Virus record (IMG/VR): IMGVR_UViG_3300031566_000176
Span: 1-36,829 of that record
DNA length: 36,829 nt
Origin: a virus
Reading direction: 5' to 3' (one strand)
Below, one piece after another: positions 1 to 36,829 of this stretch. How positions within the stretch are numbered: the stretch's first letter is position 1; each line of letters opens with the position of its first letter. The notes beneath the pieces were generated by a model, which was not told the DNA's origin, did no database searches, and saw nothing but the letters and a program-made list of their open reading frames with translations. Both the position numbers and the translations under genes were made by a program.

Positions 1-140
1 ACGGCGGGCAGTTTATAGAAGGTGTGCATATCTGGCTTAAAGATGGACGCTGGAAAGACCCGCCTGCTAATGTGAGCGCTAAACCCCACGCAATTGGTTA
101 CAAGATAGATAGGTCAAAGGTCATAGTTACATCCAAATAA
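1..140 (+). CDS. Replication initiator protein, C-terminal end (continues from the right edge of the window)
   Basis: This open frame has no start in the window. It reads from base 3 to a TAA at 138..140 and gives 45 residues with the segment FIEGVHIWLKDGRWKDPP, which resembles the C-terminal tail of phage replication-initiator proteins (typically a 'phpsTWLnxxRW' type motif). The gene at 36142..36829 ends one base into a codon (A) and this piece supplies the two missing bases (AC), giving Asn and an unbroken frame. I therefore read it as the end of that gene in a circular genome. The helicase-loader gene follows 9 bp later, the usual initiator-loader order in phage replication modules. Confidence 0.8.
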   Translation, partial: GGQFIEGVHIWLKDGRWKDPPANVSAKPHAIGYKIDRSKVIVTSK

Positions 141-149
141 GGATAGATT

Positions 150-800
150 ATGAGTTATACGACTACTAAAAGCGGCATCCTCAAGCGTATGGGAGTGCCT
201 TCCGTCTATCAGGATTGCACATTTGATAATTTCGAGGGAGACCCCGAAAAACTATTCATACGGGATAGCATTCGATCTATTGCCGATGTAAACGGAAGTG
301 TTTATCTGCACGGCGAAACTACTGGTGCCGGTAAGACCCATCTTGCGATTGCTGCCCTTGCCCGCTCGTGGTGGAATGTGGCTAAGTCTTGTATTGAGGT
401 CGATGCCACCAACGACTCAATAACACTCTCGGGCTACTTTTCAAGTCCCTATTTATTTCGATATTATAACGTTCGGCGCTTGGGACTGGAGTTAGAGATG
501 GCCGGAATTGAGTTGATAGCCCAAATTGATAACCTCTTCATAGATGATGACGAGATGGTTATGTGCCTGTTATTAGATGAATTAGGGCGCGAACCTAACC
601 GATGTATCGAACGAATCGAGTGTGTATTGGATGAAATTTACGCAAGGCAGACCCAGATTATCATTACATCGAACCTGACAATGGACGGGCTTGAATCCAG
701 ATATGACGCTGCTATCATTCGCCGCCTCGATCAGACCGGCACTTTCATCAACGTCAACTGGCCTGCATACGATTTGGGGATTAAAAATGGAACAGCTTAA
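150..800 (+). CDS. DnaC-like AAA+ ATPase, probable helicase loader
   Basis: The 216-aa protein has a P-loop at residues 55-64 (GETTGAGKTH, DnaC/IstB style), a Walker B at 140-146 (LLLDELG), a sensor-1 TSNL at 173-176 and an arginine pair at 191-192 where the arginine finger sits in DnaC-type ATPases. Length and motif spacing fit phage helicase loaders, which deliver the host or phage replicative helicase to an initiator-DNA complex. The ATG at 150 follows a purine-rich AAGGA. The gene directly follows the replication initiator, the classic lambda O/P-like or DnaD/DnaC-like pairing. No phage helicase gene was recognised, so a host helicase is the likely partner (inference). IstB-type transposition helper is the main alternative but has no transposase nearby. 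Confidence 0.85.
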   Translation: MSYTTTKSGILKRMGVPSVYQDCTFDNFEGDPEKLFIRDSIRSIADVNGSVYLHGETTGAGKTHLAIAALARSWWNVAKSCIEVDATNDSITLSGYFSSPYLFRYYNVRRLGLELEMAGIELIAQIDNLFIDDDEMVMCLLLDELGREPNRCIERIECVLDEIYARQTQIIITSNLTMDGLESRYDAAIIRRLDQTGTFINVNWPAYDLGIKNGTA

Positions 801-1398
801 CGAGATTGTAAGGTTCGATTTCAGCTCCCAGACAAGAGCTGCGGTCGAATGGGCGAAAACCCTGCCGTCTATGTATGTGGGGGAATATACGCCCATCCCT
901 GAAAGCGTCCGGTTGAGTGGGCTATTCAACCGGTCGATTGCAGCCGTCGAGGGAATGACGCGAGGTTGTGCCGTCTGTTTCGCCTTACTATTACTGGCAG
1001 GCTGCGGGGATAAATCCGTCAACCCGCAGATTGATAGGTTGAGGGCGCCCTCCAATCTGATCGCCGAATGGCGGGCGTTGACTTCACCCCCCCGCCCTCC
1101 ATCAGGATACATTGATTTGAGATGGCGGGATAATTCTGACCACGAATGGGGGTTCGTCATCGAGCAAAGCACGGTATCGAATACGTGGGGATTCATCGAC
1201 TGGAGAGTGCCGGAATGGGGAGAGATTACAAACTGTCCAGATATCGAACATTGGATCACGCCCATAATAATTCCACTAAAAGGCGACACTATTGTCTTTT
1301 TCTACAGGATTAGGGCTTTTACAGTTGATTGCAATAGGGGGCTATACGAGAAGGAGTTTTCAGATTACTCAAACGAGGCGTCGGTCTATGTCGAATAG
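787..1398 (+). CDS. Lipoprotein-like protein with a fibronectin type III domain
   Basis: Read from ATG 787 (GGGGA 6 nt upstream, overlapping the ATPase gene by 14 bp) this is 203 aa. Residues 57-75 form a lipoprotein-type signal: Met-Thr-Arg, a hydrophobic run, then LLAGC with the candidate lipidated Cys at 73. Residues about 85-203 resemble one fibronectin type III module: APSNL at the start, DLRWRDNSDHEWGF in the middle, then YRIRAF and DYSNEAS near the end. A second possible start is the in-frame ATG at 955, which would put the signal at the N-terminus, but its GAGGGA lies almost against the ATG. The first 56 residues then remain unexplained, perhaps a fused small gene. It is an odd passenger in a replication module. 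Phage lipoproteins are often superinfection-exclusion factors (established for Ltp and Llp); that role here is a guess. Confidence 0.65.
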   Translation: MEQLNEIVRFDFSSQTRAAVEWAKTLPSMYVGEYTPIPESVRLSGLFNRSIAAVEGMTRGCAVCFALLLLAGCGDKSVNPQIDRLRAPSNLIAEWRALTSPPRPPSGYIDLRWRDNSDHEWGFVIEQSTVSNTWGFIDWRVPEWGEITNCPDIEHWITPIIIPLKGDTIVFFYRIRAFTVDCNRGLYEKEFSDYSNEASVYVE

Positions 1399-1442
1399 AA
1401 AGGGGGCGACGATCCGCGACCGCATTAAGGAGCTGCCTTGAG
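1389..1442 (+). pseudogene. 17-codon frame resembling the N-terminus of phage ParB/methylase genes
   Basis: An ATG overlapping the end of the preceding gene begins MSNRKGATIRDRIKELP and then stops at TGA. The string RDRIKEL recalls the N-terminus of phage ParB-like nuclease or methylase proteins, where RDRIKELRRV is followed by a longer domain. I see no continuation in any frame before the convergent gene at 1512, so it may be a stub left after deletion. It could also be a coincidental short frame. Confidence 0.25.
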
Positions 1443-1493
1443 AAAGGATTTTGCGCTTTATGTGCTCGTCTTTACGAATGGTCATCCTCTCCC

Positions 1494-1506
1494 TAAATGA
1501 AAAACC
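1494..1506. repeat. 13-bp direct repeat, left copy, flanking the leftward operon
   Basis: TAAATGAAAAACC occurs here, just beyond the stop codon of the last leftward gene, and again at 3352..3364 in the leader of the same operon. The two copies enclose the operon exactly, which suggests cassette boundaries or a repeated leader/terminator element. Confidence 0.6.
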
Positions 1507-1511
1507 GATCT

Positions 1512-1649
1512 TTATGAGTGCTGGAAGATCAGCTCCCGGATGCGGTCTGGCCCGGCCAGTAGAACAATCCAGTCCGGCAGCTCATCTTCATCCTCTATCT
1601 CGAGCTCTTCAAGCTCCACGAGCGAGATAACCTCCGGTTTGGATTCCAT
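1512..1649 (-). CDS. Small acidic protein of unknown function
   Basis: The 45-aa product is strongly acidic in its first half (ELEELEIEDEDELPDW) and ends in a more basic, hydrophobic tail. I chose ATG 1649 because GAGGT lies 5 nt upstream and the gene then starts 7 bp after the stop of its upstream neighbour, whereas a longer reading would overlap that gene completely. It is the last gene of the leftward operon. Small acidic early phage proteins often bind host proteins or mimic DNA, but nothing here shows that. Confidence 0.55.
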   Translation of the reverse strand: MESKPEVISLVELEELEIEDEDELPDWIVLLAGPDRIRELIFQHS

Positions 1650-1656
1650 CTCAACC

Positions 1657-1848
1657 TCAAATATGGCGGTGGGTGTGTGTTTCGAGTTTTTCGCATTCCA
1701 CCAATAGATGGAGAATCTCGAGTTGCTCGGTCCATCTAATCTCAGCTTTGAAAGCCTCTTCAAGTGAAAAGCGTTCCCCTTGCGCAACCTCACGGGTTAG
1801 TTTGATTCGATCCTCTAACCGTAGTTTGAAGTTATCAAGCGAGTTCAT
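1657..1848 (-). CDS. Small hypothetical protein
   Basis: The 63-aa protein starts at ATG 1848 behind a strong AGGAGG. It is charged and probably helical (LEDRIKLTREVAQGERFSLEEAF), with a His/Thr-rich tail. No family recognised. It is translated from the same leftward message as its neighbours, with the next gene beginning 7 bp after its stop. Confidence 0.65.
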   Translation of the reverse strand: MNSLDNFKLRLEDRIKLTREVAQGERFSLEEAFKAEIRWTEQLEILHLLVECEKLETHTHRHI

Positions 1849-1873
1849 CTTTCCTCCTGCCCTTCCGGGCGGT

Positions 1874-2101
1874 TTAGGTTATCTTACAGGCTTTGATAAA
1901 CACCTTCCTCAGCTCTTGGCGGCTGTATCTCATAGTAGCTTCATCACCAGCAGACCGCCGGATTATTGAGAGTGGCGGGTAATTCGGATCGCCTGTCTCC
2001 CAGAGAACTTGGCAAATACCGTCGTTCTTAGGTTTCCATTCGATGCTGGCCTTCCCGTCTATATTTTCGGCGGGGAACTTGATCTTAATCGGTTTAAGCA
2101 T
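1874..2101 (-). CDS. Small hypothetical protein
   Basis: The 75-aa protein starts at ATG 2101 with AGGAGA 5 nt upstream, and that ATG lies inside the last codons of the preceding gene (8-bp overlap), indicating translational coupling. The composition is mixed and basic (FPAENIDGKASIEWKPKNDG, then a helical, basic C-terminus). I do not recognise a family. Confidence 0.65.
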   Translation of the reverse strand: MLKPIKIKFPAENIDGKASIEWKPKNDGICQVLWETGDPNYPPLSIIRRSAGDEATMRYSRQELRKVFIKACKIT

Positions 2102-2306
2102 TATTCTCTCCTGCCCTTTCGACCGAAAGCTCAACCTCCCACTCAACCTTTGGGTCGTCGTGTTCGCCTTCGTTTCCCTTAGCCCAATCGCTGGCGGCGT
2201 CATAAATGGCATCCGTCAGGGAGCAAAGGTCGTCTTCTGCTTCTTTCATTGCGGATTTCGCCCCGCGTCCGGTTGCCTTGAAGGATATTGCATACTTAAC
2301 TGTCAT
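2094..2306 (-). CDS. Small hypothetical protein
   Basis: The 70-aa protein starts at ATG 2306 behind AAGGAG. It begins with a short beta-like segment (MTVKYAISFKATG), then a helix rich in Ala, Asp and Glu, and ends acidic. It overlaps the next gene by 8 bp. The layout resembles small phage early proteins of unknown function. Confidence 0.65.
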   Translation of the reverse strand: MTVKYAISFKATGRGAKSAMKEAEDDLCSLTDAIYDAASDWAKGNEGEHDDPKVEWEVELSVERAGENNA

Positions 2307-2341
2307 CCCTTAATTCTCCTTATGGTTTCAGTTAGCCCGCG

Positions 2342-2527
2342 TTAATCCTTCCAATTTAGAATTGAGCCCTCAATACGTGCGATTAAAGAACGCGCATCCT
2401 CACGTGCCGCAATCTCATCGGCAAGACTTTCGGGATCCAATAATCGTCCCAGAAGTTCGATGCCTTCCGGCGCGGCAGCTATAGTTTTGGCGTTTGCCGC
2501 GAGTTCAGTCTCTGGAATTAACGGATT
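2342..2527 (-). pseudogene. Open frame without a start, in frame with the stop of the upstream gene
   Basis: Immediately after the TAA of the 2528..2821 gene, and in the same frame, 61 sense codons run to a TAA at 2342. The segment ELAANAKTIAAAPEGIELL matches the style of a small phage protein family in which 'NAxLIAAAPELLEAL' is typical; the phage gene at 34643..34936 carries a similar ETATAIAALPKLYDLALE. No ATG, GTG or TTG with an SD precedes the conserved part. It is either a decayed gene, the downstream half of a gene split by one nonsense codon, or a readthrough extension. Confidence 0.45.
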
Positions 2528-2821
2528 TTAGACGCTGTCGTCCAGGTTTGGGGCATTAAACGCCACGAGCGAGAACTTATCGATCCATTCGCTTAACAGC
2601 CAGAATCGACGTCCCGGCCCCGGGTTGAACGCGCTTAATGGGATCATTTTTCCGATCCTGCTATCGCCGTCAAACCGTTTCCCATCGTATTTAACGTCGA
2701 TAGATTCGGGAGTATACCGCCCAGCAGGATGCCGGGCGGTAATTGTTCCACGGCTGCTCATATTCGCCCGATCTCCAGTATAGTATATCCGCGTGCCTGG
2801 TATTAAATCTTCTGTTTTCAT
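2528..2821 (-). CDS. Hypothetical protein, 97 aa
   Basis: The ATG at 2821 directly follows the TAA of the upstream gene (TAAATG) with no good SD of its own, so it is probably translated by reinitiation. The N-terminal part (DLIPGTRIYYTGDRANMSSRGTI) looks like a small beta-barrel with a conserved GDRAN turn, seen in some phage hypothetical proteins. The single TAA at its end is followed in frame by another 61 sense codons (see 2342..2527). Confidence 0.6.
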   Translation of the reverse strand: MKTEDLIPGTRIYYTGDRANMSSRGTITARHPAGRYTPESIDVKYDGKRFDGDSRIGKMIPLSAFNPGPGRRFWLLSEWIDKFSLVAFNAPNLDDSV

Positions 2822-3013
2822 TTAACACCACATACGGATAAACATCTCACCATCGTTTTCAGCCGATACCTGCCGATAACTGATGAGCTGACCAGTGGAG
2901 GCGAAAGAGTTCGCCTCTTCTTCGGTCTCGCATAATTGGGTTTGTGTTTCACCCGCTTCAGCAAGACCCCCTTCGACTGCCCAATTAGGGGCAGCGATTA
3001 TAACTCGTATCAT
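2822..3013 (-). CDS. Small hypothetical protein, 63 aa
   Basis: ATG 3013 has a perfect AGGAGG 6 nt upstream, within the string CTATTTAGGAGG that also precedes the SWIM gene, so two adjacent genes share a duplicated ribosome-binding region. The protein starts MIRVIIAAPNWAVEGG and ends in VSAENDGEMFIRMWC. No motif recognised. Confidence 0.65.
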   Translation of the reverse strand: MIRVIIAAPNWAVEGGLAEAGETQTQLCETEEEANSFASTGQLISYRQVSAENDGEMFIRMWC

Positions 3014-3044
3014 TGTGACCCTCCTAAATAGAAAGCCTCGCCAG

Positions 3045-3269
3045 TTATTTGGCGATGGTGCGTCGTCCCTCTGCCTGTGCATCCATAGCGTGACCGAGGG
3101 CCACCAGATGTTTGCACGTGCCCCGATTTCTGAATCCCAAACAATTGCATCGGCTCCCGAAATACAGAGAGCCCATTTCATCGAGGTATTGAAATTCCTC
3201 AACACGGTAAAATTTACCACCAGTAGATGAGGGAACCTCGATTGATCGTAAAAGTGTCTTCGCTCGCAT
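3045..3269 (-). CDS. SWIM-type zinc-finger protein
   Basis: The 74-aa protein carries a CxC-x(8)-CxH pattern (Cys41, Cys43, Cys52, His54; CNCLGFRNRGTCKHL), the signature of the SWIM zinc finger, a DNA- or protein-binding module. Before it lies a beta-hairpin-like region (GGKFYRVEEF) as in other minimal SWIM proteins. The start at 3269 has AGGAGG 6 nt upstream; a longer reading from 3311 would begin inside the leader hairpin and is rejected. It is the first gene of the leftward operon. Confidence 0.8.
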   Translation of the reverse strand: MRAKTLLRSIEVPSSTGGKFYRVEEFQYLDEMGSLYFGSRCNCLGFRNRGTCKHLVALGHAMDAQAEGRRTIAK

Positions 3270-3287
3270 TGTAAACCTCCTAAATAG

Positions 3288-3343
3288 AACCCCCACCAGA
3301 TGGTGAAGCACAAGACCGAGGTCAAGTTCATCCGGTGGGGGTT
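3288..3343 (-). promoter_or_regulatory. 10-bp stem in the leader of the leftward operon
   Basis: AACCCCCACC (3288..3297) and GGTGGGGGTT (3334..3343) are perfect inverted repeats around a 36-nt loop, transcribed leftward just before the SWIM gene. The loop contains ACCTC (3318..3322 on the complementary strand), which can pair with GAGGT of the SD (3275..3279). That would be the same loop-to-SD pseudoknot idea seen in other leaders here, but with only 5 bp. Confidence 0.5.
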
Positions 3344-3351
3344 ACAGCCTA

Positions 3352-3364
3352 TAAATGAAAAACC
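3352..3364. repeat. 13-bp direct repeat, right copy
   Basis: This is an exact copy of the repeat at 1494..1506. It lies in the transcribed leader of the leftward operon, between the promoter and the 10-bp stem. Confidence 0.6.
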
Positions 3365-3388
3365 CCGGTCTCTTACGCTTCAAATGCC

Positions 3389-3417
3389 AATCTAATATAT
3401 GTTTGAGCAAAAGTCAA
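3389..3417 (-). promoter_or_regulatory. Leftward sigma-70 promoter for the small-gene operon
   Basis: Read on the minus strand, TTGACT (3412..3417) is separated by 17 bp from TAGATT (3389..3394). It lies 120 bp upstream of the SWIM gene and back to back with the rightward promoter at 3431. Confidence 0.5.
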
Positions 3418-3430
3418 GCTATTGAACCCC

Positions 3431-3459
3431 TTGACATCGAGGTCTCCCCCTATTATATT
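3431..3459 (+). promoter_or_regulatory. Rightward sigma-70 promoter of the shared family
   Basis: TTGACA, 17 bp, TATATT. The first 12 bases (TTGACATCGAGG) are identical to those of the promoter at 36013 before the replication initiator. It drives the AlpA-like gene and possibly the whole late region. Confidence 0.8.
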
Positions 3460-3470
3460 GATGTATGTTC

Positions 3471-3579
3471 ATATATTCATATTCACCTGAATATATCTAA
3501 ATAACGCCCAGATTCCTAAAGGGGGGACTATAGGGGGGTGATAGTAATACCAATGGAGTTTAGGATAGTTAGAGTATGA
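3471..3579 (+). promoter_or_regulatory. Structured leader with a possible 8-codon upstream ORF
   Basis: The leader contains an 8-bp hairpin ATATATTC/GAATATAT (3471..3478, 3489..3496). It also has a 7-bp long-range pair TCCTAAA (3514..3520) with TTTAGGA (3559..3565), which contains the AGGA most likely used as SD for the gene at 3576. A tiny frame ATG 3553..3579 (MEFRIVRV) ends in TGA overlapping the ATG at 3576, so translation could be coupled. Confidence 0.45.
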
Positions 3580-3776
3580 GAACCAGAGTAAAGAGGCAGG
3601 ATATAGCCTACAGATGGATTGATCTCTCCAAGATATTCGGTGTTTCCACAAGAGCTCTCCAAGCAAGTCTCAAAAAAGGTCATTTCCCAGAGCCTGATTT
3701 CTATCGGGGAAGGACGCCATACTGGCGACGTATAACGATTCTACAACTGCAAAAGAAAAGGATAAGCGAAATGTAA
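3576..3776 (+). CDS. AlpA/excisionase-like helix-turn-helix protein
   Basis: The 66-aa basic protein has the layout of small MerR/AlpA-type winged-helix proteins: WIDLSKIFGVSTRALQASLK as the helix-turn-helix at about residues 14-33, then a Pro/Asp/Tyr/Arg wing (PEPDFYRGRTPYWRR) and a short terminal helix. Such proteins are DNA-binding regulators or excisionases. With no integrase in the genome, a regulatory role, or a small-terminase-like DNA-recognition role next to the terminase genes, is more likely than excision. It has its own promoter and structured leader and lies 86 bp before the terminase small subunit. Confidence 0.65.
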   Translation: MRTRVKRQDIAYRWIDLSKIFGVSTRALQASLKKGHFPEPDFYRGRTPYWRRITILQLQKKRISEM

Positions 3777-3803
3777 ACTGGCGTAAACTGCTACATTGGC
3801 AGC

Positions 3804-3832
3804 TTGACACTGCCATAATGGCATACCTAAAT
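3804..3832 (+). promoter_or_regulatory. Possible promoter before the terminase genes
   Basis: TTGACA (3804..3809) is followed after 17-18 bp by CTAAAT/TAAATT, a weaker -10 than at the other sites. The region is palindrome-rich: GGCAG/CTGCC around the -35 and TGCCATaATGGCA at about 3811..3823. These could be an operator for a DNA-binding protein such as the one encoded at 3576 (inference). Confidence 0.4.
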
Positions 3833-3833
3833 T

Positions 3834-3862
3834 ACCCTCGTTGTAATTGACGAGGGTTTTCT
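3834..3862 (+). terminator. Hairpin plus T-tract that also contains the SD of the terminase gene
   Basis: ACCCTCGT (3834..3841) and ACGAGGGT (3850..3857) form a perfect 8-bp stem with an 8-nt loop, followed by TTTTCTTT. This has the form of an intrinsic terminator. Yet the GAGGG in the 3' arm is the only SD in front of the TTG start at 3863, 6 nt away. It could act as terminator/attenuator, as SD occlusion, or both. Confidence 0.6.
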
Positions 3863-4333
3863 TTGCTCAAACCTGAAGCTATCACCGCGCTGGAACTGAG
3901 GCGCTCGGGCGCCGATCTGAGGCATATTGCTATACAACTGAAGACTACGCCTCATAAAGCAAGCCGGCTTATCCAGTCTGCCCTTGAGGTTCTCTACTCC
4001 CCCCGGGAGCAATCAATTGATGATATGCGGGGTCTGGAGACCGCCCGGCTGGATATGTATCTGCTGCGGATGTCGAATGCAATTCTTGCCGGTGATACCA
4101 ATGCAATTCAAACGGCGGTCAGGATCAGCGAGCGGCTCGCCAAAATCTGGGGTCTTGACTCCCCCTCCAAAATCTCACCCGTCGAACCTGACGGGGTAAC
4201 CCCATACAGACAAGTTTCAGGACTATCCGAGGACGAGCTAATGACGCGCATCATCCAGGTGCTGTCGCGTGGGAATGGTAAAGCGAAGGAGTTGCTACTT
4301 GCCGCTGTCGCAAAAGAACTTGCTGGAGCTTGA
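3863..4333 (+). CDS. Terminase small subunit (putative)
   Basis: The 156-aa protein begins with a helix-turn-helix-like segment (ALELRRSGADLRHIAIQLKTTPHKASRLIQSAL) and continues with long helices ending ERLAKIWGLDSPSKI. This is the usual layout of small terminase subunits, which recognise the packaging site and feed DNA to the large subunit. The large subunit gene follows and overlaps it. No ATG fits: the start is TTG 3863 with GAGGG 6 nt upstream, inside a hairpin. Identification rests on layout and position rather than on a decisive motif. Confidence 0.7.
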   Translation: MLKPEAITALELRRSGADLRHIAIQLKTTPHKASRLIQSALEVLYSPREQSIDDMRGLETARLDMYLLRMSNAILAGDTNAIQTAVRISERLAKIWGLDSPSKISPVEPDGVTPYRQVSGLSEDELMTRIIQVLSRGNGKAKELLLAAVAKELAGA

Positions 4334-5570
4334 CGCTCTTGTGTCCGAGGCATCCCGCCTCTGGGCATTTCAGGCCAGGCCTGAGCAACTACCGCCGCCG
4401 GGCGACTGGACCGACTGGCTCGTTATGGGCGGCAGGGGAGGCGGCAAGACCCGGACAGGGGGGGAATGGATTCGGAGTTGCATAGAGAGTGGAATATATC
4501 GCCGGGTCGCCTGTATAGCACCGACGACTGGCGATGTGCGGGGGGTGATGGTAGAGGGGCCGAGCGGGTTGATGTCGCTCCGGTGGCGTCCGCAGTTCCG
4601 CCCCGACTATCAGCCGAGCCGCCGCCGGATAGTATGCGCGAATGGCGCGATTATTGAGCTTTACAGCGCGGACGAGCCGAGACGTCTTGAGGGGCCACAA
4701 TGGGAGGCGGCTTGGGCAGACGAGATCAGAAACTGGCGTTATGCCCAGCGGGCCTGGGATAGTCTGAGGTTCGGTCTGAGGCTCGGCAGCAAGGTTCGGA
4801 TGGTCATCACCAGCACGCCATCAGCCTCGTCGAAGATCATTCTCGATTTGCTGAAGCGCAGTAAGCAGGGGGGGGAGACCGCGGTAGTAACGCGGATGTC
4901 GACATACGACAACCTCGCGAATCTCGCGCCGGACTTCAGGGAAGTGATCCTGAGGCGCTATGAGGGCACACGGAAGGGCCGGCAGGAGCTCGGCGGGGAG
5001 ATGTTGGAGGACGTCGAGGGGGCATTGTGGACACGCAAACTGCTGGATGACACGCGAATTGATGAGGCACCAGTGGATATGGGCAGGATTGTGGTGGCGG
5101 TGGACCCGGCGGCGAGCGCCACGCAGGACAGCGACGAGACAGGGATCGTGGTCTATGGCAAGCGGGATGGAGATTGCTATTTCCTGGATGATCTGAGTGG
5201 CACGTATTCGCCCGACGGCTGGGGTTGCAAGGTAGTCGGGGCTTATCATAAGTGGGGTGCCGACTGTATAATCGGTGAGGCGAATAATGGCGGGGATATG
5301 GTCGAGCACGTAATCAGGACAGTTGATCCGTCGGTGAAATACAAGAAGGTCTGGGCTTCCCGCGGGAAGATCATCCGGGCGGAACCAGCTGCCGCGCTGA
5401 TGGAACAGGGGCGCGATCACCACGTCGGGGAGTTCGCCGAATGTGAGGATCAGCTTTGCACGTTCGATGGGACAGGTAAATCACCTGACCGGCTTGACGC
5501 GAAAGTTTGGGCCATCACCGAGCTGATGCTCGGGGAAATGAAGGCGCCATTATGGGGGGCGGCGCTATAA
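4299..5570 (+). CDS. terL: Terminase large subunit
   Basis: The protein (423 aa from TTG 4299) is the ATP-driven DNA-packaging motor and headful or end-cutting nuclease. Visible are the Walker A GGRGGGKT at about 44-51, a Walker B in the AAWADEI stretch, the coupling motif ITSTPS, and the start of the RNase H-like nuclease domain VAVDPAAS followed by acidic residues. The opening FQARPEQLPPPGDW is typical of large terminases of proteobacterial and gene-transfer-agent type. I prefer TTG 4299 because AAGGAG lies 7 nt upstream; GTG 4269 or ATG 4275 would increase overlap with the small subunit. It ends 13 bp before the portal gene. Confidence 0.92.
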   Translation: MPLSQKNLLELDALVSEASRLWAFQARPEQLPPPGDWTDWLVMGGRGGGKTRTGGEWIRSCIESGIYRRVACIAPTTGDVRGVMVEGPSGLMSLRWRPQFRPDYQPSRRRIVCANGAIIELYSADEPRRLEGPQWEAAWADEIRNWRYAQRAWDSLRFGLRLGSKVRMVITSTPSASSKIILDLLKRSKQGGETAVVTRMSTYDNLANLAPDFREVILRRYEGTRKGRQELGGEMLEDVEGALWTRKLLDDTRIDEAPVDMGRIVVAVDPAASATQDSDETGIVVYGKRDGDCYFLDDLSGTYSPDGWGCKVVGAYHKWGADCIIGEANNGGDMVEHVIRTVDPSVKYKKVWASRGKIIRAEPAAALMEQGRDHHVGEFAECEDQLCTFDGTGKSPDRLDAKVWAITELMLGEMKAPLWGAAL

Positions 5571-5583
5571 ATCGGAATCAATA

Positions 5584-7599
5584 ATGTTCAAGGGTATTAA
5601 GGACGGCCTTCGACGTTGGCTTCTCAAGGAAGCAGGAATCTCATTCATACCCGGTTCATCAGCGGGGGCGTCCTGGCCGTCATACAACTATCGGCAGTTT
5701 GCGGTGGGGGCCTACTCGGGGAACGAGTTGGTATATGCCGGCATCACGAGGATCGTCCGGGCGCTCGGTGAGTCGCCATTGAGGGTCGTGAAACAGGAAG
5801 ATCATTCGCCATTGCCCAAACATCCGCTGCAAATGGTGCTCAACCGTCCGAATCGCTTCACGTCGCAGTATCGGCTGAAAGAACAGCTTATATGCCATTT
5901 GTTCTTTGCAGGCACGGCGTTCATTGAAAAAGTCCGTAACACGACCGGCTCCCGGATTCGCGAGCTTTGGCCGCTTGAACCGGACAGGGTCAAAATCGAG
6001 ATAGCACCGAACGGGCTGCCACAGGCATACATCTATATGGTTGCGGGCAAGGAATATCGGATGCCGCCCTCAGACATCATCCACATCCGGACATTCAACC
6101 CGGACGATCAATGGTTCGGTATTCCCATCCTGAAGGCGGCGCTGAAGAGGATAGAGACGGATACCGAACAGACGGACTTCGTGAAAACGCTCTTTCAGAA
6201 CTCGGCGGTACCGGGGATAATGGTGAAGGTCGATCAACCCGTCACTGACCAGAAAGCGCGAGATCGTTTCAGGGCGGAATGGCAAAATGCTTTCGGCGGA
6301 TCGAAACGCGGGTCGGTATTTCTTTGCTCCGGCACGGAGGGGATCGAGAAGGTCGGGCTGAATATGGACGAACTGGCATTCCCGGAGTTGACGACACTAC
6401 AGGCTGTTCGTATCTGCACAGTGCTTGGCGTCTCGCCATACGTCCTGGGCGTCGTATCCGATCCGACATACGCCAACTATGAGGTGGCGCGCCGGGCGTT
6501 CTGGGAGGACACTATAGAGCCGCTCCAAAACCTCCTTGATGACGAGCTTGAGGCGCAACTGGCCTTAGAGTTTGGAAACGACATCGGGATTGTATTTGAC
6601 AACGGCCGGGTGTCGGCGTTCAGGGACGCGCGGCGTCAGGTGTTTCTCGATTCCCAGCAAGCGGTAACGTCGGGCTGGATGAGCGTAAATGAGGCGCGGC
6701 TGCGGTCGGGAATACCGGAGGTACCCGGGGGCGATGTGTTTCTTCGCGGCCTGGCAACCAGACCTGTTCCGACCGGGGAGGTTAGCAAGGGCATTAAGTC
6801 CGATGTTCCACGTGGAATAAAGGCCGACCGGCGCATTGCACTTATCGCGCACGCCATCGGGCGTCGTAATCGGGGTGAGCTCTGGCTGGACAAACTGAAG
6901 GACGCCGCCGCATTGGAGTTTAGACGGCAGGCGAAGGACGTGCAGGAGATAATCCGGGAGGCAGTCGTGCCCAAGGCGGGTATTGACATCCAGCGCGTTC
7001 TCAGCGCGTTGCAAGGACTGGAGCCGTCTTGGACGAAGCGCACTATTGATGAGCTTATGCCGTTACTTATGACGATCATCACTGAAGCGGGGGCGGGGGC
7101 AGCCGAGGAGATCGGCATCAGCTTCAGCCTGAGCAACGAGGCGACAGAGGCGTTCGTTCGCGACTATGCATATAAATTTGCCTACGGCATCAGCAAGACA
7201 TCGGTCGAGGACGTCCGGGCGATAGTGATGCGCTCCCAGACTGAGGGGCTGTCGCTTCGGGAGATGAGCAACGCGCTGTTGGAGAAGTTCGACGGCTGGC
7301 AACGCTTAAGGGCGGATATGGTCGCGCGAACGGAGACCATCCGGGCGGCGAACCAAGGGGCTGAGGAGGGATGGCGTCAGGGGGGTATTCCTGAGAAGGA
7401 GTGGCTATGTGCGGGCGATGCCTGCGATTTCTGCCTGGAGATGAATGGCAAGGTTATCTCGATAGGAGCGAATTTCCACGAGCAGGGCGGATCAATGACA
7501 GTGGGAGAGCGCACGCTGAACTTCAATTATGAGGCCGTCGCAGGCCCTCCTGCCCACGTAAATTGCCGCTGTACTCTTTTACCAGTAGTGGAGGAATGA
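5584..7599 (+). CDS. Portal protein fused to a MuF-type head morphogenesis domain
   Basis: The 671-aa protein has two parts. Residues about 20-400 match HK97-type portal proteins (the dodecameric ring through which DNA enters): YAGITRIVRALGESPL, then PLQMVLNRPNRFTS, WPLEPDRVKIE and DIIHIRTFNP, with VLGVSPYVLGV later. Residues about 500-671 are a MuF-like domain: MVARTETIRAANQGAEEGW, then ACDFCLEMNGK and the closing PPAHVNCRCTL with its Cys/His set. In many phages (Mu, SPP1) portal and MuF proteins are separate; here a single frame encodes both with no stop or SD between. The ATG at 5584 has only a weak SD. Confidence 0.92.
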   Translation: MFKGIKDGLRRWLLKEAGISFIPGSSAGASWPSYNYRQFAVGAYSGNELVYAGITRIVRALGESPLRVVKQEDHSPLPKHPLQMVLNRPNRFTSQYRLKEQLICHLFFAGTAFIEKVRNTTGSRIRELWPLEPDRVKIEIAPNGLPQAYIYMVAGKEYRMPPSDIIHIRTFNPDDQWFGIPILKAALKRIETDTEQTDFVKTLFQNSAVPGIMVKVDQPVTDQKARDRFRAEWQNAFGGSKRGSVFLCSGTEGIEKVGLNMDELAFPELTTLQAVRICTVLGVSPYVLGVVSDPTYANYEVARRAFWEDTIEPLQNLLDDELEAQLALEFGNDIGIVFDNGRVSAFRDARRQVFLDSQQAVTSGWMSVNEARLRSGIPEVPGGDVFLRGLATRPVPTGEVSKGIKSDVPRGIKADRRIALIAHAIGRRNRGELWLDKLKDAAALEFRRQAKDVQEIIREAVVPKAGIDIQRVLSALQGLEPSWTKRTIDELMPLLMTIITEAGAGAAEEIGISFSLSNEATEAFVRDYAYKFAYGISKTSVEDVRAIVMRSQTEGLSLREMSNALLEKFDGWQRLRADMVARTETIRAANQGAEEGWRQGGIPEKEWLCAGDACDFCLEMNGKVISIGANFHEQGGSMTVGERTLNFNYEAVAGPPAHVNCRCTLLPVVEE

Positions 7600-7600
7600 A

Positions 7601-8497
7601 ATGGAACAACTGATAGTCCCTTGCGAGTTTAAGGCTGTCGATGGCGATATAAATGTCGTTGAAGGATATGCCTCGGTATACGACACGGTCGACCTTCAGG
7701 GCGACATCGTGCGGTATGGAGCTTTTGGCAAGACATCCAAAGAGCGCATCCCGAAGGGGCTCGTGAAATTCTTATACGGGCACGACCGTGCCGCAACATC
7801 GCTCCTTGGCACCGTGACCGCTGCGAAGGAATTGAAAGACCAGAATGTATTCTGGTTTAAAGCAGGGCTTTCTTCCGCCCCTTCTGTCCAGGATACGAAA
7901 ATCAAGATGATGGAAGGCCACCTTGATCGAGTCTCGTATGCCTATGACATTATCCGCAGTAAGCCGGGAAAGGCGGAAGGCGGAAATGAAATCCGAGAGC
8001 TTCTGGAGGTCAAATTGTGGGAGATCAGCGTCGTGCCTTTCGCCGCGAATGAGGAGGCGCACCTGACAATGGTTAAGGACCAGAAGCCCGATTGGGATGA
8101 GACCGAGAACGAGATCCGCTTCCGCATGCGCAATCCCGACCTGTTCAGGGATGACAGCTTCAGGACTAAGCCCTTGAGCGGAGCCAAGGGCATATATCTC
8201 GTCTTGGGCAAGCTCTTAAAGCCGCCGGAGGGCCAGGAGGGCAGCATGGTTGTCCAGTCCATCCGTTTCAAGAAGGATGATGATTGGACATTGGCGAAAG
8301 CCAAGGCTTGGCTCAAAGAGCATCCTGACATAGCAAAGTCTTTCGATTACATATATGTAGAAACCCAGTTCGCCGGGCCGGCCGCGCCGGATGACGAAAG
8401 TCCACCCACCGGAACCACGGACATTTTCAAAGGCGCCGCGGGAATTGAACTCCTGCGGCTGAAAACACAATTAATTTTGAAGGGAGTCACAAGATGA
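7601..8497 (+). CDS. HK97-family prohead protease with a C-terminal extension
   Basis: Residues 1-160 are a U35/HK97-type prohead protease: EGYASVYDTVDLQGDIV near the start, the catalytic His in LYGHD (His61) and Ser in DRVSYAYD (Ser112). It cleaves the capsid delta domain and scaffold during head maturation. The next 140 residues add a domain with RTKPLSGAKGIYLVLGKL and DDWTLAKAKAWLKEHPD. A tail of this kind accompanies proteases in other phages and may be a scaffold or structural element (inference). The start lies 1 bp after the portal stop region and the gene overlaps the capsid gene by 4 bp. Confidence 0.9.
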   Translation: MEQLIVPCEFKAVDGDINVVEGYASVYDTVDLQGDIVRYGAFGKTSKERIPKGLVKFLYGHDRAATSLLGTVTAAKELKDQNVFWFKAGLSSAPSVQDTKIKMMEGHLDRVSYAYDIIRSKPGKAEGGNEIRELLEVKLWEISVVPFAANEEAHLTMVKDQKPDWDETENEIRFRMRNPDLFRDDSFRTKPLSGAKGIYLVLGKLLKPPEGQEGSMVVQSIRFKKDDDWTLAKAKAWLKEHPDIAKSFDYIYVETQFAGPAAPDDESPPTGTTDIFKGAAGIELLRLKTQLILKGVTR

Positions 8498-9762
8498 CTT
8501 TCAAAGACAATCTGACGGTGGAGGCGCAGGCAATTTTTGGGCAGATGGAGGCCCGATACAATGAGGGGAATGTTATCGCGCAGAAGGCCGTCGACGAGAA
8601 GCGCCAGCTCACCGCCGAGGAAGAGGCGAAGGTAAAGCAACTATGGAGCGAGGCGGCTGACCTGAAAAAGAAGGGCGATGAGAAGACCGCCCTCGCCGAC
8701 ATCGGTTCTGGCCTTGACAAAGCCCTCAACGCCCCCGTCTACAAGCATCCGATGGGCGATCCCGACACCAAGGACGCCGAAAATGCCAGCATCGCTTCCC
8801 CTGAAGTGGCCGCCGAAAGGAAGGCTTTCGACAGTTGGCTTCGGAGGGGTAAGGACATCCTGCCGGAAGAGGCGAAGGCGCTTTCCAGGCTGACCGATCC
8901 CGCCGGTGGGTATCTGTGCATGCCCCAGATGCAAAGCACGATTCTCACAAAGCGAGATCAGGTGACTCAGATCAGGCAGTTGTGCGAGGTCATCACCACC
9001 TCCAAGGACAAGGTGATTTGGCCCGCGTGGGACGATGACTGGGACATGAACATGATGGGCGAGACCGTGGCGTTCACCGATGAGACGGATGATACTGTCC
9101 TCGGCGAGCTGACACTGACGCCGCACAAGGCGGGGCGCGTTCTGAAGGTCTCGCAGGAGCTTCTCGAAGACCAGGACTTCAACCTCGAACAGAAGATCGC
9201 CGAGCGGTTCGGCTACAAACTCGGCGTTCTGCAGGAGGGGATGTGGATCAAAGGTAGTGGTATCAAGCAGCCCGAGGGGTTCCTATATGCGGGGATCACA
9301 AACCATGACATCGGGACTGCCACCTCCGGCGTAATTGTGCCAGCGGACATTCAAGACTTCCCGCTGTTGCTCAGCCCGCAGTATAGAACGGCAAACTGCC
9401 GGTGGATCATTCCGACCGCGACGCTCCAGCAGATCATTCTGCTCCGCTCGGATACAGGCGGCGCGGGCACCGGGGTATTTATGTGGCAGCCGAACTTCCA
9501 GTCTGGCAAGCCTCCGATGATCGGGGGATACGGCTACATCGAGGTTCCGGCAACTTCCTGGCCGACAATCGCATCGGACGGACATCCATTGCTGGCGTTC
9601 GGTGACCTTTCCGCATACATCATCTGCGACAGGGTCGGCTTCACGATCCAGCGGTTGATCGAGACGTATGCGCTCAACGATCAGGTCGGCTTCAAATGCC
9701 GTGCCAGATTCGACGGCAGGCTGTCGGACGTAAACGCCTTCGCCCGCCTGAACCGCACATAA
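8494..9762 (+). CDS. Major capsid protein, HK97 fold
   Basis: The 422-aa protein has an N-terminal helical, charged delta-like region (about 1-110, with EEEAKVKQLWSEAADLKKKGDEK) that the adjacent protease would remove. The shell domain opens LSRLTDPAGGYLCMP. QIRQLCEVITTSKDKVIWP, the KVSQELLEDQDFNLEQ spine-helix segment and WIIPTATLQQI are all typical of HK97-fold capsids. SD AAGGGAG lies 7 nt before ATG 8494. The order terminase, portal, protease, capsid is the standard one. Confidence 0.93.
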   Translation: MTFKDNLTVEAQAIFGQMEARYNEGNVIAQKAVDEKRQLTAEEEAKVKQLWSEAADLKKKGDEKTALADIGSGLDKALNAPVYKHPMGDPDTKDAENASIASPEVAAERKAFDSWLRRGKDILPEEAKALSRLTDPAGGYLCMPQMQSTILTKRDQVTQIRQLCEVITTSKDKVIWPAWDDDWDMNMMGETVAFTDETDDTVLGELTLTPHKAGRVLKVSQELLEDQDFNLEQKIAERFGYKLGVLQEGMWIKGSGIKQPEGFLYAGITNHDIGTATSGVIVPADIQDFPLLLSPQYRTANCRWIIPTATLQQIILLRSDTGGAGTGVFMWQPNFQSGKPPMIGGYGYIEVPATSWPTIASDGHPLLAFGDLSAYIICDRVGFTIQRLIETYALNDQVGFKCRARFDGRLSDVNAFARLNRT

Positions 9763-9796
9763 GCGGACGGCTTTTAACTGATAAGGAGAAAACATA

Positions 9797-10285
9797 ATGA
9801 GTCACTCAGATTTGACTAACAATATCGGCATCCAGCAAACGCTCGATCCTGATGCCTATGACGTGAGCGCCGATGTGGCTTGCACCGGCGTAGATGGCAA
9901 GAACTGCGAGAGCGTCCTTCACATCGTTGCCGTCGGAGACACTGCCGAGCATTCTACATCGCACCACACCCGGCTTGTCATCCAGGAATCGGCAGTATTG
10001 GGGTCGGCTTACACCGATGTCATCATTGCGGCGATGGTTGAGTTCACCATCGACGGGGTGGTCACCGCGATGGAGGATATAACCACCGGTCTGCTGAAGG
10101 CACTCGATGCGGCTGGAGATGACAATCACGTCTATGCCGCCGAATACAAGGGGCAGAGTCAGTATTCCCGAATCCTTCTTGAGGTAACCGGGACGAGGAC
10201 GGTCGGTGACATAGGCGCCGAGGCGATCAAGTGGGCGCGTTCGCGCAATGCCGCTGCTGGCGTGCTGGGTGTTAACCAGCCTTAA
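9797..10285 (+). CDS. Probable head decoration or structural protein
   Basis: The 162-aa protein follows the capsid gene. It is rich in Ala, Thr, Val, Asp and His, has no charged coiled coil, and ends with QYSRILLEVTGTRTVGD...GAEAIKWARSRN. Proteins of this size and layout, with a late stretch like 'YIGsKRYvRVvltvtGT', are common directly after capsid genes in siphophages and are usually taken as decoration or cement proteins. The role is inferred from position and general resemblance. Confidence 0.6.
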   Translation: MSHSDLTNNIGIQQTLDPDAYDVSADVACTGVDGKNCESVLHIVAVGDTAEHSTSHHTRLVIQESAVLGSAYTDVIIAAMVEFTIDGVVTAMEDITTGLLKALDAAGDDNHVYAAEYKGQSQYSRILLEVTGTRTVGDIGAEAIKWARSRNAAAGVLGVNQP

Positions 10286-10345
10286 AGTCAACCAGGGATG
10301 GGGGGGGTCATCACGAATCCCCCCTCCCCTGAAATCGAGGTCGAC

Positions 10346-10600
10346 GTGATAAGGACAATCAAGCTTCGCCGAAATATCGTATTTGGTGGCAAGCTGGTCA
10401 TTCAGCGCGGTGAGGAGCTTACGGACATTGAATTAGGGGTTCGTGTCAGGAAGCACCTTGTCGAGAACAGGACGGCAGTTCAGGTAGTGAAGGAAAATCC
10501 CCAGGAGGGCAAGGCGCTCGAAGCGGCCCCGGAAAACAAGGCGATGGGAGCCTCGTTCAAGAACAAAGGCGGCCGTAAGCCGAAAGCTGACGGCAAATAA
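10346..10600 (+). CDS. Small hypothetical head-region protein
   Basis: I take GTG 10346 as the start because GAGG lies 7 nt upstream and the protein then begins VIRTIKLRRNIVFGGKLVIQRGEE, a common opening for small phage proteins beside capsid genes. A start at ATG 10298 is possible, but its codons lie in a G8/C6 hairpin (10302..10324) and give low-complexity sequence. The 84-aa protein has a beta-rich front and a Lys-rich, disordered tail. It overlaps the next gene by 1 bp (TAATG). Confidence 0.6.
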   Translation: MIRTIKLRRNIVFGGKLVIQRGEELTDIELGVRVRKHLVENRTAVQVVKENPQEGKALEAAPENKAMGASFKNKGGRKPKADGK

Positions 10601-11154
10601 TGGCCGACTTGGTCACCTCCGCCGAGACAAAATCGTATCTGGGCATCGATCATTCCGATGACGATACCGTTATCGGAGAGATTATCAGATATGTAACCGC
10701 AGCGGTCGAGCGATATACCGGGCGAACGTTCACACAGGACGGCGAGGAAGGTCGGACGGAATACCTTGACGGCGAGGTAAATGAACTTGTCGTCAGGATG
10801 CCGCCGATTGACTCAATAGTCGGCATATATGACACTGAGGCTGATGATACCGAGGTCGATGCCGAGGATTATGACTTCGATCCGGAGGCTGGGCTTGTCT
10901 GGTTGACAGGCGGCATATCGGTCGGGTATTGGGGGGCTGGCCGGAGACGGTGGAAGGTCGTCTATGTCGGCGGGCACGACGGTGCGCCGAATGACGTGAA
11001 AGCGGCGGCACTGACCTGGATTGCGGACATCTATACCCACCGCGACGATCTACCTGGCGAACGGCTCGGGGATCTCCAGACAACGCGCTCCCCGGGTGAT
11101 ATGCCGGAGCGCGTCAAGGGTCTGCTCTCGAAATATACGGACTTGGCATTCTAA
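10600..11154 (+). CDS. Head-tail connector (gp6-like)
   Basis: The 184-aa protein begins ADLVTSAETKSYLGIDHSDDDTVIGEIIRYVTAAVERYTGR, the hallmark of the HK97 gp6-like connector family whose ring docks under the portal. The later WKVVYVGGHDGAPNDVKAA also fits: VxYxaGy, then 'P.dlk.A'. The stop of the preceding gene overlaps its ATG. Confidence 0.85.
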   Translation: MADLVTSAETKSYLGIDHSDDDTVIGEIIRYVTAAVERYTGRTFTQDGEEGRTEYLDGEVNELVVRMPPIDSIVGIYDTEADDTEVDAEDYDFDPEAGLVWLTGGISVGYWGAGRRRWKVVYVGGHDGAPNDVKAAALTWIADIYTHRDDLPGERLGDLQTTRSPGDMPERVKGLLSKYTDLAF

Positions 11155-11165
11155 AGGAGTTCATT

Positions 11166-11492
11166 ATGGAATCAGAGATTGTCTTCCTTGCCATTGGCAG
11201 CCCGGACAATATCTATCCACGCCAAACTGATCTTGCGAGATACGGTTCGAGGCTTCTGGTGATGAAAGCCATATTGGAAGTCATCGATGAAAGCGAACCG
11301 CAATTTAAGGAAGTGTTTCAATTCCAAAAAAGCGGGAATCCGATTAAGCTCTTTATTGTCACAAGAAAGGAAGGCAAGCCGGATTTCACCGAAGTTGTAA
11401 ATCAGGCAATCATTCTGGCTGTCAATCGATATTATCCAATGCCAGATCACCTCAATATTATCGAGGTCATATTTCAGCAGGTAGCGGGATGA
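11166..11492 (+). CDS. Hypothetical protein inserted among connector genes (moron-like)
   Basis: This 108-aa protein (MESEIVFLAIGSPDNIYPRQ ...) has no recognised family. SD AAAGGAG precedes ATG 11166. Its codons are clearly more AT-rich than those of the flanking connector genes, and with the next gene it interrupts the normal connector-stopper order. That suggests a recently acquired two-gene insertion. It is mildly hydrophobic with no clear membrane segment. Confidence 0.65.
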   Translation: MESEIVFLAIGSPDNIYPRQTDLARYGSRLLVMKAILEVIDESEPQFKEVFQFQKSGNPIKLFIVTRKEGKPDFTEVVNQAIILAVNRYYPMPDHLNIIEVIFQQVAG

Positions 11493-11695
11493 ACATTCAA
11501 CCTAAGCCATCCAAACCATTACTAAAATGGTCTTTACTGTTTCGACGAGAACGGCAGATATTCGATATGTATCAAATCTTTGACAGCATTAAACATTATC
11601 TACCGAAGGAAATCATCGATCACATTCTGTCAGAATTTAGAAAACTTGGTATCCCTGACGTGATTAGTGATGTATCTGAGGGAAGGGCTAAATGA
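11489..11695 (+). CDS. Hypothetical protein, second gene of the inserted pair
   Basis: The 68-aa basic, helical protein (LLKWSLLFRRERQIFDMYQIF near the start) overlaps the preceding gene by 4 bp and the next one by 4 bp, so it is translated with them. AT-rich like its partner. No motif recognised. Confidence 0.6.
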   Translation: MNIQPKPSKPLLKWSLLFRRERQIFDMYQIFDSIKHYLPKEIIDHILSEFRKLGIPDVISDVSEGRAK

Positions 11696-12009
11696 TCCTC
11701 GGTGGTCGAAAGCTTACTATTCAGCGCAAGGGGCGGGTCCAGGATGGCCAGGGGGGCTGGCGGGAGGATTGGACAGGCATAGGCAGCGAGCGGGGCAAGC
11801 TGCGGCCGGCTTCGGCCCGCGAGCGCGAGATCGCCGGGCAGCAGCAGGCGGTGGTTAGCCACGTCAGTTATCTCCGGAAAGGCGCCAATGTTAAGCTCGG
11901 CGACCGGCTGTTGCTGGATGATGTTGGTTATGAGGTTATCGCCGTCCGGGAGCCCGGGCTGGCGGGGAAGCATCTTGAGATTGACCTGAACGAGGTGCAA
12001 CGTGGCTGA
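11692..12009 (+). CDS. Head-tail adaptor / head closure protein
   Basis: The 105-aa protein looks like the phage head-tail joining family (SPP1 gp16-like stopper): RKLTIQRKGRVQDGQGGWREDW at the N-terminus (usual form 'v.iqr.....dgyGg....W'), then GDRLLLDDVGYEVIAVREPG near the end. It closes the connector and forms the tail docking surface. It overlaps genes on both sides by 4-8 bp. Confidence 0.8.
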   Translation: MILGGRKLTIQRKGRVQDGQGGWREDWTGIGSERGKLRPASAREREIAGQQQAVVSHVSYLRKGANVKLGDRLLLDDVGYEVIAVREPGLAGKHLEIDLNEVQRG

Positions 12010-12466
12010 AGTCAGGCTTACAGGCAAAGAGCAGGTAATGAAGCGCGCGCTTGACGTGCTGGAGGCGAGGATGGTCAAAGCCTGCGCCTTCGCTGTTGGC
12101 TATTGCAAGCGATCAGTTTCGCGCGGGAATGTAACCGGCGAGAATCCGTCGGCTCCCGGTGAGCCCCCGAAGTTACGAAAGGGGATACTCGCCTCGAATA
12201 TCGGTTATGAGACAATTCGTTCATCGAACAGGGTTAGCGGTTATATCGGAGTGACTAAGGCAAGTAAAGCTAATGAATATGCTCTTTATCTGGAACTGGG
12301 GCGTGGGCCGATATTTCCAAAGACTAAGAAGTTGCTAAAATTCAAAATTGGCAACCGGTGGATTTCAAAGCATTCGGTAGGGCCGATGGAGGAGCGCCCG
12401 TTCCTTCGCCCGACAATAATCAACAATCGCAGGAAGATAATCAAGATTCTCGCACCTGAAAAATGA
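12002..12466 (+). CDS. HK97 gp10-like neck/tail completion protein
   Basis: The 154-aa protein has the layout of gp10-like proteins: an N-terminal helix, then RGNVTGENPSAPGEPPKLRKGIL (Ser/Pro/Gly-rich, 'paPGepP..rtG.L'), EYALYLELGRGPIF ('Ya.yvEfGt') and EERPFLRPTI ('rPfLrPAl'). These are characteristic of the family that completes the head-tail interface. Confidence 0.8.
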   Translation: MAEVRLTGKEQVMKRALDVLEARMVKACAFAVGYCKRSVSRGNVTGENPSAPGEPPKLRKGILASNIGYETIRSSNRVSGYIGVTKASKANEYALYLELGRGPIFPKTKKLLKFKIGNRWISKHSVGPMEERPFLRPTIINNRRKIIKILAPEK

Positions 12467-12885
12467 GCGCCTTCACCAAAGCAGTTTTTGACCGGCTTGC
12501 TGGGGACACGACCTTGACAGACTTGCTGACAACGTATTTCGGGCAGCCCGCGATATTCACAGTCATTCCGATACCTGAGAATGCTGAACTGCCTTATATC
12601 GTCACAGAGGGTAATATCAGCGAGATTCCGTTCGACACGAAGGTCTCAGCAGGCCGGGAGGTCTTCAGGGATGTGCGCTGCTATACTGAGGCGACTGGCA
12701 GTTCGGTTGAAGTGGAATTGATAGCCGAGCGGGTCCGCACGCTCTTTCATCAACACGCCCTCGCCATTGAGGGCTTCGAGAACGCCTTCCTTTGCCACGC
12801 GAACAGCATTATGGTCGCGCCCGGCGAGGACGGCGCATACGGTCGGATAGTAACAATACGTTTCATAACAATGGAGGAAAGTTGA
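12463..12885 (+). CDS. Tail completion protein (DUF3168/gp17-like)
   Basis: The 140-aa protein fits the DUF3168 family: AVFDRLAGDTTLTDLL at the start ('aly.rL.ad..l.aLv'), IPENAELPYIVTEG ('P.da.fPYvvig') and later HQHALAIEGF. In SPP1 the counterpart (gp17) sits at the tail end that meets the head. It overlaps the previous gene by 4 bp. Confidence 0.8.
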   Translation: MSAFTKAVFDRLAGDTTLTDLLTTYFGQPAIFTVIPIPENAELPYIVTEGNISEIPFDTKVSAGREVFRDVRCYTEATGSSVEVELIAERVRTLFHQHALAIEGFENAFLCHANSIMVAPGEDGAYGRIVTIRFITMEES

Positions 12886-12886
12886 A

Positions 12887-13303
12887 ATGGCAATCACACC
12901 TTTGACCATCAATCGTCTGGACGAAGACGGGCTCAAAATCATAGCGACCGTGAACATTCTGGAGAATGTGGAGGGGCTTGGCACGGCTCCAGACGGCAAC
13001 AGCTTCGTCAACACGAAGAAGACCTATCTGGTGCTTTATGCCACCGGGCATACCGCCACGGTCGTCCTCACGGTTGTGCCACCGGTAGCGACGCTCCAGA
13101 CAGGACAATACGGAGAGCTGGATGTGGACGACATCGTCATCACACTGGCTATATCGTATGTTGGGGAGGCCGCCGTCCCGCAGATGACGGTCGTGCAGAT
13201 TCCAGTTGCCTACAATACGGCGGGCAAGGCGCTGATCAAGGCGACCAGCTCAGGCGCCTTCGAGGCCGGCGAGGTGAAGATTGGCGCCATTGAGCTTGCC
13301 TGA
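12887..13303 (+). CDS. Putative structural protein, paralogue 1 of a tandem pair
   Basis: The 138-aa protein is beta-rich with a pattern shared with the next gene: LTINRLDEDGL at the start, NSFVNTKKTYLVLYATGHTATV in the middle, then a QTGQYGELDVDDI turn and AYNTAGKALIKATSSGAFEAGE at the end. The 'FvNdgkTfLvvyngg...tVt...p' style recalls small Ig-like phage surface proteins. The role is unknown; decoration of tail or head is possible. SD GGAGG precedes ATG 12887. Confidence 0.65.
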   Translation: MAITPLTINRLDEDGLKIIATVNILENVEGLGTAPDGNSFVNTKKTYLVLYATGHTATVVLTVVPPVATLQTGQYGELDVDDIVITLAISYVGEAAVPQMTVVQIPVAYNTAGKALIKATSSGAFEAGEVKIGAIELA

Positions 13304-13314
13304 CAGGAGGCGCT

Positions 13315-13722
13315 ATGTCAATCAATGATCTGACAATCCACCAGCTCGGAGAGGACGGGCTGAAAACCCTTGCCGCGGCGGGCTCTATTCTGACCAACGT
13401 GCAAGGCAATGGCATAGCTCCGGACGGCGACCGGTTTGTTAATACTCCGGATACCTGGCTGGTGCTTTACCAATCGGGACACAGTTACAATGTTATTTTC
13501 ACTATCACGCCACCGGCGGCAGACATCCAGACGCACGATTATGGCAAACTGGATCTTGACAACATAGTCTGCACCCATACCCCCACATCACCCGTTCTGA
13601 AAATCACCATGCTCAAGATACCTGTCGGCTATAATGTGGACGGCAAGGTAATCATCAAGACGACCAGTTCGGAGGCGTTCGTGGCGGGCGAGGCAAGGAT
13701 CGCCGCTGTCGAAATACTTTAA
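13315..13722 (+). CDS. Putative structural protein, paralogue 2 of a tandem pair
   Basis: The 135-aa protein aligns along its whole length with its upstream neighbour: LTIHQLGEDGL, DRFVNTPDTWLVLYQSGHSYNV, YGKLDLDNI, YNVDGKVIIKTTSSEAFVAGE. This indicates a tandem duplication followed by divergence. It lacks about three residues in the middle. A perfect AGGAGG precedes ATG 13315. Confidence 0.65.
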   Translation: MSINDLTIHQLGEDGLKTLAAAGSILTNVQGNGIAPDGDRFVNTPDTWLVLYQSGHSYNVIFTITPPAADIQTHDYGKLDLDNIVCTHTPTSPVLKITMLKIPVGYNVDGKVIIKTTSSEAFVAGEARIAAVEIL

Positions 13723-13739
13723 TCTGAAAGGAATACACA

Positions 13740-14159
13740 ATGGCTAACGAAAGAACAGGGCACGGGGTTGTTCTGAAAGTCAATACCGGCACGGTCGGAT
13801 CGCCGACCTGGACGGCGGTCGCGTCGCAGCGAGGGGTGTCGATAACGCCCAGCGCTGATATGATCGACGTCTCCAGCAAGGAGGCCGTCGGTCGGGCCTA
13901 TCTGCCGGGACATCGATCCTGGACGATCCGTTGCGACAGTCTGTATATCAAGAGCGGTGTCGATTATGCAAAGTTGCTGGCTGCCTACGAGGCCGACGAT
14001 GACGACTCCCGCAAGATTCAGGTTATGTGGACTGAAGATAGCACGAACTATCGCTGGATATATGCCTTCATCACCTCGATGCCTCACGAGTTCCCCGATG
14101 CCGATGCAGCGACCCTTAGCGTCGAATTGCAGGCGACGGGCGACTGGACGGCAGCATAA
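13740..14159 (+). CDS. Major tail tube protein
   Basis: The 139-aa protein resembles TP901-1-type tail tube subunits: GHGVVLKVNTGTVGSPTWTAVASQRGVSITPSADMIDVSSK at the N-terminus (usual form 'g..v.lkv..gt..ttyt.Vag.t...l..s.d.ievts'), then RSWTIRCDSLYI and a C-terminal beta strand. It polymerises around the tape measure. Its place directly before the tail chaperones and tape measure supports this. Confidence 0.88.
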   Translation: MANERTGHGVVLKVNTGTVGSPTWTAVASQRGVSITPSADMIDVSSKEAVGRAYLPGHRSWTIRCDSLYIKSGVDYAKLLAAYEADDDDSRKIQVMWTEDSTNYRWIYAFITSMPHEFPDADAATLSVELQATGDWTAA

Positions 14160-14160
14160 T

Positions 14161-14535
14161 ATGGCTAATCCCCAACGAGGCGAGGTTGAGTTCGTCATAG
14201 AAGGGCAGCCTTATATCCTACGCTATCCGCTTGGCGTGTGCGTCGAGATTATGGCGGAGTTCGAGCTGCCCGACATCGGTGACATTCCGAAGACAAACCT
14301 CTATGATTTGAACACCCTGGCTAAGTTCATCTCATTCGGCATCAGGGGCGGCGGCGGGGATTTGACGGTAGAGCAGGTTCTATCATTGACCGTTCATATC
14401 CAAGAAGCCTACGAGGCAGTTTCAAAGGCTATTGTGTTGGGTCTCGTCGGTGATCGCCCTTTGCCGGAGGAGCCGGTTCCGGCGGAAGCTGGGACTGGCG
14501 AATCGCCCAAAGTCGGGCGGCGGAAGCGGGCCTGA
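14161..14535 (+). CDS. Tail assembly chaperone, short form (G-like)
   Basis: The 124-aa protein (EVEFVIEGQPYILRYPLGVCVEIMAEFEL) matches the small chaperone that coats the tape measure before tube assembly, as gene transfer agent gp10-like or lambda G-like proteins do. It begins 1 bp after the tail tube stop. Inside it, at 14457..14463, lies an in-frame slippery heptamer that would send some ribosomes into the -1 frame and produce a longer G-T fusion (see 14463..14789). Confidence 0.8.
   Translation: MANPQRGEVEFVIEGQPYILRYPLGVCVEIMAEFELPDIGDIPKTNLYDLNTLAKFISFGIRGGGGDLTVEQVLSLTVHIQEAYEAVSKAIVLGLVGDRPLPEEPVPAEAGTGESPKVGRRKRA
14457..14463 (+). other. -1 programmed ribosomal frameshift site, CCCTTTG
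   Basis: The zero frame reads C CCT TTG, so both tRNAs can slip to CCC TTT. This is the X-XXY-YYZ rule for -1 frameshifting in tail chaperone genes, well established for lambda G/GT. After slipping, the -1 frame is open to 14789 and encodes a sensible domain (SWDWRIAQSRAEAG, then LSLDEFWAMT). Confidence 0.7.
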
Positions 14536-14789
14536 GCCTTGACGAGTTCTGGGCTATGACGGTCGTCGAGTTCAACATCGCGGTCGAGGGGGCTGGGCAT
14601 CGGCAGTTGACGGCAGCTTGGCTCGGCGAGGCGATGGCGCGTCAGAAGATGTTGAAGCCGCTGAAACATTATCTCGGCGCATCGACACAAGCGAAACGAT
14701 TAACGGATAAGGAAATCGAAATTAAAGAGCGTGAACACAACGAACTACTGACAGGTCTGAAGGCTGCTGAGGAGCGCAAGCGTGGCTGA
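14463..14789 (+). CDS. Tail assembly chaperone, T domain made by -1 frameshift
   Basis: Read in the -1 frame from the slippery site this adds 108 residues to the first 101 of the short chaperone, for about 209 aa in total. The part just after the shift is Gly/Ser-rich, then WDWRIAQSRAEAGLSLDEFW, the typical opening of T or gp10a domains ('W..al..a...gls..eFw.ltp.El'). It ends in a charged helix (LTDKEIEIKEREHNELLTGL). Independent translation from ATG 14556 is possible but would lose the conserved EAGLSLDEFW. It overlaps the tape-measure start by 8 bp, as in many siphophages. Confidence 0.75.
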   Translation, partial: AGGAGSGGSWDWRIAQSRAAEAGLSLDEFWAMTVVEFNIAVEGAGHRQLTAAWLGEAMARQKMLKPLKHYLGASTQAKRLTDKEIEIKEREHNELLTGLKAAEERKRG

Positions 14790-16653
14790 TCTCGGAAAGC
14801 TCGGCGAGGCACGGGTTGAAATTCGGGCGACAACCGACAAGCTGAGGCGCGATCTCGACCAAGCCAGAACAAAGACGCGAGTAGCTACCAGCGGAATGGA
14901 GAAGAACTGGGAGGGTGTCCGCGTCGGCTTGGCACGTGCGCGTAACGCACTCCTGCTTTTCAACTTCGCACTTACCACCGTCGGTATTTACGTGCTCGTT
15001 CGACAGTTTAAGAAGCTGTGGGACGCTGCAGGTCAGCAGGAGATGGCTCTTGCTCAGCTCGAGGCGCGTATTAAATCGACCGGGGGAGCCGCCGGAAAGT
15101 CGGTCGCCGAACTTCAGGCTATGGCTGCCGGGCTTCAGCAGGTAACGACCTATGGCGACGAGACCATTCTGGCTATGCAGGGTGTTCTGCTGACGTTCAC
15201 GAATATCAAGGGAGACACGGTTAGACAGGCGACTGAGGCGATCCTTGATCTTTCGGCTGCTATGTATGGTGGCACGGCGGGCGGACTTCAGCAGGCGGCT
15301 ATACAGGTCGGTAAAGCCCTTCACGATCCGATTGAGGGCGTTACCGCACTCCGGCGCGTCGGTATTCTGATAACCGAGCAGCAGCGCGAACAGATTAAGG
15401 CGATGGTGAAGGTGGGGGATGTTGCCGGAGCGCAGGCGATCATCCTCAAGGAGCTCCAGACCGAGTTCGGGGGGACGGCGCGCAAGTTGCGGGAGACGCC
15501 CTGGGGGGAGGCAACAGCGCTGGGGAACACTTTCGGAGATACACTTGAGATTCTCGGAAGTAATATCGCCAATATTTTAAGGCCTGCAATCGTTAAACTG
15601 AATAAATCATTGGCTGATTTCAATGCTGGTTTTGATACTGAAAAGTTGAAGGAATTAAGCGAGATAATTGCAAAAATAGGTAAGACGGCAGACGAAGCAG
15701 TTCTCGACCTTGATGAATGGGTAGGCTCCACGAGATATGTAAGTGATCAAGCTATTGATACGACAGTAACTCTTGAAACATTAAGAAATAGCTTAATCCC
15801 GTTCGGAAATAGTTTTGAGAAAGCGGCGGCGGATGTATCTGGATTTAAGGATGCCCTGAGCAATGCCGAGTCAAAGATGTCTGAAACTGCTAAAGTCATT
15901 GGAAAACTATCTATGGTTGTCCCTGATACAGGAGCGATAAGAGAAGAATTGAATGCACTATACCAAGCGCTTGATGATCTTGAACAGAAGGGCAAGGATT
16001 GGGAAATATCTTGGGGACAATCGGTAGCTGACAGTGCTGCTGTCTGGCAGGTTTATCGGGAGGAGCGCGAAAGGATCGAAGATGAACTTGCCGAGATAAG
16101 TGAGCAGGCAACAGAACGGGCGACGGAGAACATAAAGGAATCCTTTGACGATATGACAGAATTTGCGAAGCAGGCTGCCCGAAACATCCAGAACGCCTTT
16201 GCGGACTTCCTGTTCGACCCGTTTGAGAAGGGGCTCAAGGGGATGCTGGAGGGCTTCCTGACGGCTATGAGAAGGATGATGGCCAATATAATGGCGAAGC
16301 AGGTTCTTACCGCTATCGGTCTCGGCCCACTATTGGAGGCGCACGGGGACGTCTTCTCCGGCGGGCGGGTAATGCCTATGGCGCGGGGAGCGGTCGTCAA
16401 TATGCCGACGCTGTTCCCTATGCAGCGGGGGATGGGTTTGATGGGTGAGGCCGGCCCCGAAGCTGTCCTGCCGCTGAAGCGCACCTCCGGCGGCGATCTC
16501 GGCGTCAAGGCGCAGCCAGCGAACATCAGAATCATCAACGCTTTTGCGGACGATCACCTTGCGGACTTTATGAACAGCGCCTCCGGTGAGAGGGTTATCT
16601 TGAATGTCATACAGCGCAACGCCGGGGCCGTCCAACGATTGGTGGGGAGTTGA
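14782..16653 (+). CDS. Tape measure protein
   Basis: The 623-aa protein sets tail length and is expelled before DNA. Visible are a coiled N-terminus (VEIRATTDKLRRDLDQARTK), a hydrophobic segment at about 55-74, the conserved core LKSTGG-like 'ARIKSTGGAAGKSV...LQQVTTYGDE', ALHDPIEGVTALRRVGI, and the usual Gly-rich C-terminal signature GLMGEAGPEAVLPLKR. By the usual 0.15 nm per residue this predicts a tail of roughly 90 nm. The start is GTG 14782 behind GAGGAG. Bases about 15570-16110 are much more AT-rich than the rest of the gene, a sign of mosaic exchange in the middle domain. Confidence 0.92.
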   Translation: MADLGKLGEARVEIRATTDKLRRDLDQARTKTRVATSGMEKNWEGVRVGLARARNALLLFNFALTTVGIYVLVRQFKKLWDAAGQQEMALAQLEARIKSTGGAAGKSVAELQAMAAGLQQVTTYGDETILAMQGVLLTFTNIKGDTVRQATEAILDLSAAMYGGTAGGLQQAAIQVGKALHDPIEGVTALRRVGILITEQQREQIKAMVKVGDVAGAQAIILKELQTEFGGTARKLRETPWGEATALGNTFGDTLEILGSNIANILRPAIVKLNKSLADFNAGFDTEKLKELSEIIAKIGKTADEAVLDLDEWVGSTRYVSDQAIDTTVTLETLRNSLIPFGNSFEKAAADVSGFKDALSNAESKMSETAKVIGKLSMVVPDTGAIREELNALYQALDDLEQKGKDWEISWGQSVADSAAVWQVYREERERIEDELAEISEQATERATENIKESFDDMTEFAKQAARNIQNAFADFLFDPFEKGLKGMLEGFLTAMRRMMANIMAKQVLTAIGLGPLLEAHGDVFSGGRVMPMARGAVVNMPTLFPMQRGMGLMGEAGPEAVLPLKRTSGGDLGVKAQPANIRIINAFADDHLADFMNSASGERVILNVIQRNAGAVQRLVGS

Positions 16654-16654
16654 T

Positions 16655-17272
16655 ATGTCGTATCCGGTGTTCCCCGTCGTGCCCGATCCTGATGGTATCC
16701 TTGAGGTGCTTGAATGGTTGACGGATGTTCACGAGGGATGGTCGGGTGAGGAGCAGCGCGTCAAGCTCCGCGACCAGGCTCGCCGGTATGCCGAGTTCGC
16801 TTTCAGCTTGCATCGTTACGATAAGCCGCTTCTGGATGCGGCGCTCTTCGGGAATGTGGGGCACGAGGACGGGGGCAGCCCCGACTGGCTGAAGTGGACG
16901 GTGCCGGTCTGGTGGGACATGGGGTTCCTGTCTGCCGATCTTCCGGCGGAATCGACGGAGATACCGATTTCGACGCCATACAGGGACTTTCACGGGGGGG
17001 GGCTTGCAGTGGTCATCCGACGGCGGGCGGGGCGTGAGTTCAGCCGTTATCGGGCATTACGTAACGAAGACTGGGAGATCATAACTATATATACCGTGAA
17101 CGAGGGCAGCATCGTAATTGTGGGGGATACCGAGAGCGCCTGGGAGGAGGGCGACCTGATACTGCCGGCCCGGGTCGGCTGGCTCGACCGACCGCTGGAG
17201 GTTGACGACCTGACCGATACCGCCGACGGTTATCGTGGCGCCGCTGCCTTCGAGATGGCGCTGGAGGTCTGA
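16655..17272 (+). CDS. Tail tip protein (distal tail-like), putative
   Basis: The 205-aa protein begins YPVFPVVPDPDGILEVLEWLTDVHEGWSGEEQRVKLRDQ, a common opening of siphophage tail proteins located after the tape measure ('fp..p..p..e.leW.Tdv....sG.EqR.alr..PR'), where distal tail proteins sit. ATG 16655 overlaps nothing and has GGGGAG upstream. The C-terminal half is beta-rich. A role joining tube to hub is inferred from position and the N-terminal pattern. Confidence 0.65.
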   Translation: MSYPVFPVVPDPDGILEVLEWLTDVHEGWSGEEQRVKLRDQARRYAEFAFSLHRYDKPLLDAALFGNVGHEDGGSPDWLKWTVPVWWDMGFLSADLPAESTEIPISTPYRDFHGGGLAVVIRRRAGREFSRYRALRNEDWEIITIYTVNEGSIVIVGDTESAWEEGDLILPARVGWLDRPLEVDDLTDTADGYRGAAAFEMALEV

Positions 17273-17893
17273 ATGCAGTATGAGAGTATAGACGTCTTCA
17301 CAACCCGCACTATTCGCGCCGTCAAGCACGGGAGCGACCCGGCGCTGTTGCTGCTTCGCAACCCGACCGGTGTGGATGTCCGGGACCGCCGCCAGCACCG
17401 CCCGGCAATGGACATGACCTTCGAGGTAATGCTCCAGGGACGGGAGGCTGTGGACAGTTTTAGGACGTTCCTTGAGGCCCGCCAGGGGCGGCTCGTCCCC
17501 TTCTGGCTGCCGAGCTGGGATTATGATCTCAGGTTGGTGGAGGATGTAGAGGGGCCGACGAACCTGCTCGGGATCCGGCGGACGGAGTTCGTGGATAACT
17601 ATCTGATCTCCAATGTTCACCGGGTTCGGCGGTATCTATACTTCTATCGCAGCGGTTATGAAACGGCTCGCTATATCACAACTGCAGAGGTGATCGATGC
17701 TGATACTGAGCAGATAACGGTCGACGAGAACCTGCCAGACGATCCCCTCGGCCCGGACAGTTATGAGACGATCTGCTTCCTGAACTATTGCCGCCTCGGC
17801 AGCGACAGGATTGAGATAAAGTGGATCAACGGCGATAATGCAATAGCAATGATGCCGGTTCACATAATCGAATACGAGCTGGAGACACCGTGA
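17273..17893 (+). CDS. Tail tip protein, DUF2460-like (putative)
   Basis: The 206-aa protein has, at about 48-78, REAVDSFRTFLEARQGRLVPFWLPSW. This matches the pattern 'l..F..aR.Gr..gFwl.dw' of phage tail proteins related to gene transfer agent gp12 (DUF2460). ATG 17273 immediately follows the previous stop (TGAATG). It lies directly before a BR0599-type hub protein, the same order as in gene transfer agents. Confidence 0.65.
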   Translation: MQYESIDVFTTRTIRAVKHGSDPALLLLRNPTGVDVRDRRQHRPAMDMTFEVMLQGREAVDSFRTFLEARQGRLVPFWLPSWDYDLRLVEDVEGPTNLLGIRRTEFVDNYLISNVHRVRRYLYFYRSGYETARYITTAEVIDADTEQITVDENLPDDPLGPDSYETICFLNYCRLGSDRIEIKWINGDNAIAMMPVHIIEYELETP

Positions 17894-18816
17894 GCTACGA
17901 CGAGAAGGAAATCGGCGCCTACACCGGCAACCCGGTCGAGCTTTACAAGTTCGAGAACAGCAATGATCCACCGGATGAGTGGTGGTATGCCAGTGGCGAC
18001 GACACGGTTCTCCTGTATTCCGATACATACGTTCCGATGATGATCTCAAGATCGCAGCTCCGGCTGGCTACGGACATCCGCGGGGACAGCCTGACGGTCA
18101 GGGTCGCGCGCGACAACCCGGTCGCGCTTCTATGGCTTAACTATCCACCTCAAGATTCCATCTGGTTGACGATATATCGGAAGCACCGGGACGACGCCGA
18201 GACGCTGGTGGTGTGGAAAGGTCGCGTGCGGGGAGTGTCCTGGTCGGGCGCGGAGGCCGTCCTGGAGTGCGAGCCGCTCGTCGGTCTGCTGAAACGCCCC
18301 TGTCTGCGGGCGACGTTTCAGTTAGTCTGCAATCATCAGCTCTATGACGATAGGTGCGGATATGGATGGGAAGGGGGAATGATAAATGGACAAGACTCGA
18401 ATGGTGTCTATTTCAAAAATCCCGTTGATCATCCTGGTCCTGCCACTATAACTGACATAGTTGGTAACAAGTATTATAGCGCTGCATTCAGTGCCTATGC
18501 CATAGAATTTGACCCTCCGGCAGATTATCTGTATTTCTTCACGGCGGGATATGCGGTCGATCTGGTCACCGGCGAGCGCCGTTTCATAAAATTCCACGAT
18601 GGCGGTGTGGGAGACGGATACATTGAGCTTTATCAGCCATTCTCAGGGGTCGAGATTGATGATGAGATAGATGTTTATGCCGGTTGCAACCACATAGCGA
18701 ATTCGGCAACTGCAGGAATTGAGGAGAACACCTGCAAATTCAAGTTCAATAACGTCGTCAACTTCGGCGGCTTCCCGGCGATGCCGGTCGTCAACCCGTT
18801 CACGCGGGGGATATGA
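17890..18816 (+). CDS. Phage BR0599 / DUF2163-family tail hub protein
   Basis: The 308-aa protein has the family layout: LTVRVARDNPVALLWL and VVWKGRVRGVSW early, CNHQLYDDRCG in the middle, and AGCNHIANSATAGIEENTCKFKFNNVVNFGGFP at the end. In this family the Cys residues form a conserved set; the homologous gene transfer agent gp13 hub was reported to hold an iron-sulfur cluster, from memory. The central GGMINGQDSNGVYFKNPVD region is AT-richer than the surroundings. It overlaps both neighbours by 4 bp. Confidence 0.85.
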   Translation: MSYDEKEIGAYTGNPVELYKFENSNDPPDEWWYASGDDTVLLYSDTYVPMMISRSQLRLATDIRGDSLTVRVARDNPVALLWLNYPPQDSIWLTIYRKHRDDAETLVVWKGRVRGVSWSGAEAVLECEPLVGLLKRPCLRATFQLVCNHQLYDDRCGYGWEGGMINGQDSNGVYFKNPVDHPGPATITDIVGNKYYSAAFSAYAIEFDPPADYLYFFTAGYAVDLVTGERRFIKFHDGGVGDGYIELYQPFSGVEIDDEIDVYAGCNHIANSATAGIEENTCKFKFNNVVNFGGFPAMPVVNPFTRGI

Positions 18817-20357
18817 TGCCGATACCGTTCTTTTTTCAGGCACTTATTTATGTCGCGACGACTGCGGCGAACTATTACATAAACAAGGGTGCGGCGAAGA
18901 CGAAATCCCCGACGCCCGACCAGTTCCAGATACCGAAGATCGAGGAGGGCAGGGTCATCCCTGTCATATTCGGCACGAGCCTCATCGACGAGCCCCAGGT
19001 GATATGGTTTGGAAATACGGACTTGAATGACGATTGTTATTACGCCGAAGTCTGGTTTGCACTTTGTCACGGGCCGCTCGGAGGCGATGCCGCGGAGCGC
19101 CTTTGGCAGGTGATGGTTGAGGGTAAGAAATACTCCTGGCAAAGGAACTCGAATGACGCCTATGTGAACCTGGAAGGCGCGAAGGACGAGCTTGTCTATT
19201 ATGGACAGATGACAGGGGATTACAATCAGGGGGGCGCGATCTATAGCGGTCAGCTCGACCAGACAATCGATCCGCCCCCAGACTATGACGGCTCCTGGCC
19301 GTCATACCGGGGGGTTGTGATGTTCCAAGGGGGAAGGGGAACGGGCGAACATAACGGGCGGTTCTGGCAGCAATACAGCAACATATTGCCGCCGATGACA
19401 TTCCTGCTGACACGGCTGCCGCACAACCTGACATATAGCGGGGCGGATAATCAATACAAGGTCGAGGCTGTTGCGCCGGGTGACGGGCATTTCGACTCCA
19501 ATCCCGCCGAGATAATCTACGAGATATTGACGAACGCCGTATGGGGCCTGGGGTTCCCGGCAACTTTCATAGACACTGAATCATTTAGAGATGCAGGTGA
19601 ATACCTATATGGCGAGGGCTTCGGCCTGTCCTTGACATACAATCAGCAGGAGTCTGCTGAGGATATGATAATGGACATCCTCGGACATATCGAAGCGGCG
19701 CTCTACACAGACCCGGAGACGGGCAAGATCACAATCAAACTGATACGTTATGACTATAACCCTATTCTGTTGACAGAACTTAACGATGACAATATCATCG
19801 AGGTTCAGGAGTTCTCGCGGCCTTCGCATTTCGATCTTATCAATGAGGTCAAGGTTGAATACAGCGCAAGGGATAAAGTCGTCATAAATCCGGCTACAGG
19901 TTACAGCAGATTTGATTTCCTGCCGAAGATCGCCCAGGCCCAGGAAGCGGCACTCTATTCTCTGCAGGGTGGATTCATCAGCACTAAGAGGACATATAAG
20001 GGCATAACGCAGCCGGAGCTGGCGGCAAGGATAGCGGAGCGCGACCTGAAGGAGCTCTCGCTGCCGCTTGCGAAGGTGCAGTTACTCGCGAACCGTGAGG
20101 CGTATGATCTCAAGCCCGGTGACTGCTTCAAGTTGACCTGGTCACCGCTTGGAATATCGGGACTCATACTACGAGTTGTCAACGTCGATTATGGCCTGCT
20201 CGAGGCAGGACAGATTAAACTGGAGGCAATAGAAGATATGTTTTCGCTTGGAACAGCAGCCTATTCCCCGCCGCCGCCGACGGAGTGGCAGTGGCCTGAG
20301 GTCATTACCAAAGGTTGGGGTTACGCCTGGGGTTACGCCTGGGGAGGGGTAGCCTGA
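18813..20357 (+). CDS. Tail tip / central hub protein (host-specificity-like)
   Basis: The 514-aa protein starts with a hydrophobic segment (FFFQALIYVATTAANYYIN). It then reads RVIPVIFGTSLIDEPQVIWFGN, the pattern of phage central tail tip proteins ('r.iPvvyGt..v.gp.v.w.gd'). Later come SAEDMIMDILGHIEAALY, GKITIKLIRYDY, and EVKVEYSARDKVV with PELAARIAERDLKELSLP, as in the beta-rich hub of J-like and megatron proteins. The end is a short Trp/Tyr repeat encoded by a 12-bp tandem repeat. GGGGGAT precedes ATG 18813. Confidence 0.8.
   Translation: MMPIPFFFQALIYVATTAANYYINKGAAKTKSPTPDQFQIPKIEEGRVIPVIFGTSLIDEPQVIWFGNTDLNDDCYYAEVWFALCHGPLGGDAAERLWQVMVEGKKYSWQRNSNDAYVNLEGAKDELVYYGQMTGDYNQGGAIYSGQLDQTIDPPPDYDGSWPSYRGVVMFQGGRGTGEHNGRFWQQYSNILPPMTFLLTRLPHNLTYSGADNQYKVEAVAPGDGHFDSNPAEIIYEILTNAVWGLGFPATFIDTESFRDAGEYLYGEGFGLSLTYNQQESAEDMIMDILGHIEAALYTDPETGKITIKLIRYDYNPILLTELNDDNIIEVQEFSRPSHFDLINEVKVEYSARDKVVINPATGYSRFDFLPKIAQAQEAALYSLQGGFISTKRTYKGITQPELAARIAERDLKELSLPLAKVQLLANREAYDLKPGDCFKLTWSPLGISGLILRVVNVDYGLLEAGQIKLEAIEDMFSLGTAAYSPPPPTEWQWPEVITKGWGYAWGYAWGGVA
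20316..20344 (+). repeat. 12-bp tandem repeat encoding GYAW
   Basis: TGGGGTTACGCC occurs twice in tandem (20316..20327, 20328..20339) and a third copy is begun (TGGGG). It encodes the aromatic tail GYAWGYAWGG of the tail hub protein. Copy number could vary by slippage. Confidence 0.7.
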
Positions 20358-21292
20358 TGGCGGCGGTGACAGGAGGTAATCTCGGCATCCACCGGGGCTG
20401 GACGAAGGGGGAGGACGACTGGCACAACCTGCCCTTGACCGAGGACGAGTTCTCCGGCGGGATGGAGGGCAACCTTCATAAGCTGGATACGGTCGTCCAT
20501 CTCAGCGTCAAGGACTTCACGAACACCCCCGGCACGGCAACTGTTGGCTTCAGGTATCTGACGGCGGATGCCCCAACGGGTGCCTGGGCCGACCATCCTT
20601 ATGAGATAGCGGTCTGCACTGTCGCTGAACCGGCGGCTTGGATGTTCTATCACGTGAAGGCTGGCTGGCTAATTAACGTCGAGGATGAAGGCAAGATCAT
20701 CATCGCTGGGGTCGGGACTATCAATGTCAATCGCTATGCCCGGCATACGAACGCTCCGAAGACGGTCCCGGTGGTGATAGACCCCGACACGCCCACGAAG
20801 CAGCTCCTGATCGACGTGAGCGGAGTCACGGGTGCGAAGACCCTGACGATGCCGAACAAGGACTTGACGCCCCTGCATTCCGGCGGCGACTCGATGTCCG
20901 GCGATTTGGATATGGACAGTAACGTCCTTCTCGACTCGAGAAATCAAAGCCAAAGTAAAGTGCACGTCGCGGGAGCATCCTCGGCGCTGGGGGTGATTAA
21001 CCTGGCGAATGGGAATGTCTATCATGTCACGCTCGACGGGACTTGGACACCGACGTTCTCTAATTGGCCTTATCACATGGTGGGTGAAACGCCTACTTAC
21101 GATTATGGCGAGGTGCTGGTCATCGTGGTGCAGGCTATAGGAGGTAGTGAGACGATAAACTGGGGCGGCGTTGTTTGGCCGGGAGCCAGCGCGCCGACGA
21201 TGACACCGACGGCTAATAAGGTTGACATTTACAAGTTCAGGTGCTTAGACAGTTCGACCATCTACGGAGAAGTAGTTGGTCAAAATTATTAG
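20357..21292 (+). CDS. Tail fibre protein with a DUF2793 N-terminus
   Basis: The 311-aa protein has at about 12-110 the DUF2793 pattern: GWTKGEDDWHNLPLTEDEFSGGMEGNLHKLD, LSVKDFTNTPGTATVGFRY, APTGAWADHPYEIAV, WMFYHVKAGWLINVEDEG. The middle has a tail-fibre GGDSMSGDLDMDSNVL motif ('G..MtGnLdM.gn.I'), followed by a beta-rich C-terminus that may bind the receptor (inference). ATG 20357 overlaps the stop of the previous gene. Confidence 0.8.
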   Translation: MAAVTGGNLGIHRGWTKGEDDWHNLPLTEDEFSGGMEGNLHKLDTVVHLSVKDFTNTPGTATVGFRYLTADAPTGAWADHPYEIAVCTVAEPAAWMFYHVKAGWLINVEDEGKIIIAGVGTINVNRYARHTNAPKTVPVVIDPDTPTKQLLIDVSGVTGAKTLTMPNKDLTPLHSGGDSMSGDLDMDSNVLLDSRNQSQSKVHVAGASSALGVINLANGNVYHVTLDGTWTPTFSNWPYHMVGETPTYDYGEVLVIVVQAIGGSETINWGGVVWPGASAPTMTPTANKVDIYKFRCLDSSTIYGEVVGQNY

Positions 21293-21302
21293 GAGTTGAC
21301 AA

Positions 21303-21947
21303 ATGAAGCATACATTTAACATTATCACGGCGCTTTTCCTTCTCGCCTCAACTTGCCTGGCGGTGAGTCCAGAGACAAACGAGAACTGGAAGCGATATCG
21401 CTCCGCCGAAATGCAGGGCGGGCAGGCGTCGATATTCTATTATGCAGGCGAGGACACCATCGGCCCGCTCGAGGCGGGGACAGGTGGGGAGATGTCGACC
21501 GGCATCCTGCAGATGCAATGGACGCCGGATGACGCGGGGACATACCCGAATATGACCCTCTCCGACACGCTCGTCAATCACGATCCTCAGTTTTTCGATC
21601 TGTGGGTTCAGCTTGACAGTTCCAGCCTCGGTGGATACGGGGACTATGACAGCCTCGGCTTCGCCAGCATTACGGCGCGGTTCTACTATGACGTAACCGA
21701 TACCGTCTTCGGCTGGCTTGCAGACAGCACGAACCTCGTCGCGTATGACAGCGCTTATACTCATACGATGTATGGACAATGGGTATATGAGGATCGCAAG
21801 GATGTCATAGCCAACTGTCGCGACAAGTGGCTTATCCACCACGTGCGGGTTCCGATGTGCGCGGGCGTGGAGTTCATCATCAAGGCGCACGGCGATGCTG
21901 TGTTGGAATGCACGAGGGTCAAGTGGATATTCGTCTGCAAACATTAA
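21303..21947 (+). CDS. Exported hypothetical protein
   Basis: The 214-aa protein begins with a clear Sec signal peptide (MKHTFNIITALFLLASTCLA, probable cleavage after CLA at 20). The rest is beta-rich, acidic and aromatic, with WTPDDAGTYPNMTLSDTLVNHD. No family recognised. It is the first of three consecutive genes with signal peptides downstream of the tail fibre. SD GGAG precedes ATG 21303. Export would put it on the cell envelope or outside during infection, unusual for a tail-region protein. Confidence 0.7.
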   Translation: MKHTFNIITALFLLASTCLAVSPETNENWKRYRSAEMQGGQASIFYYAGEDTIGPLEAGTGGEMSTGILQMQWTPDDAGTYPNMTLSDTLVNHDPQFFDLWVQLDSSSLGGYGDYDSLGFASITARFYYDVTDTVFGWLADSTNLVAYDSAYTHTMYGQWVYEDRKDVIANCRDKWLIHHVRVPMCAGVEFIIKAHGDAVLECTRVKWIFVCKH

Positions 21948-21961
21948 GTGAGTGAAATGAG

Positions 21962-22777
21962 ATGAAACGATTATCTACATTGTTCCTTACCTGCCTGCTG
22001 GCATTCTCGCTTCTGGGGGTAAGTCCCTGGGGTAGCGGCGGAGAATGGGGGAGCGGTAAGTGGGGGCGGTCGGATTATTTTCCGGGATTCAACCCGGGCG
22101 ATATTGTGGGTCTCACTCTCTGGCTCGATTCCGGTTATGGTGTTACCTACGACGAGTCAAACCGTGTGACCGCTTGGGCGGACAGGTCGGGAACGGTCGG
22201 AAATACAACAGCGGCTGGCGCGGGCTGTCCCTTGTATTCGACTACTGACGTCGTGAACGGCAGACCCGCCTTGTATTTCGTAACGAATGATTATATGACC
22301 ATCCCGCAATTGTTTACAGACATTACGGAAGTAACTGCTTTTATGGTCATAAAGCTTGACAACACTACCACCGATTGTCGTCCTTTGGGTTATGACGATG
22401 ACGGTGGATTGCTCAGGCTTAGATTCAACTATAGTGTGGCAGATCGTGTTTACTGGTATACCTATGATGGAGGATATAAAAGTCATTGCTGGCCAAATGC
22501 TGGTGTAACAAATTGGCATATTTGGACAATCACCATAAAAGAAGATGACAACTTACGTGGTTACGGAGACGGAGTTGAAGCAGCTCTCTCGCCGACAGCC
22601 GTAGGCACGCTGGCAGAAACTGGCATAAGCACAGCAAGACGAATCGGAGCGGATGGTGGTGGTAATTATATGCCGGGATACATTGCCGAGGTCATCATCT
22701 ACTCAAGACTTTTAAGTGCGGATGAAAGGTCGAAGGTTGACACTTACCTGTCAAATAAATACGGGATAACGATATGA
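21962..22777 (+). CDS. Exported protein with a LamG/concanavalin A-like lectin domain
   Basis: The 271-aa protein has a signal peptide (MKRLSTLFLTCLLAFSLLG). It then has PGDIVGLTLWLDSGYGVTYD, VTAWADRSG and VNGRPALYF, and at the end GYIAEVIIYSRLLSADERSKV. This is the layout of the laminin-G-like jelly-roll found in many secreted bacterial and phage proteins ('p..i.gl.lWldas...', 'g.iaEviiydraLs..E...ve.yL..ky'). The domain usually binds carbohydrate. Receptor binding or surface modification are both possible. Confidence 0.75.
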   Translation: MKRLSTLFLTCLLAFSLLGVSPWGSGGEWGSGKWGRSDYFPGFNPGDIVGLTLWLDSGYGVTYDESNRVTAWADRSGTVGNTTAAGAGCPLYSTTDVVNGRPALYFVTNDYMTIPQLFTDITEVTAFMVIKLDNTTTDCRPLGYDDDGGLLRLRFNYSVADRVYWYTYDGGYKSHCWPNAGVTNWHIWTITIKEDDNLRGYGDGVEAALSPTAVGTLAETGISTARRIGADGGGNYMPGYIAEVIIYSRLLSADERSKVDTYLSNKYGITI

Positions 22778-23193
22778 AGTGGATAGTCTGCATTCTGATT
22801 GCCCTTATGCTGGCAGGTTCGTCCCCGGTTGGCAGCCTTCAACTTATGTTCATCTACACCGATAACAAGCCACACGATCCTCCTGCCGATGTTGCCCGCA
22901 TTCCGGTCATTCACATCGAATCCAGTCAGACGGCTTACGCCGGTGCGACGTGGATAAAATTGAATGAACAAACGCCGCTGAAGATCGACGGAAAACTTGA
23001 CAAGAGTTATGCCTACAGGTGGGCGGACAAGGTTTATCCCGCCAGACATTTCTTCGTGATGTCGAGCTTTGAGCACTGCATCACTTGGGATGTGCGCCCG
23101 TCGGATGAGTTCGACGAGTTCCTCGAAGAGAACGGATACCGGCGGGCGGAGATCAAGGATGAGACAATCGAAGTGAACGAGATTATAAGATGA
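22774..23193 (+). CDS. Exported hypothetical protein
   Basis: The 139-aa protein starts MKWIVCILIALMLAGSSPVG, a Sec-type signal peptide. It overlaps the lectin gene by 4 bp, so the two are coupled. The mature part is mixed and ends in an acidic helix (RAEIKDETIEVNEIIR). I recognise no family. Confidence 0.65.
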   Translation: MKWIVCILIALMLAGSSPVGSLQLMFIYTDNKPHDPPADVARIPVIHIESSQTAYAGATWIKLNEQTPLKIDGKLDKSYAYRWADKVYPARHFFVMSSFEHCITWDVRPSDEFDEFLEENGYRRAEIKDETIEVNEIIR

Positions 23194-23315
23194 AGTATTT
23201 GCTTGCGCCTTTCGTCATAGTCGGAGCCTTCATAGCCTTTGCTTTGTCAGTGGTGTTGATAATTCCGGTCTTCTGCATAGGATCGTTTGTCAGTTGGCTC
23301 ATTAAGCCTGAATAG
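23190..23315 (+). CDS. Small two-segment membrane protein (holin candidate)
   Basis: A 41-codon frame starts at ATG 23190 inside the previous stop (ATGA). Its product, MKYLLAPFVIVGAFIAFALS then VVLIIPVFCIGSFVSWLIKPE, is almost entirely hydrophobic with one or two membrane segments. Its position at the head of the lysis region makes a holin or pinholin role possible, but small envelope proteins of other kinds look the same. Confidence 0.5.
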   Translation: MKYLLAPFVIVGAFIAFALSVVLIIPVFCIGSFVSWLIKPE

Positions 23316-23325
23316 AGGCGAAGTG

Positions 23326-23514
23326 ATGATGAACCTACCTCCGGTCGAGGAGCTTGCGCGGCTGTGGTTCGAGGCGCAGCAGGAGACGGCGCCCGGATTC
23401 CACGTCTGGGTGAAGGCCTGGGATAAACTGTCCGAAGGCGAGCGGGGATTGGTGGTTGCTGCTGCAATGCGGTTCGTTCATAAACTCACAGCGAAAGGAA
23501 ATGACGATGAATGA
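23326..23514 (+). CDS. Small hypothetical protein
   Basis: The 62-aa protein (MMNLPPVEELARLWFEAQQE at the start) is helical and lacks membrane segments. GAGG lies 9 nt before ATG 23326. It overlaps the following coiled-coil membrane protein gene by 8 bp. No family recognised. Confidence 0.55.
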   Translation: MMNLPPVEELARLWFEAQQETAPGFHVWVKAWDKLSEGERGLVVAAAMRFVHKLTAKGNDDE

Positions 23515-23809
23515 ATATGGCGGACAGGGTCGACGGAGGTCGGACTCGCCTACAAACGGCACGACAAGCGAGATATTCAGAAAGCTTGATGAACTCAAAG
23601 ATGGACAGAGGAAGATTCAGGGCGATGTCAAGGAGATAAAGCAGCACTTGGTCGAACTTAACAGGAGAACCCAAAAGAATGAAGATGACATTAAAGATAA
23701 AGATGAACAAATCAATCGTCTGCGCATTGGGCAGGGTAGAATATTAGCCGCGGCTTCGGTGTTAGTTTTTGTCGTCGGGCTTGCAATGGCCCTCATAAGA
23801 TTGCTTTGA
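23507..23809 (+). CDS. XhlA-like coiled-coil protein with a C-terminal membrane anchor
   Basis: The 100-aa protein has a coiled coil at about 22-72 (EIFRKLDELKDGQRKIQGDV ...) and one membrane segment at 78-99 ending in RLL. This is the layout of haemolysin XhlA-like proteins, which accompany holin and endolysin genes and help lysis. I start at ATG 23507 because AAAGGA is 7 nt upstream; the ATG at 23501 is too close to it. It could also be a spanin-like or generic anchored protein. Confidence 0.65.
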   Translation: MNEYGGQGRRRSDSPTNGTTSEIFRKLDELKDGQRKIQGDVKEIKQHLVELNRRTQKNEDDIKDKDEQINRLRIGQGRILAAASVLVFVVGLAMALIRLL

Positions 23810-23851
23810 AACTGTTGGGCGGCGCCGCCACTTAATTTTAAGGAGTGAATT

Positions 23852-24214
23852 ATGCCAGAAGAAAATCCTTATTTGCAGAACATCCTTGACAAGTTGGATG
23901 AGGTCAAGGCGGATTGGCAAGAGCTCTTCAAGGGCTCGTTCAGCATCGGCGAGGTGCTGGAACTGCTGAAATCGCTCATTGAGGCTGCCGAGGCAGTCAT
24001 CACAGCGCCGAAGTCCGGCGCCGACAAGCACAAGCTCGTCAAGGACGCATTCAACCATCTTGACCGGCGCTTCAATCTGATTGACAAGATTGACGACGCG
24101 ATTCCGCTGCCGTTCTTCCTGGAGCCTTTCGATGGACCTGCTATTCGGGCTGCAATCGATTTGCTCATCTCGGCGATGGTGACGGTATTCAATAGCACGA
24201 TCTGGAAGGATTAA
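23852..24214 (+). CDS. Hypothetical lysis-region protein
   Basis: The 120-aa protein is mostly helical, with an amphipathic front (EVLELLKSLIEAAEAVITAP) and a segment KIDDAIPLPFFLEPFDGPAIRAAIDLLISAMVTVFN that could associate with membranes. I have an impression of similar proteins in phage lysis cassettes but cannot name the family. SD AAGGAG precedes ATG 23852. Confidence 0.6.
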   Translation: MPEENPYLQNILDKLDEVKADWQELFKGSFSIGEVLELLKSLIEAAEAVITAPKSGADKHKLVKDAFNHLDRRFNLIDKIDDAIPLPFFLEPFDGPAIRAAIDLLISAMVTVFNSTIWKD

Positions 24215-24217
24215 GAA

Positions 24218-24529
24218 ATGCCTGACTGGCTGATAGCGATTCTGGTCGGTGCCGGCGTCCCGTTCTTCGTGGCGGTCTGGGGGATACTACTATCCCGGGA
24301 GAACACAGTAAGGATGGGATGGTCGCTTGTCGATCCGTTATGCCGGTTCCTTGGTCAGAAGCTCGGTAAAAAGGGCTCTGAAATTATTCAGGGTCGTCTA
24401 TCGACAACGCTGGATGACCTGACGTTCGGGATACGGCTCTGCCTTCGCGGAGATCCTAGGCCGACTAAAGAGCAACTCAAGGCTCGAGCTAAGGCAGCTG
24501 CTGGCCCTTTATCCCCGAAGTCTGGTTAG
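24218..24529 (+). CDS. Membrane-anchored hypothetical protein (holin candidate)
   Basis: The 103-aa protein has one N-terminal membrane segment (residues 4-25, WLIAILVGAGVPFFVAVWGI) and a basic, soluble C-terminal part. It lies 94 bp before the endolysin gene. One membrane span with a basic tail is compatible with a class III holin or an anchored accessory protein. No family motif is visible. Confidence 0.55.
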   Translation: MPDWLIAILVGAGVPFFVAVWGILLSRENTVRMGWSLVDPLCRFLGQKLGKKGSEIIQGRLSTTLDDLTFGIRLCLRGDPRPTKEQLKARAKAAAGPLSPKSG

Positions 24530-24629
24530 GTTGAAAATATTCACTTCGAAGAAAACCCTGTTTTTTGGGGTCGTCTCCACCCAGAAGTCCTTATAGATAA
24601 CGATTTATTGGCTTCGAAGAGAAATGCTA

Positions 24630-25010
24630 ATGGGAATCGCCTTCAAGACCGACCTCATTCGAGAGGAGTGGGAGTCCGGGAAGCTCGATAAGCGGCTGAA
24701 GGGTATTGTGATGATGCTGGCGGAGTATATGGAGAACGTTTACGGTTACGATCCACTCACAATCACTTCGCTCTTCCGCCCTTTCGACGCTAAGAACCCG
24801 CGGAGTCCTCACCCGCACTGGCGGGGGGTGGATATTCGAGACCGTGATATGCCTAACGGAGTGGCTGATGGGGGGGTAGGGTGGTGCAACTGGAAGTTCA
24901 AGTATGACCCGAAGAGGCCGGCTCTGAGAACCGCCCTACGTCATAATGTAGGGCAAGGTTCTCATATACACTTGCAGGTTATGGCGGAGTCATCACCAGG
25001 CTTATCATAA
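24630..25010 (+). CDS. Endolysin, M15-type peptidase
   Basis: The 126-aa protein has the metal-ligand pattern of M15 peptidases: SPHPHWRGVDIRD (His61/His63, Asp68) and, near the end, GSHIHLQ (His112, His114). The lead-in LTITSLFRPFDAKNPRS is typical of single-domain phage peptidases that cut peptidoglycan cross-links or stem peptides. I start at ATG 24630 because GAAGAG is 8 nt upstream; ATG 24624 is only 2 nt from it. It has no signal peptide, so it needs a holin. It is the last gene of the rightward late block. Confidence 0.85.
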   Translation: MGIAFKTDLIREEWESGKLDKRLKGIVMMLAEYMENVYGYDPLTITSLFRPFDAKNPRSPHPHWRGVDIRDRDMPNGVADGGVGWCNWKFKYDPKRPALRTALRHNVGQGSHIHLQVMAESSPGLS

Positions 25011-25094
25011 CACATAGAAACACATAGAAGCACAAAGAATTTGCATATAACTAATTATTATCGCCTAACATACATCTACATTAAAACACATAGA
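25011..25094. repeat. CACATAGA decamer repeats in an AT-rich spacer
   Basis: Three tandem decamers start at 25011, 25021 and 25031 (CACATAGAAA, CACATAGAAG, CACAAAGAAT), and a fourth CACATAGA lies at 25087..25094, just upstream of the promoter at 25111. The regular 10-bp spacing, one helical turn, is compatible with a protein-binding array controlling that promoter. Confidence 0.5.
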
Positions 25095-25110
25095 TTCTCG
25101 AACAAAGGCC

Positions 25111-25139
25111 TTGACATCGGACAGAAGGTTTAGTATATT
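25111..25139 (+). promoter_or_regulatory. Rightward sigma-70 promoter of the shared family
   Basis: TTGACA, 17 bp, TATATT. The start TTGACATCG is shared with the promoters at 3431 and 36013. It reads into the structured region at 25145..25305 and towards a convergent operon, so it should make a short separate transcript. Confidence 0.75.
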
Positions 25140-25211
25140 CAATCGGCTGACCTGATCGCCGCGAGAATGCGACGATAAATGAGCTCCTGGTCAGCCACAT
25201 AGCGCTGGGGG

Positions 25212-25286
25212 ATGAAATTCGGCTCCACGCCGTATAATGCCACCGCACTGCGGGCGGCATTCTATATCCTTCAGTTAGCGAAGTGA
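25212..25286 (+). CDS. Possible 24-aa micropeptide within the structured transcript
   Basis: ATG 25212 follows GGGGG directly and encodes MKFGSTPYNATALRAAFYIL plus QLAK, ending in TGA at the base of the terminator-like hairpin. The close G-run is a poor SD and the codons coincide with a strong hairpin, so I consider coding possible but unproven. Confidence 0.3.
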   Translation: MKFGSTPYNATALRAAFYILQLAK

Positions 25287-25305
25287 GGCGGCTTTCGGGC
25301 CGCCT
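25286..25305 (+). terminator. Hairpin between convergent transcripts
   Basis: AGGCGGC/GCCGCCT form a perfect 7-bp stem with a TTTCGG loop, followed on the + strand by TTGCTATT. The T-tract is weak. It lies between the end of the rightward small transcript and the end of the leftward operon (stop at 25311) and may serve both. Confidence 0.5.
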
Positions 25306-25310
25306 TGCTA

Positions 25311-25835
25311 TTAGTGTCTTCCTAATGGGTTAATCTCTGCTATTTGAAGGAAAAGACGTCCAGTTCCACCAAATCTTTTCTCTCCACCAGGATAGTCACA
25401 TTTTACTTGGATGCGCACAATGCGTTGCATAATCTCAACAGTTATATCCGTTCCATTTATCTGGATTAATCTGTCGATATTTTCTTCTGGTAAGCCCGGA
25501 AGCGGAAATAGTCCGGCTTTTAACATTCCAACTACAAGGCGAACAGCCTTTACACCTTTCACAGTCGTCGTATCAGCAGTAGAAAAGCTCAACGTATCCC
25601 AAACAGAAGGTCGAACCTGTAATAAAATACATTGAGCAATACCCATTGGAGGAACGAGGAAACCTTCGGCGGTAGGATAATCTATCCCGTCTTGGTATCC
25701 TTTTACCTTTTGGTGTATGTTTGGGTCTATTGCAGCTATTCCAGAAGCCGTCGGATAAACGTAGATACTACGTGCTTGGGGACAAACGTGAACTCGCAAG
25801 TCGCTCTGTTCATTGTGAATTCCATAATTAATCAC
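25311..25835 (-). CDS. Hypothetical protein, last gene of the methyltransferase operon
   Basis: I choose GTG 25835, 1 bp after the stop of the methyltransferase gene, with GGGGAG 7 nt upstream; the longer frame would run into that gene. The 174-aa protein is beta-rich with many Val, Ile and Pro (YVYPTASGIAAIDPNI, DTLSFSTADTTTVKGVKAVR, PGLPEENIDRLIQINGTDI). There are no Cys clusters or membrane segments. I do not recognise it. Confidence 0.6.
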   Translation of the reverse strand: MINYGIHNEQSDLRVHVCPQARSIYVYPTASGIAAIDPNIHQKVKGYQDGIDYPTAEGFLVPPMGIAQCILLQVRPSVWDTLSFSTADTTTVKGVKAVRLVVGMLKAGLFPLPGLPEENIDRLIQINGTDITVEIMQRIVRIQVKCDYPGGEKRFGGTGRLFLQIAEINPLGRH

Positions 25836-25836
25836 G

Positions 25837-26784
25837 CTATGCTCCCCACATATCCCAACCATCTGCTTTAGCGCGACCGAAAAGCTCGATGCGCCTGCCG
25901 TGAGGATAAAGTCGATCAATGATAGCACGGAACGCTTCCGGCTTTTCACTATGGGTTCGGCTACGTTCTATACTAACAACTGAGTCTGGTAATTCTTTAA
26001 TGTCTGGCAGACAACTACCTCTCACGCACACTAAAAGAAACTCGTGCCGCACAGAATTATAATGCCCGAAGTTGTGCGCTATCTTATCCCATATCCAAGA
26101 AGCACGATATGAAAATCCCCAAGCAGTAATAACCGGCCAACACTCCGCCAGCATCGGGGACGTTACCCAAAGGAATAAAACTGCATTATCTTCAACTATA
26201 CTCAACACATCGAGGGCACATAGCTCGGAAATAGTCATCGTAGGATAATGCCTTTCGGCAGGCCCGTATCCCTCAAGATTGATCCGTGTATCACCATATT
26301 TCCACGGCGGATCAGCATAGATGACACGATATTTATTGCTGGGGAGTTCGGCTACCTTCCGCTTCACTTCCGCCCTCATCATTTCACGCTTGACTTGGCT
26401 GATAGTCTTGTTGCCGGAGAGCACCCGTTCAAATTCAGTGTCCGGTAAGGAAGCCAACGTTTGAGAGTCTACGCTTTCTCTCTTGGAAATACCAAGCTCA
26501 GGAAGAGTTGGAATCTTGCGGTCACCTGCTGTGACCGCAAGATTGCCGATACCCCATCCGCCGGTCGCTCTTTCAGTTGCCTTCAGCATCTCCCCCATAC
26601 GCCGCTCGGCTAAAAGAGCATATGACCGGCAATGTTTAATAGCTTCTTCACCCATTCCTTTGCGACGAGCCCAATCTGCCGCAGTAAGAGCTAAGTCTTT
26701 CAATTCCTTAGCCTTTTGGACTGTATTCGCTTCAGCCAACATCTGTGAGGCTTTGGACATTAAAGATAAAGATGTTTCACTCAT
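25837..26784 (-). CDS. MT-A70 family DNA N6-adenine methyltransferase
   Basis: The 315-aa protein has DPPW at 158-161 (YRVIYADPPWKYG), the catalytic motif of MT-A70 enzymes that methylate adenine N6 with SAM. Downstream, AVLFLWVTSPMLAECW, WIWDKIAHNFGHYNSVRHEFLL and ERSRTHSEKPEAF follow the family's usual order. Residues 1-150 are helical and charged (KELKDLALTAADWARRKGMGEEA) and resemble the N-terminal regulatory region of related phage enzymes. Start 26784 has AGGAGGT 8 nt upstream. Methylating phage DNA against restriction is the usual role. Confidence 0.9.
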   Translation of the reverse strand: MSETSLSLMSKASQMLAEANTVQKAKELKDLALTAADWARRKGMGEEAIKHCRSYALLAERRMGEMLKATERATGGWGIGNLAVTAGDRKIPTLPELGISKRESVDSQTLASLPDTEFERVLSGNKTISQVKREMMRAEVKRKVAELPSNKYRVIYADPPWKYGDTRINLEGYGPAERHYPTMTISELCALDVLSIVEDNAVLFLWVTSPMLAECWPVITAWGFSYRASWIWDKIAHNFGHYNSVRHEFLLVCVRGSCLPDIKELPDSVVSIERSRTHSEKPEAFRAIIDRLYPHGRRIELFGRAKADGWDMWGA

Positions 26785-26858
26785 CAGAAATACCTCCTTC
26801 CCTTTTTTAGTCCTTCGATTTGAATAATAACAAAAGTGATCCACATACCAGTGAATGC

Positions 26859-26876
26859 CCCCGGCGGGGTTTTTTT
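26859..26876 (+). terminator. Short hairpin with T7 tract on the + strand
   Basis: CCCC-GGC-GGGG followed by TTTTTTT has the form of an intrinsic terminator for rightward transcripts, although the genes here are leftward. It could stop antisense transcription, or on the minus strand act as a leader stem before the methyltransferase gene. The stem is only 4 bp. Confidence 0.35.
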
Positions 26877-26919
26877 ATTCTGTCCAGAATCCCGTCCAGA
26901 ATCGGTCAAATATGATACT

Positions 26920-27117
26920 TTAGAACGGGCACTCTTTCGAGTCTCCGGTTTGAAATTGAAAGCAATCTGTTGAAGTTTGATTAAGGTATGATTTTGCTTC
27001 TGATTTCCCGAAAATCTTCCGCCGCCGTCCAATCTCATCAATTCGGGTTTTAAGGCAGTTCCACCAAGACTCGCTTCGCTGATGTCTTTGGTCAACGAAC
27101 TTCTTCATTAATCCCAT
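26920..27117 (-). CDS. Small basic hypothetical protein
   Basis: The 65-aa protein starts at ATG 27117 with GAGGT 6 nt upstream. It reads MGLMKKFVDQRHQRSESWWN then CLKTRIDEIGRRRKIF, basic and aromatic, which would suit nucleic acid binding. It lies between the HTH gene and the methyltransferase in the leftward operon. An overlapping longer frame (26784..27095) lacks a good SD and is less convincing. Confidence 0.5.
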   Translation of the reverse strand: MGLMKKFVDQRHQRSESWWNCLKTRIDEIGRRRKIFGKSEAKSYLNQTSTDCFQFQTGDSKECPF

Positions 27118-27139
27118 TGGAAACCTCAGTTTTAAAACC

Positions 27140-27159
27140 GGCTTGCTATCCTGCAAGCC
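27140..27159 (-). other. Hairpin upstream of the small basic gene
   Basis: GGCTTGC/GCAAGCC form a 7-bp stem with a 6-nt loop. On the leftward message the stem is followed by GGTTTT and lies 23 nt before the gene at 27117, so it may be an attenuator or a processing site. Confidence 0.4.
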
Positions 27160-27204
27160 TTGATTTTGCTTCTTTAATCAAGTAAAGAAGGGTTCAAATT
27201 TCTC

Positions 27205-27300
27205 TTAACCAGTTCTATTAACCAGTTTGGGTGCAATATAGGCACTCTGAAGTGCCATATAGTCACCCCTTCACGCTTTATGAAGTGCCATATAGTCACC
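27205..27300 (-). repeat. Tandem repeats carrying duplicated SD-like/ATG micro-frames
   Basis: TGAAGTGCCATATAGTCACC occurs exactly twice (27248..27267, 27281..27300), and TTAACCAGTT twice (27205..27214, 27218..27227). Read leftward, each 20-mer gives GGTGACTAT-ATG-GCACTTCA, so two micro-frames begin identically: MALHKA (27271..27291) and MALQSAYIAPKLVNRTG (27205..27258). They directly follow the HTH gene. They could be protein-binding sites, leader peptides or a slippage product. Confidence 0.55.
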
Positions 27301-27585
27301 TTACCTCTTTCTTTTAACATACGGCGGAAGGTTTAGCTCGTAGGAGCTTGATGTTTTTGAATGACGCTTAACGCTGATTAAACCTGTTTTCCTCAATTCC
27401 TTGAGGGCACGAAATACGGAACGTCGAGACATCCGTGTTGAATTACTCAAGGATTGTATTGAGGGATTGAGCTGCCCGGATTGGGCATTACGCTGCCCCA
27501 CCAGTTGCAAGAGCAAGTGGCGGGCAATATGGGTGATTTTCAGGTCGCCGTAAATAACGGCGTTCCATCTGTCGAAGGGTTTCAT
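27301..27585 (-). CDS. HTH_36-like winged helix-turn-helix protein
   Basis: The 94-aa protein matches the helix-turn-helix found in phage and plasmid regulators and replication proteins: DLKITHIARHLLLQLVGQRN, then LNPSIQSLSNSTRMSRRSVFRALKELRKTGLISVKRH ('pSi..LA...g.SrrtV.rAl..L...GlI...r'). It is the first gene of the leftward operon with the MT-A70 methyltransferase and probably regulates transcription there or in the divergent block. I start at ATG 27585; AGGA lies 6 nt upstream directly after a pseudoknot helix. A longer reading from 27636 would start inside the leader structure. Confidence 0.75.
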   Translation of the reverse strand: MKPFDRWNAVIYGDLKITHIARHLLLQLVGQRNAQSGQLNPSIQSLSNSTRMSRRSVFRALKELRKTGLISVKRHSKTSSSYELNLPPYVKRKR

Positions 27586-27594
27586 AGGTATCCT

Positions 27595-27673
27595 ATCGCA
27601 CTTTGTTCCTTTGGGGGGGTGAAGTGCGATCGACACCCCCCCGCCGGACAGGATTACCCCTCGCTATCGAGGG
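27595..27673 (-). promoter_or_regulatory. H-type pseudoknot leader abutting the SD of the HTH gene
   Basis: Read leftward, a 5' hairpin CCCTCG/CGAGGG (27658..27673) is followed by stem 1, GGGGGGGTG/CACCCCCCC (9 bp, 27613..27621 with 27634..27642). Its 12-nt loop contains ATCGCACTT, which pairs perfectly (9 bp) with AAGTGCGAT at 27595..27603. Loop lengths are 3, 0 and 9 nt, a classic H-type arrangement. Stem 2 ends exactly where the SD (AGGA) begins. Confidence 0.7.
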
Positions 27674-27680
27674 TTTGGTA

Positions 27681-27709
27681 AATATAAGGATATAGTTTAG
27701 CCCTGTCAA
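27681..27709 (-). promoter_or_regulatory. Leftward sigma-70 promoter for the HTH/methyltransferase operon
   Basis: On the minus strand: TTGACA (27704..27709), 17 bp, TATATT (27681..27686). The expected transcript start is about 27674, right at the 5' hairpin of the pseudoknot leader. Confidence 0.8.
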
Positions 27710-28033
27710 GCGAATCCCCCATAAAATTACCCTCTATTGAAAAATATATCCATCCCACGCCGGATGCCCCATTTTAAGCCTCCTACTGCATCCCCAGCGT
27801 TTACCTGATGAAATACACCACCTGCGCCTGCAAACGGCGTAGCGGGGCTAAGAACGTGGTCTCAGTTCTATTGTATTGAGGCAATCTGGCTCAACTTTCG
27901 ATACGACCCCAGAAGCTGCTCTTCCCTGAAATTCCACCTCAATCCCCGATATGTTTACCTACATTCAGCATAATCAATAGATTGCAAGTTTATCAGATAT
28001 TTTCGAGAATCGACTAAAATCCCCAGAAAAGAC
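27710..28033. other. Divergent intergenic region without a gene
   Basis: This stretch separates the leftward operon from the rightward block, with a promoter pointing outward at each end. I see no convincing gene; a 23-codon frame from ATG 27808 (MKYTTCACKRRSGAKNVVSV...) has no SD. No clear repeat or hairpin stands out. Its AT-rich right third could hold binding sites for regulators. Confidence 0.5.
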
Positions 28034-28062
28034 TTGACTCCCCTAATTCTATTGAGTATCTT
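28034..28062 (+). promoter_or_regulatory. Rightward sigma-70 promoter of the shared family
   Basis: TTGACT, 17 bp, TATCTT. It reads into the pseudoknot RNA at 28074 and then the Cys-rich gene at 28302. Confidence 0.65.
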
Positions 28063-28073
28063 GTTTATCGAAA

Positions 28074-28255
28074 GGCTATTCACCACGCGAAGGTATTTTT
28101 ATGAGTGAATATGAACCCGGCAGTTGAAATCACCTTCGCACGGAAAGTGAATAGCCCAGCTGTCGGGTTCTTCATTTGGGATAAGATATGCAGAAACAAC
28201 ATCAATAGAAAGGGTTCGTCAATTAAGGGGGTAATCTGATATACCCTTGGCACTG
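28074..28255 (+). ncRNA. Structured leader RNA with a 10-bp pseudoknot
   Basis: GGCTATTCAC (28074..28083) pairs with GTGAATAGCC (28147..28156), 10 bp. Inside it GCGAAGGT (28087..28094) pairs with ACCTTCGC (28132..28139), 8 bp. Within the 37-nt loop, AACCCGGCAG (28114..28123) pairs with CTGTCGGGTT (28160..28169) outside the stem, 10 bp with one G-U, forming a pseudoknot. A further hairpin GGGTA/TACCC follows at about 28227..28250. With 230 nt before the next ATG it could be a regulatory leader or an independent RNA. Confidence 0.65.
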
Positions 28256-28301
28256 AAAGTTCGGCAGCTAACACCAGTTGTATCTAAGAAAGGCAAATAC
28301 G

Positions 28302-28577
28302 ATGAATATTGAGGCAATCGGAGCAGCTAAATCAAGGATGCGGGATTTCAAACGGTCTCTTGGTATTCCAAAGCCCATTAAAGCCATCCGGGATAAGTGT
28401 CTTGAGTGTGTCTGCGGTAGCGAGCCTGAGATCCGCAGATGCCGAATGGGTGACTGCCCGCTTTGGCCATATCGAATCGGTAGATCGCCGAGACCGGCGG
28501 ACTTGAAGGTTCCTGTATCAGATACATACGGCAATATAACCGGCGAGACCGATTTCAAAGGTTATATGCTTAAATGA
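28302..28577 (+). CDS. Conserved Cys-rich phage protein
   Basis: The 91-aa protein has AIRDKCLECVCGSEPEIRRCRMGDCPLWPYRIG (Cys33, 36, 38, 47, 52). This is a pattern I know from small conserved phage proteins of unknown function ('aIr.kCldCsgg...evr.Cp..dCpLwpyR.G'), probably a zinc-binding fold. ATG 28302 has AAAGG 9 nt upstream. It is the first protein gene after the pseudoknot RNA. Confidence 0.75.
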   Translation: MNIEAIGAAKSRMRDFKRSLGIPKPIKAIRDKCLECVCGSEPEIRRCRMGDCPLWPYRIGRSPRPADLKVPVSDTYGNITGETDFKGYMLK

Positions 28578-28592
28578 ATCTTTGCTGCTTCC

Positions 28593-28742
28593 AGCGGGGG
28601 AGACTCTCCCCTATTTCCCAGTTCTGCTGGGATAACAACCTCCTAAAGCGGGCGAGGCGTGCGGTAGCGCCTTTCCCGTTGGGTGCAGCGAAATACTTGC
28701 GGGGTGGAGGAGAGGTTCCTCTATAATTTTAAGGGAGGTTCA
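28593..28742 (+). promoter_or_regulatory. Hairpin-rich leader of a small membrane protein gene
   Basis: Stems visible in the RNA: GGGGAG/CTCCCC (28597..28611), CCCAG/CTGGG (28618..28632) and CGGG-AGGCG/CGCCT-CCCG (28649..28678). AACCTCC (28637..28643) can also pair perfectly with GGAGGTT (28734..28740), which is the SD of the gene at 28743. There is no gene in this stretch. Confidence 0.45.
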
Positions 28743-28838
28743 ATGTCGGCAGAAATAATAACATACATAATCGCCGGTATAATTGTAGCCATTTTAGTAT
28801 TATATATGGCTTCTGGCGATGATACTATGAATCTCTAA
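28743..28838 (+). CDS. 31-aa single-span membrane peptide
   Basis: A strong AAGGGAGG precedes ATG 28743. The product is one membrane segment, MSAEIITYIIAGIIVAILVL, with a short polar tail (YMASGDDTMNL). Its stop codon lies 2 bp before the tRNA-like hairpin. Function unknown; small phage membrane peptides can act in lysis inhibition, exclusion or toxin-like roles. Confidence 0.55.
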   Translation: MSAEIITYIIAGIIVAILVLYMASGDDTMNL

Positions 28839-28840
28839 AG

Positions 28841-28867
28841 ACGCGGGTGCAATTCCCGCCCCCGCTA
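28841..28867 (+). other. tRNA/tmRNA 3'-end-like hairpin
   Basis: GCGGG-TGCAATT-CCCGC (28843..28859) is a 5-bp stem with a 7-nt loop like a T-arm, followed by CCCCGCT and A like an acceptor 3' strand. AGCGGGG, its perfect complement, lies at 28593..28599. The preceding ACGCGGG..CCCGCC resembles tmRNA 3' ends. But the T-loop has G where psi55 should be and no D-arm or anticodon arm is recognisable, so this is not a complete tRNA. Confidence 0.35.
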
Positions 28868-28910
28868 CAAAGGTCGGTCAAGGAAAAACGCAAACTTAAC
28901 GGAGGTTGAA

Positions 28911-29135
28911 GTGAGCATCTGGGTTTCTTTCCGCGGTTTACTGATTGAGGTTGAGGGGCATTATGTATCCGCCCCGCCAATCTCAGCACGAGGCGAACCC
29001 CGTGCGGTCGTCGATCCTGGCTATGAGGACTTCGAGGACATCGAGATACTTGGGATTGACACCGACCATTCGGGCGACGATGAATTTCACGAAGCCTGCC
29101 TTGAGGCAGCGAGGGAGGAGGATCGCAATGCCTAA
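28911..29135 (+). CDS. Small acidic hypothetical protein
   Basis: The 74-aa protein starts at GTG 28911 with GGAGG 5 nt upstream. It begins with a beta segment (SIWVSFRGLLIEVEGHYVSA), and its acidic second half (EDFEDIEILGIDTDHSGDDEF) is a style seen in small phage proteins before recombination genes. It overlaps the next gene by 8 bp. Confidence 0.65.
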   Translation: MSIWVSFRGLLIEVEGHYVSAPPISARGEPRAVVDPGYEDFEDIEILGIDTDHSGDDEFHEACLEAAREEDRNA

Positions 29136-29370
29136 AACACCGTATAAAAACGTTCTTGAGAAGTTCAAGGAGCGGTTCAAGGGGATCGTCGCGGAGTCTG
29201 ATGGGTTGATCCCCGAACTGGAGATGGCGGCGAGCATCAAGGACTTGATTACACGCGATCAGGTTATCGCCAGGATTGCCGTGCTTGTTGACCGCCGCTC
29301 TGAGGCGCGGGAATGCTTGAAGATCATCTCGGCAGTCCTGCCGGGCGAATCAAAGGTAATTAAGGAGTAG
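29128..29370 (+). CDS. Small helical hypothetical protein
   Basis: The 80-aa charged, helical protein (NVLEKFKERFKGIVAESDGL early) has GGAGGAGG upstream of ATG 29128. It ends 4 bp before the annealing protein gene and is probably co-translated with it. No family recognised. Confidence 0.65.
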   Translation: MPKTPYKNVLEKFKERFKGIVAESDGLIPELEMAASIKDLITRDQVIARIAVLVDRRSEARECLKIISAVLPGESKVIKE

Positions 29371-29374
29371 AAAG

Positions 29375-30733
29375 ATGGGTGATATAGTTGTCTTTAAGGA
29401 ACCGACAGAGGAACAGGTTGACCTCATCAAAAGAACGGTAGCAAAAGGAGCTACTAATGATGAACTTGCGCTATTCCTCTATCAAGCCAAGCGCACGGGG
29501 CTTGATCCATTACTCCGACAGATTCACGCCGTCAAACGTTGGAGTGAGGGACGAGAAGTGATGGCGATCCAAACGGGGATTGATGGGTATAGACTCATTG
29601 CAGATCGCACGGAGCGATATACCCCTGGAAGAGCCACAACATTCGAACACGATGATAACGGCAAACTCGTTTCGGCGACCGCTTTCATAAAGAAACTCGT
29701 TGCTGGAGAATGGCACGAGGTCACCGCAACTGCTTACTATGATGAGTATGTTCAGAAGAAAAGGGATGGCAATCCCAATAGGTTTTGGAAGGGTATGCCT
29801 CACAATCAACTCGCCAAGTGTGCTGAGGCGTTAGCCCTCAGACGCGCGTTTCCTGCTGAACTTTCAGGGCTTTATACCCACGAGGAGATGCAACAGGCTG
29901 ATAATATGGAGGTTGTTATTCCCGCCACTGGCGAAGTCGTGAAACGTGACGATGGGACTGAAGTTGAACTTGAACCGCCGCCGCCTAAAGTTACCGTCCT
30001 CAAGGTGCTCGACAGGATCAATGCAATCAAGGACATTGAGGCACTACAGGACGCTGAAACGTGGTGGGGTGATAACAAAGGCGATTACCCCGAAGTTCAG
30101 CAGAAGATGATCGTCTCATCGTTGGATAAGAAGCACAATGAGCTAACATCAGCAGTCAAGACCTTCAATCCTACCGATGAAGAGGACGATCCTGGGGCAG
30201 GTCCTGACGAGGCACTGGCGGGCAAGGCGGAGGAGAAAGCTGAACAACTGGAGAAGTTGCCTGTCCTTCCCACCTATTCTGAGGTGCAGCAGCTCCGCAA
30301 ACTCGCCCAGGATTTAGGCTTGGATAACGCCGAACTCAACAAACTCGTTGACGAGAATTTCGGTGAGAACCTAAGAGCGCGAAAAACAAGAGTTGTAGTC
30401 GGCAATTTGATCAAAGACGAGTGGACGGTGATTATGGCTGTCTTGCAAGAGCAAGCGAAGGTAGAACCGAAACAACCGCCCGCCCCGACTGCTGCCAAAC
30501 CGCCACTAAAAGACCTGAGCCTCCCGTCGCTGGAGGAACTCAGGGAGAGATTCCCCGACGTCAAGGAAACTCAACTGATTATGTGGGCGGATAAAAGTGT
30601 GGATGCCCTTGAGGTTGTGCAAAGTAACTTCCGTAAAGGAATTTGGGAGTCAATTTATTCGACAGAAAGGGCAAAGAAGCAGGTCGAGGACTATCTGAAG
30701 TTACTGATCAAGACTAAGACGGCAGCGGAGTAA
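29375..30733 (+). CDS. Bet/Red-beta family single-strand annealing protein with a long C-terminal extension
   Basis: Residues about 10-190 match the phage recombination protein Bet family: ELALFLYQAKRTGLDPLLRQIHAVKRW, then MAIQTGIDGYRLIADRTERY, ATAYYDEYVQKK and FWKGMPHNQLAKCAEALALRRAFPAELSGLYTHEE. It anneals complementary strands in recombination and replication restart. Residues 190-452 form an extra, Pro/Glu/Lys-rich region with two predicted helical parts (LPTYSEVQQLRKLAQDLGLD; LEELRERFPDVKETQLIMW), making it much longer than lambda Bet (261 aa). No exonuclease partner is visible nearby. SD AAGGAG precedes ATG 29375. Confidence 0.88.
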   Translation: MGDIVVFKEPTEEQVDLIKRTVAKGATNDELALFLYQAKRTGLDPLLRQIHAVKRWSEGREVMAIQTGIDGYRLIADRTERYTPGRATTFEHDDNGKLVSATAFIKKLVAGEWHEVTATAYYDEYVQKKRDGNPNRFWKGMPHNQLAKCAEALALRRAFPAELSGLYTHEEMQQADNMEVVIPATGEVVKRDDGTEVELEPPPPKVTVLKVLDRINAIKDIEALQDAETWWGDNKGDYPEVQQKMIVSSLDKKHNELTSAVKTFNPTDEEDDPGAGPDEALAGKAEEKAEQLEKLPVLPTYSEVQQLRKLAQDLGLDNAELNKLVDENFGENLRARKTRVVVGNLIKDEWTVIMAVLQEQAKVEPKQPPAPTAAKPPLKDLSLPSLEELRERFPDVKETQLIMWADKSVDALEVVQSNFRKGIWESIYSTERAKKQVEDYLKLLIKTKTAAE

Positions 30734-30811
30734 ATGTTCGGGGGGTGGCGTGGTGTGAACTGGACAGCTACACGCATCACGCCGCCCGCCGAGCAGAGGG
30801 GAGTGGAATGA
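30734..30811 (+). CDS. Possible 25-aa coupled peptide
   Basis: ATG 30734 directly follows the stop of the annealing protein gene (TAAATG) with GGAG just before it. The frame (MFGGWRGVNWTATRITPPAE and 5 more) ends in a TGA that overlaps the ATG of the next gene. The tight coupling on both sides supports translation; the sequence shows no motif. Confidence 0.4.
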   Translation: MFGGWRGVNWTATRITPPAEQRGVE

Positions 30812-31056
30812 ACCTGATTAAAAAGTTGATGAAAGTCGTTTGTAAAAATTCAAACATAATTCCCTCTCAAGATGCTATAAGGGTTGTCCGCACCGCCCTG
30901 CGTGAGAAGGCGAAAGAGTGGGAACAGAAGGCAGTTAAACTTGACAATGAATACCCACATAAACCGTTTATTAGTCTCGAATACATTCAGGGTTATGCGG
31001 CTGCCTGCGATGAACATAGTCGCCAGCTTCGTGAGATGGCGGGCGAAGAGAGATGA
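30808..31056 (+). CDS. Hypothetical protein, 82 aa
   Basis: The helical, basic protein (IIPSQDAIRVVRTALREKAK in the middle) starts at ATG 30808 behind GGGGAG. A longer frame beginning upstream is not needed. It overlaps the RusA gene by 4 bp. The style, a set of helices with GYAAACDEHSRQL, is common for small phage early proteins. Confidence 0.65.
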   Translation: MNLIKKLMKVVCKNSNIIPSQDAIRVVRTALREKAKEWEQKAVKLDNEYPHKPFISLEYIQGYAAACDEHSRQLREMAGEER

Positions 31057-31517
31057 AGATAACATTCACCATCCCCGGCCATCCGGTTGCCAAAGCCCGA
31101 CCTCGTGTGATTGTCAAAGGCGGGCGCACTTGGGGATATACGCCAGAAAGTTCGGAGCAATATATGGCGCTTTTGAGGACTTTGGCTTCAGACGAGATGT
31201 GTTGTCATACGTCCGAAAGGCGGATTCCGTTGTTAGAATCGCCATTAAAGTTGACGTGTAAGTTCTATTTCCGTCGACCGAAAGGACACTTTGGGACTGG
31301 TAAGAATGGTGGCAAATTAAAGGACAGATATATCAATGCACGTCCAACCGGCAATCCCGAAATCAGCAATCTCGTAAAGGCGATTGAGGATGGCTGCAAT
31401 GGCATTGTATATCGAGATGACTCTCAGATTGTCGAATATGGAGCGGGCAGCGGCAAGTATTATGTTGACGACAAACATCCGGCTGAAGGGGCTGAAGTTA
31501 CAGTTGAGTTAGCATAA
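31053..31517 (+). CDS. rusA: RusA-family Holliday junction resolvase
   Basis: The 154-aa protein begins FTIPGHPVAKARPRV (usual RusA opening 'f.ipg.PvpkqRPRv'). It carries the active-site region NPEISNLVKAIEDGCNGIVYRDDSQI (102-126). RusA cuts four-way junctions and helps resolve recombining or packaged phage DNA. The usual PDxDN reads PEISN here: the Ser variant occurs in relatives I recall, but Glu for the first Asp is notable. It would work with the annealing protein encoded upstream. Confidence 0.85.
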   Translation: MKITFTIPGHPVAKARPRVIVKGGRTWGYTPESSEQYMALLRTLASDEMCCHTSERRIPLLESPLKLTCKFYFRRPKGHFGTGKNGGKLKDRYINARPTGNPEISNLVKAIEDGCNGIVYRDDSQIVEYGAGSGKYYVDDKHPAEGAEVTVELA

Positions 31518-31518
31518 A

Positions 31519-31683
31519 ATGTCAGTCGAACCCTATGACGGCCCTGGCTCCGTAGCCGAACTCCGCCGCTGGCTCGAAGACGATCTTTTCCGAGACGATC
31601 CTTTTGAGCCGCAGCCGGAAGATACAGACCGTGATCTCCGTATCCTGCGTAAAGCAGTTCACCCAAGGCTCATATTAAGATGA
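31519..31683 (+). CDS. Small hypothetical protein, 54 aa
   Basis: ATG 31519 lies 1 bp after the RusA stop. The protein is acidic (RRWLEDDLFRDDPFEPQPED) with a basic end (LRILRKAVHPRLILR). It ends in TGA overlapping the ATG of the 12-codon frame at 31680. No strong SD of its own, so reinitiation is likely. Confidence 0.5.
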   Translation: MSVEPYDGPGSVAELRRWLEDDLFRDDPFEPQPEDTDRDLRILRKAVHPRLILR

Positions 31684-31718
31684 ACGCGCTTCCTGAACCG
31701 TATTATAGCAATAGTTGA
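31680..31718 (+). pseudogene. 12-codon stub resembling the N-terminus of a phage DNA methylase
   Basis: MNALPEPYYSNS then TGA. 'LP.PYY.d' is the common N-terminus of phage N4/N6-type DNA methylases. It overlaps the previous stop and is followed 1 bp later by the start of the C5 methyltransferase. It may be the remnant of a replaced methylase gene, or chance. Confidence 0.25.
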
Positions 31719-31719
31719 T

Positions 31720-32658
31720 ATGACACACGGTTCGTTATTTGCAGGTATAGGTGGATTTGATCTCGCTTGCGAACTCAATGAGATTGAAACCGCTTGGCAA
31801 GTAGAAATAGATAAAAATTGCCAAACCGTATTACGCAATCACTTTAAGGGAGTGAAACTTTTTGATGACATCCGAACTGTCGGGAGACATAACCTTGCCC
31901 CAGTTGATATTATTACAGGAGGATTCCCCTGCCAAGACGTGTCGGTTGCCGGAAAACGGGCGGGTCTTGCTGGAGAGCGGTCTGGATTATGGTTTGAGTT
32001 TGCAAGAGTTATTGATGAACTTGAGCCACGGGGGGTTGTTATCGAGAATGTGCCCGGTCTTTTATCCAGCAATGGCGGAAGAGACTTTGCCGTCATCATT
32101 CAGTGGCTGGTCAAACGGGGGTATGGCGTGGTCTGGCGGATACTTGATGCTCAACATTTCGGAGTGCCCCAGCGAAGGCGTAGAGTCTTCATTATCGGGA
32201 GTCTTGGAAACGGACGTGCCTCGCAAGTATTATTTGAGTCCGAAGGCTTGTGCAGGGATACTGCGCCGAGCCGAAAAGTGGGGGAAGAGATTGCCTACCC
32301 GATTAGAGCAAATCCTTCGCACAGTGGCGACAAAGGAGATGGTGGATTGAATACGACACTCGTTGCGAGACCGCTATCAACTTCAAATCAGCGAATTGAT
32401 GCTGAAACCGAGACTCTAATTATTGATAACATTGCAAAGGCAAGACGCAATTCGGACGGAGCAGTTATCTGGGAGATGCCCCACGCGAGCGGTGTCCGCC
32501 GCTTAACCCCAACCGAGTGTGAACGGTTGCAGGGATTCCCTGATGGTTGGGCTGCTGGGCTTGCCGATAGTGCCCGTTATCGAATGCTCGGAAATGCAGT
32601 TGCTGTGCCAGTCGTGGAATGGATACTCAAACGCCTATCGCAAGAGGTGCTGTTATGA
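31720..32658 (+). CDS. DNA C5-cytosine methyltransferase
   Basis: The 312-aa enzyme has all main motifs: I GSLFAGIGGFD (SAM binding), IV GGFPCQDVS with catalytic Cys71, VI IENVPG, VIII QRRRRVFI, IX RRLTPTECERLQGFPDGW and X RYRMLGNAVAVPV. The target-recognition region between VIII and IX is fairly short (about 90 residues). With the MT-A70 adenine methyltransferase at 25837 the phage can modify two different bases, probably to escape host restriction. No cognate nuclease is adjacent. SD is weak; ATG 31720 is the first good start. Confidence 0.92.
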   Translation: MTHGSLFAGIGGFDLACELNEIETAWQVEIDKNCQTVLRNHFKGVKLFDDIRTVGRHNLAPVDIITGGFPCQDVSVAGKRAGLAGERSGLWFEFARVIDELEPRGVVIENVPGLLSSNGGRDFAVIIQWLVKRGYGVVWRILDAQHFGVPQRRRRVFIIGSLGNGRASQVLFESEGLCRDTAPSRKVGEEIAYPIRANPSHSGDKGDGGLNTTLVARPLSTSNQRIDAETETLIIDNIAKARRNSDGAVIWEMPHASGVRRLTPTECERLQGFPDGWAAGLADSARYRMLGNAVAVPVVEWILKRLSQEVLL

Positions 32659-32786
32659 ATCACATCCCTATCGCAATCGACATCCTTGTCATAATCATAA
32701 TAATACTTTTAGCTATTATCATTGGGCGGGAACTCGTTAATTGGCTTGTTAGATGGATGGAAAGAGGAAAGGGGGGAGAAGAATGA
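32655..32786 (+). CDS. 43-aa single-span membrane peptide
   Basis: ATG 32655 overlaps the methyltransferase stop (ATGA) and GAGGTG lies 6 nt upstream. The product has a very hydrophobic stretch (IDILVIIIIILLAIIIG) and a basic, Gly/Lys-rich end. It overlaps the zinc-ribbon gene by 4 bp. Function unknown. Confidence 0.55.
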   Translation: MNHIPIAIDILVIIIIILLAIIIGRELVNWLVRWMERGKGGEE

Positions 32787-32971
32787 CGCGCCGTTGCCTT
32801 AACCCCAGATGCAGGAGCTATTACATCAGAACCGTCCTGCGGATGGACGACAACGTGGACGGGAGCAAATTACGACAGTTCCGCTGCCTTGAATGCGGAT
32901 ACAGTTGGTCGGAGCGGGAGCCTAAACCCGCTGAAGTCAAACCTGAAGGAGAGAGTGATGAACGTGTGTGA
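32783..32971 (+). CDS. Zinc-ribbon protein
   Basis: The 62-aa protein has two Cys pairs, CLNPRC (5, 10) and CLEC (35, 38) in RQFRCLECGYSWSE, a four-Cys zinc ribbon like those of phage transcription activators (Ogr-like) or small nucleic acid-binding proteins. The linker VLRMDDNVDGSKL fits a beta-hairpin ribbon. GGGGGGAG lies upstream of ATG 32783. Confidence 0.7.
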   Translation: MTRRCLNPRCRSYYIRTVLRMDDNVDGSKLRQFRCLECGYSWSEREPKPAEVKPEGESDERV

Positions 32972-33194
32972 AGAGTTAAAGTATCAGGCACTTAATTCTG
33001 ATCCGATTTGGGGGAATGTTTCTGAGGTAGCCATTACGCTCATCACCACCGCCGTGAACGAGCTGGTGGAGAAGTGGGAGACATCAACGCCTTCCATAAC
33101 ACAAACTCATCGCGATTATTATCTCGGACTTAAGGATTGTGCCGAAATGCTCCGCGACAAGTTCGGGGTCAAACCGGATGGGGAAGGGGGGTAG
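32958..33194 (+). CDS. Hypothetical protein, 78 aa
   Basis: Starts at ATG 32958 behind GGAGAG, overlapping the zinc-ribbon gene by 14 bp. The protein is helical (ELKYQALNSDPIWGNVSEVA, then DYYLGLKDCAEMLRDKFGV). Its last part, 'yylGl.dca..Lr.kfg', recalls short motifs in small phage proteins. No function recognised. It ends 28 bp before the next promoter. Confidence 0.6.
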   Translation: MNVCEELKYQALNSDPIWGNVSEVAITLITTAVNELVEKWETSTPSITQTHRDYYLGLKDCAEMLRDKFGVKPDGEGG

Positions 33195-33222
33195 AGAATG
33201 GCTTGGGGAATAGTGAAAGCAC

Positions 33223-33251
33223 TTGACATTGGGGTTTGAATTGCTTATATT
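33223..33251 (+). promoter_or_regulatory. Rightward sigma-70 promoter for the HNH gene
   Basis: TTGACA, 17 bp, TATATT. It directly abuts TGGTGG, which is also found just after the -10 of the replication-gene promoter at 36036..36041. Confidence 0.8.
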
Positions 33252-33258
33252 GGTGGCG

Positions 33259-33343
33259 GCGGGTCGCTCCCGCTTAATGGTTCGGCTGGGTTGAGGTCTC
33301 CTCGATGACTATCAACCCACCGAACACCACCATCAATCGAGGA
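33259..33343 (+). promoter_or_regulatory. Pseudoknot leader occluding the SD of the HNH gene
   Basis: 5' hairpin GCGGG/CCCGC (33259..33273). Stem GTTCGG-c-TGGGTTGA (33280..33294) with TCAACCCA-CCGAAC (33312..33325): 14 bp with one bulged C. The 17-nt loop has TCCTCGAT (33299..33306), which pairs over 8 bp with ATCGAGGA (33336..33343), including the SD GAGG; ATG follows 7 nt later. The same architecture with different bases lies before the replication gene (36051..36134). Confidence 0.75.
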
Positions 33344-33350
33344 CTCCAAA

Positions 33351-33971
33351 ATGAAAACAGAAAAGCAATGCACCAAGTGCGGTGAAGTAAAGTCGCTGAA
33401 GGAATTCTACTTCCAGAAACAGGATAATTGTTATCGTGGTGAATGTAAAGAATGCAGAAGGTCATATTTACATTTATGGGGTCAAATCCATAAGTTGGAA
33501 ATTCGAGAAAGAAAGCGTAATTACAATCAGATTCACAGACTGGAGATTCAAGAGAGACATAGCCAATACTATCAAACTCATAAAAATAAGTGGAAATTGT
33601 ATTATCGATTCAATAAAGACAAACATCATAAATCAACTCGTTTATATTACCAAACCCATAAACTTGAAGCGCAAAAATATCAGCGTCAATATCGTCAAAC
33701 ACCAGCGGGTAAATTGATTCGGCGTAATGCCGCCCATCGTCGCCGTGCACTGAAAAAAGATGGTAATATAACACTTGCTCAATGGAATGCCATCAAGTTA
33801 CAGCAAAAATACAAATGTTATTGGTGTAAGCGTAGGTTTAAAGATAGCGAACTGACTATAGATCACGTAATCCCACTTTCAAAGGGCGGGGTGCACGATA
33901 TAAGCAATACGGTTGCAGCGTGTAAACCTTGTAATTTAAGTAAACAAGACAAAATCTGGAGTTTAATGTGA
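33351..33971 (+). CDS. HNH endonuclease with an N-terminal zinc ribbon and repeat-rich linker
   Basis: The 206-aa protein has an N-terminal Cys set (Cys7, 10, 27, 32, 35) and a C-terminal HNH nuclease (about 153-206): CYWC, then LTIDHVIPLSKGGVHD with Asp171-His172, a downstream Asn186, and CKPC, which completes the structural zinc site. The linker repeats a Tyr/His/Lys unit (NQIHRLEIQE, YYQTHKLEAQ, YQRQYRQT). The gene is AT-rich against its surroundings and has its own promoter and leader, so it looks like a mobile, homing-type gene; it could also help DNA packaging or damage host DNA. Confidence 0.85.
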   Translation: MKTEKQCTKCGEVKSLKEFYFQKQDNCYRGECKECRRSYLHLWGQIHKLEIRERKRNYNQIHRLEIQERHSQYYQTHKNKWKLYYRFNKDKHHKSTRLYYQTHKLEAQKYQRQYRQTPAGKLIRRNAAHRRRALKKDGNITLAQWNAIKLQQKYKCYWCKRRFKDSELTIDHVIPLSKGGVHDISNTVAACKPCNLSKQDKIWSLM

Positions 33972-34153
33972 ACTCTATAGTTTTAACCGCCAACCAGCGG
34001 AAGGGGCTGCTGGAGGTCTTAAAACAGTGCGAGGATTACCTGACAATGATGATTGAACTTGAAATTATGACAGACCACAAGAAGGAACAGAAGTTAGTCC
34101 GAAAAGTCCGGGCAGAAATGAAGACGCTCAAGTCCGGCGACCACAATGTTTGA
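33968..34153 (+). CDS. Small hypothetical protein, 61 aa
   Basis: Starts at GTG 33968 overlapping the HNH stop (GTGA), indicating coupling. The helical protein begins NSIVLTANQRKGLLEVLKQC and ends in a basic helix. No family recognised. It overlaps the next gene by 8 bp. Confidence 0.6.
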   Translation: MNSIVLTANQRKGLLEVLKQCEDYLTMMIELEIMTDHKKEQKLVRKVRAEMKTLKSGDHNV

Positions 34154-34340
34154 TCACCGCCTGTTCACCGCCGACGTGCGCTTACTGCCAATTACTGGCT
34201 GTTGGGAATGCCGACATTGGAAAGAAAGGTGGGATGATGGGGTCCGCTATACAATTGATTGCCACCATCCCGACGTTGGAGTTCGGGAGATTGATGTAGC
34301 GATGTCTAAGTTTCCCAAATGGTGTCCACTTCGCAGTTAG
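34146..34340 (+). CDS. Small Cys-rich protein, probable zinc binder
   Basis: The 64-aa protein has four spaced Cys (19, 22, 39, 60) in GCWECRHW, IDCHHPDV and KWCPL. This pattern is common in small phage proteins ('CweC.h......C..p......CP') and is likely to bind zinc. It starts inside the previous gene. A stretch of 82 bp follows before the next start with a hydrophobic but startless frame. Confidence 0.6.
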   Translation: MFDHRLFTADVRLLPITGCWECRHWKERWDDGVRYTIDCHHPDVGVREIDVAMSKFPKWCPLRS

Positions 34341-34422
34341 ATACCAAACCTTCATCATCTGGGGTCTGGTGCTGGCGGTTGTCATTCTTTGCGTCATCGT
34401 GCTAACCTGAAAGGATACGACA

Positions 34423-34656
34423 ATGATATTGATATTTGATAAGTATCGAGGTGCTCTAAATTTATCGGCTGCCAAATTTATGAGGTCGGGAAGGAAATCC
34501 TTGCTGGTTACATTTCCTGACGGTAGCCGGTATGCAGTTCATCGCCTTTGCATATTGACACTCGAAGGGTTAATGAGTAGAAAATCAGTAATAGATTATC
34601 AGTGGCGACAGCTTAAAAAGAGTAAAATCAAGGAGGACGACAATGAAACTACGTGA
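34423..34656 (+). CDS. Hypothetical protein, 77 aa
   Basis: ATG 34423 has AAAGGA 7 nt upstream. The protein is basic with a beta-rich front half (SLLVTFPDGSRYAVHRLCIL) and a helical, charged end. No family recognised. It overlaps the next gene by 14 bp. Confidence 0.6.
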   Translation: MILIFDKYRGALNLSAAKFMRSGRKSLLVTFPDGSRYAVHRLCILTLEGLMSRKSVIDYQWRQLKKSKIKEDDNETT

Positions 34657-34936
34657 TCTTGTCACGAAGGAATGGCGGGTTGAAGATGAACCGCTTTCCG
34701 AGCGTTGCAAAGACAATTTGTTCCCAAATTATTACTGTGTCATTGAGGTAAATGGAGAACGATTAGAGGCAATCGCTCGTTGCCGCGACCGCGAGACCGC
34801 CACCGCCATCGCCGCGCTGCCGAAGTTGTATGACCTTGCACTTGAGGTCATTAAGACAAGCGGTGGTTATAGCAGACATTTGGCGCAACTTGCCCTTGAC
34901 GCCGCCAACGTCGCGGATGAACAGGAGGTGAAATGA
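34643..34936 (+). CDS. Hypothetical protein, 97 aa
   Basis: ATG 34643 follows AAGGAGG. The segment CRDRETATAIAALPKLYDLALEVI belongs to the same loose family as the startless frame at 2342..2527 ('NA..IAaaPeLl.al'), a widespread small phage protein of unknown role. It overlaps the following gene by 4 bp. Confidence 0.65.
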   Translation: MKLRDLVTKEWRVEDEPLSERCKDNLFPNYYCVIEVNGERLEAIARCRDRETATAIAALPKLYDLALEVIKTSGGYSRHLAQLALDAANVADEQEVK

Positions 34937-35310
34937 AACCCACACAGACCGAGATGAACTCCGACCTGCTTGAACGGGCAGGTTATGAATGGTTTACAAC
35001 AGGCAGGGGTAGTCCATCTTTTCTCGAAAAGCCTGAGAATAATGAGGGATATTGGCATCCCTGCGAGAGACCTGATAATTTGGATAATGACGATTATTTT
35101 CACAGTGTGCCTGATTACTTCACCGACCGCAACGCCCTTTGGGAACTGGAGGAGAAGATGTCGGATGAAGAGAAAATCCGCTATGAAGAGGAAGTTGGAT
35201 ATTACACCTTTTCAGGTGGATACAATTCGAGGTTTTGGAGTGCCCGCCACACCCCGACCGATGTGTTGGCCGAGGCGGCGTGGAAGGCGACGAGAGTGGA
35301 GGACAAATGA
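34933..35310 (+). CDS. Hypothetical acidic protein, 125 aa
   Basis: The protein is acidic and aromatic (GYWHPCERPDNLDNDDYFHS; DEEKIRYEEEVGYYTFSGGY). AGGAGG lies upstream of ATG 34933, which overlaps the previous stop. The end, TPTDVLAEAAWKATRVE, resembles the end of other small phage proteins ('at.a..eAaw.alr'). No function recognised. Confidence 0.6.
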   Translation: MKPTQTEMNSDLLERAGYEWFTTGRGSPSFLEKPENNEGYWHPCERPDNLDNDDYFHSVPDYFTDRNALWELEEKMSDEEKIRYEEEVGYYTFSGGYNSRFWSARHTPTDVLAEAAWKATRVEDK

Positions 35311-35792
35311 CCGAAGAACAGAAGCTGAACCGCGAGGCGCTGGAGGTGCTGGGAGGAGTGAAACACTGCCAATACCCAGGGTGCAATCGTCCGTTAAGAA
35401 GGGACAATAAGACCGGGCATTGCGGATTGCATTATCAATTCAAACTATGTCCTGTCTGTAAAGCATATTATTACCGCTATGCCCAGCAGTGCTCAAACTG
35501 CGTAAGGAGGGGGATAGAGTTAAGGAAGACCTCTGCATCGCGGCCGGCTACGATTGACCTGAGTAAGTTGAAGCCGATTACTGATAGGTGGAAGGAGAAT
35601 GCCCGCCGGGTCCGGGTCTACCGACCGAAAGGATGGAGCCAGAAGATACTGGAGGTGGGGCATAGAGCCGAGGGTTACCGTAATTCCACACTTAGATGCC
35701 GGGCGTTTGGGGACTGGCACTTGGATAAGGTGCTTACCGATCCGTTTTTAGGGCGGGTGCGGAGAGAAAAGGAAGATGAAGGCGATTCCTAA
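35307..35792 (+). CDS. Zinc-binding hypothetical protein, 161 aa
   Basis: Two metal sites are apparent: Cys21-x4-Cys26 with Cys39/His42 (CQYPGC ... GHCGLH), and Cys48-x2-Cys51 with Cys62-x2-Cys65 (CPVC ... CSNC). The rest is very basic (ENARRVRVYRPKGWSQKI) and likely binds nucleic acid. ATG 35307 overlaps the previous stop and has GGAGG 7 nt before it. It ends 22 bp before the next chosen start. Confidence 0.65.
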   Translation: MTEEQKLNREALEVLGGVKHCQYPGCNRPLRRDNKTGHCGLHYQFKLCPVCKAYYYRYAQQCSNCVRRGIELRKTSASRPATIDLSKLKPITDRWKENARRVRVYRPKGWSQKILEVGHRAEGYRNSTLRCRAFGDWHLDKVLTDPFLGRVRREKEDEGDS

Positions 35793-35814
35793 CCTTAGCC
35801 TGAAAGGAGAGACA

Positions 35815-36027
35815 ATGTGTGAATGGATGAACAAATTCAACGATGACGGCAGCCTGAAACCTGCCCATCAAATTGTTCAAGAACAAGCTGATGATGAAAG
35901 CTTATGGTTTATAAATGAAAGCATAGAAACCGCATACATACAGCAAGCTCTTACATTATTACATTCAGTAGTCAATATGAATCATTTACAGAAGTCAATC
36001 GAGGAAGGGGGCTTGACATCGAGGTGA
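35815..36027 (+). CDS. Hypothetical protein, 70 aa
   Basis: ATG 35815 has AAAGGAGAG just upstream; an in-frame ATG at 35776 would overlap the previous gene. The protein is helical and acidic (DDGSLKPAHQIVQEQADDES). Its end overlaps the promoter of the replication gene (36013..36041). Confidence 0.6.
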   Translation: MCEWMNKFNDDGSLKPAHQIVQEQADDESLWFINESIETAYIQQALTLLHSVVNMNHLQKSIEEGGLTSR

Positions 36028-36041
36028 TACATTCGTATAAT
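36013..36041 (+). promoter_or_regulatory. Perfect-consensus sigma-70 promoter for the replication module
   Basis: TTGACA, 17 bp, TATAAT: both hexamers are exact and the spacing optimal. It should be the strongest promoter in the genome and drive the initiator, helicase loader and lipoprotein-like gene. Confidence 0.9.
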
Positions 36042-36050
36042 ATGGTGGAT

Positions 36051-36134
36051 GCGGCTTGCAACCGCTTCAGTCGGGCGGAGCAGAGATTTCCTTTCGGGTC
36101 GTCTGCTTCCCCGACGCCACCATTAACGAAAGGA
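36051..36134 (+). promoter_or_regulatory. Pseudoknot leader occluding the SD of the replication initiator
   Basis: 5' hairpin GCGG/CCGC (36051..36065). Stem GTCGGG-c-GGAGCAGA (36070..36084) with TCTGCTTC-CCCGAC (36102..36115): 14 bp (one G-U) with a single bulged C. The 17-nt loop has TCCTTTCG (36089..36096), which pairs over 8 bp with CGAAAGGA (36127..36134), including the SD; ATG follows 7 nt later. Lengths match the HNH leader element by element. Confidence 0.75.
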
Positions 36135-36141
36135 TTTCTCG

Positions 36142-36829
<688 letters not shown>

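Follow-up and report, generated by a model that had tools for sequence, protein, structure and literature searches.

The genome of an uncultured phage analysed here (the window, 36,829 nt over its whole length) raises the question of why an HNH endonuclease gene and a replication initiator gene, the latter in a helicase-loader operon, are preceded by leaders of the same predicted pseudoknot fold, and whether these leaders could govern the translation of both genes. Silencing by RNA structure over the ribosome-binding site (RBS) is known for phage genes, HNH homing endonucleases included (PMC3014915, PMC2988022). The first-pass annotation of this DNA had proposed the fold; inspection of the two regions recovered every element of it, with the same geometry in leader A (HNH gene) and leader B (replication initiator gene), and confirmed that the Shine-Dalgarno sequence (SD) of each gene lies within the helix S2 formed between loop and SD. 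As judged from their sequences, A and B are diverged paralogues with a geometry identical to the nucleotide. The features are listed in Table 1; the HNH gene has a GC content of 37%, versus 52% for the genome.

Table 1. Positions of the leader, promoter and gene features in the window
Feature	Position	Strand	Details
Promoter of leader A, TTGACA-17-TATATT	33223..33251	+	11/12 consensus matches; predicted +1 ~33258
TGGTGG, P0 5' strand, leader A	33251..33256	+	between -10 and predicted +1; only in read-through RNA; complementary to 33327-33332; pair probability 0.72-0.85 in read-through RNA
P1, 5'-terminal GC hairpin, leader A	33259..33273	+	arms 33259-33263/33269-33273
P2, long hairpin, leader A	33280..33325	+	6 bp, GTTCGG (33280-85)/CCGAAC (33320-25); bulged C33286; 8 bp, TGGGTTGA (33287-94)/TCAACCCA (33312-19); plus P2b
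Loop with P2b, leader A	33295..33311	+	17 nt; P2b 33295-98/33307-10, bulged A33311, apical loop 33299-33306
Anti-SD octamer TCCTCGAT, S2 5' strand, leader A	33299..33306	+	loop positions 5-12; 8/8 complementary to 33336-33343
Linker motif CCACCAT, leader A	33327..33333	+	identical in A and B; pseudoknot loop 3, or P0 3' strand; whole linker ACCACCATCA, 10 nt
ATCGAGGA, SD strand of S2, leader A	33336..33343	+	7 nt ahead of ATG 33351
HNH endonuclease gene, 206 aa	33351..33971	+	PF14279 HNH_5 2.5e-15, PF01844, phrog_1035 endonuclease VII 7.6e-23
Promoter of leader B, TTGACA-17-TATAAT	36013..36041	+	12/12 consensus matches; predicted +1 ~36048
ATGGTGG, P0 5' strand, leader B	36042..36048	+	7/7 complementary to 36117-36123; pair probability 0.74-1.0 in read-through RNA
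P1, 5'-terminal GC hairpin, leader B	36051..36065	+	arms 36051-54/36062-65
P2, long hairpin, leader B	36070..36115	+	6 bp, GTCGGG/CCCGAC; bulged C36076; 8 bp, GGAGCAGA/TCTGCTTC; plus P2b (36085-88/36097-100, bulged G36101, apical loop 36089-36096)
Anti-SD octamer TCCTTTCG, S2 5' strand, leader B	36089..36096	+	8/8 complementary to 36127-36134
Linker motif CCACCAT, leader B	36117..36123	+	identical in A and B; whole linker GCCACCATTAA, 11 nt
CGAAAGGA, SD strand of S2, leader B	36127..36134	+	7 nt ahead of ATG 36142
Replication initiator / DnaD-like loader gene	36142..36829	+	phrog_25210 9e-50, phrog_1701 6e-39, phrog_50 9e-21; crosses circular junction to base 140 (275 aa in all; junction read)
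DnaC-like helicase loader gene	150-800		after replication initiator gene
Promoter of leader C, TTGACA-17-TATATT	27681..27709	-	11/12 consensus matches, exact pattern match
Leader C, H-type pseudoknot	27595..27642	-	9-bp stem, 12-nt loop, 9-bp loop-downstream helix adjoining AGGA
HTH_36 / replication-initiator-like ORF, 94 aa, after leader C	27301..27585	-	PF13730 3.2e-8, phrog_391 2e-9

The MAFFT alignment of the two leaders ran end to end. When the 22 pairs of the proposed pseudoknot were compared between A and B, both bases differed in 10 pairs and a single base in 1, and 11 were unchanged; the both-side changes affected 4 of the 8 pairs of S2 and 6 of the 14 pairs of P2, and no pair was broken. 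The earlier statement that nearly all stem bases differ while remaining paired was thus right about the pairing (0/22 broken) and overstated in extent, since half of the pairs differ; selection on RNA structure, which it had also put forward, agrees with the compensatory changes in P2 and S2. Outside the helices, the conserved sequence consisted mainly of P1, the bulged C and CCACCAT. The homology of A and B could also stem from a GC-rich repeat that was duplicated recently, its complementarity being incidental and without function, and strong pseudoknots do arise by chance in large GC-rich DNA; this explanation was already disfavoured and is very improbable in view of the ten both-side changes with no broken pair and the placement on the SD in both copies. 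The reading that we favour, with a probability of roughly 0.6, is that leaders A and B are a duplicated, cis-acting, putative RBS-occluding translational lock on two early phage genes, the evidence in hand being the promoters, the geometry, the complementarity of S2 and P2, the compensatory changes and the SD position.

In dinucleotide shuffles, a pseudoknot as strong as that of the leader was found in 1/4000 for A and 1/4000 for B, with no shuffle having both helices as strong; for each pseudoknot the frequency is below about 1 in 1000 shuffles, whereas 1.5 Mb of both-strand DNA of relatives, often GC-rich, gave equally low summed helix energies by chance. Helix energy by itself does not carry the case, which draws its force from where the pseudoknots lie (promoter, 5' end, SD), from the geometry they share and from the compensatory changes; a phage-wide pseudoknot scan that used only energy was abandoned, as it gave many chance matches in GC-rich relatives. 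A covariance model of A and B scored 114 and 111 bits at the two leaders and 10.5 bits at the next position in the window; as it was built from the leaders themselves, these scores show only the absence of a third homologous copy. Over about 2.5 Mb of loci its best score was 18.6 bits, compared with 111-114 for the leaders.

The first-pass annotation had called for a search for further homologues and knew of no described family of this kind. On the latter point it was upheld by Rfam 15 (4227 models), which gave no match in the window at the gathering threshold; a relaxed search returned only sub-threshold matches, which scored 12-18 bits where the gathering scores are 32-56, and none of the riboswitch models matched the transcribed (+) strand. 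On the former, pattern scans that covered 85,000 genomes and 2.9 million viral contigs revealed no further leader homologue among the matches listed; as far as the scans reach, this outcome goes against the first-pass reading, although such scans can miss diverged copies, and although the two copies themselves covary. The leader pattern had two matches in IMG/VR, both chance and coding; a promoter, GGTGG and CCACC pattern gave chance matches, mostly coding; a promoter and CCACCAT pattern gave no homologue among the matches listed, several being tRNA genes with the 3' end CCACCAT; and the scan of genome contigs gave three chance matches, one of them a tRNA. Likewise, no leader homologue was found by blastn against phages and plasmids or upstream of 44 related replication genes, and relatives of the capsid and terminase proteins had no such leader, the closest capsid relatives being fragments without the early region. 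That homologous copies are only two, both in one genome, counts against the lock reading. Two other identities were considered and rejected. For a tRNA-like element (7-bp P0, 2 nt, 4-bp arm), ARAGORN found no tRNA and the long arm was unfit; a guide RNA of an RNA-guided nuclease (IscB/IsrB type) was set aside, as the HNH protein has only 206 aa and is EndoVII-like.

Both leaders begin directly after a near-consensus sigma-70 promoter, which places the GC hairpin P1 at the 5' end of the mRNA. Five exact matches to TTGACA-N17-TATANT were located in the window, the promoters of leaders A and C among them, and at three of the five a strong pseudoknot lies within 130 nt downstream, just before a start codon. 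Leader C has a hairpin of its own (27674-27656) ahead of its pseudoknot, which was equalled in strength by 3/4000 shuffles; its geometry is unlike that of A and B, to which it is non-homologous. Four features were absent from the first-pass annotation: the promoters at the leader 5' ends, a third leader with a pseudoknot, the complementarity of GGTGG to CCACC and the mutual pairing of the loop flanks. The same layout of promoter, 5' hairpin and structure at the RBS in a leader of other design, together with P1 at the predicted 5' end and the small estimated lock strength, would suit leaders that are 5'-stabilising, translation-damping untranslated regions balancing two very strong promoters, in which the pseudoknot is no switch. 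We consider such passive tuning rather doubtful, since a merely weak RBS would be simpler and the retention of 22 paired positions while the copies diverged points to a specific structure.

On the favoured reading, a host-type promoter would yield an mRNA starting with P1, which probably shields the 5' end; the long hairpin P2 that follows would display an eight-base anti-SD loop, and pairing of this loop with the downstream SD octamer (S2) would complete the pseudoknot and keep the 30S subunit off, so that the HNH nuclease and the replication initiator would be made weakly, or only once the lock opens. Formation of S2 in the cell, and a resulting drop in translation, are what we infer from these features. 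In folds that lack S2, the mean unpaired probability of the SD octamer is 0.63 and 0.56; the octamer is then largely open, so that S2 would alter its accessibility. In both copies the loop flanks pair with each other (P2b), extending the stem to 18 bp and leaving an 8-nt apical loop that is exactly the anti-SD; P2b would presumably compete with S2 and make the lock easy to open. Pseudoknot energies are rough, and by the present estimate the pseudoknot is favoured by no more than about 0 to 4 kcal/mol over the SD-open, pseudoknot-free fold; the modelled leader RNA may therefore be bistable and the lock poised. Loop 3 (10-11 nt) would have to span 14-18 bp, which is possible but tight; this and the small energy margin weigh against the lock reading.

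Both copies have, in the stretch from the -10 element to the predicted +1, a conserved GGTGG with complementarity to the linker motif CCACCAT (7 bp in B, 6 bp in A), and P0 has pair probabilities of 0.72-1.0 in the read-through RNA. Against shuffles, the promoter-RBS duplex was significant for B (p 0.0005-0.002) and marginal for A (p 0.01-0.05), and the outer pairs are complementary in both leaders despite their differing sequences. Based on these complementarities, read-through RNA may be masked instead by another helix with the promoter-encoded P0 strand, as in T4 e and I-TevI. Carried further, the leaders would be switched by transcript origin: linker, SD and start codon would be covered by a helix (P0 with the outer pairs) whose 5' strand comes from the promoter region, read-through RNA from the upstream early genes would be silent, internal-promoter RNA lacking that strand would be translated, and the pseudoknot would be only a brake. 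We regard this as a possible, though not the preferred, explanation, because P0 shows no covariation (6/6 pairs unchanged), the genome-wide control gave weaker values, 5% for B and 11% for A, and no excess was seen at promoters C and D. Moreover, GGTGG could be a GC-rich promoter discriminator instead, and the own-promoter RNA retains the 8-nt anti-SD loop, hence its RBS is not simply free. The two helices could also be two locks on one RBS, the loop-SD pseudoknot in own-promoter RNA and, in read-through RNA, the GGTGG/CCACC helix with its outer pairs; as both use the CCACCAT linker, they would exclude each other, and together they would form a new family of RNA regulators. This is a speculative proposal to which we give little credence, but if true, translation of the nuclease and the replication initiator would be set by the origin of transcription and by a trans-acting phage factor.

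The lock might be opened by the ribosome itself or by an RNA-binding protein of phage or host. Conservation of P1, the bulged C and CCACCAT is what would be expected of a protein-binding site, and a phage protein might bind there and stabilise or melt the pseudoknot, as gp32 and Mu Com do with their own target mRNAs; examples would be the replication proteins and a 72-aa zinc-ribbon-like protein whose gene (32753-32968) lies immediately upstream. Com, a small zinc-finger protein that binds and melts an RNA structure at the mom start and thereby activates mom translation, is the precedent (PMC6483171); com-mom shares with our phage an RNA structure at a gene start and possibly a small zinc-binding activator nearby, but the Mu structure is a stem-loop, not a pseudoknot, and the zinc-ribbon-like ORF matches no family, its binding being putative. 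Two copies cannot tell conserved function from shared ancestry, and such an operator is unlikely to be the explanation. As for RNA partners, two candidate small RNAs showed no runs of pairing with leaders A and B beyond 8 nt, and no convincing antisense promoter was seen.

Leaders A and B thus probably allow the phage to hold back or switch the synthesis of its nuclease and replication proteins; if they work as proposed, nuclease production and replication onset would be coordinated through translation. Besides the two covarying pseudoknot paralogues, this one phage has an independent third leader with a pseudoknot; each of the three follows a near-consensus promoter, and two of them precede replication-type genes. 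A hairpin that presents an anti-SD loop of eight bases is a design simple enough for direct testing with cell-free reporters.

Documented pseudoknots controlling phage translation are rare, and a 2010 review considered that of the T4-type gene 32 possibly the sole viral case in translational autoregulation (PMC3014915). With the hairpins of T4 gene e, soc, I-TevI, mobE and segB (PMC3014915, PMC2988022) the leaders have in common that a structure in a phage mRNA overlies the RBS, that one of the controlled genes encodes an HNH-type endonuclease and that, if P0 forms, an internal promoter region encodes the 5' strand of a masking helix. The gene e and I-TevI type is, however, a plain hairpin present in read-through RNA only, the promoter-started RNA being free, whereas in leaders A and B the SD would be covered chiefly by a loop-SD pseudoknot that lies entirely downstream of the promoter, which is of sigma-70 type in contrast to the T4 late promoters. 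The autoregulatory pseudoknot of T2/T4 gene 32 likewise lies in a phage mRNA upstream of a DNA-metabolism gene, yet it is located 67 nt ahead of the start codon, where it serves to nucleate the binding of gp32, and is itself unpaired with the SD (PMC3014915). Leaders A and B are not of this type, as S2 includes the SD and the controlled genes encode an HNH nuclease and a replication initiator instead of a single-stranded DNA-binding protein. An SD within a pseudoknot helix is shared with riboswitches of the preQ1 and SAM-II classes, from which the leaders differ by an 18-bp variable stem, by phage nuclease and replication genes in place of metabolite genes, by the lack of an Rfam riboswitch match on the + strand and by the lack of evidence of a ligand. 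In the repZ leader of ColIb-P9/IncB plasmids, a pseudoknot between a loop and the RBS region, before a replication initiator gene, activates translation, and an antisense RNA counteracts it; compared with repZ as described, the pseudoknot here overlaps the SD. In both A and B it is the pseudoknot helix S2, a loop octamer against an AGGA-containing octamer with four compensatory changes, that holds the SD, which makes the two leaders putative members of the SD-sequestering pseudoknots.

Leader A, the 5′ mRNA leader of the HNH endonuclease gene, and leader B, that of the replication gene, each begin directly 3′ of a promoter and end 7 nt before the respective ATG. Re-reading of the window sequence matched to the base the first-pass annotation's description of both leaders, with a GC hairpin (P1), a long hairpin (P2) and a pseudoknot helix (S2) in which a loop anti-SD octamer pairs with the SD octamer. 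MAFFT aligned A and B over their full length, with GGTGG, the P1 arms, a bulged C, the loop TCCT, CCACCAT and ATG in common; this end-to-end alignment marks them as paralogues that have diverged, and not as separate inventions. The proposed pseudoknot has 22 pairs, of which 10 differ between A and B in both bases, 1 differs in one base and 11 are identical, with none broken; half of the pairs differ, so that the earlier wording, in which nearly all stem bases differ, was too strong. Shuffled leaders as strong as the observed ones numbered 1/4000 for A, 1/4000 for B and 3/4000 for leader C on the minus strand. The leader sequence, its position and the covariation are seen in the DNA itself, and we consider it fairly probable (about 60%) that A and B act in cis as a translational lock in which S2 covers the SD; this is the best-supported reading.

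Coordinates of the leaders' promoters, genes and other structured loci in the window
Feature	Position	Strand	Description
Promoter of leader A	33223-33251	+	TTGACA-17-TATATT, 11/12 consensus matches
Promoter of leader B	36013-36041	+	TTGACA-17-TATAAT, 12/12 consensus matches
Promoter of leader C	27709-27681	-	Then 5′ hairpin and H-type pseudoknot
HNH gene	33351-33971	+	ATG at 33351
DnaD-like/replisome-organiser gene	ATG 36142	+	DnaC-like loader downstream
Early region		+	RecT, RusA, C5-cytosine methylase, HNH endonuclease, replication genes
Early region		-	MT-A70, winged-helix gene
Zinc-ribbon-like ORF	32753-32968	+	72 aa, four cysteines; just 5′ of leader A
Repeat in replication gene	36575-36637	+	Tandem GAGCAG/AGGAGC, encoding poly(Glu-Gln)
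Stable RNA	25111-25310	+	TTGACA-17-TATATT promoter, then very stable RNA (~170 nt, MFE -75.5 kcal/mol) ending in a terminator-like hairpin
Inverted-repeat locus	28034-28180	+	Promoter-like site, then nested and pseudoknotted repeats
HTH-like ORF locus	3431-3576	+	TTGACA-17-TATATT promoter, 9-bp AT hairpin, structured leader, 66-aa ORF

The 17-nt loop does contain the described 4-nt and 5-nt flank segments, but these need not be unpaired, since in both copies they can pair together (GGUC with GACU and a bulged A in leader A, GAUU with GGUC and a bulged G in leader B). All 4 pairs of this flank helix are kept between A and B (1 with both bases changed, 3 with one), and with it the hairpin reaches 18 bp and leaves precisely the anti-SD octamer as its 8-nt apical loop. 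Energies were estimated from nested energies, S2 stacking and a pseudoknot cost of 7 to 9.6 kcal/mol, giving -36.9 to -39.5 kcal/mol for the pseudoknot versus -36.7 for the flank helix in A, and -33.5 to -36.1 versus -32.1 in B. By these estimates, the lock would be poised near balance and not strong, unless the octaloop pairs fully with the flank helix retained.

The window holds 5 exact TTGACA-N17-TATANT matches. At the usual distance from the -10, the predicted RNA starts are ~33258 (A) and ~36048 (B), which would therefore place P1 at the very 5′ end of the RNA. Just 3′ of the -10, the conserved GGTGG could form a helix (P0) of 7 bp in B and 6 bp in A with the complementary, likewise conserved linker motif CCACCAT. 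An RNA with the predicted start lacks GGTGG, so that P0 is possible only in read-through RNA, where on geometric grounds it would probably occupy the linker and exclude the pseudoknot. The -35 to +1 regions have extra complementarity to the SD/start region (B, -22.2 kcal/mol, shuffle p 0.0005-0.002; A, -19.4 kcal/mol, p 0.01-0.05), and pairings as good as these made up 5% (B) and 11% (A) of those elsewhere in the genome; at promoters C and D, compared likewise, no further complementarity to the SD/start region was found. Masking of read-through RNA by a promoter-encoded strand is suggested by these pairings, not established.

Leader C has the same layout, with a classical H-type pseudoknot built from a 9-bp stem, a 12-nt loop, a 9-nt linker and a second helix of 9 bp. 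The pseudoknot adjoins AGGA and the start codon (ATG, 27585) of an HTH_36 gene. Leader C scored 7 bits against the A+B covariance model and is not a homologue; because its SD can also be covered through ordinary pairing with a strand further upstream, two masks are possible, the pseudoknot being one of them.

The replication gene reads on in frame over the end of the 36,829-base viral record (36142-36829 plus 1-140), and the genome is therefore circular or circularly permuted; its poly(Glu-Gln) repeat is of the kind usual in linkers that vary in length. GC content is 37% in the HNH gene and 52% in the genome, which suggests that the gene was recently acquired or is mobile, bringing its own promoter and leader along. 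The zinc-ribbon-like ORF, with no match in the families searched, is possibly a transcription or translation regulator. The stable RNA, with no ORF or Rfam match, is a candidate phage small RNA. The inverted-repeat locus (GGCTATTCAC/GTGAATAGCC, GCGAAGGT/ACCTTCGC, AACCCGGCAG/CTGTCGGGTT) contains 11 nt that are a perfect complement of part of the leader before the ORF at 3576; the promoter of that ORF has TTGACATCGAGGT in its -35 region in common with promoter B.

Homologues of the leaders were found neither among the matches listed in pattern scans of viral contigs, nor in a pattern scan of 85,000 genomes, by blastn in phages and plasmids, or upstream of the 44 replication-gene relatives, in collections that may lack the records nearest to the window. 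The covariance-model and Rfam searches proposed in the first-pass annotation likewise yielded none, in ~2.5 Mb of loci or in Rfam. Capsid relatives were detected in 4 contigs by single-sequence scan and 8 by alignment scan, the closest (69% identity, or a short fragment) without the early region; the lineage is poorly sampled.

As a lock, the leader would fold in vivo with S2 over the SD, S2 would affect translation of the HNH and replication genes, and a trigger would act on it. There is a small chance that the leaders have a two-lock design, combining the pseudoknot with the promoter-encoded helix, that is truly new. Unlike plain T4 hairpins, leaders A and B have a pseudoknot downstream of the promoter; in contrast to gene 32, the SD itself is paired; and unlike riboswitches, they have no aptamer match.
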